Source: Arenicola marina
Taxonomy: Eukaryota > Annelida > Polychaeta > Arenicolidae
DNA length: 64,000 nucleotides
Direction of reading: 5' to 3'
Assembly (NCBI GenBank): GCA_964019135.1
Contig: OZ025253.1
Location: 7,135,059 to 7,199,058 of the forward strand
Shown here: one piece after another, positions 1 to 64,000 of the stretch
How the letters are laid out: every line of letters begins with the position of its first letter
Position numbering within the stretch: the first letter of the stretch is position 1
Made by a program: the position numbers and the translations under genes
Notes under the pieces: model-generated
The model's input: the letters and a program-made list of their open reading frames with translations, nothing else
What the model was told of the DNA's origin: nothing
The model's database searches: none

Positions 1-222
1 AATATATGAAGCGTTTCACAATGAGAAGAAAGAAGAAATGGTTAATCAATTTCACGAATTTTAGAGTTTTAATCACATCAAGCATTACAATTTGGCAGTC
101 TAACGTGATCTGGTTACTCTCTCTATTTTCTGCATCCAAAGCTGAATGTAACGTCAGATATAACCACGTGTCCGTGTCTCGCCAAATGGCTTGTACTACA
201 GGGCAACTCCAAAACATGTGGT

Positions 223-2260
223 CTAAAGATTCAACTTCGCGAAGTTAATTTGCATTCCATATCGTACTATAAACTCTCCCCTACTACAAATTGTACCTTT
301 TTCATTTATTAAGTCGTTTAAATATATAATACCTTTATCAGTGAACTCCTGCTTCCGCTTGGTTAAATTACCGTTGCACAAAAAGTAGGTGTTACATATG
401 GGCATGCATCTCACGTCTTCATGGGGCTGTTCATATTGTAACTTTACCCAAGCTCTGAATACATCTGACCAAAAGTGGTTTGATACGTTGTAAAATTTCT
501 GTAGTGACCTAAAATCTAATTCCCAACATAAAGCTATTTACTTACAGCTAAATGTACCAAATAAATCTTGCCATGCACCTCTCTAGAAATTAACCTGCGG
601 ATCCAAGATATCTTTATGGCATGCGCAAAAGTTTCCACTTGAGTAAGGGCGACACCGCCATATTTACCGATTTGTGCCAGGCGGTTAATACCTATCATAG
701 CCTGTGTTTTCCATATAAAACTGCGAATCACTTAGGTAAGTTTACAGAGGTTTTTTTTTGTCTAGTGATGGTAAGACAGACAGAACATGGAAAATTTTCG
801 GCAATGCTAGTGTCTTCAGAACTGTAACCTTGCCTGTCATCGATAAATGCCGTTTCTTATACAATGCTAGAAAGCTCTCAATCTTCCCGATTTTCCTGTC
901 GTTGTTCAGACTTGGCATTTTCGAGAGGTTCACATCAAATTGTATATCAAGCAACGTGAATTGGCTAGGCCGTTTAATTGGAAGGTTAGGGCAAATAGCT
1001 TCCTTCGAATTACTTTTCCGTCCAAGCCACACCCCGATCGTTTTATCGACATTTATCTTTAATCCCGAACATTTTCCAAATTTATTGAGTAATTCCATGG
1101 TATTTCTTAGTGATTCGGTGCTCCCGTCTAATAGTAAAACTGCGTCGTCTGCATATTGGCCTAGCTTGTGTTCTTTGTTTCCGAGACCTACACCACGTAT
1201 ACCTTTGTGCTGTTGCAATGCCACTGCAAGTGGTTCAATAGCTAGGATGAATAAGTATGGGGAAAGCGGGTCCCCCTGCCTACACCCTTTACCTAAATAG
1301 AAGAATTGATAAAAGTGACCGTTATTTAACACACAGCTAGAAGAATCTCTGTACAAAATATCACACCATTTTACAAAGGATTGCCCAAAACCATATGTCC
1401 TTAAAATATTAAAGATATATTGCCAACTTACAGTATCGAATGCAATCTCGAAATTGAGTAATAATAACAGGCCATCCAAATCACCTTCTTTTAAGTAATG
1501 CATTGCATCATATAAGAACCTGGTGTTTTCGCCTATGAATCTACCCCGAAGGAATCCTTTTTGCTGTGACCCAATCATTTCCTGCAAGACAACTCTTACT
1601 CGACGTGACATAATTCCTGATATAATCTTATAGTCTACATTAAGTAGAGTGGGGGGCCTCCAGTTTTTCAAATGAATCCTCGGCTTATCCCCCTTTGGTA
1701 AGCAAGTTATCACACCTTGTTTCTGAGTAATTGACAAACTGTCTGTCTTATACGCATAATTCAAACTGTTCACTAAATACTGTCCAACATCTCTCCAAAG
1801 TACTTTATAGAATTTTGCGGGGAATCCATCGCTTCCTGGGGTTTTATCGTTTTTCATATTCTTAAGTACCTCCTTAATCTCTTCCTGTGTTATCAGCACT
1901 TCACATGAATCTGTTTGCCTCTGGTGTAACATCTAAACATTCTTTTCATTAGGGAACTCATCTGTTGAACCCTGCTGGTCCACACCAGTGTATAATTTTT
2001 TCTCAAAATTCATTTGGGCCTTCAACATTATTTGCGGTTCCTCAATAATACAGTTTTCAGCCTCCACTTTATTTATCACCTTATTGACGTAGATCCTTTT
2101 TTCAAGTCCGCAAAAAGAACGTGTGGGTTTTTCTCCCTCTTCATAGTATTGTACACGTGATCTTAAAAAGACTGCGAAACGCTTGGGGAAGTCTGAGTTC
2201 CTCTAGCCTCCTGCTTAGCCTCCGTTAACTCATCAGCAAGCTGTGCTGCTCGATTAAGTT
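223..2260 (-). mobile_element. L1/Tx1-like LINE, reverse transcriptase ORF, inactive
   Basis: The longest open frame runs from 1932 to 742 (396 codons). It starts just before the reverse transcriptase fingers with NDKTPGSDGF, followed by LKNWRP, QKGFLRGR, RQGDPLSPYLFIL, QYADDAVLLL near residue 260 and SGLKINVDKT. This motif set is that of L1/Tx1-type non-LTR elements. The motif A block reads LLNFEIAFD, where the family has LDFEKAFD, so the first catalytic Asp is Asn and the enzyme should be dead. A T-run near 752-761 coincides with loss of frame. C-terminal pieces continue in other frames at 731-534 and 414-223 and match the LINE copy at 37.3-38.7 kb (for example KRKQEFTDKGIIY against KRRKEFIEKGVIF). 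Stops precede the frame at 1933. The 5' endonuclease part is absent. The far 3' end lies outside or is eroded. Confidence 0.9.
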
Positions 2261-2494
2261 CCGTCACTTGTTTCATTACTTCTATACGTTTTATACAATT
2301 TCAAAATTATTGATATCATTATTTCAGCCGTAAGTGGGACCCGGGTGTGAGGCATTTGTTGTCCAAATGTAGGCAGCTGCTGACGGGTATGAAGCACCAC
2401 AGACTGTTTTAATGACCTGTAAGAGCTAGATTTGTATCTATTTACCAAGCATACAAATTACCCCTTTTTTAGACGCTGCAAAGTTCAGATCTAT

Positions 2495-2955
2495 GGATGT
2501 ATCGCAGACCAATGGGTGTCTTCCTTACCCCTCGGCGTCTCGCCGATCATTGAGTGTTTTTTTAGACCCATAGGCGTTTTTCATACCCCGGGGTGTTTTT
2601 CAGACCCCGGGGTGTTCTCCAGACCATTGGAGGTGTTTCAGATCTTTGAGTGTCTTTCAGACCCTAGTGGGCGTCTTTCAAACTCTTGAGTATCTCTCCA
2701 ACCCATTAGCGCCGTTCACCGCTGGGTATTTCACAGATCGGTGTCTGTCGGACGTGTGTATATGTATTTGGACCTCATGTATTTGTCAGACCCATAGGTT
2801 TCTGTCGGACCCTGGGTCTATGTTGGACCCCATGTATCTAGCAGGCCCTATGTATTTGTCAGCCGCATAAGTTTCTGTCGGACGCCTGGGTCTGTCGGAC
2901 CCCTGGATGTATGTCGGACCACATGTGTCTGTCGGACCCTATGCATCTGTCGGCC
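2495..2955. repeat. Degenerate ~20-bp GC-rich tandem repeat
   Basis: Irregular repeats of a ~19-20 bp motif. In the first half it resembles 'tttttcagaccccggggtg'; in the second half it resembles 'tgtcggaccc' plus a variable 8-10 bp. The short frames here (for example 2432-2689) are a by-product of this repetition. No gene signal is seen. Confidence 0.7.
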
Positions 2956-2959
2956 GACC

Positions 2960-4320
2960 CCAGGGCGGAAATGATTTTCGCGTTGGCTTAAATAAATTTG
3001 TATAAGCCAATGGAAAATAACGGATAAAGGCAACATCCGGGCCATGCCGTGTGCCTTTCTTGAACTGATGATAATGTTAATGCATGCCGGAATTAGAGAT
3101 ATATGTTTAATTCAATTGCACATATGTCCGGGTTCCTCCCGCAGGGGACACAAAAAACATTCCCAGATTTTCCCTAATTTCTCCCTGGGCCACTTAAAGT
3201 TTCCCTGACCAACTGGAATGCATGTGGCCTCCAAACTTCCGTCATAGCCACACGAACACCACCAAGTAATAGTCATTAAATTCTAAGTGATAGCAAATGG
3301 AGCGCAACGTCATACATGCCATTGCATCAGTGTTCTTTTGATGAGGAGGTCAAGTGTTGAATATATAAATATATGACAAACATTTTTGAATAATATTTTT
3401 AACAATAATTCTAGTGCAAAATATGTTGCATGAAGACGGCTGTATAACGCTTATTTTCGGTGCAGGTAAAATTATCATATATCGTTAAATTAGCAGCGAT
3501 TCTGATAGGTCGCACAAAAATTCTAAATGACGCATTTCATTGAGATGAGGGGACATGGTGACTCATTGTAAATATATAGTGTGAGCAGACTACGCAATAT
3601 TTCATTTCAATTATTGCCCCATTATTGTTTAGATGTCCCATAGTTTTAAGGAGCTATGTGACACTAGGACCCACCCACTGGCCTACCTATCACACTCACT
3701 GTAATTAGCATGTCAAAGCTATGGTCATATGAGCTCGTAACTCTCAGTGAAACGGTCCCCAGGTCCAGAAGTAACTTCTGGCATCAGATTATTTATTCTG
3801 AATCACCATGAAGTAATCAGATAAGGACATTAATAAACATATATTAATAACCATGAAAGACAGGAAATTCATGACCTATATGCATTGTAATGACACAGAC
3901 TAAAACAGCCGGTGTGGTTCACATTCATTTATTTTACAAATGTACACAAAAGATTAAGATTGCGTGGTAGTCTGGGGAAAGACGAAAAACATCTAAGTAC
4001 TCATGGAAGTATATCGAGCGTAAAGACAAGGTATATGACAAGGATAAAGGCATATAGTTATTTAAATCTATACTATTTAAATAATCCAATAGAAACGCAT
4101 ATCTATATCAAAGTATCATACAAACAGGTAACATACCTTTCCAGTCGGACCACAGTGACTAATAAATATCAGCCTGCCCCGAGCTGGGACGGAGCCATAG
4201 TCACGAGTCAGAATCCCTTATGTTTATATACCCGCTGTGACAAGGAAAGGATGGGACAAGACGCATTTTAACGCTGGCGGATTGGCTAATACAGGCCAAC
4301 AACCAAATGAACACCTTACG
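2960..4320. other. Gene-free stretch, no recognisable feature
   Basis: AT-rich sequence with short frames only. No splice-consistent exon, transposon terminus or tandem repeat was recognised. The longest frame (3912-4271, 119 codons) has no similarity I recognise. Confidence 0.5.
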
Positions 4321-4445
4321 GTGGCCGCTCCCTCACTCTCAAACTCACTTTCATACTCACTTTCATACTCACTCATCACCAACCCGGCGCACCTTACGAA
4401 AAGCAGTCACTCACACATTCACTCACACACTCACTCACACAGGCG
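4320..4445. repeat. CTCACT/CTCACA microsatellite-like tract
   Basis: Short repeats of 'ctcactttcata' and 'ctcacacactca' type give overlapping open frames rich in His/Ser/Thr. A simple repeat explains them. Confidence 0.7.
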
Positions 4446-4527
4446 CTATGGCAAGCCGACTTTTCATATCGGTCACAGTAATAACTGGGATTGAACAATT
4501 ACAAAAATGTGATCTAGGCTTCTGAAA

Positions 4528-4720
4528 TGATTCCCTGATTTTTCCTTGATTTATTGTTGAAAATGAAATTCCCTGGGTTCTTCTTGACAATTAACTTCCC
4601 TGATTTTTCCCTGGTTTCGTCTTGGCAATTAACTTCCCTGATTTTTCCCTGGTTTCTTCTTGACAATTAACTTCCCTGATTTTTCCCTGGATTCTTCTTG
4701 ACAACTGATTTTGCCCTGGT
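4528..4720. repeat. 38-bp tandem repeat, about 5 copies
   Basis: Units of 38 bp contain 'cttccctgatttttccctgg' followed by 'tttcttcttgacaattaa'. Copies at roughly 4560-4715 are nearly identical; flanking ones are degraded. Confidence 0.8.
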
Positions 4721-4764
4721 ATTTTTTCAATATGATATCCCTGACATGATATGATATGAAACCC

Positions 4765-4910
4765 TGATATGTGCACATGATTTGGACATATGTGCAAATG
4801 ATTTGGACATATGTGCAAATGATTTGGACATATTATATGCTAATGATTTAAACATAGGTGCAAATAATTTGGACAGATGTGCGAATATTTGGATATATGT
4901 GCAAAAATTA
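4765..4910. repeat. 21-bp AT-rich tandem repeat
   Basis: About six copies of 'gatttggacatatgtgcaaa' (plus one base). Each carries the self-complementary CATATG. Two related units appear at 48.52-48.56 kb, next to another array. Confidence 0.75.
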
Positions 4911-5226
4911 AAATAATACATTAAATTCCGCTTTGGCTTGCCATAGTGTGTTGTTGAAAGTAAACCGGAAGTTATGTCAGTCTCGTAATGGCTGAAATGT
5001 TGACGATTGCGTGTAGTGTTTCACCTCGGAAGCGGAAAGAATGCTTGTGTCGTGATGTATAAATAAGTTGCGAACGCAGTTGTTTGGCTGAAAAGAAAGA
5101 TAAAGTTACCAGGAATCAGATTACGACATCGGATGAGACGAAGGCGGTAAGAGGTGAATTTGGGGGCTTGAAGCGAGGAGGGATAGGCGAGCAGCGGGCT
5201 GAGTTGGACAAATCCTAGCCTTGACA

Positions 5227-5850
5227 CATGGCTCTCTTGACCTCGCACCTAAAGGAGACGAGAGAGAGCCATGAAGCCAGTTTCGGTTGTGAGCGTTGAT
5301 TTAACAATCAGCGCCCTTCGGCCGTCGATTGCAGAAAGTACAGAAATAAACGGTCCTTATCAATTTGTCAAGTTCTTCATACCTTTATAGTTCCAAGGGC
5401 AATGAGATTGAAAACAAACAAAATCCACCACTTTTTGTACTGGTGAAAGTTTTCAACAACAATTTTCAACAACTCTCCCCGCCGCCGTGTCGCTGTTACG
5501 TCACAGTTCTCGTCGATCTCCCGGCAGAGGGCGTTACGCTTACGCCATAGTCCTAGGAAAAATTGTGATGCGAGGAACGAGCTCCGTCTGCCGGGAGATC
5601 TACGAGAAATGTGACGTAACAGCGACATGGCGGCGGGGAGAGTTGTTGAAAATTGTTGTTGAAAACTTTCACCAGTACAAAAAGTGGTGGATTTTTTTTC
5701 TTTTCAATCTCATTGCCCTTGGAACTATAAAGGTATGAAGAACAACTTGACAAATTGATAAGGACCATTTGTTTCTGTACTTTCTGCAATCGACGGCCGA
5801 AGGGCGCTGATTTTTTAATCAACAATCGCAACCGACACTGGCTTCATGGC
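5227..5850. mobile_element. Long inverted-repeat (fold-back/MITE-like) element
   Basis: The left arm 5268-5530 is the reverse complement of 5598-5850 with few mismatches, around a ~67-bp unpaired centre. The arms carry 'gccatgaagccagt' at the outside and 'ctgttacgtcaca' near the centre. At the left outer edge a separate small perfect inverted repeat, CATGGCTCTCT (5227-5237) and AGAGAGCCATG (5263-5273), overlaps the arm tip. No transposase is encoded; the mirrored short frames on both strands (5365-5831) are explained by the palindrome. I could not identify a clean target duplication, so the superfamily is unassigned. Confidence 0.85.
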
Positions 5851-6331
5851 CCTCCGGCCCGCTCCCCAGAGCGGATAAGCCAGGAAGGGGCATGCAACAG
5901 GGCTAGACAAATCCTTGTTTATTAGTAGGCGGTGCGGACCTACCCCCCCTGTGTCAGTCGATTTACTGTGCCTGTGGTTTAATCCAACCCGATTTCAAAC
6001 CCGATGGCAAATCACAAATCACATGACGCTCAGTGCCGCCCTGGCGTGCGATTGTGTGAATGCATTGAGGAAGTAACCGGAGCCTCTAGCGGAGTGAATG
6101 GAAGGCAGAGCGCTGTCACTGCCATGAATATTGTTGTCTTATTGTAATATTACCGTGTCACCTTGGGATGGTTTGGTCAACAATTGCATCAACAAAGTTT
6201 TCCATAAATTGTATACAGGATTAACGATAATGTAGTTAAAATTTTAATGAAGGTTGTACATGATTGCTTTTCAGAACTAACCCAAAACAATGATAGAATA
6301 AGACTTCTGACATATCAACCAAATAGCGGAG

Positions 6332-6525
6332 ATGGCAGAGTCTGGGAATTCCGAGACGGGACAGGTAGAGGTGGCAGAGCCCGGGAGCTCCGAAATGGGA
6401 CAGGCGGAGGTGGCGGAGTCCAGGAATTCCAAGACGGGACAGGTGGAGGTGGCGGAGTCTGGGTATTCCGAGACCGGGCAGGTGGAGATAGCTGGGACTG
6501 CAGATGCAACAGAGACCACAGAACA
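6332..6525 (+). CDS. Possible coding exon with 13-residue repeats
   Basis: An ATG with a good context (gcggagATGg) at 6332 opens a frame containing four 39-bp tandem units, encoding about 13 residues each (pattern VEVAESGNSETGQ). It runs to GAACAAAG followed by gtaact, a plausible splice donor at about 6526. The encoded peptide is acidic and rich in Gly, Ser and Glu. Because the unit is a multiple of three, other frames are open too, so openness alone is weak evidence. No family is recognised and no partner exon was identified. Confidence 0.3.
6333..6490. repeat. 39-bp GC-rich minisatellite, 4 copies
   Basis: Four units of about 39 bp with the core 'ggtggcggagtc', then a variable segment, then 'gacgggacaggtg'. 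They lie in otherwise AT-rich surroundings and are the source of all long frames at 6236-6636. Confidence 0.85.
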
Positions 6526-6534
6526 AAGGTAACT

Positions 6535-7780
6535 TTCCGGGTGTATCCCGCTCATCTCCTTCAGCCCTTCCGGACCAGTGTCTTCAGTGCAATAGGCAGT
6601 CGCTGTCAACGACTGATATAGCAGTTTTTCATTCACAGTTTATTAGAAGGAAGTTGTGGAAAACTGTTCAAACCATTCATTATGTGTCAGCACATTTGGT
6701 GAATATGGGCAATAACCTTGGGGAACTCGTTTAAACGTCGGTGGAGGGGAACAAATATGACACACGTCCTTGGTGATCATTTCTATAGACAAAAAAACGA
6801 ATACTGATAATATCCATCTGCTTTTCGATGCTGTGCATGTGACCGATGCCCTGTTATAAAGGATATAACTACACTAGCTGTCACACAAAATGAAGGCCAC
6901 CACTGTTTCAACGTAAATAACATAATAAAGAAATAATAATTTGATCATATCAGTAAAGCAACATTGCACATTTATTTGCTTGAGAAAAAAAATTTTTTTT
7001 TGTAAGAAATGAAAATTGAACACATATCAACAAGATTCCGACTGAAGTGTAACATTGCGTCATGTAGAACAGCATTTTGAACCTGTTTTTTGTGTGTGAA
7101 AAAGTCATCCGTGGAGTGAAATCAGACCTAACCAAGTTCAAGCAAGCAGCATATTCCATTGTAGAATAAGGACCGATTGCGTCTAATATTGGCAGCCAAT
7201 ATTTATACTAACTGCCTGCAACAAAATAACATAGAATAAATATTAATAAACCTTTCTGGTATGCCACAAAGCTGTATTGGTATACCAAGAAGGTTATGTT
7301 TATTGACGATTCACCTGAAAATTAAAGCCTTTAAGTGCAATGTGCAAGTCCCTCTCTTGGAATTCAATACAGTATTGTTGGAGTGTTGCCGATTGCTACA
7401 CAACGCTGGTCATTGTTAAACTGTATAATCAATGGATACAATTGAACTTCAAAATTGACAGTATATTAGAACTGGTTTAGCCTATGTGTGTAACTGAATG
7501 TGTCTTGTCTAGACCGGCCTAGCAATAAGACTGAAGAGGATATGTGGGGGCAAAGACAGATCCTCTCGATCTGGTGATATGTACACATCATTGCACACAC
7601 GCGACATAAACCCAAAGGTCTCATATCAAGCCGTTTGCTGCAAAAGATTTGCTTTTAATGCTGAAAAGAGTGATGCTGAACTCGGACCCTGGACATTGAT
7701 TTTGACCTGGACATTTGAACATACAGGTCGCACATTGTATATTTTTCTGGCAGTAACCGGTGACTGTAACTGATCACGCT
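6535..7780. other. Gene-free AT-rich stretch
   Basis: No convincing exon, RNA gene or repeat was recognised. Frames are short and low in coding character. The tract lies directly before the large 24-bp array. Confidence 0.5.
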
Positions 7781-7784
7781 GGGT

Positions 7785-10700
7785 GACTGACCAGTGGTCG
7801 GTCACCACTGGTCATTGCGACCAGTGTCAGTCACCCAGCGGAGACGAGTGAACGACCACTGGTCGCGAAGAGTGAAAAATCATTTGTCGCGATGAGTGAC
7901 CGACAACTGGTCGCCATGCGTGACCGACCACTGGTCGCAATGAGTGAAGACCATTGGTCGCGATGAGCGACCGACCACTGGTCGCGATGAGTGACTGACC
8001 ACTGGCCATGATGAGTGACCGACCGCTGGTGGCCATGAGTGACCGACCACTGGTCGCGATGAGTGACCGAATACTGGTCGCGATGAGTGAAAGACCACTG
8101 GTCGCTATAAATGATGACCACTGGTCGCGATGAGTGACCGACTAATCTGGCTTTTAGACCGACCACTGTTCGCGATAAGTGACGATCACTGGTCGCGATG
8201 AGTGACCGACCACTGGTCTCGATGAGTGACCGACCACTGGTCGTGGAGAGTGACCGACCACTGGTCGCGATGCGTAAAAAAGCATTGGTCGCGATGAGTG
8301 ACCGACCACTGGTCGCGATGAGTGACCGACTACTGCTCGCGATATGTGAAATACCGCTGGTCGCGATGAGCGACCGACCATTGGTCACGATGAGTGACCG
8401 ACCACTGGTGGCGATGAGTGACTGACGACTGGTCGCGATGGGTGACTGACCACTAGTCTCGATAAGCGAAAAAACACTTGTCGCAATGCGAGACCGACCA
8501 CAGGTCGCGATGCGTGACCGACCGTTGATCGTGATGAGTGACCGACCACTGGTCGCGATGAGTGACTGACCACTGGTCAGGATGTGACCGACAACTGGTC
8601 GCGATGAGTGACCGACAACTGGTCGCGATGAGTGACCGACCACTGGTCGCGATGAGCGACCGACCACTAGTCGCGATGAGTGACCGACCATAGGTCGCTA
8701 TGAGTGACCGACCATTGGTCGCGATGAATGACCGACCATTGGTCAAGATGAGTGACCGACCACTGGTCGCGATGAGTGACCGACCACTGGTCAGGATGAG
8801 TGACCAACAACTGGTCGCGATGAGTGACCGACCATTGGTCACGATGAGTGACCGACAACTGGTCGCGATGAGCGACCGACAACTGGTCGCGATGAGTGAC
8901 CGACAACTGGTCGCGATGAGTAAAAGACCACTGGTGAGGATGTGACCGACAACTGGTCAAGATGCGTGACCGACCACAGGTCACGATGAGTGACCGACCA
9001 CTAGTCGCGATGAGTGACCGACCACTGGCCATGATGAGTGACCGACCGCTGGTGGCCATGAGTGGCCGACCACTGGTCGCGATGAGTGAAAGACCACTGT
9101 TCGCTATAAGTGATGACCACTGGTCGCGATGAGTGACTGACCACTGGTCGCGATGAGTGACAGACCACTGGTCGCGATGAACGACCGACCACTGGTCGCG
9201 ATGAGTGACCGAACATTGGTCGCGATGAGTGACCGACAACTGGTCGCGATGAGTGACCGACCATTGGTCACGATGAGTGACCGGCCACGGTTCAGGATGA
9301 GTGACCGACAACTGGTCGCGATGAGGGACCGACCACTGATCGCGATGAGTGACTGATCAGTGGTCGCGATGAGTGACCGACCACTGGCCATGATGAGTGA
9401 CCGACCGCTGGTGGCCATGAGTGACCGACCACTGGTCGCGATGAGTGACCGACCACTGGTCGCGATGAGTGGCTGACCACTGGTCGTGATGAGTGACAGA
9501 CCACTGGTCGCGATGAGCGACCGACCACTGGTCGCGATGAGTGACCGAACATTGGTCGCGATGAGTGACCGACAACTGGTCGCGATGAGTGACCGACCAC
9601 TGGTCGCGATAAGTGACGACCGCTGGTCGCGATGAGTGAAAGACCACTGGTCGCGATGAGTGACCGACCACTGGTCGCGATGAGTGACCGACTACTGGTG
9701 TCGATAAGTGACCGACCATTGGTCGCGATGAGTGACCGACCATTGGTCGCGATGAGCCACCGACCACAGGTCACGATAAGTGACTGACCACTGGTCGCGA
9801 TGAGTGACCGACCATTGGTCACGATGAGTAACCGACCATTGGTCACGATGGGTGACCGACCACTGGTCGCGATGAGTGCCCGACCACTGGTCAGGATGAG
9901 TGACCAACAACTGGTCGCGATGAGTGACCGACCATTGGTCACGATGAGTGACTGACCACTGGTCGCGATGGGCGACAGACCGCTGGTCACGATGAGTGAC
10001 CGACCACTGGTCGCGATTAGTGACCGACCACTGGTCGCGATGAGTGACTGACCACTGGTCGCGATGAGTGACTGACCATTGGTCACGATGAGTGACCGAC
10101 CACTGGTCGCGATGAGTGACCGACCACTGGTCGCGATAAGTGACCGACCATTGGTCACGATGAGTGACCGACCACTGGTGGCGATGAGTGACTGACGACT
10201 GGTCGCGATGGGTGACTGACCACTGGTCGCGATGGGTGACTGACCACTGGTCTCGATGAGCGAAAAAACACTTGTCGCAATGCGAGACCGACCACTGGTC
10301 CCGATTAGTGACCGACCACTGGTCGCGATGCGTGACCGACCGTTGATCGTGATGAGTGACCGACCACTGGTCGCGATGAGTGACTGACCACTGGTGAGGA
10401 TGTGACCGACAACTGGTCAAGATGAGTGACCGACCACTGGTCACGATGAGCGACCGACCACTGGTCGCGATGAGTGACCGACCATTGGTCGCGAAGAGTG
10501 ACCGACCACTAGTCGCGATGAGTGACCAACCATTCGTCCATATGAGTGACCGACCACTGGTCGCGATGAGTGACTGACCACTGGTCATAATGAGTGACCC
10601 ACAACTGGTCGCAATGAGTGACCGGCCATTGGTCACGGTGAGTGACCGACCATTGGTCGCGATGAGTGACCGACCACGGGTTGCGATGAGTGACCGACCA

Positions 10701-13700
10701 CTGGTCACGCTGAGTCACTGACTACTGGTCAGGATGAGTGACCGACAACTGGTCGCGATTAGTGACCGACCACTGGTCGCGATGAGTGACTGACCACTGG
10801 TCGCGATGAGGGACTGACCACTGGTCGCGATGAGTGACCGACCACTGGTCGCGATGAGTGACCGACCACTGGTCGCGATAAGTGACCGACCACTGGTCAC
10901 GATGAGTGACCGACAACTGGTCGCGATGAGCGACCGACAACTGGTCGCGATGAGTGACCGACAACTGGTCGCCATGAGTAAAAGACCACTGGTGAGGATG
11001 TGACCGACAACTGGTCAAGATGCGTGACCGACCTATGGTCGCGATGAGTGACCGACAACTGGTCGCGATGAGCGACCGACCACAGGTCACGATGAGTGAC
11101 CGACCACTAGTCGCGATGAGTGACCGACCACTGGCCATGATGAGTGACCGACCGCTGGTGGCCATGAGTGGCCGACCACTGGTCGCGATGAGTGACCGAC
11201 TACTTGTCGCGATGAGTGAAATACCACTGTTCGCTATAAGTGATGACCACTGGTCGCGATGAGTGACTGACCACTGGTCGCGATGAGTGACAGACCACTG
11301 GTCGCGATGAACGACCGACCACTGGTCGCGATGAGTGACCGAACATTGGTCGCGATGAGTGACCGACAACTGGTCGCGATGAGTGACCGACCATTGGTCA
11401 CGATGAGTGACCGGCCACGGTTCAGGATGAGTGACCGACAACTGGTCGCGATGAGGGACCGACCACTGATCGCGATGAGTGACTGATCAGTGGTCGCGAT
11501 GAGTGACCGACCACTGGCCATGATGAGTGACCGACCGCTGGTGGCCATGAGTGACCGACCACTGGTCGCGATGAGTGACCGACCACTGGTCGCGATGAGT
11601 GGCTGACCACTGGTCGTGATGAGTGACAGACCACTGGTCGCGATGAGCGACCGACCACTGGTCGCGATGAGTGACCGAACATTGGTCGCGATGAGTGACC
11701 GACAACTGGTCGCGATGAGTGACCGACCACTGGTCGCGATAAGTGACGACCGCTGGTAGCGATGAGTGAAAGACCACTGGTCGCGATGAGTGACCGACCA
11801 CTGGTCGCGATGAGTGACCGACTACTGGTGTCGATAAGTGACCGACCATTGGTCGCGATGAGTGACCGACCATTGGTCGCGATGAGCCACCGACCACAGG
11901 TCACGATGAGTGACTGACCACTGGTCGCGATGAGTGACCGACCATTGGTCACGATGAGTAACCGACCATTGGTCACGATGGGTGACCGACCACTGGTCGC
12001 GATGAGTGACCGACCACTGGTCAGGATGAGTGACCAACAACTGGTCGCGATGAGTGACCGACCGCTGGTCACGATGAGTGACCGACCACTGGTCGCGATT
12101 AGTGACCGACCACTGGTCACGATGAGTGACCGACCACTGGTCGCGATTAGTGACCGACCACTGGTCGCGATGAGTGACTGACCACTGGTCGCGATGAGTG
12201 ACTGACCATTGGTCACGATGAGTGACCGACCACTGGTCGCGATGAGTGACCGACCACTGGTCGCGATAAGTGACCGACCATTGGTCACGATGAGTGACCG
12301 ACCACTGGTGGCGATGAGTGACTGACGACTGGTCGCGATGGGTGACTGACCACTGGTCGCGATGGGTGACTGACCACTGGTCTCGATGAGCGAAAAAACA
12401 CTTGTCGCAATGCGAGACCGACCACTGGTCCCGATTAGTGACCGACCACTGGTCGCGATGCGTGACCGACCGTTGATCGTGATGAGTGACCGACCACTGG
12501 TCGCGATGAGTGACTGACCACTGGTGAGGATGTGACCGACAACTGGTCAAGATGAGTGACCGACCACTGGTCACGATGAGCGACCGACCACTGGTCGCGA
12601 TGAGTGACCGACCATTGGTCGCGAAGAGTGACCGACCACTAGTCGCGATGAGTGACCAACCATTCGTCCCTATGAGCGACCGACCACTGGTCGCGATGAG
12701 TGACTGACCACTGGTCATAATGAGTGACCCACAACTGGTCGCAATGAGTGACCGGCCATTGGTCACGGTGAGTGACCGACCATTGGTCGCGATGAGTGAC
12801 CGACCACGGGTTGCGATGAGTGACCGACCACGGGTTGCGATGAGTCACTGACTACTGGTCACGCTGAGTCTCTGACTACTGGTCGCGATTAGTGACCGAC
12901 AACTGGTCGCGATTAGTGACTGACCACTGGTCGCGATGAGGGACTGACCATTGGTCACGATGAGTGACCGACCACTGGTCGCGATAAGTGATCGACCATT
13001 GGTCACGATGAGTGACCGACCACTGGTGGCGATGAGTGACTGACGACTGGTCGCGATTGGTGACTGACCACTGGTCGCGATGGGTGACTGACCACTGGTC
13101 TCGATGAGCGAAAAAACACTTGTCGCAATGCGAGACCGACCACTGGTCCCGATTAGTGACCGACCACTGGTCGCGATGCGTGACCGACCGTTGATCGTGA
13201 TGAGTGACCGACCACTGGTCGCGATGAGTGACTGACCACTGGTGAGGATGTGACCGACAACTGGTCAAGATGAGTGACCGACCACTGGTCGCGATGAGTG
13301 ACCGACCATTGGTCGCGAAGAGTGACCGACCACTAGTCGCGATGAGTGACCGACCATTCGTTCCTATGAGTGACCGACCACTGGTCGCGATGAGTGACCC
13401 ACAACTGGTCGCAATGAGTGACCGGCCATTGGTCACGATGAGTGACCGACCATTGGTCGCGATGAGTGACCGACCACGGGTTGCGATGAGTGACCGACCA
13501 CTGGTCGCGCTGAGTCACTGACTACTGGTCAGGATGAGTGACCGACAACTGATCGCGATTAGTGACCGACCATTGGGCACGATGAGTGACCGACCACTGG
13601 TCGCGATAAGTTTAAGGGTCACTGCTCGCGATGAGTGACTGACCACTGGTCAGGATGAGTGACCGACAACTGGTCGCGATGAGTGACCGATGATTAATCG

Positions 13701-13965
13701 CGATGAGTGACCGATGATTAATCGCGGCGACTGACCGACCAATGGTCGCGATGAGTGTCCGGTCACTGGTCGCGATGAGTGACCGACCACTGGTCACGAT
13801 GGGTGCCTGACCACTGGTCTGAATGAGTGACCGACAACTGGTCGCGATGAGTAACGGACCAGTGGTCACGATGAGCGACCGACCATTGGTCGCGATGGGT
13901 GACCGGCCAGTGGTCACGATGAGTGACTGACCACTGGTCACGATGTGTGACATCACTACTCTGGC
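7785..13965. repeat. 6.2-kb array of a 24-bp near-palindromic minisatellite
   Basis: About 250 head-to-tail units of consensus 'gatgagtgaccgaccactgg' plus 'tcgc' (24 bp). Each unit holds the near-palindrome CGACCA-C-TGGTCG, so one strand carries a central C and the other a central G. Unit length divides by three, which keeps long frames open on both strands. Variants occur as shortened units ('gatgtgaccgac') and units with 'gcgaaaaaacacttg', and they mark a higher-order structure. The array starts in degenerate units near 7785 and stops near 13965. The exit sequence 'ctctggcttatagacc' (about 13961-13976) resembles an internal segment at about 8144-8160. Confidence 0.95.
9090..12840. repeat. 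2,130-bp higher-order duplication inside the 24-bp array
   Basis: Rare variant units recur exactly 2,130 bp apart: 9841 and 11971 ('ggtcacgatgggtgacc'), 10261 and 12391 ('cgaaaaaacacttg'), and 10541 and 12671 ('tatgag'). Translations of 9292-10158 and 11422-12288 differ at only a few residues. A further partial copy of the same variants lies 720 bp (30 units) beyond, at about 13106. At the left edge (8.93-9.09 kb) the offset falls to 2,106 or less, because one copy has an extra 24-bp unit. Confidence 0.85.
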
Positions 13966-15370
13966 TTATAGACCATCCCGACGTTCGAGAAATTCATACC
14001 TCCTCCCCCCTCCACCCCTCCCCCCCCCTCCTAGGTCAGTCGTGACGTGTTGGCTGTTGACGAGGTAGGCGTGTGTGAGAGGCAGACCACTGTCCGCTAT
14101 GTGCTGTCTATAGCTTCTATAGCTTCTTCTTGGAAGGTGCGCGCGGTTACGGCAATGATTGACCCTTGTAACGCATGGGCGCATTATGGTCAGTTGACTA
14201 CCAATTGAAAGTGGGTGCTCTGTACCTCCCTGCCTCTCAACCAATACCCACAATATATCATAGGGAGGGGTGAGAGTGAGGGGGGGGAGGTTTAGAGGGG
14301 ATCGGGTTCCTAGATCTCGAAGAATATATCATTGAAAAATGTATTCGCCGTTGAAGAAAAATTCAGTGACAGAATAGAGGGATGGGGGGTGGGGGGGCTC
14401 TAATCTAGAACCGTTTTCATATGAAAATTGCCAGTTCATGTTGAATGAAAGTCCATAGTCATGAAAGGTCGGCTAAGGTTACAAGCCTAGTTGACGGAGA
14501 ATTATTTTCTTCATTCCCCGGGGTGGGCAATATTATACAAATGTGGTCGGAGGGTACCCCTTGATGCCTGAGAGAGCGAACATTACTGATGAAAATGTAG
14601 AGTGAACATTTGTGATAAAACTATAGATCTGCTCCTAAGAAAAAGATGATGAAAAAGAAAAACTATTTATTAACACACGAGCACGGGGGGTGGGGGTGTT
14701 CGTAGAATATATAGGGGCGTAGCCAGGAAAAAAAGAACTAATCGGCCAAAATACCGATACTCCTGTCGAGCAGATTTTGGAGATAAAAGAGTGTGTGTGT
14801 GGGGGGGGGGGTTGTACCTCAGTATTGTAGTCACTACATTTCCCGTTCACGGTGAAATGAAAAGCCACTGCCCGAGTAACGCAAGGGCCCCTTGCCTACC
14901 CCCCCCCCCCCCCCTCAACCACCCCATTATTGTGGGTGGTCCATAACAGAATATACAGTGCCAATGAAAAATAGCTTCCTCATTCAAACAGAATGGCCTC
15001 GCAGTTTGACAAACAAATCCCACCTTGCAGTGGCCTTGACCTTCGCACTCTGTCCTCAGCAGCAAAGTTGACGCGTGGCGCGTGATACAATAATTAGTGA
15101 AATGATATGACGTTCGAATTCTCGCGCGCCGATCGCTCTCCGCACAGTTTGTTTACTGATCGTCGTCACTTCGCAGGTTGTAGTTTTGATCAGTCTGTCG
15201 GTGTAGCCATTCCCTCCCAGGAGGGAGATGATATGGCAGTATCTTCCCACTTGCAAAAGTGAAGCCTTGGATGCCGGGAGCATGGCGAATACTGTCGCGT
15301 GCTCGCCTCGTGTCAAGGGGTGAGAACGTGCTATATACACTCGATGCCGTGTTGAATATTAGTGTACTTT
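13966..15370. other. Gene-free stretch with poly-G/poly-C tracts
   Basis: Contains G- and C-homopolymer runs (14035, 14280, 14390, 14800, 14900) but no exon, repeat array or transposon terminus that I can support. Confidence 0.5.
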
Positions 15371-16130
15371 TTGTCATTCCGTTTCCAAAATTATGAATGA
15401 ACCCTAATTTACTGAAAGTAGAATAATATTCATTAAAAACTAATAAAAACCTAGTAAGCTTATAATATTCCTTAAAAACTGAAAGTAGCATAATATTCAT
15501 TAAAAACTAGTATAATATTCCTGAAAAACTAGTAAAAACCTAGTATAATATTCCTTAAAAATCTAGTATAAACTAGATAATATTTCTGAAAAACTAGTAT
15601 ATACTAGTATAAAAAATCTAGTATAAACTAGATAATATTTCTGAAAAACTAGTGTAAAATTCCTTAAAAACCTAGTACAATATAATATTCCTCAAAAACT
15701 AGTATAATATTGCTTAAAACCTAGTATAATATTCCTCAAAAACTAGTATTATTCCTTAAAAACCTAGTATAATACTCCTGGAAAACTAGTATAAAATGAG
15801 TATAATATTAAAAACCTAACATAATATTCCTTAAAAACTAGTATAATATTCCTTAAAAACCTGGTATAATATTCCTTAAAACTAGTACAATATTCCTGTA
15901 AAACTAGTCTAAAATTCCTTAAAAACCTAGTATAATATTCCTTAAAACTAGTACAATATTCCTGAAGAACTAGTATAATATTGCTTATTTTTTTTTCTTA
16001 AATTCTTTGAAACCTAGTATATTCCTTAAAACCTAGTAGTATATACCTTAAAACGTAGTATTATATTCTTTAAAAACGAGCATTACTTTTCTTAAAAGTA
16101 GTATAATATTCCTTAAAACGTAGTCTAAAA
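15370..16130. repeat. AT-rich ~23-bp minisatellite
   Basis: About 30 irregular units of 'tagtataatattccttaaaa' plus 'acc'. Each carries the palindrome ACTAGT or a derivative, and TAATATT. Unit boundaries slip, and some units lack the second half. Confidence 0.9.
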
Positions 16131-16349
16131 TTTCATTCGGGGCCCGTGTAGTGTGGAAATATAGCACGTCGGACAGCTTGAGTGACGTATGGAAAATTAC
16201 GCGTAAGAGCATGTGCGGAATTAGCGTAGTGCCATCTGGCGAATGATTAAAATACAAGTGGCGCCATCTGCTGAGTGACTAAAAGACAATGCTCCATTGT
16301 TCTTCCCTTCTCATACAGTAAAAGTTCCAAACATCTTTCGTGGCCGTGC

Positions 16350-16510
16350 CAGTCGCGGTGGCCCATTGGTTAAGCACGCGGGATGGCGAGCGAAAGGTAG
16401 CCGGTTCGAAACCAAACCCTGGCATAGTTGGTTTGTTTCCCTAATTGTAATGATACGTGAGTAACATTCCATCTGAATAAGTGCCAATGATGGGATAGAA
16501 ACTAGTGGTA
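16350..16510 (+). mobile_element. tRNA-derived SINE
   Basis: Internal RNA polymerase III promoter elements are visible: box A TGGCCCATTGG at 16359-16369 and box B GGTTCGAAACC at 16403-16413, 44 bp apart. The sequence between does not fold as a functional tRNA. The downstream body ends in the short repeats that follow. Confidence 0.65.
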
Positions 16511-16618
16511 AAAGATAGTAGGCTGAAACATAGGAAACAGCCACAAAAGACAGTAGGCTGAAACATGAAAACAGCCACGAAAGACAGTAGGCTGAAACAT
16601 AGGAAACAGCCAGAACTG
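16505..16618. repeat. 36-bp tandem repeat, 3 copies, in SINE tail
   Basis: Three copies of 'gacagtaggctgaaacatag' followed by 'gaaacagccacaaaa', directly after the SINE body. This may be the SINE's repetitive 3' tail. Confidence 0.75.
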
Positions 16619-17022
16619 GTTGGGGATAGTAAAGTCAGGCGGCTAGCTCTAACCTTATCTGCATTCTCTCTCAGGAGAGAGACCGTGTGGCTCCTGGATT
16701 AATCACGATTTGGGATTAGGCCGCCCTTTCTCTCCCCCTTCGCTATCTGCCTATCGATAATCAGTCTCGCGTTTCAATGTCGTTTGGACACAACTTTAGG
16801 CCCTGTCATTGTCAGCCTGTCATGATATCTATTGCTCTATTATAGGGCGTTTTCCATTATGCGCGCGAGGTACTCCGGCCACAAGGATTTGTAAATCAAA
16901 CAAATTCATTGGGGCGGGGGAGGGGGGTTCAAATCAGGACCCTGAGCGTATCGTCTTCATCGCCGACAGAACTGTCTTCTCCCAATAATTCGCCAAACCC
17001 AACTGCCAAGTTATCCCCTGCC

Positions 17023-17069
17023 ATGGCAGCCATGTTGTGGTCGGATAACTCGGATTTCCTGTTTGGTTT
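17023..17069 (+). other. Possible short 5' exon (MAAMLWSDNSDFLFGF)
   Basis: An ATG in strong context (ctgccATGGca) is followed by a short open frame and a consensus donor gtaagt (17070 onward). It lies 0.4 kb upstream of the MAB21/cGAS-like ORF. Its phase (1) does not join in frame to either acceptor in front of that ORF (both need phase 2), so direct splicing to it is not supported. It may belong to another transcript or be chance. Confidence 0.2.
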
Positions 17070-17441
17070 CAGTAAGTGCGGAAATGTAAATGCGCATGCG
17101 CAAAATATCCGCTCGGGGCACGCGAACGGGATAATCGAAAACATCCATAGACTATATAACTTATAACTAGATCTATGACATAATAAATAAATAAATTAGA
17201 CTATGCCTAGCAAGCTAACTTACTGAGTGAATGTCTACTTCTTCTAAGAAGTTTTAGCTACAATAGCCTACATCTCTATGCAAAAGTAAATTTTTAAATA
17301 AGATTTAAAACTTATTTATCGTAAATAAACACAAATTTTGTCACAGACAGAACCACAGCTGCTAATGACACGACATTGTCTGACACGCTTTACCGATAAC
17401 AATTTGTAGATAAAGCTAGGCTAATCTAAATATTGCTGTGA

Positions 17442-19304
17442 ATGTTTTCTTTTTCTCATAGACAAGTGTCTAAATACAGTAAAAAAAATTTCCCTTTAAG
17501 GTCAACATTACCTGCATGCATCCTCCCAACGACCACAAGGACCCCCCAGACCGCCCCAACAACTCAACGGACCCCCCCGATCATCACCTGGCAGGTGAAG
17601 GTGCCAGGGATATACCCCCCTCAGGACGCCAAGGTCTACGCCGCCCGGTCGCTGGTAGAGGGCCGACTCCCCGGCACCCTGGCGGAGGAGGCGGCCAGAC
17701 TGGAGGGGGGTACCTATGACCGGGATCACCCGGACACGGTGGCCCTGCGAAACACACTCTTTAGGTTTGTTTGTGACCTGGTTAAGGAGGTGGGTAGGAG
17801 GGACCCCCTGTTCGCCGGAGTCCGCCTAAAGCTGGTAGGTAGTCATGGCGACGGGACAGATGTCAGACCGAAGGCTGTCGAATTCGACATTTTAGTTAGT
17901 GTGACGTGGGAGGGGGTGTGGGTGGTGAGGGAGGAAGTTGAGGATGAGGAGGGGTTGAGGGTGGTGTATAGTTTGTGGGTGAGTGGCGAGGCCCTGGTCG
18001 CCTGTCGGGAGGAGGGGAGGGGGGATGTCCTGAAAGGTGGGCGACGTGTCGTGGAGGGGGTGGAGGAGCGTGCGGTGGACCCTAAGGCCTTCCTCCAGCG
18101 CTGGGCGGACGGGCTGCATGCCGTGCTGCCCACCGTCGCGCTCCCCAAGGATCTGACCCACGGCGGCCTCCTCTCCCCCAGGTACACCGAGGTGAAGGTC
18201 GGCTACACAACTGTCACCCAGCCTCTGGTGTGGCGGGGAGTGACCCGGCTGACCTGTGACCTCACCCCCGCCTTCCCTGTCCCCCGAGGCGCCCTGAAGG
18301 GTGTCACCCAGAAGGCGATATGCCGCCTGGAGAGGGTGGCGCGGCTGAAGCGGTCCTCACACCCCGTCCACCTGGTGCCGCGGGTGCTGGGGAATACGTG
18401 GTTACCGACGACGTGTGTCGTGGAGACAGACGCGCTTCACACCCTCCGCCCCCGCTCACCCACCGTCACCCTCATCCGGGGCCTCAAGCTCCTGGCGCGG
18501 CACTACCTCCAGTGGCGCCCCCTGGATGAGATGGAGGGAGAGGTGAGGGAGGCCAAGGGCACACTGGCGGCCCTGGGGGGTGGGGGTGGGGGGTCCCTGG
18601 GGCGTATTGGGCGGGTGGACATGGAGGGTCTGTCTGAGTGTGTCAGGGAGTCGCTGGGAGGGAGGGTGAGGCTGCCAGAGAGGAGGGAGGGGGAGAGGAA
18701 TAGGCATGCTGGGGCGGGGGTTTACTGGAGCAGGGTGGCGCTGGTGGTGTCCGCCACCCACACAGCGCACAGGGCGGGGCGGGGGGCTGGGGGGTGTCAA
18801 GGTGAGTGTGACCTGTGTGAGGACCTGACCCGTGAGGCCCGAAAGCTGTTAGACAGGGACACACCTCCCCTCCACCCCGCCGTGGGGGAGGCTGTGGGGG
18901 TGCCACCCTCACCCCAACTTGAGGTCTGCTCCGCCTTCCTCAAATACCTCGTCTTGAGGAACTTGGTGGAGGGTGGGGAGGCAGGGAGTGAGAGGGTTGC
19001 GGACGGGGCAGAAGGGGGTGAGAGGGTGGTGCTGGGGGAGCTGGGGCGGTACATGGGGGACCTGGCGACTCGCTTGAAGGATGGGTGGGAGGGGTGTGTC
19101 CCCCACCCCCTGCTGAGTGGTGAGGGGGTGGAGGACATCTATCCGCGGTCAGAGCGGGGAGTGATGCTGGACACAAGTCTCCCAGAGCTCATTGACAAGC
19201 AGAAGTTACAGCATCCTGCCTGGCACTTGCTTCTCGACCCCTCCCTCTTTAGCTGTCACGCGGAGGTCTGCAGTCAGCTCTGTGACGTCACACAGGACAC
19301 GTGA
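17442..19304 (+). CDS. MAB21/cGAS-like nucleotidyltransferase-fold protein
   Basis: A 620-codon uninterrupted frame, strongly GC-rich against AT-rich flanks. It shows the MAB21/cGAS nucleotidyltransferase pattern: helical N-terminal lead, then LVGSHGDGTDV with the G-S loop at residues 133-134, then AVEFDILV with E147 and D149, and LTCDLTPAFPVP with D273. These match the G-S, E-x-D and distant D that bind metal in human cGAS and insect cGLRs. The C-terminal helical half contains RGLKLLARHYLQWRPL and HPAWHLL. In active relatives such enzymes sense nucleic acid in the cytosol and make cyclic dinucleotides; other MAB21 members are inactive. I see no obvious cGAS zinc thumb, so the ligand is unknown. 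The ATG at 17442 follows a TGA directly and sits in a polypyrimidine tract ending 'ctcatag', so the true exon may start at 17461 or about 17501 and the first residues may be intronic. Glycine- and Arg/Glu-rich linkers near residues 380-430 are low complexity. Confidence 0.8.
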   Translation: MFSFSHRQVSKYSKKNFPLRSTLPACILPTTTRTPQTAPTTQRTPPIITWQVKVPGIYPPQDAKVYAARSLVEGRLPGTLAEEAARLEGGTYDRDHPDTVALRNTLFRFVCDLVKEVGRRDPLFAGVRLKLVGSHGDGTDVRPKAVEFDILVSVTWEGVWVVREEVEDEEGLRVVYSLWVSGEALVACREEGRGDVLKGGRRVVEGVEERAVDPKAFLQRWADGLHAVLPTVALPKDLTHGGLLSPRYTEVKVGYTTVTQPLVWRGVTRLTCDLTPAFPVPRGALKGVTQKAICRLERVARLKRSSHPVHLVPRVLGNTWLPTTCVVETDALHTLRPRSPTVTLIRGLKLLARHYLQWRPLDEMEGEVREAKGTLAALGGGGGGSLGRIGRVDMEGLSECVRESLGGRVRLPERREGERNRHAGAGVYWSRVALVVSATHTAHRAGRGAGGCQGECDLCEDLTREARKLLDRDTPPLHPAVGEAVGVPPSPQLEVCSAFLKYLVLRNLVEGGEAGSERVADGAEGGERVVLGELGRYMGDLATRLKDGWEGCVPHPLLSGEGVEDIYPRSERGVMLDTSLPELIDKQKLQHPAWHLLLDPSLFSCHAEVCSQLCDVTQDT

Positions 19305-20510
19305 TCACTGACACACCAACCACGTCACGGGTGTTGTATCAAGTGACCCCAACAGGTGACGTCACAAGATGGCACGGTTTGTTTACATCTGGTGACTGAG
19401 TGAGGGGGGTGTAGAGGGTAGATGGAGGAGTGGGGCGGGGGGGAGGTGGGAAGGGTAGTTATTGGTAAGAGACCTTGAAACAAAATGGTGGCCGTTTGTT
19501 TACCTTTTTTCATGGATTGGGTTTCACTTTTTTTTTTTTCTTCCTTTCTTTTTAGTTTTTTTTTCATCAGACCCCACTTACTCTCATGTATGGGAATGAT
19601 CGTTTTATAGCTTCCTAAAATATAAGATACTTCGTGTTTTGGGCAACTTTAGAGATAATTTGTTTGGACTGATTTTGTTGGTTGGGGGTTACGTTTGATG
19701 GCGCTGGGGGGTGAACTCGCTAGCCTTCGACTGACTCTGACCGCTTTGACTACCGACTGCCTGGTCCGTTTTTTTCCAAAGTCGTATTTTATTTTGGGAT
19801 TGTTATTTTAATAAGTTTAATTGGGTCCGCAATCAGTGCTCCAAGCTCCAATTTTGTTTTTGTCAGCCTCCTATCCAGGTCACAACCCTCTGATGTGTTT
19901 CTTTTACACATGTATGGGAACGGTGTCCCATGAGGATATACCCCCCCCCCCCCCTCCCTGTATCTATCATAATGGCACCCTACGAACCCATGGAGCGGAG
20001 ACGGTCTTAATATCATAATATGTTATATAATACAATTTAGTGACTACTAAAGATATTCAGCAGGCAAAGTACAGTTTTTGGAAAATGTCCTACAAGTCTA
20101 GATAGTTTTACACTATGATAATGGAATAATATTAATTCCCCTCAAGTGTCAAAAGAGTCATAGAATTATCAAGGCTTTGTTGCATACATTATGATAATAG
20201 CTTTTGTATTGACAGTTTTCAAAGTTCAACATAAATATGCACATGTGAATTTCATAAATCCTCTGTTGTGTAACTTATTTGATCATACATTTCTCATAAA
20301 TTTACATGTTATATTTGATCTGCCGTGAAATTTAACATATATTGATCAGTGTATATTGTAGTATTGCTTTGTTTATTGATTGTCAATATCAACAATCTGT
20401 TATTCTTACGCCTATACAAATAGTTACATTGCACTTGTCTCACGCGATGTCCTGTACAACTTTGAGAAACAGTTATTAGTAATGTGGTCATTGTTAAATA
20501 GTAAAAATGA
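19305..20510. other. Gene-free stretch after the MAB21/cGAS-like ORF
   Basis: The first part is GC-rich with a G-tract and a T-tract (about 19530-19565), then AT-rich. No exon or repeat element was recognised. It probably includes the 3' UTR of the upstream ORF; I see no clear AATAAA close to its stop. Confidence 0.4.
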
Positions 20511-20512
20511 TA

Positions 20513-21450
20513 TGTTTGAATCACGGCTTCCACGTTAGAACCCATGATGAAATTGTACGCTCTACACTAGGTTGGTTGACGATAAAATCTCGCGTATTTA
20601 AGAATAAAATAATGTTTCTGCATAACTTATAGTCTATGCCCACATCGTGCATAGCTAAGCAATTGTTTTTGTCAAGGTTAACTTAATTTATACTATATAA
20701 AGAATTCCGAAAGGAGGGTTTTTTGCCCAACGTATGGACAATTTTAAAATGTTTTAATCTTACGGTTTTACTCATGAATTACTTCTATTGTATGGAATAC
20801 CCTACCAAGCAAACATGGCGTAACACTATTTTGAACTCTATACGTCAAAACGAGAATATGGGGTATATTGCAAGATTGTCGGCAAAAAATGGCACAACAT
20901 TATTTCTAAGCATCCAACCTGCCATATATATAAATAAATTGTATCGTATTTCACAAGATCATCCCTCTCACCGACAAAACTTGCTCAATTAAGTTAGAAT
21001 GCTGACAATACCAGATACAGACCTCCTTGCTTGCCCTTTTTGTTGTGAAACAGTGTGTAACATTCAGTGCCATATTATAATTTACTGCCCAGTACTAATG
21101 TGTACACGTTCCAAAATGTGGGTGGACATACTTAGAGTAATCTCCGTCCCAGAATTTACTTCATTGTTCTCGTACGCAGACACTAAACTGTGTGCGTTCC
21201 TATTGGGAGCACCATCTCAACTTGTTTGCGACCTAGTGAGAGAAAGCTTCATACTGTTTGTTTCGGAACATTTCGGTCCTTTACTAAGAAATATTAGACA
21301 AATGGCATATCATCAGTAACTTAAATTTTAATTTCAATACCTTGATATTTATATATGTGCTCGCTTGTTCGCTTCAGTTGAAGTCTTAATTAATTTAAGT
21401 GACTTGTTTGTATCCTCACTTTGATGGGAAATAAAGACCAAATCAATCCG
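20513..21450 (+). mobile_element. 5'-truncated CR1/Jockey-like LINE, 3' part
   Basis: Closely matches the C-terminal third of the LINE at 48.6-50.8 kb (for example RTHDEIV and LLMNYFYCMEYPTKQTWRNT). Frames 20723-20992 and 20999-21319 encode the post-RT domain. The second contains CPFCCETVCNIQCHIIIYC, a C-x2-C...H-x4-C zinc-binding motif found at the end of many LINE ORF2 proteins. A stop and frame change separate the two frames. The 3' UTR reaches about 21440 with 'aaataaagacc'. The abrupt left edge at about 20513 is the usual 5' truncation. Confidence 0.88.
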
Positions 21451-21454
21451 CCTC

Positions 21455-22690
21455 CGCCGCATTTTTTTCCGAGCGTTTTTACCCTCACCTTTGCGCTAAG
21501 TAATATAATTTATGGTAAACATGTATTTTTGGATCATGATCACTTTCGTTCTCTTATATACATATGTGTGATATATTTGTGAATAATGCACATTTACATG
21601 TAAATTTGGTGAAGTATATATGCTTTCTCTTCAATGTTTTGGTTACAAATACTTTAAAAATAAAGTCATGGCTTACCAGCACATTGCACAATGTAGTTTC
21701 TTGCCTTGTTATGTTTGTTACAGCTTGTATAGCAGTGCAAAACTGTATATCGTGCATTTAGAAACAAAGCACATGTCTTAGAAATGAAAGCAATTAATAG
21801 GACAACTCGTGAACATGGCTGGATGTATCTGTAGATGAAGAGCTTCAAACTTACTCCCACAGAATGTTTGTTTAAATGCCTTGAATGGAAATGATGTATT
21901 TGGGTTTTTAATGTATAAGAAAACACTAAACGTACGCAATCAATAAAGGCGCTACGTCGTCTCTTGAATTCGGAAGTCGCTGCCGTGTTATTCCTTTTAA
22001 AACGTGATAAAATATTCGTTTCGTACAGTTAACTTTCATATGGTAAAACACTTGTCAAACATATTTTGAAAATCATTATTTAGAGAGAAAAAATGATGCA
22101 TAACTGTCCGAAATGAGAAAAAACGATTGCTTCAAACCGTGAACAAACTCAGGAAGCGTAAACTTATTCACACAGCTTGTCGCCTATGCCACCCCACATA
22201 TATGACAATTCTGCAAGTGAAGTTTCGCTACTTTTGGCCATCAGCTGGTAATTTATCAAGTTACCTAACTATTACCGACCAAACATGTCACTAGCCCCAC
22301 GCTTGTGGCGTTGCTGCTGAGAACAAGTTGTCATGCAGGCACGATTGAAAATATTTTGAAGGCAGCCATCAGGTCTAAATTTGCAAATTTATTGAGGAGG
22401 AAACACCTTGTATGGAAACGTTATGATGCTATACGGCCGACAATAAATGGATAACTATTTAGGGGTATCGTGATGCTTTAACAGCAAATTATCACGACGA
22501 AAGCTTTTAGACAAAATTATTATTACGAGGCATTAAGACACAGTCCTACAATCAAAACTCTATAAATATAAAAGGTAATAACTGTCTTTGTGAAAGATAT
22601 AAACTGTTCACTTATATAATTAAATAAGTTGAAGATTACTTTGTTATTCGGCCTGTATACTATTAAACATACAATCTCAATCTGAATCCA
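21455..22690. other. Gene-free AT-rich stretch
   Basis: Short frames only; no repeat or exon recognised until the candidate exon at 22692. This could be an intron or the promoter of the gene starting there. Confidence 0.4.
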
Positions 22691-22691
22691 G

Positions 22692-22742
22692 GAAAATCCA
22701 TTGACATCTTCGACATCAATGATGACGGGTTCCTTATTTATA
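22692..22742 (+). CDS. Candidate upstream exon (IDIFDINDDGFLIY)
   Basis: A 51-bp segment between 'aatccag' and 'gtaagt' reads KSIDIFDINDDGFLIY when entered in phase 2. It leaves one base (phase 1), which is what the exon starting at 22955 needs. The joined reading continues as YNVPDLAAPG. The acceptor lacks a long pyrimidine tract, so support rests on the strong donor and phase agreement. Confidence 0.5.
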
Positions 22743-22954
22743 GTAAGTAACCATTTGTTTCAGTAAATGTACTATATGAATTAAATTTCACGACATCTAA
22801 GGCAAGCAAATGCCATGCTTTCGTAAGGCTTGTGATTTATTATGATTTCGTGAATATTATTTAATATTTAATTATTTTACGTGTGATGCGTGAGGTTGCT
22901 ATTCGACACCTAGCCTTTATGCTGTTCGTAAATATATTTCTGGGTCACTTTTAG

Positions 22955-23640
22955 ACGTTCCTGATCTAGCTGCCCCGGGGGATCAGGGGTCCTCACCAGA
23001 GCTCACCCTCGAGGCAGAAACCTTGTTTGATTCGGAAGTGCCCACAGCGTCGACATCACTCTCCTCCTCGACGTGTGTTTCCACCCTGGGGACCCCTTCC
23101 GCTACACCTCCCCACTCGTCCCCACCTTATATTAGCCGGCCGATGGGTTCGGCTCGCTACCTTAAGCGGGCGCGGGAAAACCTAACCGAACCAGAAGTGG
23201 CGCGCCTGGACAAACAGGCATCCTCCCGGGCGTTCAACAGACGCAAGCGCACCCTCTTCCAAAAGGTGGGTGACCTCGCAACGGCGTACCCTGACGTCGA
23301 GGCCTGCCTGGTGATCAAGAAGCGAAGCGGGGTCACCCACCAAGTATTTATAGGGGGAACACCGGACCTGGAAAATTCGCTACTCGAATGTCACCCTGTG
23401 GTGCCACCGACATCATCTGTGCAGAAAGTCGACCTTCACCCCGTTTTCTCAGGTGCACTAAAAACGCACCATAAGGTTGTCATGGCTTCTCTACTCAAGA
23501 CCAATACCGTCCAATACGGGAATTCAGGTTCTCTATCTTTTCTATGCGGCCTAAATGACACCACGGTCGTTCAAGACCTGACGCCCGAGAAATGTTCTTT
23601 CGATAAGAAGGGCAAGGGAAAGGGCAAAGGAAAGCAGTAA
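22955..23640 (+). CDS. Hypothetical protein, last exon, weakly MADS-like basic region
   Basis: Opens after acceptor 'tcacttttag' and stays open for 228 codons to a TAA at 23640. The first ~60 residues are Ser/Thr/Pro-rich and acidic. A basic block follows: ARYLKRARENLTEPEVARL, then RAFNRRKRTLFQKVGDLAT and VEACLVIKKRSG. The last part loosely recalls a MADS (SRF-type) domain: basic helix, then a hydrophobic beta strand. I regard this only as a resemblance. The C-terminus is KGKGKGKGKQ. Codon use is GC-rich and gene-like, unlike the AT-rich flanks. The exon at 22692-22742 joins in phase; the 5' start was not found. A nuclear, DNA-binding role would be inference. Confidence 0.6.
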
Positions 23641-24050
23641 CAAACAAACAATCTTACAATGTAACATTTATTCAGAAAAGGCTTTTTTCAAGCGACCATA
23701 CAACCATTTCTCGTCATGATTTAAGTCTTCATAGCTCAAGTTAGCTTTGGAAGACCACCCCGTTGGGTCTCGGTTCAAGTCCAGGCAAAATCTAATAATT
23801 CCTCGTTGTTATAACTTTTTTTCCCAGTGTGCCTCCAGATAAGTCATATATCCCGAATGCGGAGATCCCAACGGAATTGTCTCACGAGGCTCGGTTTCCG
23901 GTGACTGTGACCATGATTTAGGGAGTCATTGCCTTCCAATTGGGTGATTTGGGTGGCTCTGTATTAACTGTAGTAGTACCAGGACACTGAAAAAAGAAGT
24001 ATTTGAAGTTAGGGTAGTTGTATTGTATGTAATGGATCACGCACGGACAG
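23641..24050. other. Gene-free stretch after the hypothetical exon
   Basis: Probable 3' UTR and intergenic sequence. No repeat or exon recognised. Confidence 0.4.
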
Positions 24051-24059
24051 AAGCGTTGG

Positions 24060-24262
24060 CCTCTCATGCTGCCGAAGTTTGATGATATGCACGTATGACC
24101 AATGATAAGTAGTACGTCAACTCTATTTTTTTATTCAAAGAAATAAATCTTGGAAATCATGTTAGTTGATGGAAGGTAAGCCTCCAACACTGCCTTCACT
24201 GCCTCTGATTACCGGTTATGGACAGCAAGAAGAAACGTCGCGGGCAGGAACACGCCACATCA
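24060..24262 (-). pseudogene. Decayed duplicate of the HIRAN-gene second exon and 3' flank
   Basis: Direct repeat of 25490-25720. Both hold 'gttagttgatggaaggtaag' and 'cctccarcactgccttcac', and similar '...cgtatgacc(a/t)atgataagtagt' flanks. On the minus strand this copy has lost the open frame seen in the other copy. It sits on the far side of the 29-bp minisatellite. Confidence 0.8.
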
Positions 24263-24269
24263 TTTTGAC

Positions 24270-25488
24270 TGAGTGGTGATGGTGGCGGGTGTCATTAAGT
24301 GGTGATGGTGGTTGCTGGTGTCACTGAGTGCTGGTGGTGGTGGCTGGTGTCACTAAGTGGTGATGGTGTTGATTGATGTCACTAAGTGGTGATTGAGGTT
24401 ACTAAGTGGTGATGGTGGTGATTGATGTCACTAAGTGGTGATGGTGGTAATTGATGTCACTAAGTGGTGATCGAGGTCACTAAGTGGTGATGGTGCAGAT
24501 TGATGTCACTAAGTGGTGATGGTGGTGATTGATGTCACTAAGTGGTGATGGTGGTGATTGAGGTCACTAAGTGGTGATGGTGGTGATCGAGGTCACTAAG
24601 TGGTGATGGTGGTGATTGAGGTCACTAAGTGGTGATGGTGGTGATTGATGTCACTAAGTGGTAATGGTGGTGATTGATGTCACTAAGTGGTGATGGTGGT
24701 AATTGAGGTCACTAAGTGGTGATGGAGGTGATTGGGGTCACTGACTGGTGATGGTGGTGGCTGGTGTCACTAAGTGGTGATGGTGGTTGCTGGTGTCACT
24801 AAGTGGTGATGGTGGTGATTGAGGTCACTAAGTGGTGATGGTGGTAATTGATGTCACTAAGTGGTGATGGTGGTGATCGAGGTCACTAAGTGGTCATGGT
24901 GATTGATGTCACTAAGTGGTGATGGTGCAGATTGATGTCACTAAGTGGTGATGGTGGTGATTGATGTCACTAAGTGGTGATGGTGGTGATTGAGGTCACT
25001 AAGTGGTGATGGTGGTGATTGGGGCCACTGACTGGTGATGGTGGTGGCTGGTGTCACTAAGTGGTGATGGTGGTGATTGATGTCACTAAGTGGTGATGGT
25101 GGTGATTGAGGTCACTAAGTGGTGATGGTGGTGATTGAGGTCACTAAGTGGTGATGGTGGTGATTGAGGTCACTAAGTGGTGATGGTGGTGATTGAGGTC
25201 ACTAAGTGGTGATGGTGGTGATTGATGTCACTAAGTGGTGATGGTGGTGATTGAGGTCACTAAGTGGTGATGGTGGTGATTGAGGTCACTAAGTGGTGAT
25301 GGTGGTGATTGAGGTCACTAAGTGGTGATGGTGGTGATTGAGGTCACTAAGTGGTGATGGTGGTGATTGATGTCACTAAGTGGTGATGGTGGTGATTGAG
25401 GTCACTAAGTGGTGATGGTGGTGATTGGGGTCACTAAGTGGTGATGGTGGTGATTGGGGCCACTGACTGGTGATGGTGGTGGCGAATG
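24270..25488. repeat. 29-bp minisatellite, about 41 units
   Basis: Head-to-tail units of 'gtcactaagtggtgatggtg' plus 'gtgattgag' (29 bp). Variants are 'gattgatg', 'gatcgagg' and 'ggctggtg'. The second half (25.05-25.43 kb) is the most homogeneous, with units nearly identical, suggesting recent expansion. Both borders are copies of the same unique sequence. Confidence 0.95.
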
Positions 25489-25591
25489 TATGATAGATAT
25501 GCGCGTATGACCTATGATAAGTAGTGCTGAATACTTGCAGACTGCTGTTCGACTATGTTTTTGTTTCTCAAAGAAATAAACACAGTTTACC

Positions 25592-25800
25592 TCGAGAGTG
25601 ATTAGTCCCGTTGTCCTGTTAGTTGATGGAAGGTAAGCCTCCAGCACTGCCTTCACCGCCTCTGTTTTCCGGGTAGGGACAACGAGAAGAAACGTTGCTG
25701 GCAGGACCACGCCTCCTCCCTTCTGGTGCATTTCGGGCCATGGGTTGCAACTGGGATGAGGGCTGCCTCTAATCTCACTATGGACACAAAGCAATCTGTG
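25592..25800 (-). CDS. HIRAN-gene second exon
   Basis: On the minus strand an acceptor ('aatgccacag' or the nearby 'tgtccatag') opens a frame reading GGGVVLPATFLLVVPTRKTE and AVKAVLEAYLPS, ending ITLE at CTCGAG/gtaaac, a good donor (about 25592). Small animal HIRAN proteins, as I recall them, often carry a second alpha/beta segment after the HIRAN core, and this would fit. The following exon was not found. Confidence 0.5.
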
Positions 25801-26057
25801 GCATTAGACATATCACCGGGTTACGTTTTTTAGTATCGACTTGTGACACCTGTTGCAAACAGATCTATATCACTTTGTTTTAATCGCAAACTACCCAATT
25901 AACAATGATTAAGAAACGTAATACGGTTATCGGGGGCGTAAGCAAAAATAATGGGGTCGCACACTATAATGTTGGACCAAAGGAAATGTGCATCTCTATT
26001 GATCTACAGGCCTATAAATGACCCTATATATGTAAGTTACAGATTGAAGTTGCATTA

Positions 26058-26441
26058 GACACGCTTGGACATTTGGGTGGAGCATACGTACCAATACACA
26101 GGTACATCTGGGCACAGCTCCCAAACGTTTCTCACCATCAGACGAACGTCGACGGTCGTTGCTGGTAAATGTCCGATCAATGTGCTGCCCTTGTACACTC
26201 CGACAGCATTACTGTCAAAACGGTTGCCGCGATCTCTTAATACTCTCAATCGGGTATTTCCGGGATTTTCATGGTATGCATGATACCCTTTCAAGACTGC
26301 GTGTATCTTAAAAATTGAAGACATCTGGAAATATGCCAGCTGCTCAGTCGTGGTCCGGAATCCTATCCCAGGACGAAACGCAATCCCGAAATCGTGTTCG
26401 AGACTGATTTCCGTCAGTATGGTCAGTTGACTGATAACCAT
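26058..26441 (-). CDS. HIRAN-domain protein exon
   Basis: The frame from ATG 26441 to TAA 26055 encodes 128 residues. The conserved part is FKIHAVLKGYHAYHENPG, then RVLRDRGNRFDSNAVGVYKG and STLIGHLPATTV. The R-D-x-x-N-x-F-D-x-N-A-V...IGHLPA pattern is the core of HIRAN domains, which bind single-stranded 3' DNA ends in HLTF and are also found as stand-alone animal proteins. A 'catatttccag' acceptor lies directly before an internal ATG (26324), so the coding exon may start there; the upstream residues come from the adjacent 36-bp repeat. A donor 'gtatgc' inside the frame (about 26090) could link to the exon at 25.8 kb instead of using the TAA. DNA binding is inferred from the family. Confidence 0.7.
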
Positions 26442-26660
26442 CCGAGACTGATTTCCGTCAGTGGACGGATAACCGTCCGGGACTGAAAACCGTCCGGGAC
26501 TGATTTCCGTCAGTGGACGGATAACCGTCCGGGACTGATTTCCGTCAGTGGACGGATAACCGTCCGGGACTGATTTCCGTCAGCGGACGGATAACCGTCC
26601 AGGACTGATTTCCGTCAGCGGACGGGTATCCGTCCGAGACTGATTTCCGTCAGATCCCAG
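26425..26660. repeat. 36-bp tandem repeat with two hairpins per unit
   Basis: About six units of 'gactgatttccgtcagtgga' plus 'cggataaccgtccggg' (36 bp). Each unit has two inverted repeats, ACTGA(tttccg)TCAGT and GGACGG(ataa)CCGTCC. It abuts the 5' end of the HIRAN exon. Confidence 0.9.
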
Positions 26661-27150
26661 ACTGATCATATCGATCTCAGGAGAACGTGGCGCGCAGTTT
26701 CACATATAATGCCACATAACATGCCACAATATCTAACTCACCAAATGCATATTTAAATTTGTTCAAGCTATTCAAATGGTTGCCCTCGCGCCCTTGAAGA
26801 AACACATCGCTCGCTTTATTTCTGTCATACATGAATTATACGACAGATTTAGAAACTTGAGCACTAACGATTAGTTCGCAGGCATCCCCTTCAAACTGGC
26901 CATTCGATTGGGTGTGAAACGACTTGGATTGGGACGCTATGATGTAGTATGGCTGGTGCAACACGGGCGGTCGCTTACGGGTCCGTTATGCTTTCACAAC
27001 TGTCCATGATTGCGAAGGCCGCAAATGTTTATTATCACCGGCAGTTAAATACAGTTGCGAAACCGAATAGGTCTCGGCGAAAATGAGGCGCGAACTGCGC
27101 TATCCGGCGAACTGTGCTGTGCTGAACAAGTATTCATGAAAGGAGCGAAT
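26660..27150. other. Gene-free stretch
   Basis: No exon or repeat recognised between the 36-bp array and the LINE fragment. Confidence 0.4.
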
Positions 27151-27159
27151 AAGGTTAGG

Positions 27160-27425
27160 TAGTCAGCCATTAGGCTTCAAGATTTCGTACAACCCAGATC
27201 TGCTGGCAGTGTCAAAAGCCTTGGTGAGATCAAGAAGAGCAAGGTAGAGGGGCTTGTGCTGCTCTCTACATTTCTCTTGGAGTTGACGCGACGAGAATAT
27301 CATGTCAACAGTGGATCATCCGGATCTGAAGCCGCACTGCGCTTTACGATATACATTGTTCGCAATGCCGTTCGCAACGCGTCTTGATGGAGGAAGACTG
27401 AACACGGTATCAGTGATACATTTTT
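27160..27425 (-). mobile_element. LINE reverse transcriptase fragment
   Basis: Minus-strand translation gives QCGFRSG, a stop in place of Arg, then STVDMIFSSRQLQEKCREQ and PLYLALLDLTKAFDTASRSG. This is the fingers/palm region (motif A LLDLTKAFD) of a common Jockey/CR1-type LINE, where the usual text is FRxGRSTVDMIF. The catalytic motif A Asp is present, but the fragment is under 300 bp with at least one stop. Confidence 0.85.
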
Positions 27426-27654
27426 GCTTTTTGAATGATGTTTCGGTACACGAAAGACGCTTGTTGGTTTATTTTTCGTTTTTCTTATGATCATTTGGAA
27501 AACGAAAAACGATTGGACGGTGTATACACGGACCCTTCTCGCTCCTAGCGTCCTATATTCAGCACACCAGCAGACCGACGAAAGCTTCCATAGTCTAATT
27601 TAGTATTTCAAAACCGACAAGTACATTCGATTTGGCAGATAATATGATAAGAAA

Positions 27655-28540
27655 ACACCAAGTTTTTCTGCTCCCTGACTCCCACCTCCTATCACTCACC
27701 AGACTCACCTTGCTCTCCTGGCCCTGCCCCCTCCCCCCCGTCCTAACACTGACCAGACTCATGCTCTCCTGGCCCCTGCCCCCCCGTCCTAACAATGCTC
27801 TCTTGGCCCCAGTCCCACCCCGTCCTAAGACCCACCAGACTCATGTTCTCTTGGCCCCCGCCCGCCCTTCGTCCTAACACCCACCAGACTCCTGCTCTCT
27901 TGGCCCTTCTCCCCCCCCCCGTCCTAACACCCACCAGGTTTATGCTCTGTTGGCCCCTGCCCCCCCCCTCCCCCCCCCCTTGTCCCAACGCTCACAAGAC
28001 TCGTGCTCTCTTGGCCCCTGCTCCACCGTCTTAACAATGCTCTCTTGGTCCCCCCCCCCATCCTAGCACCCACCAGACTCATGCTCTCTTGGCCCCTGCC
28101 ACCCCCCCGGTCCTGACAATTCTCTCTTGGCCCCAGCCCCCCCCCCCCCCCGTCCTAACACCCACTAGACTCATGCTCTCTGGGACCCTGCCCCCCCGTC
28201 CTAACAATGCTCTTTTGACCCCAGTCCCCCCCCCCCGTCCTAACACTCACAAGACTAATGCTCTCTTGGCCCCTGCTCCCCCGTCCTAACAATGCTCTCT
28301 GGGCCCCCCCCACTCCCATCCTAACACCCACCAGACTCCTGCTCTCTTGGCCCCTGCCCCCCCCCCCCTTCCCGTCCTAACAATTCTCTCTTGGCCCCAG
28401 CCCCGCCCCGCCGTCCTAACGCCCACCAGACTCATGCTCTCTTGGCCCCTGCCCCCCCCCCGTCCTAACAATGCTCTCTTGGCCCCAGTCCCCCCCCCCC
28501 GGCCTAACACCCACCAGACTCATGCTCTCTTGGCCCCTTG
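27655..28540. repeat. ~80-bp pyrimidine-rich minisatellite
   Basis: Repeats of 'cagactcatgctctcttggc', 'ccctgcccccccgtcctaac' and 'aatgctctcttggccccag', about 80 bp per compound unit, strongly C+T on the plus strand with poly-C runs. All frames at 27595-28553 arise from it. A related array in the opposite orientation lies at 35.65-35.83 kb. Confidence 0.92.
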
Positions 28541-28594
28541 GCTCGTTCTTTAACTAGTACCTAAAGCAGGTGCAATCAGCCTTGCTGTTAATGA

Positions 28595-28800
28595 GTTGGT
28601 TGATTTTATATTCAGGACGCTTTAGCCACTTTTGGTCATATCGCGTCAATGGGAGAAGGAAGGGAGAGTGAAGCCATGTCCCCGGGGTAACCCCCTACTC
28701 TTTACGAAGAAGGACATTGGATCTTTATCCTGCGACCACACAGACATGGCCACAGCGGGGTTCAAACCACCGATCCCCGTGCCGTTATGCCGGGTTTAGA
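28595..28800 (+). mobile_element. Dispersed repeat R1, copy 1
   Basis: Shares 'tatattcaggacgcttt', 'atatcgcgtcaatgggagaa' and 'gccatgtccccggggtaac' with copies at 37.12-37.32 kb and 57.46-57.59 kb. This copy and the 37-kb copy also share 'tcctgcgaccacacagac' downstream. Class not determined; possibly a SINE or part of a larger element. Confidence 0.8.
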
Positions 28801-29009
28801 CGGTACGATCATTGCTTCAATAGTCGTAACAACGGTCGAAGTATCGGTCGGCCAACGGTTCACACGGTCAAACTTTGTACCAACTGACTCAACAATTATC
28901 ACTACCGCCAACTAGCGAACACACCATTAGGGCATCGCGTGTCATGGCGTCATGCATACAATCCACACATACATTATCATGGTCATAATGTAAACAATAA
29001 AGTCAACGT

Positions 29010-29930
29010 GATCATCTCAACGCTGATTGGCTAAAATGCTGGTTAAGATGTTTAAATCGAGCAAATCGCCTGGGCTAGACGGCCTCTCAGCCGAATTCTC
29101 TAAAAAATTCTGGTACCTGCTGGGCCAGGACTTTATTGACATAACCAATTATATATTCGAGTCGGGGCAGTTATCTACCTCCCAAAAGAGAGGCATTATT
29201 ACATTACTCTTTAAAGGGGGGAATAAAATGGATTTAAAGAACTGGAGACCGATTTCTCTCCTAAATCTGGATTACAAGTTAATCACGAAAATGTTAGCCA
29301 ATAGGCTCAGAAAAATGTTCTACGATATGTGGTCCATATAGCGATCAATCCTGCTCCGTACCAGGCCGCTCCATTAATGAGACGACCACTTTTATTAGAG
29401 ATGTTATTAGCTATTGCAATAATAATAATGTACCGGGAGCTCTCATCGGCCTCGACCAGATAAAAGCTTTCGAGAGGGTCGACTGGAATTTTCTGGTTCG
29501 AACGTTAAAATGTTTTGGCTTCGGGTCACAGTTTGTTAAGTGGATACAAATAATGTATACAGGCATGTATCAACCATCAACGTGCTATACCACCTGAGTG
29601 TATTATATTTCTCTTTGTGAATAAACTTTTATTAAAAAAAAAAAGAGTATACAGGCATGTATCTGATTTTTTCACCCTGAGAGGGGCAGCAGACAAGGGT
29701 GCCCCCTCAGCCCTCTTTTATACACGCTAACGGCGGAGATTGTTGCCATAGCCATACGAAAGGAATCCCTTATTGTTAATATACCTCTCCCCTTGAACAG
29801 TGTAGCCAAGATACAACAATACGCTGATGATGCCACAGTTCTTACATCCAAAGTGGCGTCAATTGAAACTATATTTTCGATATGTAGAATGTACGACCCT
29901 ATCTTTAACTTTAAGCTTTCGGGAGAGCCA
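29010..29930 (+). mobile_element. L1/Tx1-like LINE reverse transcriptase fragment
   Basis: Reads MFKSSKSPGLDGLSAEFSKK, QKRGIITLLFKGG, LKNWRPISLLNLDYKLI (29027-29341). After frame breaks it continues GLDQIKAFERVDW (motif A), GFGSQFVKWIQIMYTGMY and QQYADDATVLTS (motif C). Same clade as the 0-2.3 kb element but a different family. It is interrupted at 29571-29646 by a 76-bp poly-A insert. Several stops and frameshifts are present. Confidence 0.88.
29571..29646 (+). mobile_element. Short poly-A retro-insert with 16-bp target duplication
   Basis: The insert ends in 'gaataaacttttatta' and an A-tract, like a polyadenylated mRNA 3' end. It is flanked by perfect GTATACAGGCATGTAT at 29555-29570 and 29647-29662. 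Removing insert and one duplicate restores the LINE reading FVKWIQIMYTGMY. It is a LINE-mobilised mRNA 3' fragment or a truncated retroelement tail. Confidence 0.9.
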
Positions 29931-30470
29931 TTCGGAATGTTTGTATAAGTTCAGGAGATAGCTGCGGCATTTGGAGGGGCCTGAGCGTTTTTTGTTTGTG
30001 TGAAGCCAAAGGATAACGTAAATGAGTTCATTGCGTTTCTAGTCCTGAGGAGTTTCTTAAAGAAAGTTTTAAAAATGGGCCTTTGATTCTATAAAGTGAC
30101 TACATTCAGTAAAGCAATGGTAAATGGTCTCTACGGTATCCTGACAAGATGGGCAGTTGGGGCTGTCTATCATCTTGCACTGATGCAGGTATTTGTTGCA
30201 ATTTAGTGTTTGGCGACAAAACTTCCATTGGAAATCGGATAGTTGTCGGTTCAACGACTTGTTGTCGATATCCCCGAAAATTTCATCTGGGTCCAATGCT
30301 GTATGGAACACCCTTTCCCAATTTAATACCCCTGCTGGGATCTCACACGCTGGATATGTATTTTTATAGTCTTCCAGAGGGTGGTTATCTTCGCCCAATC
30401 TCACTTGTATCAGCGTTATCTCAGGGGACATCATATCACTCCCATTATCCCGCCGCATTGCACAGCGCCG
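29900..30470 (-). mobile_element. L1/Tx1-like LINE C-terminal fragment
   Basis: Minus-strand frame 30458-30069 reads SDFQWKFCRQTLNCNKYLHQ, CPSCQDTVETIYHCFTEC, the C-terminal domain with C-x2-C...H-x4-C zinc-binding residues seen at the end of L1/Tx1-type ORF2. It lies tail-to-tail with the plus-strand RT fragment, so a junction of two fragments falls near 29.9 kb. Confidence 0.8.
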
Positions 30471-30593
30471 CCTGGGCGTGTGAGATTGGGAGGCTTAGAC
30501 GACCACTCTCTGCCTTTGATTCACTCCGCTAGGGACTCCGGAACGGCGCGCCACATAGCGAATCTCAGCATATTGAGTTTTGCCAGTCATTCG

Positions 30594-30673
30594 CAAGGTG
30601 GCGCTCTGCTCAATATTTGAGTCACTCTGCCAGCAGAGGGAGCTCGTTGCATAAGCGGAACGCCCCCTGCTGG
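30594..30673. promoter_or_regulatory. Cluster of CTCF-like motifs
   Basis: CCAGCAGAGGGAGC on the plus strand (30630-30643) and CCAGCAGGGGGCG on the minus strand (30661-30673) each differ by at most one position from the bilaterian CTCF core CCASYAGRKGGCRS and point toward each other. A weaker match, CGCAAGGTGGCGC, lies just upstream. Motif match only. Confidence 0.35.
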
Positions 30674-31027
30674 CTGAGCGAGAGTGGTTACAAGTACCTA
30701 TGTTTCATCCGGACGTGAGCCAAAACCACTTTCAATCAATAGGAATAGCCAGTCACTGAGGCATCAAGCTGATTCGTTTGACTTTGGACCACAGAGCAGT
30801 GTGAGTATATATATTATCTATTAATGCTATGACAATAGGTACTTGCTGTGTTAATACCTCGCGGCCCTTAATTCACCCTGTTACATCACAGCTACCCCTG
30901 CAACATGACCCACAGGCCGCAGCGGCAGGGCGGACTCGATCCGGTCCGCGGCCCTGGTGTGCCATGTTACAGGGACTTAGTTGGGGTCACCGTTACCATG
31001 TGTGTCATATATTGCACTGAACGACGT

Positions 31028-31485
31028 TCAGTGTATTTTTCTCTAAAATGCCCGTGTCTGTGTTGATGTCGCTTTTTCAGATCCTCACTGTCGGAATTTG
31101 GGGGTCAATCCCGAATGTCAATTTGTCAAATATGCCTGTGTCGCGTGTCGCCATTTACCCCTTCCAAATTCCTATTATAGTGGTATCATGAACCCTATGT
31201 TGGTGGTATCACGAGCCTCTGTGAAATGATTTCTAGACAGTTTAATGTTACTTTAATTAAGAAGTGCAGATGGCATTCAGCTGGTAAATCAGCTGTCAAA
31301 ATATTGCTGTTGTGGCCACTTTTGCTTCAAGAAGTCATTGCAGTAAATAAAGAATTTCACATGTGAAATGTTCGTACAGCTCGAAACGTTTTAAATAGAC
31401 GGTATAACTTCCTTTGCCTTGCGATGCCGCCATGTAACTGGTGAATCTGATAACAAAGTAGGCCTACTGAGTTATTCCAATTTTG
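31028..31485. repeat. Dispersed repeat module B, copy 1
   Basis: Closely related to 39045-39495 over about 450 bp (shared 'ttttctctaaaatgcc', 'tattatagtggtatc', 'gaaccctatgttggtggtat', 'ccttgcgatgccgccat' and similar). A short relative of its end occurs at 44.56 kb. Not coding; class unknown. Confidence 0.85.
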
Positions 31486-31917
31486 ACTACGAATGACGTA
31501 CTGTGCTAGAGCTGTAACGTTAGCGCCAACAATTCTAGATCAAAAGGTGTAGGCCTACCATGGTCCCACCATAAGGGTTGGCATCCGTCCGTCTGCGAAT
31601 AGGGTGGATTTGCAGCTTTGTTTGGGTTTAAATTATACGATTTGCATTGCGGCATTTGCGCGTATGACTGCATAAGCCTATCGGTGACCTACAGAGCTTA
31701 CCGCATCGGTGTCGATAGGTCTTGGTTTGTGCTCGCTGGCGGGCGCCTAGATTGGCGTTTCAAGTCCAGTTTCTCAAAATCAGAGCCCGCCGTGATGGAC
31801 CATTCCCTCACGCACGAAATGTGCCCATCCCCTCTTTTCGGATGCTAGATCCTTCCAAGAATCTGAATCGATGCCGATAACCTTTATGTCACACTTGCAA
31901 ACATAAGGCCTACTTAA

Positions 31918-32959
31918 GGTAGGCCACCCATAATAGCAAGTTAAAAGAACTCTGTGTTTGTGATTATTTTATGAAAGTATACCCAATTACACACCTTCTG
32001 GTGAATTTTTATGATACTTTACCGTCCCGTTAAAAAAATATTCTCCGTTTTCCAAGTATACCCCCATTTCACAAAATGGCCAAAACTTGACACCTACCAC
32101 GAATATGTAATTTTGCTACAATTCAGCTCAATATTAAGTCATTATAATCATTAATTACTCTTTGGAAAGCTCAAACCTAGTGCAATACAGGAATGATATT
32201 CCACAATGTAAATAGTGGCCACAAAAAATAACAGCATGGCAATAATAAAGTGCAGTTATGCAAAAACAGGACCGTTTGTGCCAAAATTCGAAATGACCAC
32301 CTTTACAAAATTGGTTATAATTTCATCAAAAATGAAAATCTTGACACCAAACCACGTTTAAAAACTTCTAAAAACATAGTTCTTGTAATAAAAATAAAGA
32401 AAAATATAGGTAGCCGTGCAAATTTCCCAAAAAACACGTCCTGAAACTTGAAAATGTTATTTCAGAAATATTTTTTGGAGCAGCTTATTTCACACCAATT
32501 ATCAGTAATTTACGCCTTGTGCTCACATTTTAATAAATCTTGTTATATATAATGGTCTCCGATATAATTATGATCTACACGAATGTTTTCTGAACTATTT
32601 CCACGTTTTCTCCATGTCTTTTTCTTGAATATTCGGAATTTATCACGAAGAGCTATTCTCGGGGAAATACCCTGTCAATGACGTCACGAATTGGGGACTC
32701 CCTGTAAATGACATAACGAGTTAGGGATTCCCCCTTCACTGACACCCGCCGATGTTTGTCGATGTTTACCGAAATCTTCTCTTAATCGCCGAAGCTTATT
32801 ATACGATGTTCTATTTATTTTACTTATGTCACCACTTATTTTGCTGTGTTTTATTCGTGCTTTGTTTCATTAAGACTGCTTAAAATATCAGGGCTACAGC
32901 CCGCCGATGTTTACCGAGGTCTGCTCAAAATCGCCGAGGCTCATTATGGGTGGCTTACC
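31918..32959. mobile_element. 1,042-bp TTAA-type DNA transposon (piggyBac- or Kolobok-like), non-autonomous
   Basis: Termini are GGTAGGCCACCCATAAT and its reverse complement with one mismatch (ends ATTATGGGTGGCTTACC), flanked on both sides by TTAA (31914-31917 and 32960-32963). The paralogous LINE piece at 47.7 kb has a single TTAA at the matching position (catccTTAAacctaag), which is the empty site. No transposase frame inside; AT-rich. TTAA duplication is characteristic of piggyBac and Kolobok superfamilies. Confidence 0.92.
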
Positions 32960-33029
32960 TTAAACCTAAGCTTTGGCCGTCCAGTTGGCTTTTTGCCGTC
33001 GGCGAGTTCACTGTAGGGCACATCCTTTG

Positions 33030-33168
33030 CAGGGGCGGATCCAGGGGGAGGGGGACCCTGTTACGCCCCCACCCCCCTTTTAGGGCCGAAATGTATATAA
33101 TGTATACCATTTAACATATGATAACCCAAAACCGGCCCCCTCATTCACATTTTCTGGATCCGTCCCTG
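33030..33168. mobile_element. 139-bp hAT-type MITE
   Basis: Starts CAGGGGCGGATCCAG and ends CTGGATCCGTCCCTG, a 15-bp terminal inverted repeat with one mismatch. The matching position in the 47.8-kb paralogue is empty. The 8-bp target duplication is not clear here, perhaps decayed. Same TIR family as 60413-60615. Confidence 0.85.
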
Positions 33169-33194
33169 CTTCGGAATGCGTTCATCTTGCATAC

Positions 33195-33800
33195 TGTAAG
33201 GTGGTTTGACTCGACCGGACACCTTCGCTCGCGACACCACTTTAACACAGAGATGTAACAATGCATTCCATTTCATTAGTTTATTTCTTTTTACAAATCC
33301 ATGCAGTCAGTCAGTCTCTGATAATATCTGTCACTCTCTCTCCTCCCACCGGTCAGCCCTCTTTATATAAATCAAGCCCTGCCCCCCCCCCCCCCCTCCC
33401 TCACGAGTACCCTGTCCCTGGCCACATCCCGCTCTAACTAACCTACATAGAGCCCGCCCCACCCCCTGGGACACCCTGGCACCGGCAGAGCTTCTGCCCC
33501 CACCCCTCGGGAGTACCCTGGCGCCATATTGGTTCGCACCGCCCCTCCCCTGGCCTGGTGTCATACCCGGTTGGTGTGCCGGCCCATCCCGCGGATGTTG
33601 TGGGGGTCTCCCTCTCAAGTGGTTGGGGCCCGCTCCACCCCTTCCCACGCTCGGGGACCACCCTGGCCCCATCCAGTGGTCACTCCACCCCACCCCAATC
33701 CTCGCACTGGGCGACCTCTCTCGCTGGACCCCTCTCCCCGCGGGTGCCTTACTTAGCTACCAGACACGCTCTGTCTCCCTACGCCCTCCCCACTACCGTT
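33195..33800 (-). mobile_element. Possible fossil LTR (family unknown)
   Basis: Read on the minus strand, the tract has a TATATAAAG box near 33360, an AATAAA near 33283 and ends CTTACA at 33195, the usual order inside a long terminal repeat. The other end is not defined and no internal gene is seen. It would be a solo or partial, old LTR. Alternative: an ordinary promoter or UTR fragment. Confidence 0.25.
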
Positions 33801-34159
33801 CCCCTACAATCGATCACAGTTTCCAAGCCAAAAAAGATGGCTTCGCTTCACAAGAGCAATAATGCCTGGTAGGTTGGCCTTGGCTAACGTCAGCACACAG
33901 ATGACGGCCCAACCATAGCACACAATATTGTGTCATACGGGTCAACCAGAAGCGGAGTGAGTTGGGGGGGGGGGGGGGCAGACAGTGCATGTAACTGTTT
34001 CATATAGGGCTACCGCGACCCCTACAATGTTTATCATCCTGCCTCCTCCTCTCAGCAACCACCCCTCTCCCCCACCCCATCCACCTCCGCGACCCCAGCA
34101 ATGTTCATCATCCGGCCCCTCCTCTCAGCCCCCCCACCCCCCCTCCCGCACTACCCTCA

Positions 34160-34625
34160 CATTCTTCAGTGGTCCGTGGCAGTCAGGGTGGTTTTACGGG
34201 TGGTTTTCTCCCATGACACACCCGGTCTGTACAGTCATCGCCGAGGGTGGTTATAGGCTACCAGAATATAGACTAGACTGTACCGTTATAACTGCCACTC
34301 GTACCGACAGCCTGCTTCCAAACGGTTCTACATAGAAGCTGCATTATAGTCGGGTGTCTGGGCGGATCTTTTCTGATATCTGTGGACTCTCCTGGACGTG
34401 TAAGTAAGTACTGTTTCATCATGTGAATATATATGCCTATGTAGGAATAATGTGTATTTAGCAAAGTTCTCTCTGATTGATGTGCACGGTAGGCCTATAT
34501 CAAGTACGCTCGGGCAGTGGGTCCCCAGTGGTGGTGGTGGTGGCGGTGGCTAGCTGCCGCGGCGGCCGGGGCGTGACCGCAGGCTCACTTCTAGGCGTGC
34601 GAGTACCATTACTTGGACCAGACAG
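34160..34625 (+). repeat. Dispersed repeat module E, copy 1
   Basis: Aligned with 41550-42000: both hold 'agtcagggtgg'-like start, 'acccggtc(t/g)gtacagtcatc', 'ctcctggacgtgtaagta', 'tgtgtatttagcaaagt' and 'tcaagtacgctcg'. In both copies the block 'ggacgt' is followed by 'gtaagta', a consensus splice donor, so the module could be a duplicated 5' UTR exon with promoter. No ORF of note. Confidence 0.75.
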
Positions 34626-35127
34626 GAGCGCTCCTGTGTGGAGGTAAATGGACGTCCTCACGTCTGGACGTATCGCGTTTTCACGTCCGGACGCCGGGAC
34701 GTCAGTGAGAAAACCATCGCATACATTCACATCCGAACGTCTTCACGTCCCAACACGTTACAATGTTTAATGTGGTCGTGTATTGCGTTTTGGACAAGCC
34801 GAAAAGAGACGGGTTAGGGGGGTACAAAGTCTTGGGGTCAGGCAGGTGGTGTTGCTTCATAGTGAATTGTTTTCTCAGCAAAGTATTATTATATCACATG
34901 ATGGTCCACTTGCATTTGCCTAACAGTGGGTAAAGTCAGTCACTACGTGGCGTACTTTGCCTCAAGTAACATATTGCTCCGAACCGACTCTCTGAAAGTC
35001 TCTACAAATTAGGTATCTAGAACGTAGCATGTCATATCAAGTATGAAGTAAATATATATAGATTAACTTATATGGTCCCAAAAATCCCAAAGTTATCAGT
35101 ATAACAATGTGAAAAGCGAAATTTATT

Positions 35128-35458
35128 TAGGGTGCATTTTAGCTCTGACATCAAAACCACCACCAAGGTGAAGGTTTTGAACAGCACAACACTGTTCCAT
35201 GTAGAGTTCTTTCGAAAGCTCCCGGCGCTAAATGCGTCAACAAATGTTTAAAATATTGGCATTTTTGCAATCTACAAACTGTATTTTTACTCCCGGGGCT
35301 TTTACTGAAGTCGAAAGCCGGCAAACTATCTGAAATATAAGCCATTTAAGAGTTCAGTTTGCGCACGCTGCCATGCTTGTTTTCTACACCAAAAAGTGTT
35401 GTGCTATTCAAAACCTTCACCTTGGTGGTGGTTTTGATGCCAGAGCTAGGTGCATGTG
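35128..35458. repeat. Inverted repeat pair around 'accttcaccttggtggtggt'
   Basis: 35128-35193 is the reverse complement of 35393-35458 with few differences, around a ~200-bp spacer. A third, single arm with related flanks lies at 44870-44965. Probably a fold-back transposon remnant. Confidence 0.75.
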
Positions 35459-35649
35459 TGACTTAGACGCAAGTGTCGTATGCAAGTCAGCCGTTGTTGG
35501 CATTTTTATGGATGAGCGAAGCCTAACGAAGAGTCGTACAGAATCACTTTCCCTTACTGCCGCCCCCTCCCCCAATCCTACCCCTGCCTGATGCCCTGTA
35601 CCGCCACTCATACAAGACGCCGACACATTTCACATCATGTCAGTGCATT

Positions 35650-35832
35650 GTAGCTCTGGTGGGCGTTAGGACGGGGGTGGGGCAGGGAGCGGGGGAGCAT
35701 GAGTCTGGTGGATGTTAGGACGGGGGTGGGGCAGGGGTCAACAGGACAGTGATGGGTGGTAGGACGGGTGGGGGGTGGGGAGCAGGGGCAGTGGGTGACA
35801 GAGCAAGAGAGCATGAGTCGGGTGGTGTCGGT
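35650..35832. repeat. Purine-rich minisatellite related to the 27.7-28.5 kb array
   Basis: Units 'gagcatgagtctggtgg' and 'gttaggacgggggtggggca' are the reverse complement of the 27.7-28.5 kb repeat. About three units. Confidence 0.85.
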
Positions 35833-36109
35833 GGACTAAGGTCTAACTTAGGGTCTGAAACGGAAGCGGGGCAAGTGCCCCCTGTGCCCCCCCCCCCCCC
35901 CCCCAACCCCCAACCCTTGGCCAGAGAGCACATAATTTGAAAAGGGAGGGGGCCACAGAAATATCCTAGATCTAAAACGGGGGCACGTGCTCCCTGTGCC
36001 CCCCCCCCCCCTGGACACGCCAAGGCGTACGGGGTCAAACACTTTTCGTGCGGTCTTAGTCATAGTCATAATTCGGTCATAGATAGGTTACCGTGGTGCA
36101 CATAAATTT

Positions 36110-36335
36110 AAACAGTGCTTGAAGACGTGTAGGGTCGTCCGCTCTGGTCACCAGTCGTGTTGGCGGTAACAGTGGCGGTATCTGTGGCGGTAGCCATGGC
36201 GACGGGACCGGAGGGTCTCCTCACAGCGTGCGTCTATCAACAGCGCGTGATAGCAGGATACTACGCAGTGCGTGGTATATGCCTACATCTCAGTCTGGTT
36301 CCTCCATGCAGAAATGTGATAGTTCACATTATGTA
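36110..36335. repeat. Dispersed repeat module D, copy 1
   Basis: Resembles 44985-45145 ('cgtccgctct', 'ggcg(t/g)tagccatgg', 'cctacatct') and less clearly 41890-42010. Non-coding; class unknown. Confidence 0.5.
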
Positions 36336-36339
36336 AGCC

Positions 36340-37110
36340 AACATTAAATTTCAGGGGTTCTGGTGTCATCATAGGAGCATAGAAATGCGACGTAGAAGGG
36401 GGGTGGGGGGCATCTCAATCGCGAATTCCCATGAATTAGGGAGAGTATTACCGAATCTCCCAGATGAGGCCTGCTCAAGACCGGACGAGAAAAAAAATCA
36501 CCTTAAAGGTGATACCCCGAATATTGAGGAGCCAATCGCGAATCTCCAACAAATCCTGGCTATCAATCGCGGAGATCGAAAAAAGTATTCACCACCGTCA
36601 TAGATCGGATCAATGGCAAAAAGATACTCAGTACTTCAGAGCCGATTGTGAAGAAAAAGAGAGGGAGTTTTCCGAGCCCCCCCCCCCCCCCACCCCCGCC
36701 AACAAACGCAGCTACGTATTAAGTAACACCGCCTCCCCTCCCCCGAGTTGCGGCTACATATTATAAATATGCATACAAACTTGTTATGTTTATCATGAGG
36801 GTACTCAGTCTAGTTAAACATACAACGTACACACGTAGCCATCGTCATGTGTTTGTGTTAAGTGCCCCGCGATTGACTGTATTTGAATCACCTTTATGTC
36901 AACAACCTGGCTCAATAGTCAGTCGGCGGGTGAATAAGTGTTTGCATTGGATCAGTGTCGGGCACTGAGAGTAACGTTAGTAATCCAAAGTCAATACAGG
37001 CCACCCTTTAACGTTAGGTCCAAAGAGACTTTCAAGATATGTAATTGTGAGTTCCCATTTGAAATGTTGGTGCGCTGTGTGCATTCATGCAGTCAAGCTA
37101 TTTCTGTTAT
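36340..37110. other. Gene-free stretch
   Basis: A few mid-size frames (36385-36603, 36464-36766) and a poly-C run; no similarity recognised. The phrase 'gcgaatctcc' is shared with 53.61 kb, possibly remnants of one element. Confidence 0.4.
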
Positions 37111-37121
37111 AAAAAACTTGG

Positions 37122-37325
37122 TTGGTTGGTTGGTTGGTTGTATATTCAGGACGCTTTGACCATTTTTGGTTATATCGCGTCAATTGGAGAAGGAAGGGAA
37201 GAGCGGAGCCATGTCCCCGGGGGTAACCTCCTATTCTTTGCGAAGAAAGAAATTTTATCCTGCGACCACACAGACGTGGCCACAGCGGGACGCGAACCAC
37301 TTTTTCACGTGCCGTCAGGCTCTCA
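37122..37325 (+). mobile_element. Dispersed repeat R1, copy 2
   Basis: Begins in GGTTGGTT repeats, then 'tatattcaggacgcttt', 'tatatcgcgtcaattggaga' and 'tcctgcgaccacacagac', as in copy 1 at 28.6 kb. It ends where the LINE at 37.33 kb begins. Confidence 0.8.
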
Positions 37326-37329
37326 GGTG

Positions 37330-38760
37330 GCTAGAGTAATACATGTAATGTCATCTCTTCCTATGCCGGAAGCATATTATTTTGATAAGGTAAATACTGC
37401 TATACGGAACTTTGTCTGGAATAAAAAAATATCTAAGATTGCGCTTAACAAAATGGCATAAGTGGTGGAAAATGAAGGAGTTAATCTAACCCATGTTAAT
37501 GTAATGTTTCAAGCCTTAAAAATAACGCGGATGAAAAGGCTTATCCCGCATGACGGAGCTTGGCAAGATTTGTTTTGTAAAACGATATACAGTGAAAAAG
37601 TGCTGTGTTGGGAGCTTGATTTGAAATCATTGACTGTCTACACCAAGGCGATCAATCCATTTTGGGCTGACGTTTTTAAGTCGTGCAAACATTATAAACA
37701 AGTCTACCACCGTGAAAGTATAATTTTAGAATCCCCTTTATGGAGCACCTATTTCATGACCAATGAGAACATAAATAAAAGGAGGAAAGAATTTATTGAG
37801 AAAGGTGTAATATTTGTGAGTGATGTCATAAACGATGATGGAAATCCATTAGGCCTTGAAGAATTTAGCTATAAGTATGACATTAGGATAAAGCTTGCAC
37901 ACTTTTATGGTATGATTCACTCCATTCCTAATAGAATGAAGGAACCAAATAATGTAAAGAGGGAATAACATAATATCCGTCTCGTGTAGATACACAGATT
38001 ATTTAATGGGGTTAAGGCGCCTGTGTAACAATATTTATAAGTCGCTGGTTAATGCGCTGGATGTCAATTATAACAACTAAGAGAAATGGGCAAAACGTTT
38101 AGATGTAACTATTGCAAGGGGTGATTGGCGTATACTTTACCAACTACCTCTTACCGCTACTGTAGACGAAAGGATAAGAAGTTTCCAATTTGCAATGCTT
38201 CATAGAACTTGTGTTACAAATCAGTATTTATATATGTGTAAACTTGTAAGTTCAGATAGATGTGCTTGTTGTCGTAATGACTTCGAAACTCTTTAACACC
38301 TTTTTTACCACTGTCAAATAGTAAAACCATTGTGGAAGACTTGAAACGTTTACTTGATGAGAACACCGAATATAATGTCAGCACCTTCATTTCTTTAAAA
38401 TCTGTGATGTTAGGGGCTATTTTACCAACTTGTGGTCCACCTGTAAACCATATCTTGATAATAGTCAAAAAGTGTATATATAATTGCAAATGGGCCCAGT
38501 GTATACCGCACGTAAGTGGGATGTGGAACGCCATCAGGTACTATTACGTGGTAGAAAATTTTAAAGTAAAACATCGGCAAAATTTATCTGAACAGATTTT
38601 AAAACGGAAATGGAAACCATTTGAGCTGCTTTTGGCAGAATCCTGAATGTACTACTACTTATTATAAACTTGTCACGCATTTTTCACCTGTGGGCTATGT
38701 TCAATATTGTAATTATCGTTGTACTATTATGGACATAAATCATATATATATATAAAAAAA
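37330..38760 (+). mobile_element. L1/Tx1-like LINE, 3' part
   Basis: 5'-truncated copy reading KVNTAIRNFVWNKK, EGVNLTHVNVMFQALKITRM, LVCWELDL-like text and NKRRKEFIEKGVIFVSDV (37343-37968), then SFQFAMLHRTCVTNQYL, CACCRNDFETL...HCQIV with the zinc-binding C-x2-C...H-x-C pattern, and KRKWKPFELLLAES at 38646. A TAA separates the first two parts (37459-37461) and others follow. The 3' UTR ends near 38760 in an (AT)n A-rich tail. Related to the minus-strand element at 0-2.3 kb. Confidence 0.88.
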
Positions 38761-38767
38761 GTTATAT

Positions 38768-38905
38768 TTTAACCAGAGCATAGAACAAACTATGGCACTT
38801 TCGCGGGTTAACCAGAAGTAGACACGTGCTCTGGAGTCCCCGCGATTAGCGGTCGTCCTGCCCCCCCCCCCCCCCACACACACACACCCTTCCTCAGTGT
38901 ACCGT
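38768..38905. repeat. Dispersed repeat module A, copy
   Basis: Shares 'actatggcactttcg' and 'accagaagtagac' with 44650-44790, and more weakly with 33900-33970 ('accatagcacaca', 'gtcaaccagaag'). Each copy is followed by poly-C or poly-G. Confidence 0.7.
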
Positions 38906-39044
38906 TTAAACGTACAGCCGTTGCATGGGTGGTTTGTATGTGTAAGTTAATGTCCGAGGAAAGCGACATTACCGGATAATAATGGAGTCCAAGGGCGAAG
39001 CCCGAGGACCCATTGTTGAACTATTGTTCTTTTTACCACGTCCA

Positions 39045-39495
39045 GTGTTCTTTTCTCTAAAATGCCAGTATCTGTGTTGATGACGCTTTTTCAGATCCTC
39101 AATGTCGGAAGTTGGGGGTCAATGCCGAATGTCGATTTTTCAAATAGGCCTGTGTCGCATATCGCCATTGACCCCTTCCAAACTCCTATTATAGTGGTAT
39201 CGTGAACCCTATGTTGGTGGTATCGCGAGCCTCTGTGAAATAATATCCCGACAGTTTAATTGTATTCTAGTTAAGTAGAGCAGATGACATCCAGCTTATG
39301 GTACATCAGCTGTCGAAACATTGCTGGTGTGGCCACTTTTGCTTCACGAATTCACTGGTGTAAATAAAAAAAAATACATGTAAAATATTCGTGCACCCCG
39401 AGACGTTTTGAATAGACCGTAGTACTTCCTTTGCCATGCGATGCCGCCATATAACTGGTGAATCTGATGATCTGACATTGTAGGCCTACTGATAG
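39045..39495. repeat. Dispersed repeat module B, copy 2
   Basis: Related throughout to 31028-31485. No coding content. Confidence 0.85.
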
Positions 39496-39759
39496 CCTGC
39501 AAATAAAACGTTACTGTCGTTAGACAGTTGGTGATAGACGACAAATAACGTCTGAACTCATCGCACTTGTTTGCTCTTCAGTGAACCTATTTTCCAATTT
39601 TTTGACTAACACTCAATTGTCAGCCGTACTTTGAAATAGCAGATTTCTTCCTTAATATAAATGGAAGCGTGGGGAGACGAGATTCGCACTTATTCAGGCA
39701 AGATGACTGCATAAATCAATAATTTTACTTCGCGCTCGATCGGCCATGGTGTCTCTTCG

Positions 39760-41545
39760 TAAACTTATGCCTCCAGGGCGGCGCCACCACGGTGGAACCG
39801 GCCTGAAGTAGTTTGTGACAGGCAGGCCGATAGTCTCCTCCACCCCCCCCCCCCCCCCCGCCGCGTGGCCAGCTCACTCAGTTTGGGTCTGTAAACGGCT
39901 ATATTCACTGTAGAAGTTTGACCTCTCACGAAACAGTAACACTAAAGGGTTAACATGAGTGGGTTCTCCTCCATGTGTTCAATAGTCCAGTGCCTCAACC
40001 AGCCTCTTTACAATATGCTGTGAATATAAAAATAACTTTATATGTTAGGGGTTTGACAGATTGATCACAAATTTGATACATGATTATATATAATAAGGTA
40101 CTGGGCCAAGCTCCCATCATGTGAGTTTTGGAGATGCAGTATATGACTGTACAAAGGTATCTTAGTAGAGCAGACAACTATGTACAAGTTTCTCAGACAA
40201 AGTAAATTACCCAGGTGAAAAAAGTAACACTTGCTGCTTAATATTTGATCATCTGACCCATCTGTGTTTACTAAATAGAGCCATAATCTGTTCATATGGC
40301 TCATATGTCATATTGCTCAGTCAGTTGCTTAGAAGTCATGCTTAATTGTACTTCTAATAAATGATAATAATAACATGTTCTATACATTTCACTCATGTGC
40401 ATATGTGCATGCCATGTATATATGAAGTCCTTACACAGAGACTATACCAGAAATAGATTATAACATTACCGAATTTAGATAAGAATTATGGAATTAACAT
40501 GATTAAGGCTAAAACCCTTCAAGTAATAAAAAAACAGGCACATATAAATATCCACACCTATTCTAAATGTTTCAATACCATTTGGCAAATGAATATTGTC
40601 TGGAGGTCTGCAAATATTTGCAGCATAGCTCTTCATGCATCTAAAAGAAAAAAAATACAGATAAGCGAATTAAATTGTTGCATTAATTTTCTTATGATTG
40701 TTGGGCATGGTGGGGAGACGTAAAATCATATTCTGGCCCTTTTATGTACAGCTGCATAAAAAACATCATTATTTTAAAATGCAAAATTTGCCACAAATTA
40801 ATCAAAGGGATTTAATTGCATCTGTATACCTAATAAAGTTTACTCATAATCATATGTAATGAAGACATAAAGGATTAAATATAACTGAAATTTACCTGCA
40901 ATTTCCAGCATAGATGTTGCTTCTGCCAGCTTATTTCTTTACTGATGTATAACCGCATTGACAATGACACCACTGTCATTTCTCTTGGGAGGTCACTGGA
41001 GGCATCAGCTGATCAGCACCCCCCCCCCCCGTCCCGCCCGCTGAACTGGAAAGTAAACATTCTCGATTTTCGCGAAAAGTCCGCCCGATCGGAGGTTTCT
41101 TCCACGTATTTCCGCCTACAATCACATTAATTTTTTCCTGAATAGCCATGCGTCTCCTTTTCTTTCCTTTATATATTCTTTCGTTTATATGCGTTAAAAC
41201 TATTTCAGGAGCATGTTTAAATCTTATTTGAGCCAAAACTATTTCACATTCCCCAAAACTTTGTCAACGCCGGCCATGATGCATCGCACTCAGCTAAATT
41301 CAGCACAGCCAATGAGAATATTCGAAACAGGCAGAGCGCGTTGACCAATCCCTGCCAACCTTAGATTAGCCGTTTACAGCCGAGCGAGCGGGGTTGGAGC
41401 TGTAAGCTGGTACCGCCGCTCAAACTCAAACAAGTAAGCTGAGCGAGTTGGGACCGCGGAACCAGGCTAGTGGGGCTGTGGAAGAGCCTAGCACAGGCCG
41501 ATTCCAAGCTTGCTTGTTCATAGTGGCGCCGCCCTGGAGGCATAA
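39760..41545. mobile_element. Possible composite element bounded by inverted copies
   Basis: 39760-39910 ('cttatgcctccagggcggcg' ... 'tgtaaacggct') is matched in reverse complement by 41370-41545 ('agccgtttaca' ... 'cgccgccctggaggcataag') with indels. The 1.4 kb between is AT-rich, has no transposase and no frame above 86 codons. Either a large non-autonomous element or two independent inverted repeats. Confidence 0.45.
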
Positions 41546-41549
41546 GTTG

Positions 41550-42005
41550 ACGGTGGTAGTTAGAGTGGTTTTCGGGTGGTTCTCTCATCACAAACCACCC
41601 GGTCGGTACAGTCATCGCTGTGGGTGGTTACAGCAGAGTTCATTAAGTACATACCTCTGACTTTACCGGTATAACTGCACAGCCTTCGACACGGGTCTGC
41701 ATTATATGCTTTATATGCGGGTATCTGGACGGATCTTTGCGGATAAATGCGGATTCTCCTGGACGTGTAAGTAGATACGGTACCACCATATTAATATATA
41801 GGTCTAAGCAGGAATATATGTGTATTTAGCAAAGTCATGTCTGGTTGTTGTGCACAGAAGGCCTACTTCAAGTACGCTCGCGGCGGGGCGGGGGTGGGGG
41901 GGGGCATGACCGCAGGGTCACTTCAAGCCGTGCGTGTACCAACAACGCTTATCAGCAGGTTAATACGCAGTATGTGGTACACACAGATAGACCTATATGT
42001 CCGTC
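41550..42005 (+). repeat. Dispersed repeat module E, copy 2
   Basis: Matches 34160-34625, again with 'ggacgt' followed by 'gtaagta'. It runs directly into the 38-bp array. Confidence 0.75.
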
Positions 42006-42045
42006 TGTTTGTCCAGCCCTGCAGATAACCGAACTACCATTTAAT

Positions 42046-42773
42046 GTTAACAGAGATCATATAGGTTCTTCACATAATCTTGTGTGACCAGAGATCGTAT
42101 AGGATCCTCACATAATCTGGTGTGACCAGAGATCGTATAGGATCCTCACATAATCTGGTGTGACCAGAGATCGTATAGGATCCTCACATAATCTGGTGTG
42201 ACCAGAGATCGTATAGGTTCTTCACATAATCTGGTGTGACCAGGGATCATATTGGATTCTCACATAACCTGGTGTGACCAGAGATCATATAGGTTCTTCA
42301 CATAATCTTGTGTGACCAGAGATCGTATAGGATCCTCACATAATCTGGTGTGACCAGAGATCGTATAGGATCCTCACATAATCTGGTGTGACCAGAGATC
42401 GTATAGGATCCTCACATAATCTGGTGTGACCAGAGATCGTATAGGTTCTTCACATAATCTGGTGTGACCAGGGATCATATTGGATTCTCACATAATCTGG
42501 TGTGACCAGAGATCGTATAGGATCCTCACATAATCTGGTGTGACCAGAGATCGTATAGGATCCTCACATAATCTGGTGTGACCAGAGATCGTATAGGTTC
42601 TTCACATAATCTGGTGTGACCAGGGATCATATTGGATTCTCACATAATCTGGTGTGACCAGAGATCGTATAGGATCCTCACATAATCTGGTGTGACCAGA
42701 GATCGTATAGGATCCTCACATAATCTTGTGTGACCAGAGATCGTATAGGATCCTCACATAATCTGGTGTGACC
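42046..42773. repeat. 38-bp tandem array with six-unit higher order
   Basis: About 19 units of 'gaccagagatcgtataggat' plus 'cctcacataatctggtgt' (38 bp). Unit types (ggatcctc, ggttcttc, gggatcatattggattctc) recur as a six-unit block of 228 bp at least twice, then in a shortened four-unit form. Units carry the palindrome AGGATCCT. Confidence 0.92.
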
Positions 42774-43388
42774 TAGCCATGAATCCATGGCTATGGTTGC
42801 ACAATCATAGCCATGTAGCATTCTATAGTGAAAAATCAACTTCACATGACAAATTGAATTGTTTAAGTATAGTTTTCTCAAGTAGTTTTAGCAATGTAAA
42901 AGTACTTTCCTATATATAATTACTGATGTATGAACTCTTCCAAAGTTGTCAAAGTCTTTAAAAGGAGCCATAATTGCCTACTGGCATAAAAATGGACAAC
43001 AACATGCCACAATTTTTTTCTACAGGAAGTTGATCCCTGCACATATGCATGGTCGTCACAGGATATCATAAGCCATCCTAATTGGTTGTTCAGGAACCCA
43101 GTCATTGGGTCAGTGAAAACACATGTTTTCATATGAATTTCTGGTGACAGATTGGACTATTTTTGCTTTTCAAGAAAGGTTACTTACGTGACTAGTCATT
43201 ACTTGTCAGGAAGTAATAAGAAAAGGATGAAGGTTTGTTTCCGTTATAAAACTTTTTCTACAGCAAAGGAGAATCAGAGCTACACTTGGTCAAAGTCAAA
43301 CAACCCTATTATGGGGTTGTTCCAGACCAAAATTTTGCTGTGGAATGCGACTAGGCTATGTTTCAGCCCGCACACAGGTTTTGGGCTA
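42774..43388. mobile_element. 615-bp element inserted in the 38-bp array
   Basis: Begins TAGCCATGAA and ends TTTTGGGCTA, flanked on both sides by GGTGTGACC (42765-42773 and 43389-43397). The tandem repeat resumes after it in register. A 9-bp duplication with short TIRs would fit a Mutator-like or related element. Because GGTGTGACC occurs once per array unit, a unit border could mimic it. The left end has two small hairpins (AGCCATG/CATGGCT and GGCTATG/CATAGCC). No transposase. Confidence 0.6.
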
Positions 43389-43433
43389 GGTGTGACCAAA
43401 GATCGTAAAGGATCCTCACATAATCTGGTGTGA
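43389..43433. repeat. Isolated last unit of the 38-bp array
   Basis: 'ggtgtgaccaaagatcgtaa' followed by 'aggatcctcacataatctgg', one unit left on the far side of the 615-bp insertion. Confidence 0.85.
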
Positions 43434-43849
43434 ACAAATTGTTTCTATACATACATGTGGTGTGGTGATCTATAATCATCTAGCATCACAACAACTTTTG
43501 GACAAGGAAAAATCCGAAACTTTCATAGCCCTTAATCTTTTTTTTTAATACTAATGATATATTTATGAATATATCTGAGATATATCATTAAGTGTAAAAA
43601 TTATGCAAATCCCGTGAAATGGTGCAAAAAATCGTGAATAATGCATGTAAACATTATAGAATAATTAGCTCTAAAAGATATTCAGGGGTGGAGGGAATGT
43701 TCATAGCCCAGAATTAAACCTGCTCCTACAACAATTTTCTGCCTGCCTTTTTACATTTTTTTGAGATACATTATTTGATTGTAAATGTTTCCCATTTGGG
43801 GTGGGGGTGGGTGGGTGAGGGGGGGGGGCAATGGCTACTTCCGTTCCAA

Positions 43850-44035
43850 GGCGCAGATCTCGGAATTTGAACAGGGGTTGGTCCAAACTTGGGACCGGGG
43901 GGGGGGGGGCAGGGGGTGGGCTCTGAACCGGGGAGGGGGGTCCACTGAAGACTTGCGACCAGGGGGAGGGGTTCTCGATCGCCACCTCAGATAGCGTTCT
44001 TCCTCAAAAGCGGAGGGGGACCCCCCCCCCCCTAG
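43850..44035. mobile_element. Decayed hAT-type MITE copy
   Basis: Internal sequence ('ggaatttgaa', 'cctcagatagcgttcttc', 'gaggggga') matches the intact MITE at 60413-60615; its termini are not clear. Poly-G runs inside. Confidence 0.65.
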
Positions 44036-44519
44036 CATCCGCCTTTGCGTTCTACTTCTGGGAATAAAGACATTTATTTTCGGGATCTGGGAACATTCCC
44101 CCCCCCCGTCCCATCCCATCTCGGTAGCTTCCGTCTGTGTCCGTCGATTTACGGTGCGATATAGTGTACGTGCCTATGGCTGCGCAGGGGCCCAAGCTTA
44201 CGCTAAACCTAAACTAAAGGCTTTTCAAGTTTACTGCAGTTCCAAAATTACATCACAAGTATTATTTAAATATGCCAAGTAACCTTAATAGATTTTATTC
44301 CGATACTGACGTTCGATATCAACAAGACCTTAGTTCAGTGACTGACAATTAAGACAGATCTGCCAAGTGTTAATTCATGACATAAAACCGACATTTTGAC
44401 AGTAGTTGGACAACATCTTTGATGGGCGGAACGCAGACAACCACAGGTTGAAATAAGCTTACTCGAGCTGTAAACTTTCATTGGAACCTCTAGGGCCTAC
44501 TTACTATACTTGTACTATG

Positions 44520-45145
44520 AAATATTTGTACGCACCCGCATTTCTTGTTAAACATCTGCCATGCAGTGCCGCCATCTAACGGGTGAATCGAGCGGTTGCG
44601 CTCGTCGTCAAGTTCGCCATAGTTCTAATTCTAAGTAAAATGTTTCATGTTAACCAGACCATAGCACACACTATGGCACTTTCGTGAGTTGACCAGAAGC
44701 AGACATGTGCACGGGAATCCGGGCGATAAGGAGCCGTATATTTACCATCCTGCCGCCCCCCCCGCCCCCACCCCAGCCCTTCGTCAGTGTACTGGTCCCA
44801 GGAGTAATTGTTTGCTCATGAAAACCTCTCCGACCCCCCGACAAAATAAGATGTGAAAGATAAACCAGTTACCAGAGTTCAGTTTGCGTATGTCGCCACG
44901 CTTCCTTAACATTGAAAAGTGTTGTGCTATTTATACGTTCACGTTGGTGGTGGTGTTGATGTCATGCAGCGCCAGTTCCGTCCATGTAACGCCGTCCGCT
45001 CTTACAGCGGGTACCCAGTCGCGGTGGCGTTAGCCATGGTCACGTGACCTCTCAAGGGTCCCCTCGAGACGCGTGTGTGACTCATCAGCGCTTGTGAGTA
45101 AGTTAAAACCCGGTACGTGATATGGGCCTACATCTTGTCCAGACA
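44520..45145. repeat. Cluster of modules B-end, A, IR-arm and D
   Basis: In order: end of module B ('tgccgccatctaacgggtg', 44.56 kb), module A (44650-44790), the arm of the 35-kb inverted repeat (44870-44965), and module D (44985-45145). The same modules occur elsewhere in the window in other orders. Confidence 0.65.
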
Positions 45146-45149
45146 GTCG

Positions 45150-46370
45150 GTTATGGCCCATGTAGTTTACCCTATAAAACAGTAATGTTCTGTCTCCAAC
45201 AGACCCCACAAGGTGGCAGCACGTCACTAATTGAGAACCCAATCAACCCAATCTCAGAAACTCTAAGCTGGTACAAGTATACAAGCGAAGTTAGGGCCGC
45301 GGAACCAGGCTACAGAGAACTATGCCGCGTGTGTGACGTATGAGTTATTCGAATGCGTTTGATCAGTTTGGGGGGTGAGCAAGCCAGAGTAATTTTCGTA
45401 CTCCACGGCACTGACCTTTCACATGATGCAAGCGAGCGCAAAATTTGTAGACGACGACATTACGTTCCGATGTAATCCTGCGGACACGCAACAGTGTCCG
45501 AGGAGCGGGTTCAAATACCCGTATATATACCATCGCGCCTTAATGGAATAATTTTCAGTTTTCATGACAAAAAAAATCGCTCTCTCAGGTATTACTGAGC
45601 GTCATGGAAACCCCGTTCCAAGTATATATGTACAAGCACCCCCCCGCCGCCCACCCCCACCCGGGAGCGAGGGCTACATTGGTAGGCTGTTACCCGTGCC
45701 CAGGAATCTAGTTACAACTAAAACACGTACATGACCATCGTCGCGTGTTGGTTTTAACCTGTTATTTACTGTAATGGCGAAATTAATATAAATATAACCT
45801 GGTACAATAACCTTATCGCCCAGGTTCACAAGTCCGCGTTGGCAACCTGTCCCATGGAGTGGTGTAGGCCTACTGAGTCGACCCCGTAGAGCAGCACTTG
45901 GTGAATGGAGGTCATCGTTTACCAGGTCGCGCATTGTGGAAGCCGGCATATAAACATGATGTTTTTCACCCCTATCACTATGCCATTGGCCCTATCCATA
46001 GGTCATAACTCCTGGCCCTCCGAATAAAACCCCTGACCCTCAATCCCTAATCATTTACCCTAATCTCCAATCCCTAAATGTTCTGAAGATCACTTCTACG
46101 TCAACCAAAACTACATGATATATCTTGGACGTGAGATCACATGCGGTTTGTTCTGACTTCCATTAACTTAACGCAACTTGTCATAAATTCCAAGATGTCC
46201 TAATAAACGTGCGCGTTATAGACAGAAAGTGACGTAAACTGGACAGGAAACGTCCTTTATGAAACCGTTTTGAAGTGCATAGTTGGGGTGGGGTGTCACC
46301 AGTCCATATACCCCCGAGCATGATGTATGTTTGTCGTGCGTTTTTCACCTACGCATGTATATTTTCTTTT
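45150..46370. other. Stretch upstream of the first recognised TNFR-like exon
   Basis: Contains 'gggccgcggaaccaggcta' (45293-45311), also seen at 41.45 kb, and no clear exon. The signal-peptide exon of the TNFR-like gene should lie here or further upstream, but I could not identify it. Confidence 0.4.
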
Positions 46371-46375
46371 TTAAG

Positions 46376-46429
46376 GAAACCTGGTCGAAAGTCGTAGTTC
46401 AGTCCGATATTGAACAGGCCATGCCAAAG
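46376..46429 (+). CDS. TNFR-like gene, exon a
   Basis: 'cttttttaag' acceptor and 'gtaaga' donor enclose 54 bp reading ETWSKVVVQSDIEQAMPK, phase 0 at both ends. Probably the segment between signal peptide and first cysteine. Confidence 0.65.
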
Positions 46430-49400
46430 GTAAGAGGCACTTCTATATTATTAAAGTTATGTATCCAGATATTTCCCATAAATTAGTTCTAAAAATAAAT
46501 CTGCTTAGTAAAATAATTTAATATAGTTACAAGAATATTTTGTTTGCGCTAATCAGGCCATAAAAACATGTAGTAATTTTGGATCATGATAGTATTGTAT
46601 TAGTTTATAGCTGCTCTTGCAGTAATGTTAAAATTCTGTTCAAGAAAATATCTGGGACGCATTATCTGTGTGACTGTGTGAATGTTAAGTTATCATATTA
46701 TAAAGGCCAAAGAAGGCAGCTATGTCCACATTTGACGACGTAACGGTTGTATAATAAAGCCACTTCCCCACCAGTTTGTGGCTTGACAACACGTTCTATC
46801 ATTTACTGCATACAATAATACATACAACCCTAATACCTCATTTCCATCCAACCCAAAGTGTGAATTCCTTGCTGGCACCAAGCGAGGGGTGAGCTGTGAT
46901 TGTCCGGACATCAACGGGAATGTCCAGCTGGCCGTCCACAATGACAAGACGGGCCATCGCCAGTGCTGTGAGGTCATCCAGTGTCCGGCAGGTCAGCCAG
47001 GTTATAACGTGCGCCCAAGCCTTAGGGATGTGCAACGAATATATTTAAAAAATCAAATTCATTAATGCCGGTTTGGCTGATATCTTCGTTAAAATTTTAG
47101 TGAGCGCTAAAAAATGTATAGATAGGCTGCAGGATCCAGAGCCTCAACCAATATTCAATCATACTTTCCTTTCTGTGGCAATATACTTTTCCGTCAAGCT
47201 CCACCACAAATGACAAAGAAAAGCTAAAAGAAGGCGCCCGCACGTGTTATGGCATCTACTGCCTCCATTGTCTCCATTGTATCCAATGGCAACCATTGCT
47301 AGGCAACGCTGCTAATGGTTGATGTTTTGGTCAAATGGAGCTTCATCATGTGCAAGATTACTTTGGATATTATAAGAAGAATAGCTGTGGTTGGCATCCC
47401 TCCATCTGCGAAAAACGATGGATTTGCAGCTTTGTTTTGGTTTAAGTTATACGATTCGTAACGCGGCATTTACGCTTATGACTGAATAGGCCTATATGTG
47501 ATCGACAGAGCTTACCGCAGTCATCGCAACGGTGACCTGTCGATAGGTCTTGGTTTGGGCTCGCTGGTGGACGCCTAGATTGGCATTTCAAGTCCAGTTT
47601 CACAAACCAAAGCCCGTCATGGTGTGCCATTCGCTCACGCACGACACGTGCCTATCCCCTCTTTTGGGATGCCAGATCCTCCCAAAAATCAGGATCAATG
47701 CCGAAAGCCTTCATTTCCCGCTTACAAACATCCTTAAACCTAAGCTTTGGCCGTCCGGTTGGCCTTTTGCCGTCGGCGAGTTCATCGTGGAGCACATCCT
47801 TGGGAATACGTTCATCTTGCATACGATGAACGTTCCCAAGAAGAATAGATTAACACATAAAGGAAAGTATGATTGAACTGGTTAGGTTTCTGGGTCCTGC
47901 AGCCTGTCTGTAAATTTTTTAGCGCGCCCTTAACTTTTAACGAAAATAAGATATACCGTTCCAGCGCGCCATCTTAGATTGGTGACCTAATCCACGTGTC
48001 AAAGATTACGCGGGCATCGCAACGTTTTCGGTGGCGTTGTCCAACACTGGTCGAGCTAGGCGGCGTTTCAAGACACTTCGTCGAAACTCCTTGGTGTTTT
48101 TACCAGTTTGTTTCACAATGGATGCGCGTGATCCCGATGGAAGCTATGACAAAGCAAACGACAAGTTTTCGTTGTGGATATGCCCTAGCCGTGACCATCA
48201 GGCCGCCTAGACGCGGCCATCAGGTGCCTAGCCGCGGCCATTAGGCCGCCTAGACGCGGCCATCAGGCCCCTTAGCCGCGGCCCTCAGGCCCCCTAGCCG
48301 CGGTTCTCAGGCCCTCTAGCCCCGGTCATCAGGCCCCCTAGTCTCGGCCATCAGGTCCTCTAGCCCCGGTCATCAGGCCCCCTAGTCTCGGCCATCAGGT
48401 CCTCTAGCCCCGGTCATCAGGCCCCCTAGCCGCGGCCATCAGGTCCTCTAGCCCCGGTCATCAGGTCCTCTAGCCCCGGCCATCAGGTCCTCTAGCCGCG
48501 CAGGTATTTAATGTGCTCGGCAAATCATTTGACCATACGTGCTAATCATTTGGACATATACGAAATTGATTTAAAATGACACTGAATGTTACACACTGTT
48601 TCACAACAAAAAGGGCAAGCAAGGAGGTCTGTATCTGGTATTGTCAGCATTCGAACCAAATTGAGAAAGTTTTGTCGGTAAGAGGGATGAAATACGATAC
48701 AATTTATTTATATATATGGCAGCTTGGACGCTTAGAAATAATGCTGTGCCATTTTTTCCCAACAATCTTGCAATATACTCCATGTTCTCGTTTTGACGTA
48801 TAGAGCTCAAGATAGTGTTACGCCACGTTTGTTTGGTAGGGTATTCCATACCGTAGAAGTAATTCATGAGTAAATCCGTAAGACTAAAACATTTTAAAAT
48901 TTTCCATACGTTGGGCAAAAAACCCTCCTTGCGGAATTGTTAACATAGTATAAATTCAGTTAACCTTGACAAAAACAATTGCTTAGCTATGCACGATGTT
49001 GGCATAGAGTATAACTTATGCAGAAACATTATTTTATTCTTAAATACGCGAGATTTAATCGTCAACCAACCTAGTGTAGAGGGTACAATTTCATCATGGG
49101 TTCTAACGTGGAAGCCCTGAATCAATTTGGCAGCATATTTTTGTAACTTTTCTAATTGCACGAAGTGCTTGTCTCGGAGGCTAAGCCACACTTCAGATCC
49201 ATAAAGGCAGGCTGGAATGCATATCTTTTCCCAAAGTTGGGCTGAGTATATGGGATTTAGACCATCCGGTTTGAGGCGTACACATGCCAAAGAAGCAAGG
49301 ATCCCTTTACCCTTTATGCAGATATTACTAACTAACTTGTCTGACGAACCATATGAACACAGCGTTATACCTAGATGAGTAATATATGACACCTCCTTGA

Positions 49401-52400
49401 TTTGGGAGTCACCCAGGTACCATTTGCGAGACGAACAGTTCCTCATATGTTTTCTTTTACCCTCACCAAATACAACGACATTAGACTTAGAAGTCGAAAA
49501 GGTAAACCGCCATTTGACACTGTACTCGTGAGCACGATTAATCATTCTGTCTAGGCCATGTTTGGACAGTGATGCCAAGGTGGAATCATCCGCAAGGGTA
49601 ACACTACCTAGGTGCAACTGATTGACTTGCATACCATCGCCTTTGTCAACCCATTCGTGGATATCGTTATTGAAGACAGCATAGAAAAACATATAGAGGA
49701 GACCACCCTGTTTTATAGAGCGACTTATATCAAATTTATCAGAATAACGTCCATCGAGCAGAACACTGCATCTGCTTCCAAGTAACCAGTTTCGAAAAAG
49801 AAGCCAAAGTTTGCCTCGGACGCCAAGTTGTTATAGCTTGTACAAGAGACCGTTCCACCACACTTTATCAAAAGCTTTTTCGGCATCTAAGAAACAGGTA
49901 TATACTTTGCTGGACCGCTCCGTGTGATAGCATATCGCATCTTGCAACGTATAGGAGGCCAACGAACTATTACAACCAGACCTGCAGGCAAATTGTAGCG
50001 GGTGAGGAAACCTAATTGTCTCGAGCCATGGTTGAAGCCTATTCCAAACTACTTTTTCTAGCAGTTTGTTCAGGGTGGGCATTAGAGTAATGCCCCTGTA
50101 CGAGTCCATAAGGTGTTTGTTTTTTCTCTTGCCTTTATATAGAGGAATAAGCACCCCCGTTTTAAAGGCCTCCGGGACCTGGTTAACGGAAGCAATTTGA
50201 TTAAATAATATGGTTAACTTCTCGTATAAGGTATCACTGGCAGATTTCAAGTGTTCATACATAATCAAATCGTACCCCTGTGCTTTCTTATTTGGCAAGA
50301 ATGAACAAGCCAGCTTAATTTCAAGAACACGAAACGGCGTCTGTAGGACTCCAACGGGGTCCTCGTTACCTTCGCATTTAACCACAAAGTCAGCGACCGC
50401 TTGATCTATAAACGCCTTGAAATTTGCGTCATAATTAAGGGATTCCTCTGGACTCTCGTTTAGCAACCGTTCGTAATAACCTGCCCAGCAACTTCTGACC
50501 TTATTAGGCTCACTTAATAAGACGCCTTCCGACTGGATTGAATGCCAGGCTTTTACAGTACCGCTACGTTTACTGACAGCTCTCCAGAAACGACCCCTAT
50601 CTAGCTCGTACTCACTCTCGACCTGCAATAACTGCTGCTCATCATAGCTTTCTTGCTTTCGGCGTAAAAGTTTAGCAAAAGCTCTCTTCGATCTTTTATA
50701 AGAAAGGAAACTATTATACTCTGCTCCCCTTGGCTTGCCTTCATTAATCCAAGTGTGGCGTAATTTTAACCGGGGTAGGCCCAGTTATTAACCTTATTAT
50801 GGGACAGAAGAAAATTCACTAGAGACTAGCAGGACTGGGCAGTTGAAAATTTATGATAGGTCCCTCAGACAAAGGGAGGAGGGTGGGGGGGGGGAGGGGC
50901 GCTGTGAATTTTGTGTTTCGGGTCTGCATGGCAACCCGTTCCAGCCACTATTCCCACTCTATTTCAATTTGTTTATTCATTGCTAAAAAGGCGTGCGTGT
51001 CCGGATAAAGTCATATCATGTGTGTGTGCGTCAAAGGGTGGGGATGGGGGTGGGTATGGGTGGGGGGGGGGTCTGTAGCTTAACCTGTGATAGGCTTCCA
51101 TATATATGTATATTAATATACATAAACTCTACATTTCTGATATTGCACAGAAATAAAGATGCATTTCAGATCAACAAGTTGATTCACAATATGTTACGCC
51201 TACGCAGAGCTGTCAAACCAGCACAGCTTTAAACACTTTAAACAACATAGACACACACCAGACGACGTTATCATGCGCACCGATGCCCGCGTAACCTTTG
51301 ACCTCAGCAAAATCAAAATGGCGAATCGAAATTGGAAATTCGTGTTTAAGACGCCGGCTGGCAATTCAGATTCAGAGTTTTATCTTGTTAGCGTAGAGAA
51401 ATGTTGTATTCTAAAAGGGATAACATCGCAGTACACACGTAAGTTTGGCATCATTAGAATTGCCCGCTGTTGCTTTGTCACGTCAGTGATTTTCAAAGCG
51501 ATTGCGGGAAATTCGCGGAAAATATAGGCCAAAACGTCAGTCTACGGCATTTATGACTTTGACTTTATGACCGACAGAATGTTCTATCTTTGACTTTAAG
51601 GTGACGCCTGAGTGGGGAAGGAAAAATGTCGAGGAGGAATATGCAAAGTGGGGCTGTTCTTAACGTGGACCAGGCAGATATCCCTGTTAATTAAATTAGG
51701 AAATCTATGGTAAATGTACAACTATGTCGTTGGTCACGTTCGTGAGTGTTTACGGGGGTGAAAGTGTTGGGGTAGAGATATATGCCATCCAGGAAATGTA
51801 TCACTTAGATCTACTTCCACTGCCTATGGTCTCTATGAACAGGGACGTCATACAGGCTGTGTGAGGAGGGCGCACCGCGCTCCGGCCGCTGTCAGCCCTG
51901 TGATCCAGGCTTCCTGACCCCGCCTTCTAACTCCACACACGCTCTGGAATGTATGCCAGAGACAATGTGTTTAGGTAAGTCCGGCGACTCATCCATCTGC
52001 CATATTAGTGCTAAAGAAACGAATCAGTGCAGTAAATGCCAGGCGTGAGTCATACGCCAGCTATCCTGAAACATTTTCTCGCCCTGAAAATGACCGAGCC
52101 CCTCTGCCATCCATACCTCTACTCCCCCCCCCCCCCCTCCGCCCTCAGCCACCCCCTCCGCCGCACGCCAAGTTTCGCTTCGCTTGGGAGGAAGGGATCC
52201 CCCACCTCTTGTGAACGTGCAGGCCCTTCTCATCTGTGGACCCCCCCCTTTTATTTTGACATTCCGTATCCCCCCCCCCCAACCCCCGCCGCTGTCTCGG
52301 GTGTGACCCACGGGAGCAGTCTCCCAGCAGAGCGACATCGTTCCTCACATCACCTCTGCCCCCCCCCCCGCCGCTGTCTCGGGTGTGACCCACGAGAGCA

Positions 52401-55400
52401 GTCCCCCAGCAGAGCGACATTGTTCCTCACATCACCTTTGCCCCACGTAACTGCCAAAGGCACGTTTGACGTCAACGGCGCTGGGGTCAGGAATAGGTTT
52501 AGAGACTTGTTTAGGTTGTAGAATTTTACATTTCCGATGCAGAAGTTGAAAAATGTAGACATTCCCTTGTCGTAAGTTCACAATGAAAGAGTTAAGCAAA
52601 ATAGCACGGGATTAAAGTTCAAAACGATTCACGCCTTTGACCTCAATTGAACCAGTAAAATTTTTGGAGCTATGTTAGACTGTGCTTGAATGCGGCAATT
52701 TCGACCATATATCTTACTGTCGACGCTTACTTCTCCAGGGCGAGAGGCCACCGGAAAGAACGACCCCTGTTACTATATCGCTTCCGGTCCCACAACAAGC
52801 AGTAGGAATACCGACGGTGAGACGTTTGCACACCGTAGACTGATAATAATACAGCAATTTGACAGCTCTCACAAAAGTAGAAATTTCCTATTGCATGGAG
52901 ATGTACGAAGCTCCAAATGGGGCATGGATATATGTTTTTACAATTATTATTATTGTCGTTATTATTATTAGTATTAGTATTATTTTATTATTATTATCTT
53001 TATGATCATTATTATTGTTATTATTATTGTTGATGTTATTATCATCTTTATTATTATTATTGTTGAAATTTTTATTATTTTTATTATTATTATTGTTGTT
53101 ATTGTTGATATTATTATCTTTATTATCATTATTATTATTGTTGTTATTATTAGTGTCTTTATTATTATTAGTGTTGTTGTTTTTATCCCGTAGGTACGTG
53201 GTCAAATAGAGGCTGGACTGTGAATTAGTCCCATTTAATAACTGAGTAATGTCTGTAATTGTGATTGGCCAGAAATTCAATGATAGCACTTAACTCATCA
53301 CTGTCTCAGTTATCAATTCATTGTTGACCCGGTTTTCCATTTCATTCTTCCTACTCTATTATCTGTGTTCTTTATTGGATAGAATATGATCAACGAACGA
53401 CAGCCGTGTACGGGAGGTTATTACCAGAAATTAGACGTGTGCTTTATATAAATGTATATATTCGCATTGTATATCTGGTGTACAGTAGCCGCTCCTACTA
53501 ACTCCTGAATCCCGTAGAATGTCGCAACGTGACCCATCTAGCCAACCCAGCTTGGTAATACAATACAGTGGGGTGGGGTGGGGGCGAGGACCTGACCATG
53601 AGCAGAGTAATAGCGAATCTCCAAATCTTCGAACGGATCAATAACGGATCTCCCGATCTCCAAACTCGGCTACCGAGGGGTCGATTTCCGATTTAACGAC
53701 CGAGGGAAATGTGTGTGTGTGTGTGTGTGAGGGAGGGGGGCATAATGCTTGAAGTTGATTTCGCGAATATCGAATATAGAGACTGGTAAGGGGCGGATCC
53801 AGACCTTATGGGGTGCAGCGGCTTGAATTTCGCGATTACATTGCAAAGGCGGCGGAAACGGGGGAGGGGGGCAGGGGGTGGGCGGCTGGCCCTTTTCCAG
53901 CATCAGGTTGCTGCTCCTGGACAGGGATAGGCTCCTTTCTTCTCGGGGGTTACCTGTCGGTGGGGTGGGGTGGGGGGAGGTGCTTCTGCGGCTTGACCGG
54001 GGGCTGGGCGGGGGGGGGGGGGGCTTTTTAGCCTAGTTTTATTCACCGCCGTTCCCGTTATGTAAGTTCTCAATGCACTTGGTACAAATAAAGTTAACGC
54101 ACATTGACTCAACTTGACTAAACAATTTACACTTCCGCTTTTGATGCTTGAGCCTCACATCTCTATGTAGATTTAGCTTTACTAAACACTCTATTGGGTA
54201 TCGAGGGACCTTCCTGCTGTAGTCGTTAGCGCTGTAGACCGCAGATCAATAGGGCCTGGGTTCCAATCCGGGCCCGGGCACCTGATCTGGGGCATTTTTC
54301 ATCCGTTAGTCCTTCATCGTAGCTGAAGAATAGTTCATTTAAACTACTCATGCATTCCCCTAAGAAGGCGTTAAAACTTTTATATCGAAATGATATATTT
54401 ATCATGTCTTTATGTCGTCAATATAACGCGCGATAATAAAAAGCATATGTTTGTTAAAGAAATTTTGCAAATTTGGTGGATTTCGATTCTGAAAGTGGGG
54501 TTGTCTTGTGTACGTTATCTATATGCGCGCAGAAGCGACTTAAAAATACCACCATTTCATTTATATTGCATGGGTATTGCCATTTACGTCGTCGGGACCT
54601 TATTAAGGCTGCCCTAACTATGGCTATACCACTCTGTTTTTATCGTGTAACAGTAAATTGTTACCTGATATATTTTTGTATACAATATCAATGGGTTTAA
54701 AGAACACTGTAGAAAACTCAACAGACATAGTAGATTTGTCAAATATAGTATCATAGTAAGGTCCAGGGTCGGCAATGATGCCGTCGCTTAGAAACCGCTA
54801 CGTTCAACTATGTACCTCAGAACTTTGAATGTACCCACCGTTCAAACAAATCAAGCGAGTTCCGTGTCATTTATTACATTTTTAAATTCCAGATTACCGA
54901 CGCCCGAAGAAGTCATCACAACAGGTATTGATTCTGAAAACGCCTTTAGCATTATAAATATAGTGTTTACATTTTCAAAAGTAACATAATGATGTTTAAC
55001 ATAACCCAAGAAAAGTTATTTATTGTTGTATTTTGTATGGAAGTGGAGGCTTGTAAGAACTAAGTTGAAAATGTTGGGTTGTAATATCTTTTTATGTACA
55101 AAGCTGATTCTGAATGTTTATATCTTTCAGTTTATCCTCCGGAAGGAGATCACAAGTAAATCCTCTTTTTCCTATTTACGGTTTGAAACATGCTTTGAAA
55201 AAAACGCGAAAATGCTCGATAAATGGCTTATAAATGACATACAATTCATATCTGAAGAGTACTTCACGTAAACTACTTATATAGCACTATTTCCGTAAGA
55301 AAGCGTTAAAAGTTTTTTTGCAATGATATATGTATTTTGTCTTTATTTCGTCAATATATATATAACGTGCGATAATTAAAAGTCTATGTTTGCCAGACCC

Positions 55401-58400
55401 ATTCTGCCAGATTGGTGGATTTCATTTCGGAAAATCTGGCTTTTTTGTGCCCTGTATATGGTTCTTACCAAATTAATATCATGTTGATAAAATGCTGTAT
55501 CAGCAACTTTAAGAACCCTGCCGCTGTTGTCCACGCCCACGTTAATGTAATATACATCTACATTATTCCATATAGCATGTAGTAATTGTCTTGCCATTAT
55601 ATACCTAATGTATTAGTCACGCAGTCTGACCCACGGTTATTGTGACTGATCCATAGGTGTGCTATCCCGGCGCTACCGTGTGACCTGACGCTCAATGCAG
55701 ACCATTTCGCTTTCTCTGTTTAGCTCTCAGAACAACACGGCGCTGATTGCTGGCGTGGTGGTATTGATCATCCTCTGCGTCGCGATCATCTTCATCGTCA
55801 TCTTCATCATACGATGCCGTCGAAACAACAGTGAGCAATAATTTGCTGTCAAATCGTATTTGTGTTTGCATAACATTTTACGGAGCACTAGCATCAGACC
55901 GGGGCGTGATGTTTGTCTTGGCGCATGCCGGTGCCTGTCTGTGAATAAAGATCATTGTAGCCAGGTTCACAAACCTTGTAACCATTAATTCCCTGTGACA
56001 GAGGCCGCTGCTGTTGTCCTTTTGTGAACAGATCCGTTTTGAATCAAGATACTCATGTTATAGCGTCTGCAGATTAAAACAAATGATACTAATATGTTAT
56101 TGGTGAGTTAAATCAATGTCCTCCACGACCCGCACGGTGCATGTTATGTAATATAACCCATAATAACAGATATCTCTCTTTGTCACCAGACAATGGTGGA
56201 CAGCAGCCGAACGGCCGACAGCCATCTACCGGTAATCAAACAATATATAGCATCTCCTAGATTACATACAACCAGTGCTTTCCCGTTACCAGTAGGTATC
56301 CAGATACAAACTATAGATATTAGATACACGGCTTCAAGAACAAAAGATAGAAATTAGATATATACGGGTTCACGAACCGAAATATAGATATTAGATATAG
56401 CATCTTCAGAATTAATAGATAGATATTAAGTATATATACGATCTGAAGTGCCAAAAGATAGATATTAGGTATATATACGATCTGAAGTGCCAAAAGATAG
56501 ATATTAGGTATATATACGATCTGAAGTGCCAAAAGATAGATATTAGGTATATATACGATCTGAAGTGCCAAAAGATAGATATTAGGTTTATATACGATCT
56601 GAAGTGCCAAAAGATAGATATTAGGTTTATATACGATCTGAAGTGCCAAAAGATAGATATTAGGTTTATGTACGATCTGAAGTGCCAAAAGATAGGTATT
56701 AGGCATACGATTTTAAGAACCAACAGACAGATACTAGATATACCTTCACAACCAAAGGATGGATATTAGATTTAGTGTTTTTGAACCAACATATATATAT
56801 TAGATATGGGATCATCAGAACCACATAATGCATATTAGATATAGGGTGTCTAGAACGGGACGATAGATATCAGATATGCGGTTTCTAGAACCAATAGATT
56901 GATATTAGATCTAGGGTATGGTTAACCGAAAATGGATATTAGATATAGTGTTTCTAGAGCCAACATATATATATATATATATATTAGATATGCGATCCTA
57001 ATAACCACAGGATACATTTTAGAAATAGGGTATGTAGAACCGAAATATAGATATTAAATATGAGATTCCTAGAATCAACAGATATATATTAGATACCTGT
57101 ATACGGTTTCTAGAACTAACGGATAGATATAGGGTTTCTATAACTAACGGATTGATATAGGGTTTCTATAACTAACAAATATATATTAGATACCTGTATA
57201 CGGTTTCTACAACTAACGGATAGATATAGGGTTTCTATAACTAACGGATTGATATAGGGTTTCTATAACTAACAAATATATATTAGATATACACTGACGC
57301 CGTCCAGGCGGTGAAAGATAAGTTGTCGTCAAATCGTCAGTAAATCAGTTTTGCATCAGAACACTCGCCTCATTGATACTGAGGAATAAAGCCAATGATT
57401 TTAATAACTTATTGTTCAGTAAGTATAAATTAATGTTATCCACGACGTGTATGCTGCATAATTGGTTGGTTGTATATTCAGGACGCTTTAACCACGTTTA
57501 ATCATATCGCGTCAATGGGAGAAGGAAGGGCGAGTGGAGCCATGTCCATCGGGGTAACCCCCTGCTCTTAACGAAGAAGAGCCGTATGATGCATGATGCA
57601 CGTATGATATGTAATATCACCCATGATTTAACTGATATCCCTCTGTGTTGTTAACAGAGGAGTCGATTGCGCTGCAGCCACAGGGTGCGCCAGACAAGGA
57701 TGGACCCAAGCAGAATGGCGGCCCACAACCCCAATGCCGAGGAGACTCAGCAAATGGTAATCAAGCAATATATTACACCTCTCGGACTACACATAACCAG
57801 CGCCATGGTTTCCATCTCCATACAATCATTCAGTGTGGTTAGGTTTACACCTCTGCACCTAATGCCCCTTTGATTAGTGGATAAAATAAATGTATGGAAG
57901 AAACGCGTGGTTATTATTATTAGGCGCAACTGTTGGTTAAATGAATTGTAATTTGTACGCATGCGCTTTGTCAACAGAGGAGATACTGATGGAACTCCCC
58001 GAGAAGACCACCCTTCTCCCGTCAGAGAACGTTGGGGCTGATCTGGCGGCCGGAGAGGGGCCTCCACCCCCCGAGGCGAGATCCCCGGGGCGAGATCCCC
58101 CGAGGCGAGACGCCCCGAGGCGTGGCCCCCCGATGCCAGACCCCCCGATGCCAGACCTCCCGATGCCAGATGCCCCTAGGCGAGACCCCCGGGGCGAGAC
58201 CCTCCGGGGCGAGACCCCCCGGGGCGAGACCCCCCGGGGCGAGACCCCCCGGGGCGAGACCTCTCAAGGCGAGACCCTTCAAGGCGAGAGCCCCCAAGGC
58301 GAGACCCCCGGGGTGAGACCCTTTGTCCGGTCAGAGGATGGTGGCCTGGCAGACCTGGCGACCCGTCCCGCCTCCCCGCCTGGCGCTGTGGGTGGGAAAC

Positions 58401-58771
58401 CCGTCCCACCCCGGGACAGCCGCGGTAAGACCCAGAACCCATGTGGCCTGTCGGTCATACTTATAATGCACCTTCTGACAGATGCTGCTGATCCACTTAT
58501 ACTGATAATATGTTCCGCGCACGCTACAAATTGCAATACGCCACATGAAATGATCTCTTTCGTCACCTCATAATTTCGTGTGATTTACTGACCACCGGCC
58601 TCCCTATGTGTATTGCAATGATAGTGACTGCAATGTGTCTTTTCAGAGAGCACAAGTGACCCCCGTGATCCTCTTTCGTTGTCTGGTCCTTGTGACTTTA
58701 AGACTGACGAGGAGCTACAAGCAGAAGAACTTCTGGAGCCGTCACTACCGTCACTATCTCCATTATCATAA
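46376..58771 (+). CDS. TNF-receptor-superfamily-like type I membrane protein (10 exons, 5' end missing)
   Basis: Exons at 46376-46429, 46859-46991, 51843-51974, 52739-52816, 54893-54924, 55731-55830, 56190-56231, 57658-57756, 57978-58424 and 58647-58771 all have AG/GT borders and compatible phases, sum to 1,242 nt and end in TAA: 413 residues plus stop. Residues 19-130 hold 12 cysteines, with CPAGTSYRLCEEG and GRCQPCDPGFLTPPSNS, and MPETMC, the spacing of TNFR cysteine-rich domains. Residues 147-170 are one hydrophobic helix (ALIAGVVVLIILCVAIIF...) followed by RCRR, a stop-transfer signal. The tail is proline-rich with a GETPR repeat and no recognisable death domain. STEE, ANEE and TDEE fit the TRAF2-type motif [PSAT]-x-[QE]-E. 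Expected role: surface receptor for a TNF-type ligand signalling through TRAFs (inferred). The signal peptide exon was not found. Introns hold LINEs and minisatellites. Confidence 0.82.
46859..46991 (+). CDS. TNFR-like gene, exon b (cysteine-rich)
   Basis: Starts at CEFLAGTKRG, includes SCDCPD, HRQCCEVIQCPAG, and ends GCAG/gtcagc in phase 1. The AG at 46857-46858 follows a C/T-rich tract. Together with exon c it forms the CPAGTSYRLC stretch across the junction. Confidence 0.8.
47389..47870 (-). mobile_element. LINE C-terminal fragment, uninterrupted paralogue
   Basis: Lies in the 4.85-kb intron. Minus strand encodes DVLHDELADGKRPTGRPKL, RFKDVCKREMKAF and CDDCGKLCRSHIGLFSHKRK, a Cys/His finger typical of one group of LINE ORF2 C-termini. 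It matches 31576-33194 but lacks both DNA-transposon insertions there. Confidence 0.88.
48190..48505. repeat. 22-bp GC-rich minisatellite
   Basis: About 14 units of 'ctagccgcggccatcaggcc' plus 'cc', with variants 'ctctagccccggtcatcaggt'. Most units include CTAG and several CCGCGG. Located in the large TNFR-like intron directly beside the truncated 3' side of a LINE. Confidence 0.9.
48577..50770 (-). mobile_element. CR1/Jockey-like LINE, nearly open ORF2
   Basis: Minus-strand reading is one frame from about 50763 (RHTWINEGKPRGAEYNS) to about 48640, broken only by TAA after LLYKL (about 49830) and TAA after FILC (48940). Motifs: YRGITLMPTLNKLLEKVVWN, motif A CFLDAEKAFDKVWW, LADDSTLAS with the catalytic Asp pair kept, and LLMNYFYGMEYPTKQTWR. 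The frame shifts near 48640. The element stops inside the last zinc-finger region at 48577, where the 20.5-kb copy continues for about 400 bp, so this copy is 3'-truncated, which target-primed insertion does not produce; a later deletion is likely. Confidence 0.92.
50780..51270. other. Intronic stretch without recognised features
   Basis: Has poly-G runs (50885-50900, 51060-51070) and short frames only. Confidence 0.4.
51273..51438 (+). CDS. Possible alternative first exon in TNFR-like intron
   Basis: An ATG at 51318 in the context caaaATGGCGa (the AAATGGCG element resembles a YY1/TISU initiator) begins MANRNWKFVFKTPAGNSDSE and ends ACAC/gtaagt at 51439 in phase 1, matching the phase needed by the exon at 51843. 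An upstream in-frame ATG is at 51273. It encodes no signal peptide, so a protein starting here would lack the first cysteine-rich exon and secretion signal. It could also belong to a nested gene. Confidence 0.35.
51843..51974 (+). CDS. TNFR-like gene, exon c (cysteine-rich)
   Basis: 'atgaacag' acceptor; reads TSYRLCEEGAPRSGRCQPC, then DPGFLTPPSNSTHALECMPE and TMCL; ends TTTAG/gtaagt in phase 1. Contains an N-glycosylation site (NST). The C-x-x-C-x-x-G-F/Y and C-x-x-x-x-C spacing is TNFR-like. Confidence 0.88.
52083..52450. repeat. Poly-C tract and an 82-bp tandem duplication
   Basis: Two tandem copies of 'ccgctgtctcgggtgtgacc' ... 'cagagcgacatcgttcctca' with starts at about 52288 and 52370, joined by C-runs, inside an intron. 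Explains the overlapping frames at 52024-52562. Confidence 0.8.
52739..52816 (+). CDS. TNFR-like gene, exon d
   Basis: 'cttctccag' acceptor, 78 bp in phases 1/1 reading REATGKNDPCYYIASGPTTS, donor GACG/gtgaga. Contains the last ectodomain cysteine and a Ser/Thr-rich stalk. Confidence 0.75.
52935..53190. repeat. (ATT)n/(GTT)n microsatellite
   Basis: About 250 bp of imperfect attattattgtt repeats; its three-base period opens Asn-rich frames on the minus strand and Ile/Leu-rich ones on the plus strand. Confidence 0.95.
53195..54200. other. Intronic stretch with decayed transposon traces
   Basis: A possible hAT-MITE left end ('aggggcggatccag') lies at about 53794 without a clear right end, and G-runs lie at 53730-54025. 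No exon recognised. Confidence 0.4.
54206..54360 (+). mobile_element. tRNA-derived SINE
   Basis: Box A-like TGTAGTCGTTAGCG at 54218 and box B GGTTCCAATCC at 54259-54269. The tRNA-like head is followed by an unrelated body. Different from the 16.3-kb SINE. Confidence 0.6.
54365..55475. repeat. Direct repeat pair flanking a TNFR-like exon
   Basis: 54365-54600 and 55300-55470 share 'cgttaaaa(c/g)ttttt', 'atttcgtcaatata-like text', 'cgcgataat(a/t)aaaag' and 'tttggtggattt'. On the minus strand parts recall the post-RT region of L1/Tx1-like LINEs, so they may be LINE scraps. The exon at 54893-54924 lies between them. Confidence 0.55.
54893..54924 (+). CDS. TNFR-like gene, exon e (stalk)
   Basis: 'tttaaattccag' acceptor, 32 bp reading YRRPKKSSQQ after a split codon, donor CAACAG/gtattg, changing phase from 1 to 0. 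Short, so identified mainly by phase closure with exons d and f. Confidence 0.6.
55731..55830 (+). CDS. TNFR-like gene, exon f (transmembrane)
   Basis: Acceptor 'tagctctcag', reads NNTALIAGVVVLIILCVAII and FIVIFIIRCRRNN, donor 'gtgagc', phase 0 to 1. About 24 hydrophobic residues followed by Arg/Cys form the membrane anchor. Confidence 0.9.
56190..56231 (+). CDS. TNFR-like gene, exon g (cytoplasmic)
   Basis: 'ttgtcaccag' acceptor, NNGGQQPNGRQPST, donor ACCG/gtaatc; 42 bp, phase 1/1, so it can be skipped without a frame change. Confidence 0.75.
56290..57290. repeat. Intronic 39-bp minisatellite and degenerate derivatives
   Basis: 56400-56700 holds about seven units of 'gatattaggtatatatacga' plus 'tctgaagtgccaaaagata' (39 bp). 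Less regular 'gatagatattagatataggg' and 'tttctataactaacgga' units continue to 57290. The 39-bp period produces the 103- and 128-codon minus-strand frames. Confidence 0.92.
57463..57592 (+). mobile_element. Dispersed repeat R1, copy 3 (short)
   Basis: 'ggttggttgtatattcagga' to 'cgaagaagagcc', matching the first ~125 bp of copies at 28.6 and 37.1 kb. Inserted in a TNFR-like intron about 65 bp before the next exon. Confidence 0.8.
57658..57756 (+). CDS. TNFR-like gene, exon h (cytoplasmic)
   Basis: 'tgttaacag' acceptor, EESIALQPQGAPDKDGPKQN and GGPQPQCRGDSAN, donor AATG/gtaatc; 99 bp, phase 1/1. The junction with exon g makes STEE, a TRAF2-type motif. Confidence 0.8.
57978..58424 (+). CDS. TNFR-like gene, exon i (proline-rich tail)
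   Basis: 'gtcaacag' acceptor, EEILMELPEKTTLLPSENVG, then a Pro/Arg/Gly-rich region, ending PPRDSRG at gtaaga; 447 bp, phase 1/1. The junction with exon h makes ANEE. Confidence 0.82.
58075..58320. repeat. 15-bp coding minisatellite (GETPR-type)
   Basis: Tandem 'ccccggggcgagacc' units inside exon i encode a five-residue repeat such as RGETP; an earlier part reads PMPDP. The period is a multiple of three, so copy-number change keeps frame. This also opens the minus-strand frames at 58022-58442. Confidence 0.92.
58647..58771 (+). CDS. TNFR-like gene, terminal exon j
   Basis: 'tcttttcag' acceptor, ESTSDPRDPLSLSGPCDFKT, DEELQAEELLEPSLPSLSPL, then S and TAA at 58769-58771. Contains TDEE. A consensus donor gtaagc at 58786 follows the stop, so a 3'-UTR intron is possible. 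Confidence 0.75.
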
Positions 58772-59545
58772 CGACGCGACACTGAGTAAGCAAATTGGCC
58801 CTCGTAATGTTAGGATATGTCACCCATTGCATTTATCTAGCAGCCTCTAGCCACGCTGTTTTGCGAAATGGTATTGCGCCAGTATTTTACTTATGTAACA
58901 GGTCATAATTGTTGTCAAATATCAACGCTAAGGCACCCCATAGTTCGCCACATCATCATCGTCATCAAAATAATGTGTCATGATTGGTTAAAGTTTTGTT
59001 GATTATTGTCATAGCGACGTCTGACGTCACCCCGCGCGACTTTGTGAAAGTCAGTTAGACCTGTGACGCCGACTAGGCAACACGTATAGTTATATTGCAT
59101 CTTTGATCGTTATATTCAACGACATAAGACTTACAGGTATTTATAATTATATTAACTAAATGTGATGCATGTGTATTGTATGTTTAAAACGGCGTATAAA
59201 TGAATCTGATAACTTGTGTTATTTAAGTGAATCAGATAACTTGTATGATACCAGTGAATCGGATAACGTATAGAAGCAATTATAATACGTGCATAGTCAG
59301 CTTTATTTACTGTTATTGCCACTATGTGCGCGTGGAATATAATTTGCTGTATTTTATTATTACCAAGCACTGTACTTGATTTATATCCACCTATCGCTTT
59401 ATTCCCAACAGGTGGAGCTGTTTCTTTGATTAGAATAAACCTCCTGATCGGCAAGATTTGTGTTGTCAGCTGTATGTCGAAACCCACCCAGGGAATCCTG
59501 TGAAAATGGGGTTCCCATAAGCGGTAATAATGGCGTCACCGATGG
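58772..59545. other. 3' flank of TNFR-like gene
   Basis: UTR or intron sequence; no further exon in phase was identified. Repeated 'gaatc(a/g)gataac' units lie at 59202-59270. Confidence 0.4.
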
Positions 59546-59550
59546 GACCC

Positions 59551-59815
59551 ACAGCTGACAGAACGAAGAACAGCTCCAACCTGTGGAGACTGTCGCAGAG
59601 ACACCCCGTGTAACTCCGGACTGACCGATAGTGTACAACGGTCAGGCGACACCACCGATCAAGTACAAGCGTACACCAGTGACCCGTCAGTTCACAACGC
59701 AACCTGGACTTGGTGTGGTGGGGAAAGAGACTGTTCCAGTCTGTCTATGGTGGAGGTGGAGCTCAGTAATCAGGACAACCTGTACGCCCACGCATGTACA
59801 CAAGCAGGCTGAGCT
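59551..59815 (+). CDS. Possible orphan 3' exon
   Basis: After 'gggacccacag' at about 59542-59552 an open frame reads LTERRTAPTCGDCRRDTPC, later NATWTWCGGERDCSSLSM and VEVELSNQDNLYAHACTQAG to TGA. Its cysteine- and Ser/Thr-rich content looks coding, but no upstream exon joins it with confidence. It could be an alternative TNFR-like 3' end (via the donor after the regular stop), part of a neighbour gene, or chance. Confidence 0.3.
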
Positions 59816-60412
59816 ATTAGGTGCTGCTTCCTCGAACAGCTCAGGAATCGGGGACCTAGCGACGAGTCAGACGGCTGGTCTGTGACACATTTGATTGACT
59901 CTGTGGCGACCTCTAGACGCTGCGGATTGTTTGGTTGGTGAGCAGTTTTAGGACGAGGTTTTAGGCCGCGGCTGCGCCGTGACCTACAGGCCTGAGATCT
60001 ACAACCCTGCGACCTTGTGACCTATTGCTGTCAACTCAGCGACCTGCGACATCGTGACCTGCGACACCGTGACTTGCGACTCCGAGACAACTCACCAGTG
60101 TCAGCCCAGCCCGGCGCGACAACCTTCATACGAATGTGTGTGTTTTTTTTTTGTTGAGGTGGCCACCATGCCAGCGACTCTGTCATAATGGTGGTCTCCT
60201 TGACCATTTTTTTTTTTTTTTTTCCCTGTTGATATGCTATATTGTATTGTATTGATTTCTGGTCGAAATAAGTGATGATGATGATAGGTCTGTCAAATGG
60301 GGTGTCCAGTCAATACACACAAAACCAGCTCGACCCACTACAATCTCGAGCGCTGGCCAACTCGACTCAAAGCAACTCGACCACCGATGGTATGGCTGCA
60401 TGATTGTTTATT

Positions 60413-60615
60413 CAGGGGCGGATCCAGGAATTTGAAAAGGTAGGGGGGGGGCGAACGTGCGATCGGGGGTGGGCTGAAACGAATTGCGACCTGGGGATCC
60501 GCCTATTGTTTGACGACCTGGGGTGGGGGGGCACTCCGCCTCAGATAGCGTTCTTCATCAAGAAGGAGGGGGGGAGTCCGGACCCCTGGACCCCACCCCC
60601 TCCTGGATCCGCCTG
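60413..60615. mobile_element. 203-bp hAT-type MITE with 8-bp target duplication
   Basis: Left end CAGGGGCGGATCCAGGA, right end TCCTGGATCCGCCTG, flanked by TGTTTATT (60405-60412) and TGTTTACT (60616-60623), an 8-bp duplication with one change. TIR and 8-bp duplication fit the hAT superfamily. Non-autonomous, G-rich interior. Relatives at 33030-33168 and 43850-44035. Confidence 0.92.
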
Positions 60616-60624
60616 TGTTTACTA

Positions 60625-61350
60625 GTCATTATGTCACTCTGCCTCGTTTGTCATTGGGGAAAAGCTACAATTTGCTTAATATTAGTCGTGGAGAGACGCG
60701 ACAGGTCTCATGATGTCTCACTAATTGAGAGACACAACTTCGTGATGGTGGTAGTGTGCGTTTGCTTAGTCGTGTCGTTATAACGATATTAGTTTGTTTG
60801 AGTCACCTGATGTAACCCAGCAATATCTATTCCTGCATGTTTTTCTCGTGCAATTTTCTTGCGTTAAACATATGCACCTTGTGTAACCCAGCAATATATA
60901 ATCCTGCATGCTTCTGCATTAAATTGAATTGAAGCTTATGCAACATCACAAGGGAATAATATTAAACAGATTAACAGCAACAGAAGCAAGGCTTATTAGC
61001 TGCAGAGTTCAAACAAAATGAAACATATCTTTCACATATCGGCTATACTAGATAGAAATCATGTCAAAAAAAAATCACCGTGGCGCCACCTAGCGAATGC
61101 AAATTAGATGTGACAGTTTTGCGAGCATTTTTCCTCTTCAAAATCTCTATATTAATACGATGTACGTAACAGGATATAATATAAACAAAAAATATGAGGA
61201 CATTTGGCCATTTTTTTATATTTTTAATATTATTGTTTTATTATAGAACAAAGTACTCCTTGCACAAAAATCAGGATGTTTTACCGTCTTGTTTTTTTTT
61301 ACAATAAGAAAATATGTGAAAATACCCGAAATTCCCATAGGCCGCCATGT
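60625..61350. other. Gene-free AT-rich stretch
   Basis: No exon recognised. A CTCF-like match (CGCTAGGTGGCGCC on the minus strand) lies at about 61082-61096. Confidence 0.4.
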
Positions 61351-61353
61351 TAA

Positions 61354-61504
61354 GGTGCTATAGAGGGGTGGGGTGCTTCCACCTCACTTTTAGCCTGAAA
61401 AAAATCTTTTTTTTATTACTGCGTTGTGATATGCATATAAAAAGATGTATCTGGTCAAAATTTCACAATTTTTTACCGTAAGTTTTGAAATGTAGCATAC
61501 TACC
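61354..61504. mobile_element. Possible 151-bp TTAA-flanked MITE
   Basis: TTAA at 61350-61353 and 61505-61508 enclose a tract starting GGTGCTATAG and ending TAGCATACTACC. Terminal similarity is imperfect, so this may be chance in AT-rich DNA. Confidence 0.25.
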
Positions 61505-61799
61505 TTAAGAATCTGTGCTTTTTTATGTGAAGACTGCAACCAGACCGGGTTTAATTGCTCTGTAGAAGTCGTGTGTAGACAAGACTAAGTCTATTTCCTC
61601 ATTTATTAAATAAAGTAACTGCCGAACATCCTATGCATTTAAGAAAATGGTTAGTTCTTCTCTTTGGAATAAATAATAGCTTCGGTCCTTTAGTTATCTG
61701 ACTGTGGATACTATAAACGTTGTAACAAACAGAGCTTGAGTAGGCACAGGTAAGATGTCCTAATAATGTTCAAACTTAATAAAACAACACTATTTCTTA

Positions 61800-62150
61800 C
61801 AACATTAGTCAATCTGGAGGACCTGGGTCAAATTGAGAAATGGGCGTCTCAATAGTTTGTACGTCCAGTCATGGAATATGCATGTATTGTATGGGACGAC
61901 TACACTCAGTCAGACGCGGATAAGTTAGAATCGGTCCAACTTAGTGCTGGTCACCTCGTACCCGCAGCGGCCAAATATACTAGTCACAGTCTTATCTACC
62001 ACGAGCTCGCAGGGGCAAAACTGTGAAATCGTCAGACAAGATTTGAAGTTATCTGACAACCGAAGCGTCTGGAGCGCCACTTCCCCCTGCCAGCGAACGT
62101 TGACGGTCCGTTGACGAATGCTTGAACCTCAAAATCACAAGGTCACATCG
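61800..62150 (+). mobile_element. LINE post-RT fragment (Jockey/CR1-like)
   Basis: 61856-62026 reads FVRPVMEYACIVWDDYTQSD, ADKLESVQLSAGHLVPAAAK, YTSHSLIYHELAG and a stop, matching the family pattern (x)RP(I/V)(L/M)EYA..VW(D)..(T). Just upstream, LEDLGQIEKWAS recalls the end of the RT palm, implying an internal deletion. Confidence 0.85.
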
Positions 62151-62154
62151 AACA

Positions 62155-62708
62155 ACCTTTAACCGACAACGTTTAAACCACAGACACAGTAAATTAGTGT
62201 GTGTGTGTGGGGGGGGGGGGGGTATAAAACTAATATTCGTGTAACAAATGGTGTTTATGTATAAACATAGTTTAGTAGGCTACTATACAGGACCTTTTCA
62301 ATTGGGTCTGAAACGGATATATTATTGGCAAACATTGTCTTGCCACGTGCCTTAAATATGGGAATACTTCATTAATTCTAATTCCATGTCGTGTTTTTTG
62401 GACCACTACATTCCTGTTGTATTATTCTGTTATCAGGTTTTATCATTCCTGTTGCAGCAAGAATTAACAATTAATTTGACCAGGGTGTTTGTTCAGAGTT
62501 CCATCTGAGCAGATTAGCTCGTATAGTTCTTATGTATTTTCCAATAAAGAGTGTAAATTCTCAACCGACTCGTTTGTGTATTCCACATTCAGTATAGTTC
62601 AACGTACAACGTACATGCTCACACACTGATTAGGACGGGTATATAATACAAAGAAATAGATTACGAATGAAGCGAAAAACCATAGCCACCATATTATTAT
62701 TATTATTA
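62155..62708. other. Gene-free stretch with G-run and ATT repeat
   Basis: Poly-G at 62209-62221 and (ATT)n at 62690-62710. No exon recognised. Confidence 0.4.
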
Positions 62709-62709
62709 T

Positions 62710-63804
62710 TGTAGCGGGCACTTATAGGCAAGTAACAACACCAATATGTGTATTGTGCAGCGATAGTTTTATTCACCTATAAAACAAGTCCAATAATGAC
62801 ACAGTATTATTACATATTCCACACTCAGTCGACAGTTCACTGAGCATGAGGTTTCAATAAACCCACTGATCGAGGGTCACATTTAACCCAAACTCTGTGC
62901 AATAGTTTTTAAGCATAATTTCATACACGAGGTAACAATCATTTAAATGTCCTCATGACAGCTCACATAACCCATGATGAAAAATAGACATAACCGTGAA
63001 CGTTACTAAACAGCCATTCCCCTTAAGCAGGAAGCATTTAGCGCCACGTTAAACTTTACAAACAACCCTCTCCAATAATTAGGCAGCATTCAGCTTCATA
63101 TAAAGTAAATAACTACATTTTAAACAGAAATGACAATCAGTACATAACTTAGAGACGTCCCACGTGCTACTATTTATAGCCTCAAACCCCATATTATAGT
63201 AAGACCAAATACCGAATACACAATAAATTTACCACATACCTATAAAACAAGGCTCCTTGCCAAAAACACACTTTTCTTCTTGGTCTTCAAAGATTCACAA
63301 AAAGGCACGACTCAACTCTAGACCGGTGGAGAGTCTATAAGATCGGCTGGTCAAAAGTAAAGAGAGTGACCCACCCCGAGTCAGCTCCTTAAATACCGCG
63401 GAAATCGATTCCCAACATGCAACACTTCCTGTTAGATAATCAAATTACACGTCAGGGAACTAGCGCCCAGCCACCTGGTGGCGGAGATTCTAAATAAGAG
63501 ACGCTAAGATCAAGGTCGCTTAGTCGCCTCGCTGTTTCAAACAAATCGCACGAAGTTCACCAGACTTCTTAATTCACGATTAAATGGGATTAAAATACAT
63601 GGATACTGCGATCAAACAAGTACAATAGGTAAGTTTCCACACAAAGAATCTGATATTAATGCTGATCAGCGCGTACGAACAGCGAATGACCGTTAAATGG
63701 AAGATATTAAATCTTGTCCTAAACAAGAAACAACTCTTGTCAAGCCAAGTTGAGGCACCGCGGTCACTGACCTCCGACAACTGTCAAAAACCGATTCCGC
63801 GACA
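62710..63804 (-). mobile_element. Possible fossil LTR (family unknown)
   Basis: On the minus strand a TATTTAAGG box (near 63395), an AATAAA (near 62770) and a terminus ending CGCTACA at 62710 occur in LTR order. A TGTCGCGG start at 63804 is possible, but the flanks do not form a convincing 5-bp duplication. No internal genes in the window. Treat as an old, unproven LTR. Confidence 0.2.
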
Positions 63805-64000
63805 TCATTAATATTATTTTATAAATAATCGAAAATTGTTCTCATGACCAAATTAGACCTAGACGTTTACTCTCCACGTCACAGCTTCGAAAGACGGGTT
63901 TCCTACCACATCACTCATCCGTTCGCAGGTCATGTGGTGTACGTTGATTCCTTTCGCTGAATAAAGTTACTGGCAATGCATGTGTGCCAAATATTACCTG

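Follow-up and report, generated by a model that had tools for sequence, protein, structure and literature searches.

A family of cGLR-like nucleotidyltransferase genes, probably encoding active putative sensors, in the genome of Arenicola marina

Radiations of cGAS-like receptors (cGLRs) are known in bivalves and corals, with more than 200 cGLRs in Crassostrea virginica and Dreissena, as described in the preprint of Li et al. 2023 (PMC9980059). The final selection of cGLRs in that text uses a G[S/G] activation-loop motif and an [E/D]h[E/D] pair, followed after 50-90 residues by a third [E/D], while h[QT]GS serves only to refine the search matrix. The nucleic-acid-sensing cGLRs reported there have a pI above 8.5. 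The words "annelid" and "Capitella" are absent from its main text (PMC9980059). Among open-access papers, judged by titles and the beginnings of abstracts, we found none that dealt with a cGLR radiation in annelids or with hypervariability in cGLRs.

We investigated a gene of Arenicola marina that a sequence-only reading had proposed as a cGAS-like receptor candidate with all catalytic positions kept. We consider it fairly likely that this gene belongs to a lineage-specific radiation of cGLR-like nucleotidyltransferase genes, the products of which are probably active putative sensors. Beyond the initial reading, the sequences point to a family, to diversifying selection, to a His/Cys cluster in the C-terminal lobe and to a probable intron over the assumed start.

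The window gene and its upstream boundary

The window is the whole stretch of 64,000 nucleotides that was analysed, positions 7135059-7199058 of contig C6 in the A. marina genome (867 Mb, 762 contigs). An open frame of 620 codons, with no stop, lies at window positions 17442-19304 (+). Its translation, P0001, carries G133-S134, E147-x-D149 and D273 at exactly the residues where they had been read.

We compared the upstream sequences of 20 loci. In 19 of them the conserved coding sequence is directly preceded by a pyrimidine-rich stretch with AAG or TAG at its end; L017 has no such stretch. The length of this acceptor-like stretch varies between loci and breaks the frame. The window copy has a short version of it (TTTCCCTTTAAG), which follows a run of A. 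The ATG at 17442 is absent from some copies in the same alignment. Since a frame-breaking acceptor-like stretch precedes the conserved coding sequence and some copies have no such ATG, the exon probably starts at 17501, in phase 2, and the ATG at 17442 is probably intronic. The main coding exon would thus span 17501-19304 (+), that is residues 21-620 of P0001 and the stop, with indels that keep the frame, and an intron would end with the segment 17442-17500 (+). We looked for the true first exon in the upstream alignment of the 20 loci and did not find it. A conserved block of 200 bases at 16642-16841 (+), nearly whole in 7 of the 19 other loci and partial in 5 more, is a candidate promoter or 5' UTR. 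The 3' flank (19305-20517, +) is common to other copies in locus comparisons, to a varying extent.

Several other observations were made. The window has approximately 306 bases at 16842-17147, compared with only about 4-60 bases in 7 of the 8 copies aligned on both sides and about 340 in L023, and this segment is a possible insertion. A 24-bp minisatellite of 255 units occupies 7846-13951, and it also occurs near family copies at C6 12.45 and 12.92 Mb. Reverse-transcriptase fragments (RVT_1, zf-RVT in Pfam) were detected at 745-1932 (-), 49834-50784 (-) and 30072-30494 (-), and 26058-26579 (-) gave a weak HIRAN-domain match (E 0.0012, under its cut-off). The mitochondrial contig, 15.9 kb long, follows the invertebrate code, in which AAA stands for Lys and AGR for Ser. 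Its genes, named by eye from open frames, follow on one strand the order cox1-cox2-atp8-cox3-nad6-cob-atp6-nad5-nad4L-nad4-[gap with tRNA-Val, taken as the rRNAs]-nad1-nad3-nad2, which we take to be the common annelid order.

Relation to cGLRs and conservation of the catalytic residues

We extracted 36 copies of the gene and aligned 33 of them (alignment A1), leaving out L022 and L048, which have short frames, and L026, a near twin of L025. The G133-S134 activation-loop motif (17838-17843, +) was conserved in 32 and 33 of 33 copies, respectively. Both E147 and D149 of the metal-binding pair E147-F148-D149 (17880-17888, +) were present in 32 copies, and so was D273, the third metal-binding acid (18258-18260, +). 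Conservation at this level indicates that the metal-binding set is more than a chance pattern. The exception was L018 (C6:22.75 Mb), a naturally dead copy with G133D, E147G, D149N and D273R, whose frame is otherwise open. The set was also present in L022, in L026 and, by eye, in L048. Eight more copies were chosen by position from the clusters on contig C3. Six of them cover the active-site region; four are intact, and two are altered, L077 (E-C-S, E273) and L078 (K147). The frames of two of the eight, L074 and L079, are broken. Altogether, the metal-binding set was intact in 39 of the 42 copies that cover the region, of 44 sampled, so the outcome that would have spoken against the initial reading, homologues all lacking the acids, did not occur.

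When compared with the published selection, the family has the G[S/G] motif and the [E/D]h[E/D] pair, but 123 residues separate D149 from D273. This spacing is also greater than 90 residues in L001, a cGLR of the same genome which Pfam recognises (counted on a permissive hhalign alignment). In place of h[QT]GS the family has V-G-S, and the cGAS chain 7lz3_A reads LVGS too. The published search criteria, as written, would therefore exclude the family because of V-G-S and the 123-residue spacing.

Searches with P0001 gave no match in Pfam (E<=1), NCBIfam or PADLOC, and no meaningful phmmer match in the PDB. The Pfam Mab-21 model (PF03281) matched 0 of 33 family members at E<=10. It had 23 matches in the genome, none at a family place among the places listed. 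We then used an HMM built from six Mab-21/cGLR-type proteins of the same genome (L001, L006, L007, L065, L067 and L068), all from loci over the PF03281 cut-off. With this HMM all 33 members outscored the best of 990 shuffles (0.6 bits), and none of the 33 reversed sequences was listed. The best E value was 3e-7; 29 of the 33 members had E <=0.034, the other four 0.25-2.8, and the window copy scored 12.2 bits (E 0.0047). In hhalign, the nucleotidyltransferase part matched the own-genome cGLR profile with Prob 82.6 and E 9.7e-6. The score was 45.6, whereas the best of 150 column-shuffled controls reached 22.4 and the reversed control 21.5. Matches to the four-sequence A2 and three-sequence A3 cGLR profiles were weak (Prob 3.3 and 5.1, respectively). 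The only PDB chain that the family profile matched at E<=10 was cGAS 7lz3_A (E 0.33), aligned on GS...EFD. In a permissive hhalign run D273 coincided with the third Asp of L001; residues 310-345 came to lie close to the W...E stretch of cGLRs, at low confidence.

We conclude from these profile comparisons that the N-terminal lobe is homologous to Mab-21-type cGLRs. The MAB21-type fold of the initial reading is supported by sequence for the N-terminal nucleotidyltransferase lobe, whereas the C-terminal lobe gave no sequence match. With a home-made Mab-21_C profile of nine own-genome proteins, a comparison run without a positive control, 0 of 33 members scored above shuffles. This was so for the last 260 residues and again when the test began 30 residues before the SxPVHLV stretch (two members that lack the motif were entered as their last 330 residues). 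Pfam Mab-21_C (PF20266) gave no match either. Two single-sequence AlphaFold models had pLDDT of 36.3 and 37.1, values too low for a reading of the fold.

Taken together, the family resembles the animal cGLRs of PMC9980059, as presented there, in the G-S loop, the E-x-D pair, the third acid and a homologous N-terminal lobe. It differs from them in escaping Pfam Mab-21, in a spacing outside the published pattern, in an unrecognised C-terminal lobe and in site-specific diversifying selection. With MAB21L1/2-type developmental proteins it shares an N-terminal lobe of the same fold family, but it keeps the full metal-binding set and has a very high copy number. The own-genome cGLRs L001, L067 and L068 are recognised by Pfam, unlike the family, and a spine helix, G-S, E-x-D and hDh are found in both. 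Two of these genes, L068 (C1:29.45 Mb) and L067 (C18:16.87 Mb), have GS...DEFDF and hDhT motifs and are likely ordinary cGLRs of the same animal. Because the spacing and the Mab-21 models failed, and because activity is deduced from sequence, we do not file the family as strict cGLRs, although the gene appears to work like one.

The catalytic layout is also like that of vertebrate cGAS, to which the PDB match, as given above, was weak. The zinc thumb of vertebrate cGAS is an H-C-C-C insert. No obvious zinc thumb had been seen in the initial reading, and we agree: the permissive hhalign puts the thumb near residues 337-345, a part aligned with low confidence, and that stretch has no Cys/His cluster. 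The family has a separate cluster in the C-terminal lobe, H440-x2-H443-x8-C452-x3-C456-x2-C459 (18759-18818, +), with its five residues conserved in 32, 32, 32, 33 and 33 of 33 copies. On C3, L076 has Q at position 440. We rejected this HxxHx8CxxxCxxC cluster as the cGAS thumb because of its position; a metal site there is possible but would be a guess. The calculated pI of the window exon was 6.6, and 40 sequences ranged from 4.8 to 9.1 (median 6.1). Given the value above 8.5 reported for nucleic-acid-sensing cGLRs, the pI is no pointer to a dsDNA or dsRNA ligand for most members.

Codon variation among the copies

The mean dN/dS was 0.90 over 32 copies (L018 excluded). When calculated in 20-codon windows, dN/dS was lowest at codons 130-149 (0.18) and was 0.36 at codons 430-449. 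In the C-terminal hypervariable segment, residues 550-609 (19089-19268, +), it reached 1.5 at codons 550-569, 2.3 at 570-589 and 3.4 at 590-609.

These values bear on the alternative that survives best, namely that the proteins are nucleotide-binding pseudoenzymes or scaffolds, expanded for another role such as partner-protein binding, in which the acids are kept for folding or for metal/NTP binding. MAB21L1 and MID51 are examples of such pseudoenzymes or scaffold proteins. The C-terminal lobe unlike Mab-21_C would suit this explanation, as would the high dN/dS across much of the protein and the open frames of L077 and L078 (593 and 629 aa), which have lost acids. Nevertheless, the minimum of dN/dS falls exactly on the codons of the G-S loop and the E-x-D pair, and most copies retain the full metal-binding set. 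We therefore regard the pseudoenzyme explanation as rather unlikely, and retain that of probably active cGLR-like enzymes.

The reading frame is maintained. When neutral evolution to an equal divergence was simulated in a simple way, 5.1 stops per copy were expected (P(0)=0.002). Among indels in seven pairs of copies, 41 of 48 in the coding sequence were multiples of three, and six of the 7 other coding indels formed three frame-restoring pairs. In the 3' flank, where gaps >=60 were left out, the count was 13 of 46.

We observed nine or more amino acids at 27 of 570 codon sites. Residues 550-609, which comprise 59 sites, contain fourteen of these (hypergeometric P 2.6e-8, for a segment picked post hoc). 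At the 27 variable sites codon positions 1, 2 and 3 differed in 0.60, 0.62 and 0.30 of comparisons, respectively, and at the other sites in 0.17, 0.16 and 0.18, so position 3 is also raised at variable sites, though less. The excess was repeated in L025-L026 (12/25 vs 62/507), of which L026 was not used for the choice of sites, and in six C3 pairs, none of which was used (8-13 of 24-26 vs 46-58 of 501-508). The variable codons have an NNY/NNG look, and DGR-like mutagenesis was considered for this reason; we dropped it, as invariant A bases are interspersed with these codons and selection by itself would look no different.

For the comparison of whole genes we used ten pairs, that is the four closest A1 pairs, L025-L026, four of the six C3 pairs and the window copy with L010 (simple counting, kappa 1). 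In nine of the ten dN/dS exceeded 1 (1.22 to 3.51), and the one-sided P was below 0.05 in seven, with P values uncorrected and pairs non-independent. The pair of the window copy and L010 had dN/dS of 1.41 (P 0.03), and L044-L050 had 0.38.

A decaying family under relaxed constraint, in which hypervariability is neutral drift, would explain the overall dN/dS close to 1, provided that one disregards the maintained frame and the pairs above 1. It would also explain the stops at a few genomic places (see below) and the broken frames of L074 and L079. The low value of L044-L050 we count against our own explanation. The kept frame, the conserved active-site motif, the clustering of variable codons and the significant pairs above 1 are all contrary to it, and we find it very unlikely. 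As judged from these codon comparisons, the family is under diversifying selection, which is strongest in the C-terminal half.

Copies across the genome, STING-like loci and possible function

The genome-wide search with P0001 gave 71 scored places, the best of 616 first-look candidates (78 matches, seven places being in more than one piece). They were located on C6 (57), C3 (9), C7 (3) and C20 (2). The 65 other near-full-length places were 65-76% identical to P0001. There was no stop in the matched stretch at 64 of the 71 places and one stop at 7, but intact copies are over-represented in this set, because only the best candidates were scored.

Copies were further counted with conserved DNA words, allowing up to 3 mismatches and with reversed words as controls. 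The 32-mer at the G-S...E codons was found at 84 genome places (63 on C6), the 24-mer at the SATHTAH codons at 163 and a 27-mer at 152; each reversed control gave 0. At least 163 places thus carry a segment of the family, a count that does not imply the share of intact genes. Among the matches listed (all 84, and the first 100 each of the 163 and 152), copies were present at 6.6-45.4 Mb of C6 and at 2.2-15.8, 23.8-25.2 and 55.8-58.9 Mb of C3, with singles elsewhere; seven contigs were involved (C3, C6, C7, C8, C13, C18 and C20), mainly C6 and C3. A tree of 40 sequences joined the window copy to L010 (98/85) and united the six C3 copies that cover the active-site region (100/100). IMG/VR and GTDB, which are collections of viral and prokaryotic genomes, yielded no confirmed relatives, as would be expected.

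The ends of flank homology, relative to the gene, vary between copies in the 20 loci, and segmental duplication therefore fits better than transposition. No common transposon ends were seen in pairwise comparisons of the 20 loci or by eye at L018. A mobile element or passenger gene, spread by transposition and not a host sensor, would account for the many dispersed copies on seven contigs and for homology to several partners that can end at the same base of one locus, but it is the least probable explanation, given the varying end points, the flanks and a minisatellite shared by the longer stretches compared, and a frame maintained with dN/dS >1.

We also searched the genome with the STING_LBD profile. 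Its 10 exon-size matches represent one locus on C7 (the best, E 7e-17) and six loci at 19.02-20.86 Mb and 33.71 Mb of C6, the chromosome that also carries most family copies. This co-location is suggestive only, as the C6 loci may have arisen in tandem from a single founder. At C6:19.64 Mb (L069 1693-4208, -) a TIR-like exon (TIR_2 E 2.4e-4, under the curated cut-off) lies upstream of two STING exons that share its orientation (E 3.5e-10 and 5.7e-9). A TIR-like exon was established at this one STING locus only, and its TIR-then-STING order resembles that of oyster TIR-STING as described in PMC10732462.

If the family is a radiation of cGLR-like enzymes, each protein would act as a sensor and bind a ligand through its variable C-terminal surface. 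The bound ligand may order the G-S loop and the active site, where E147, D149 and D273 would hold two metal ions for synthesis of a cyclic or linear di- or oligonucleotide. This product could in turn activate the STING-like proteins encoded by the same genome. It is conceivable, though we put it forward tentatively, that the family forms a germline-encoded antibody-like repertoire on a cGAS-type enzyme, in which well over 100 genes with one catalytic engine and differences at approximately 27 hypervariable codons would each recognise a different ligand, and all would signal through one common second messenger to STING-family proteins.

Since the family escapes Pfam Mab-21, cGLR counts based on Mab-21 models could be too low. 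The variable codons, set against the conserved active site, suggest where ligand recognition may lie. NLRs and FREPs are known examples of diversified receptor repertoires. With positive selection acting on the whole gene, a cGAS-like family would stand beside such repertoires as an invertebrate counterpart.
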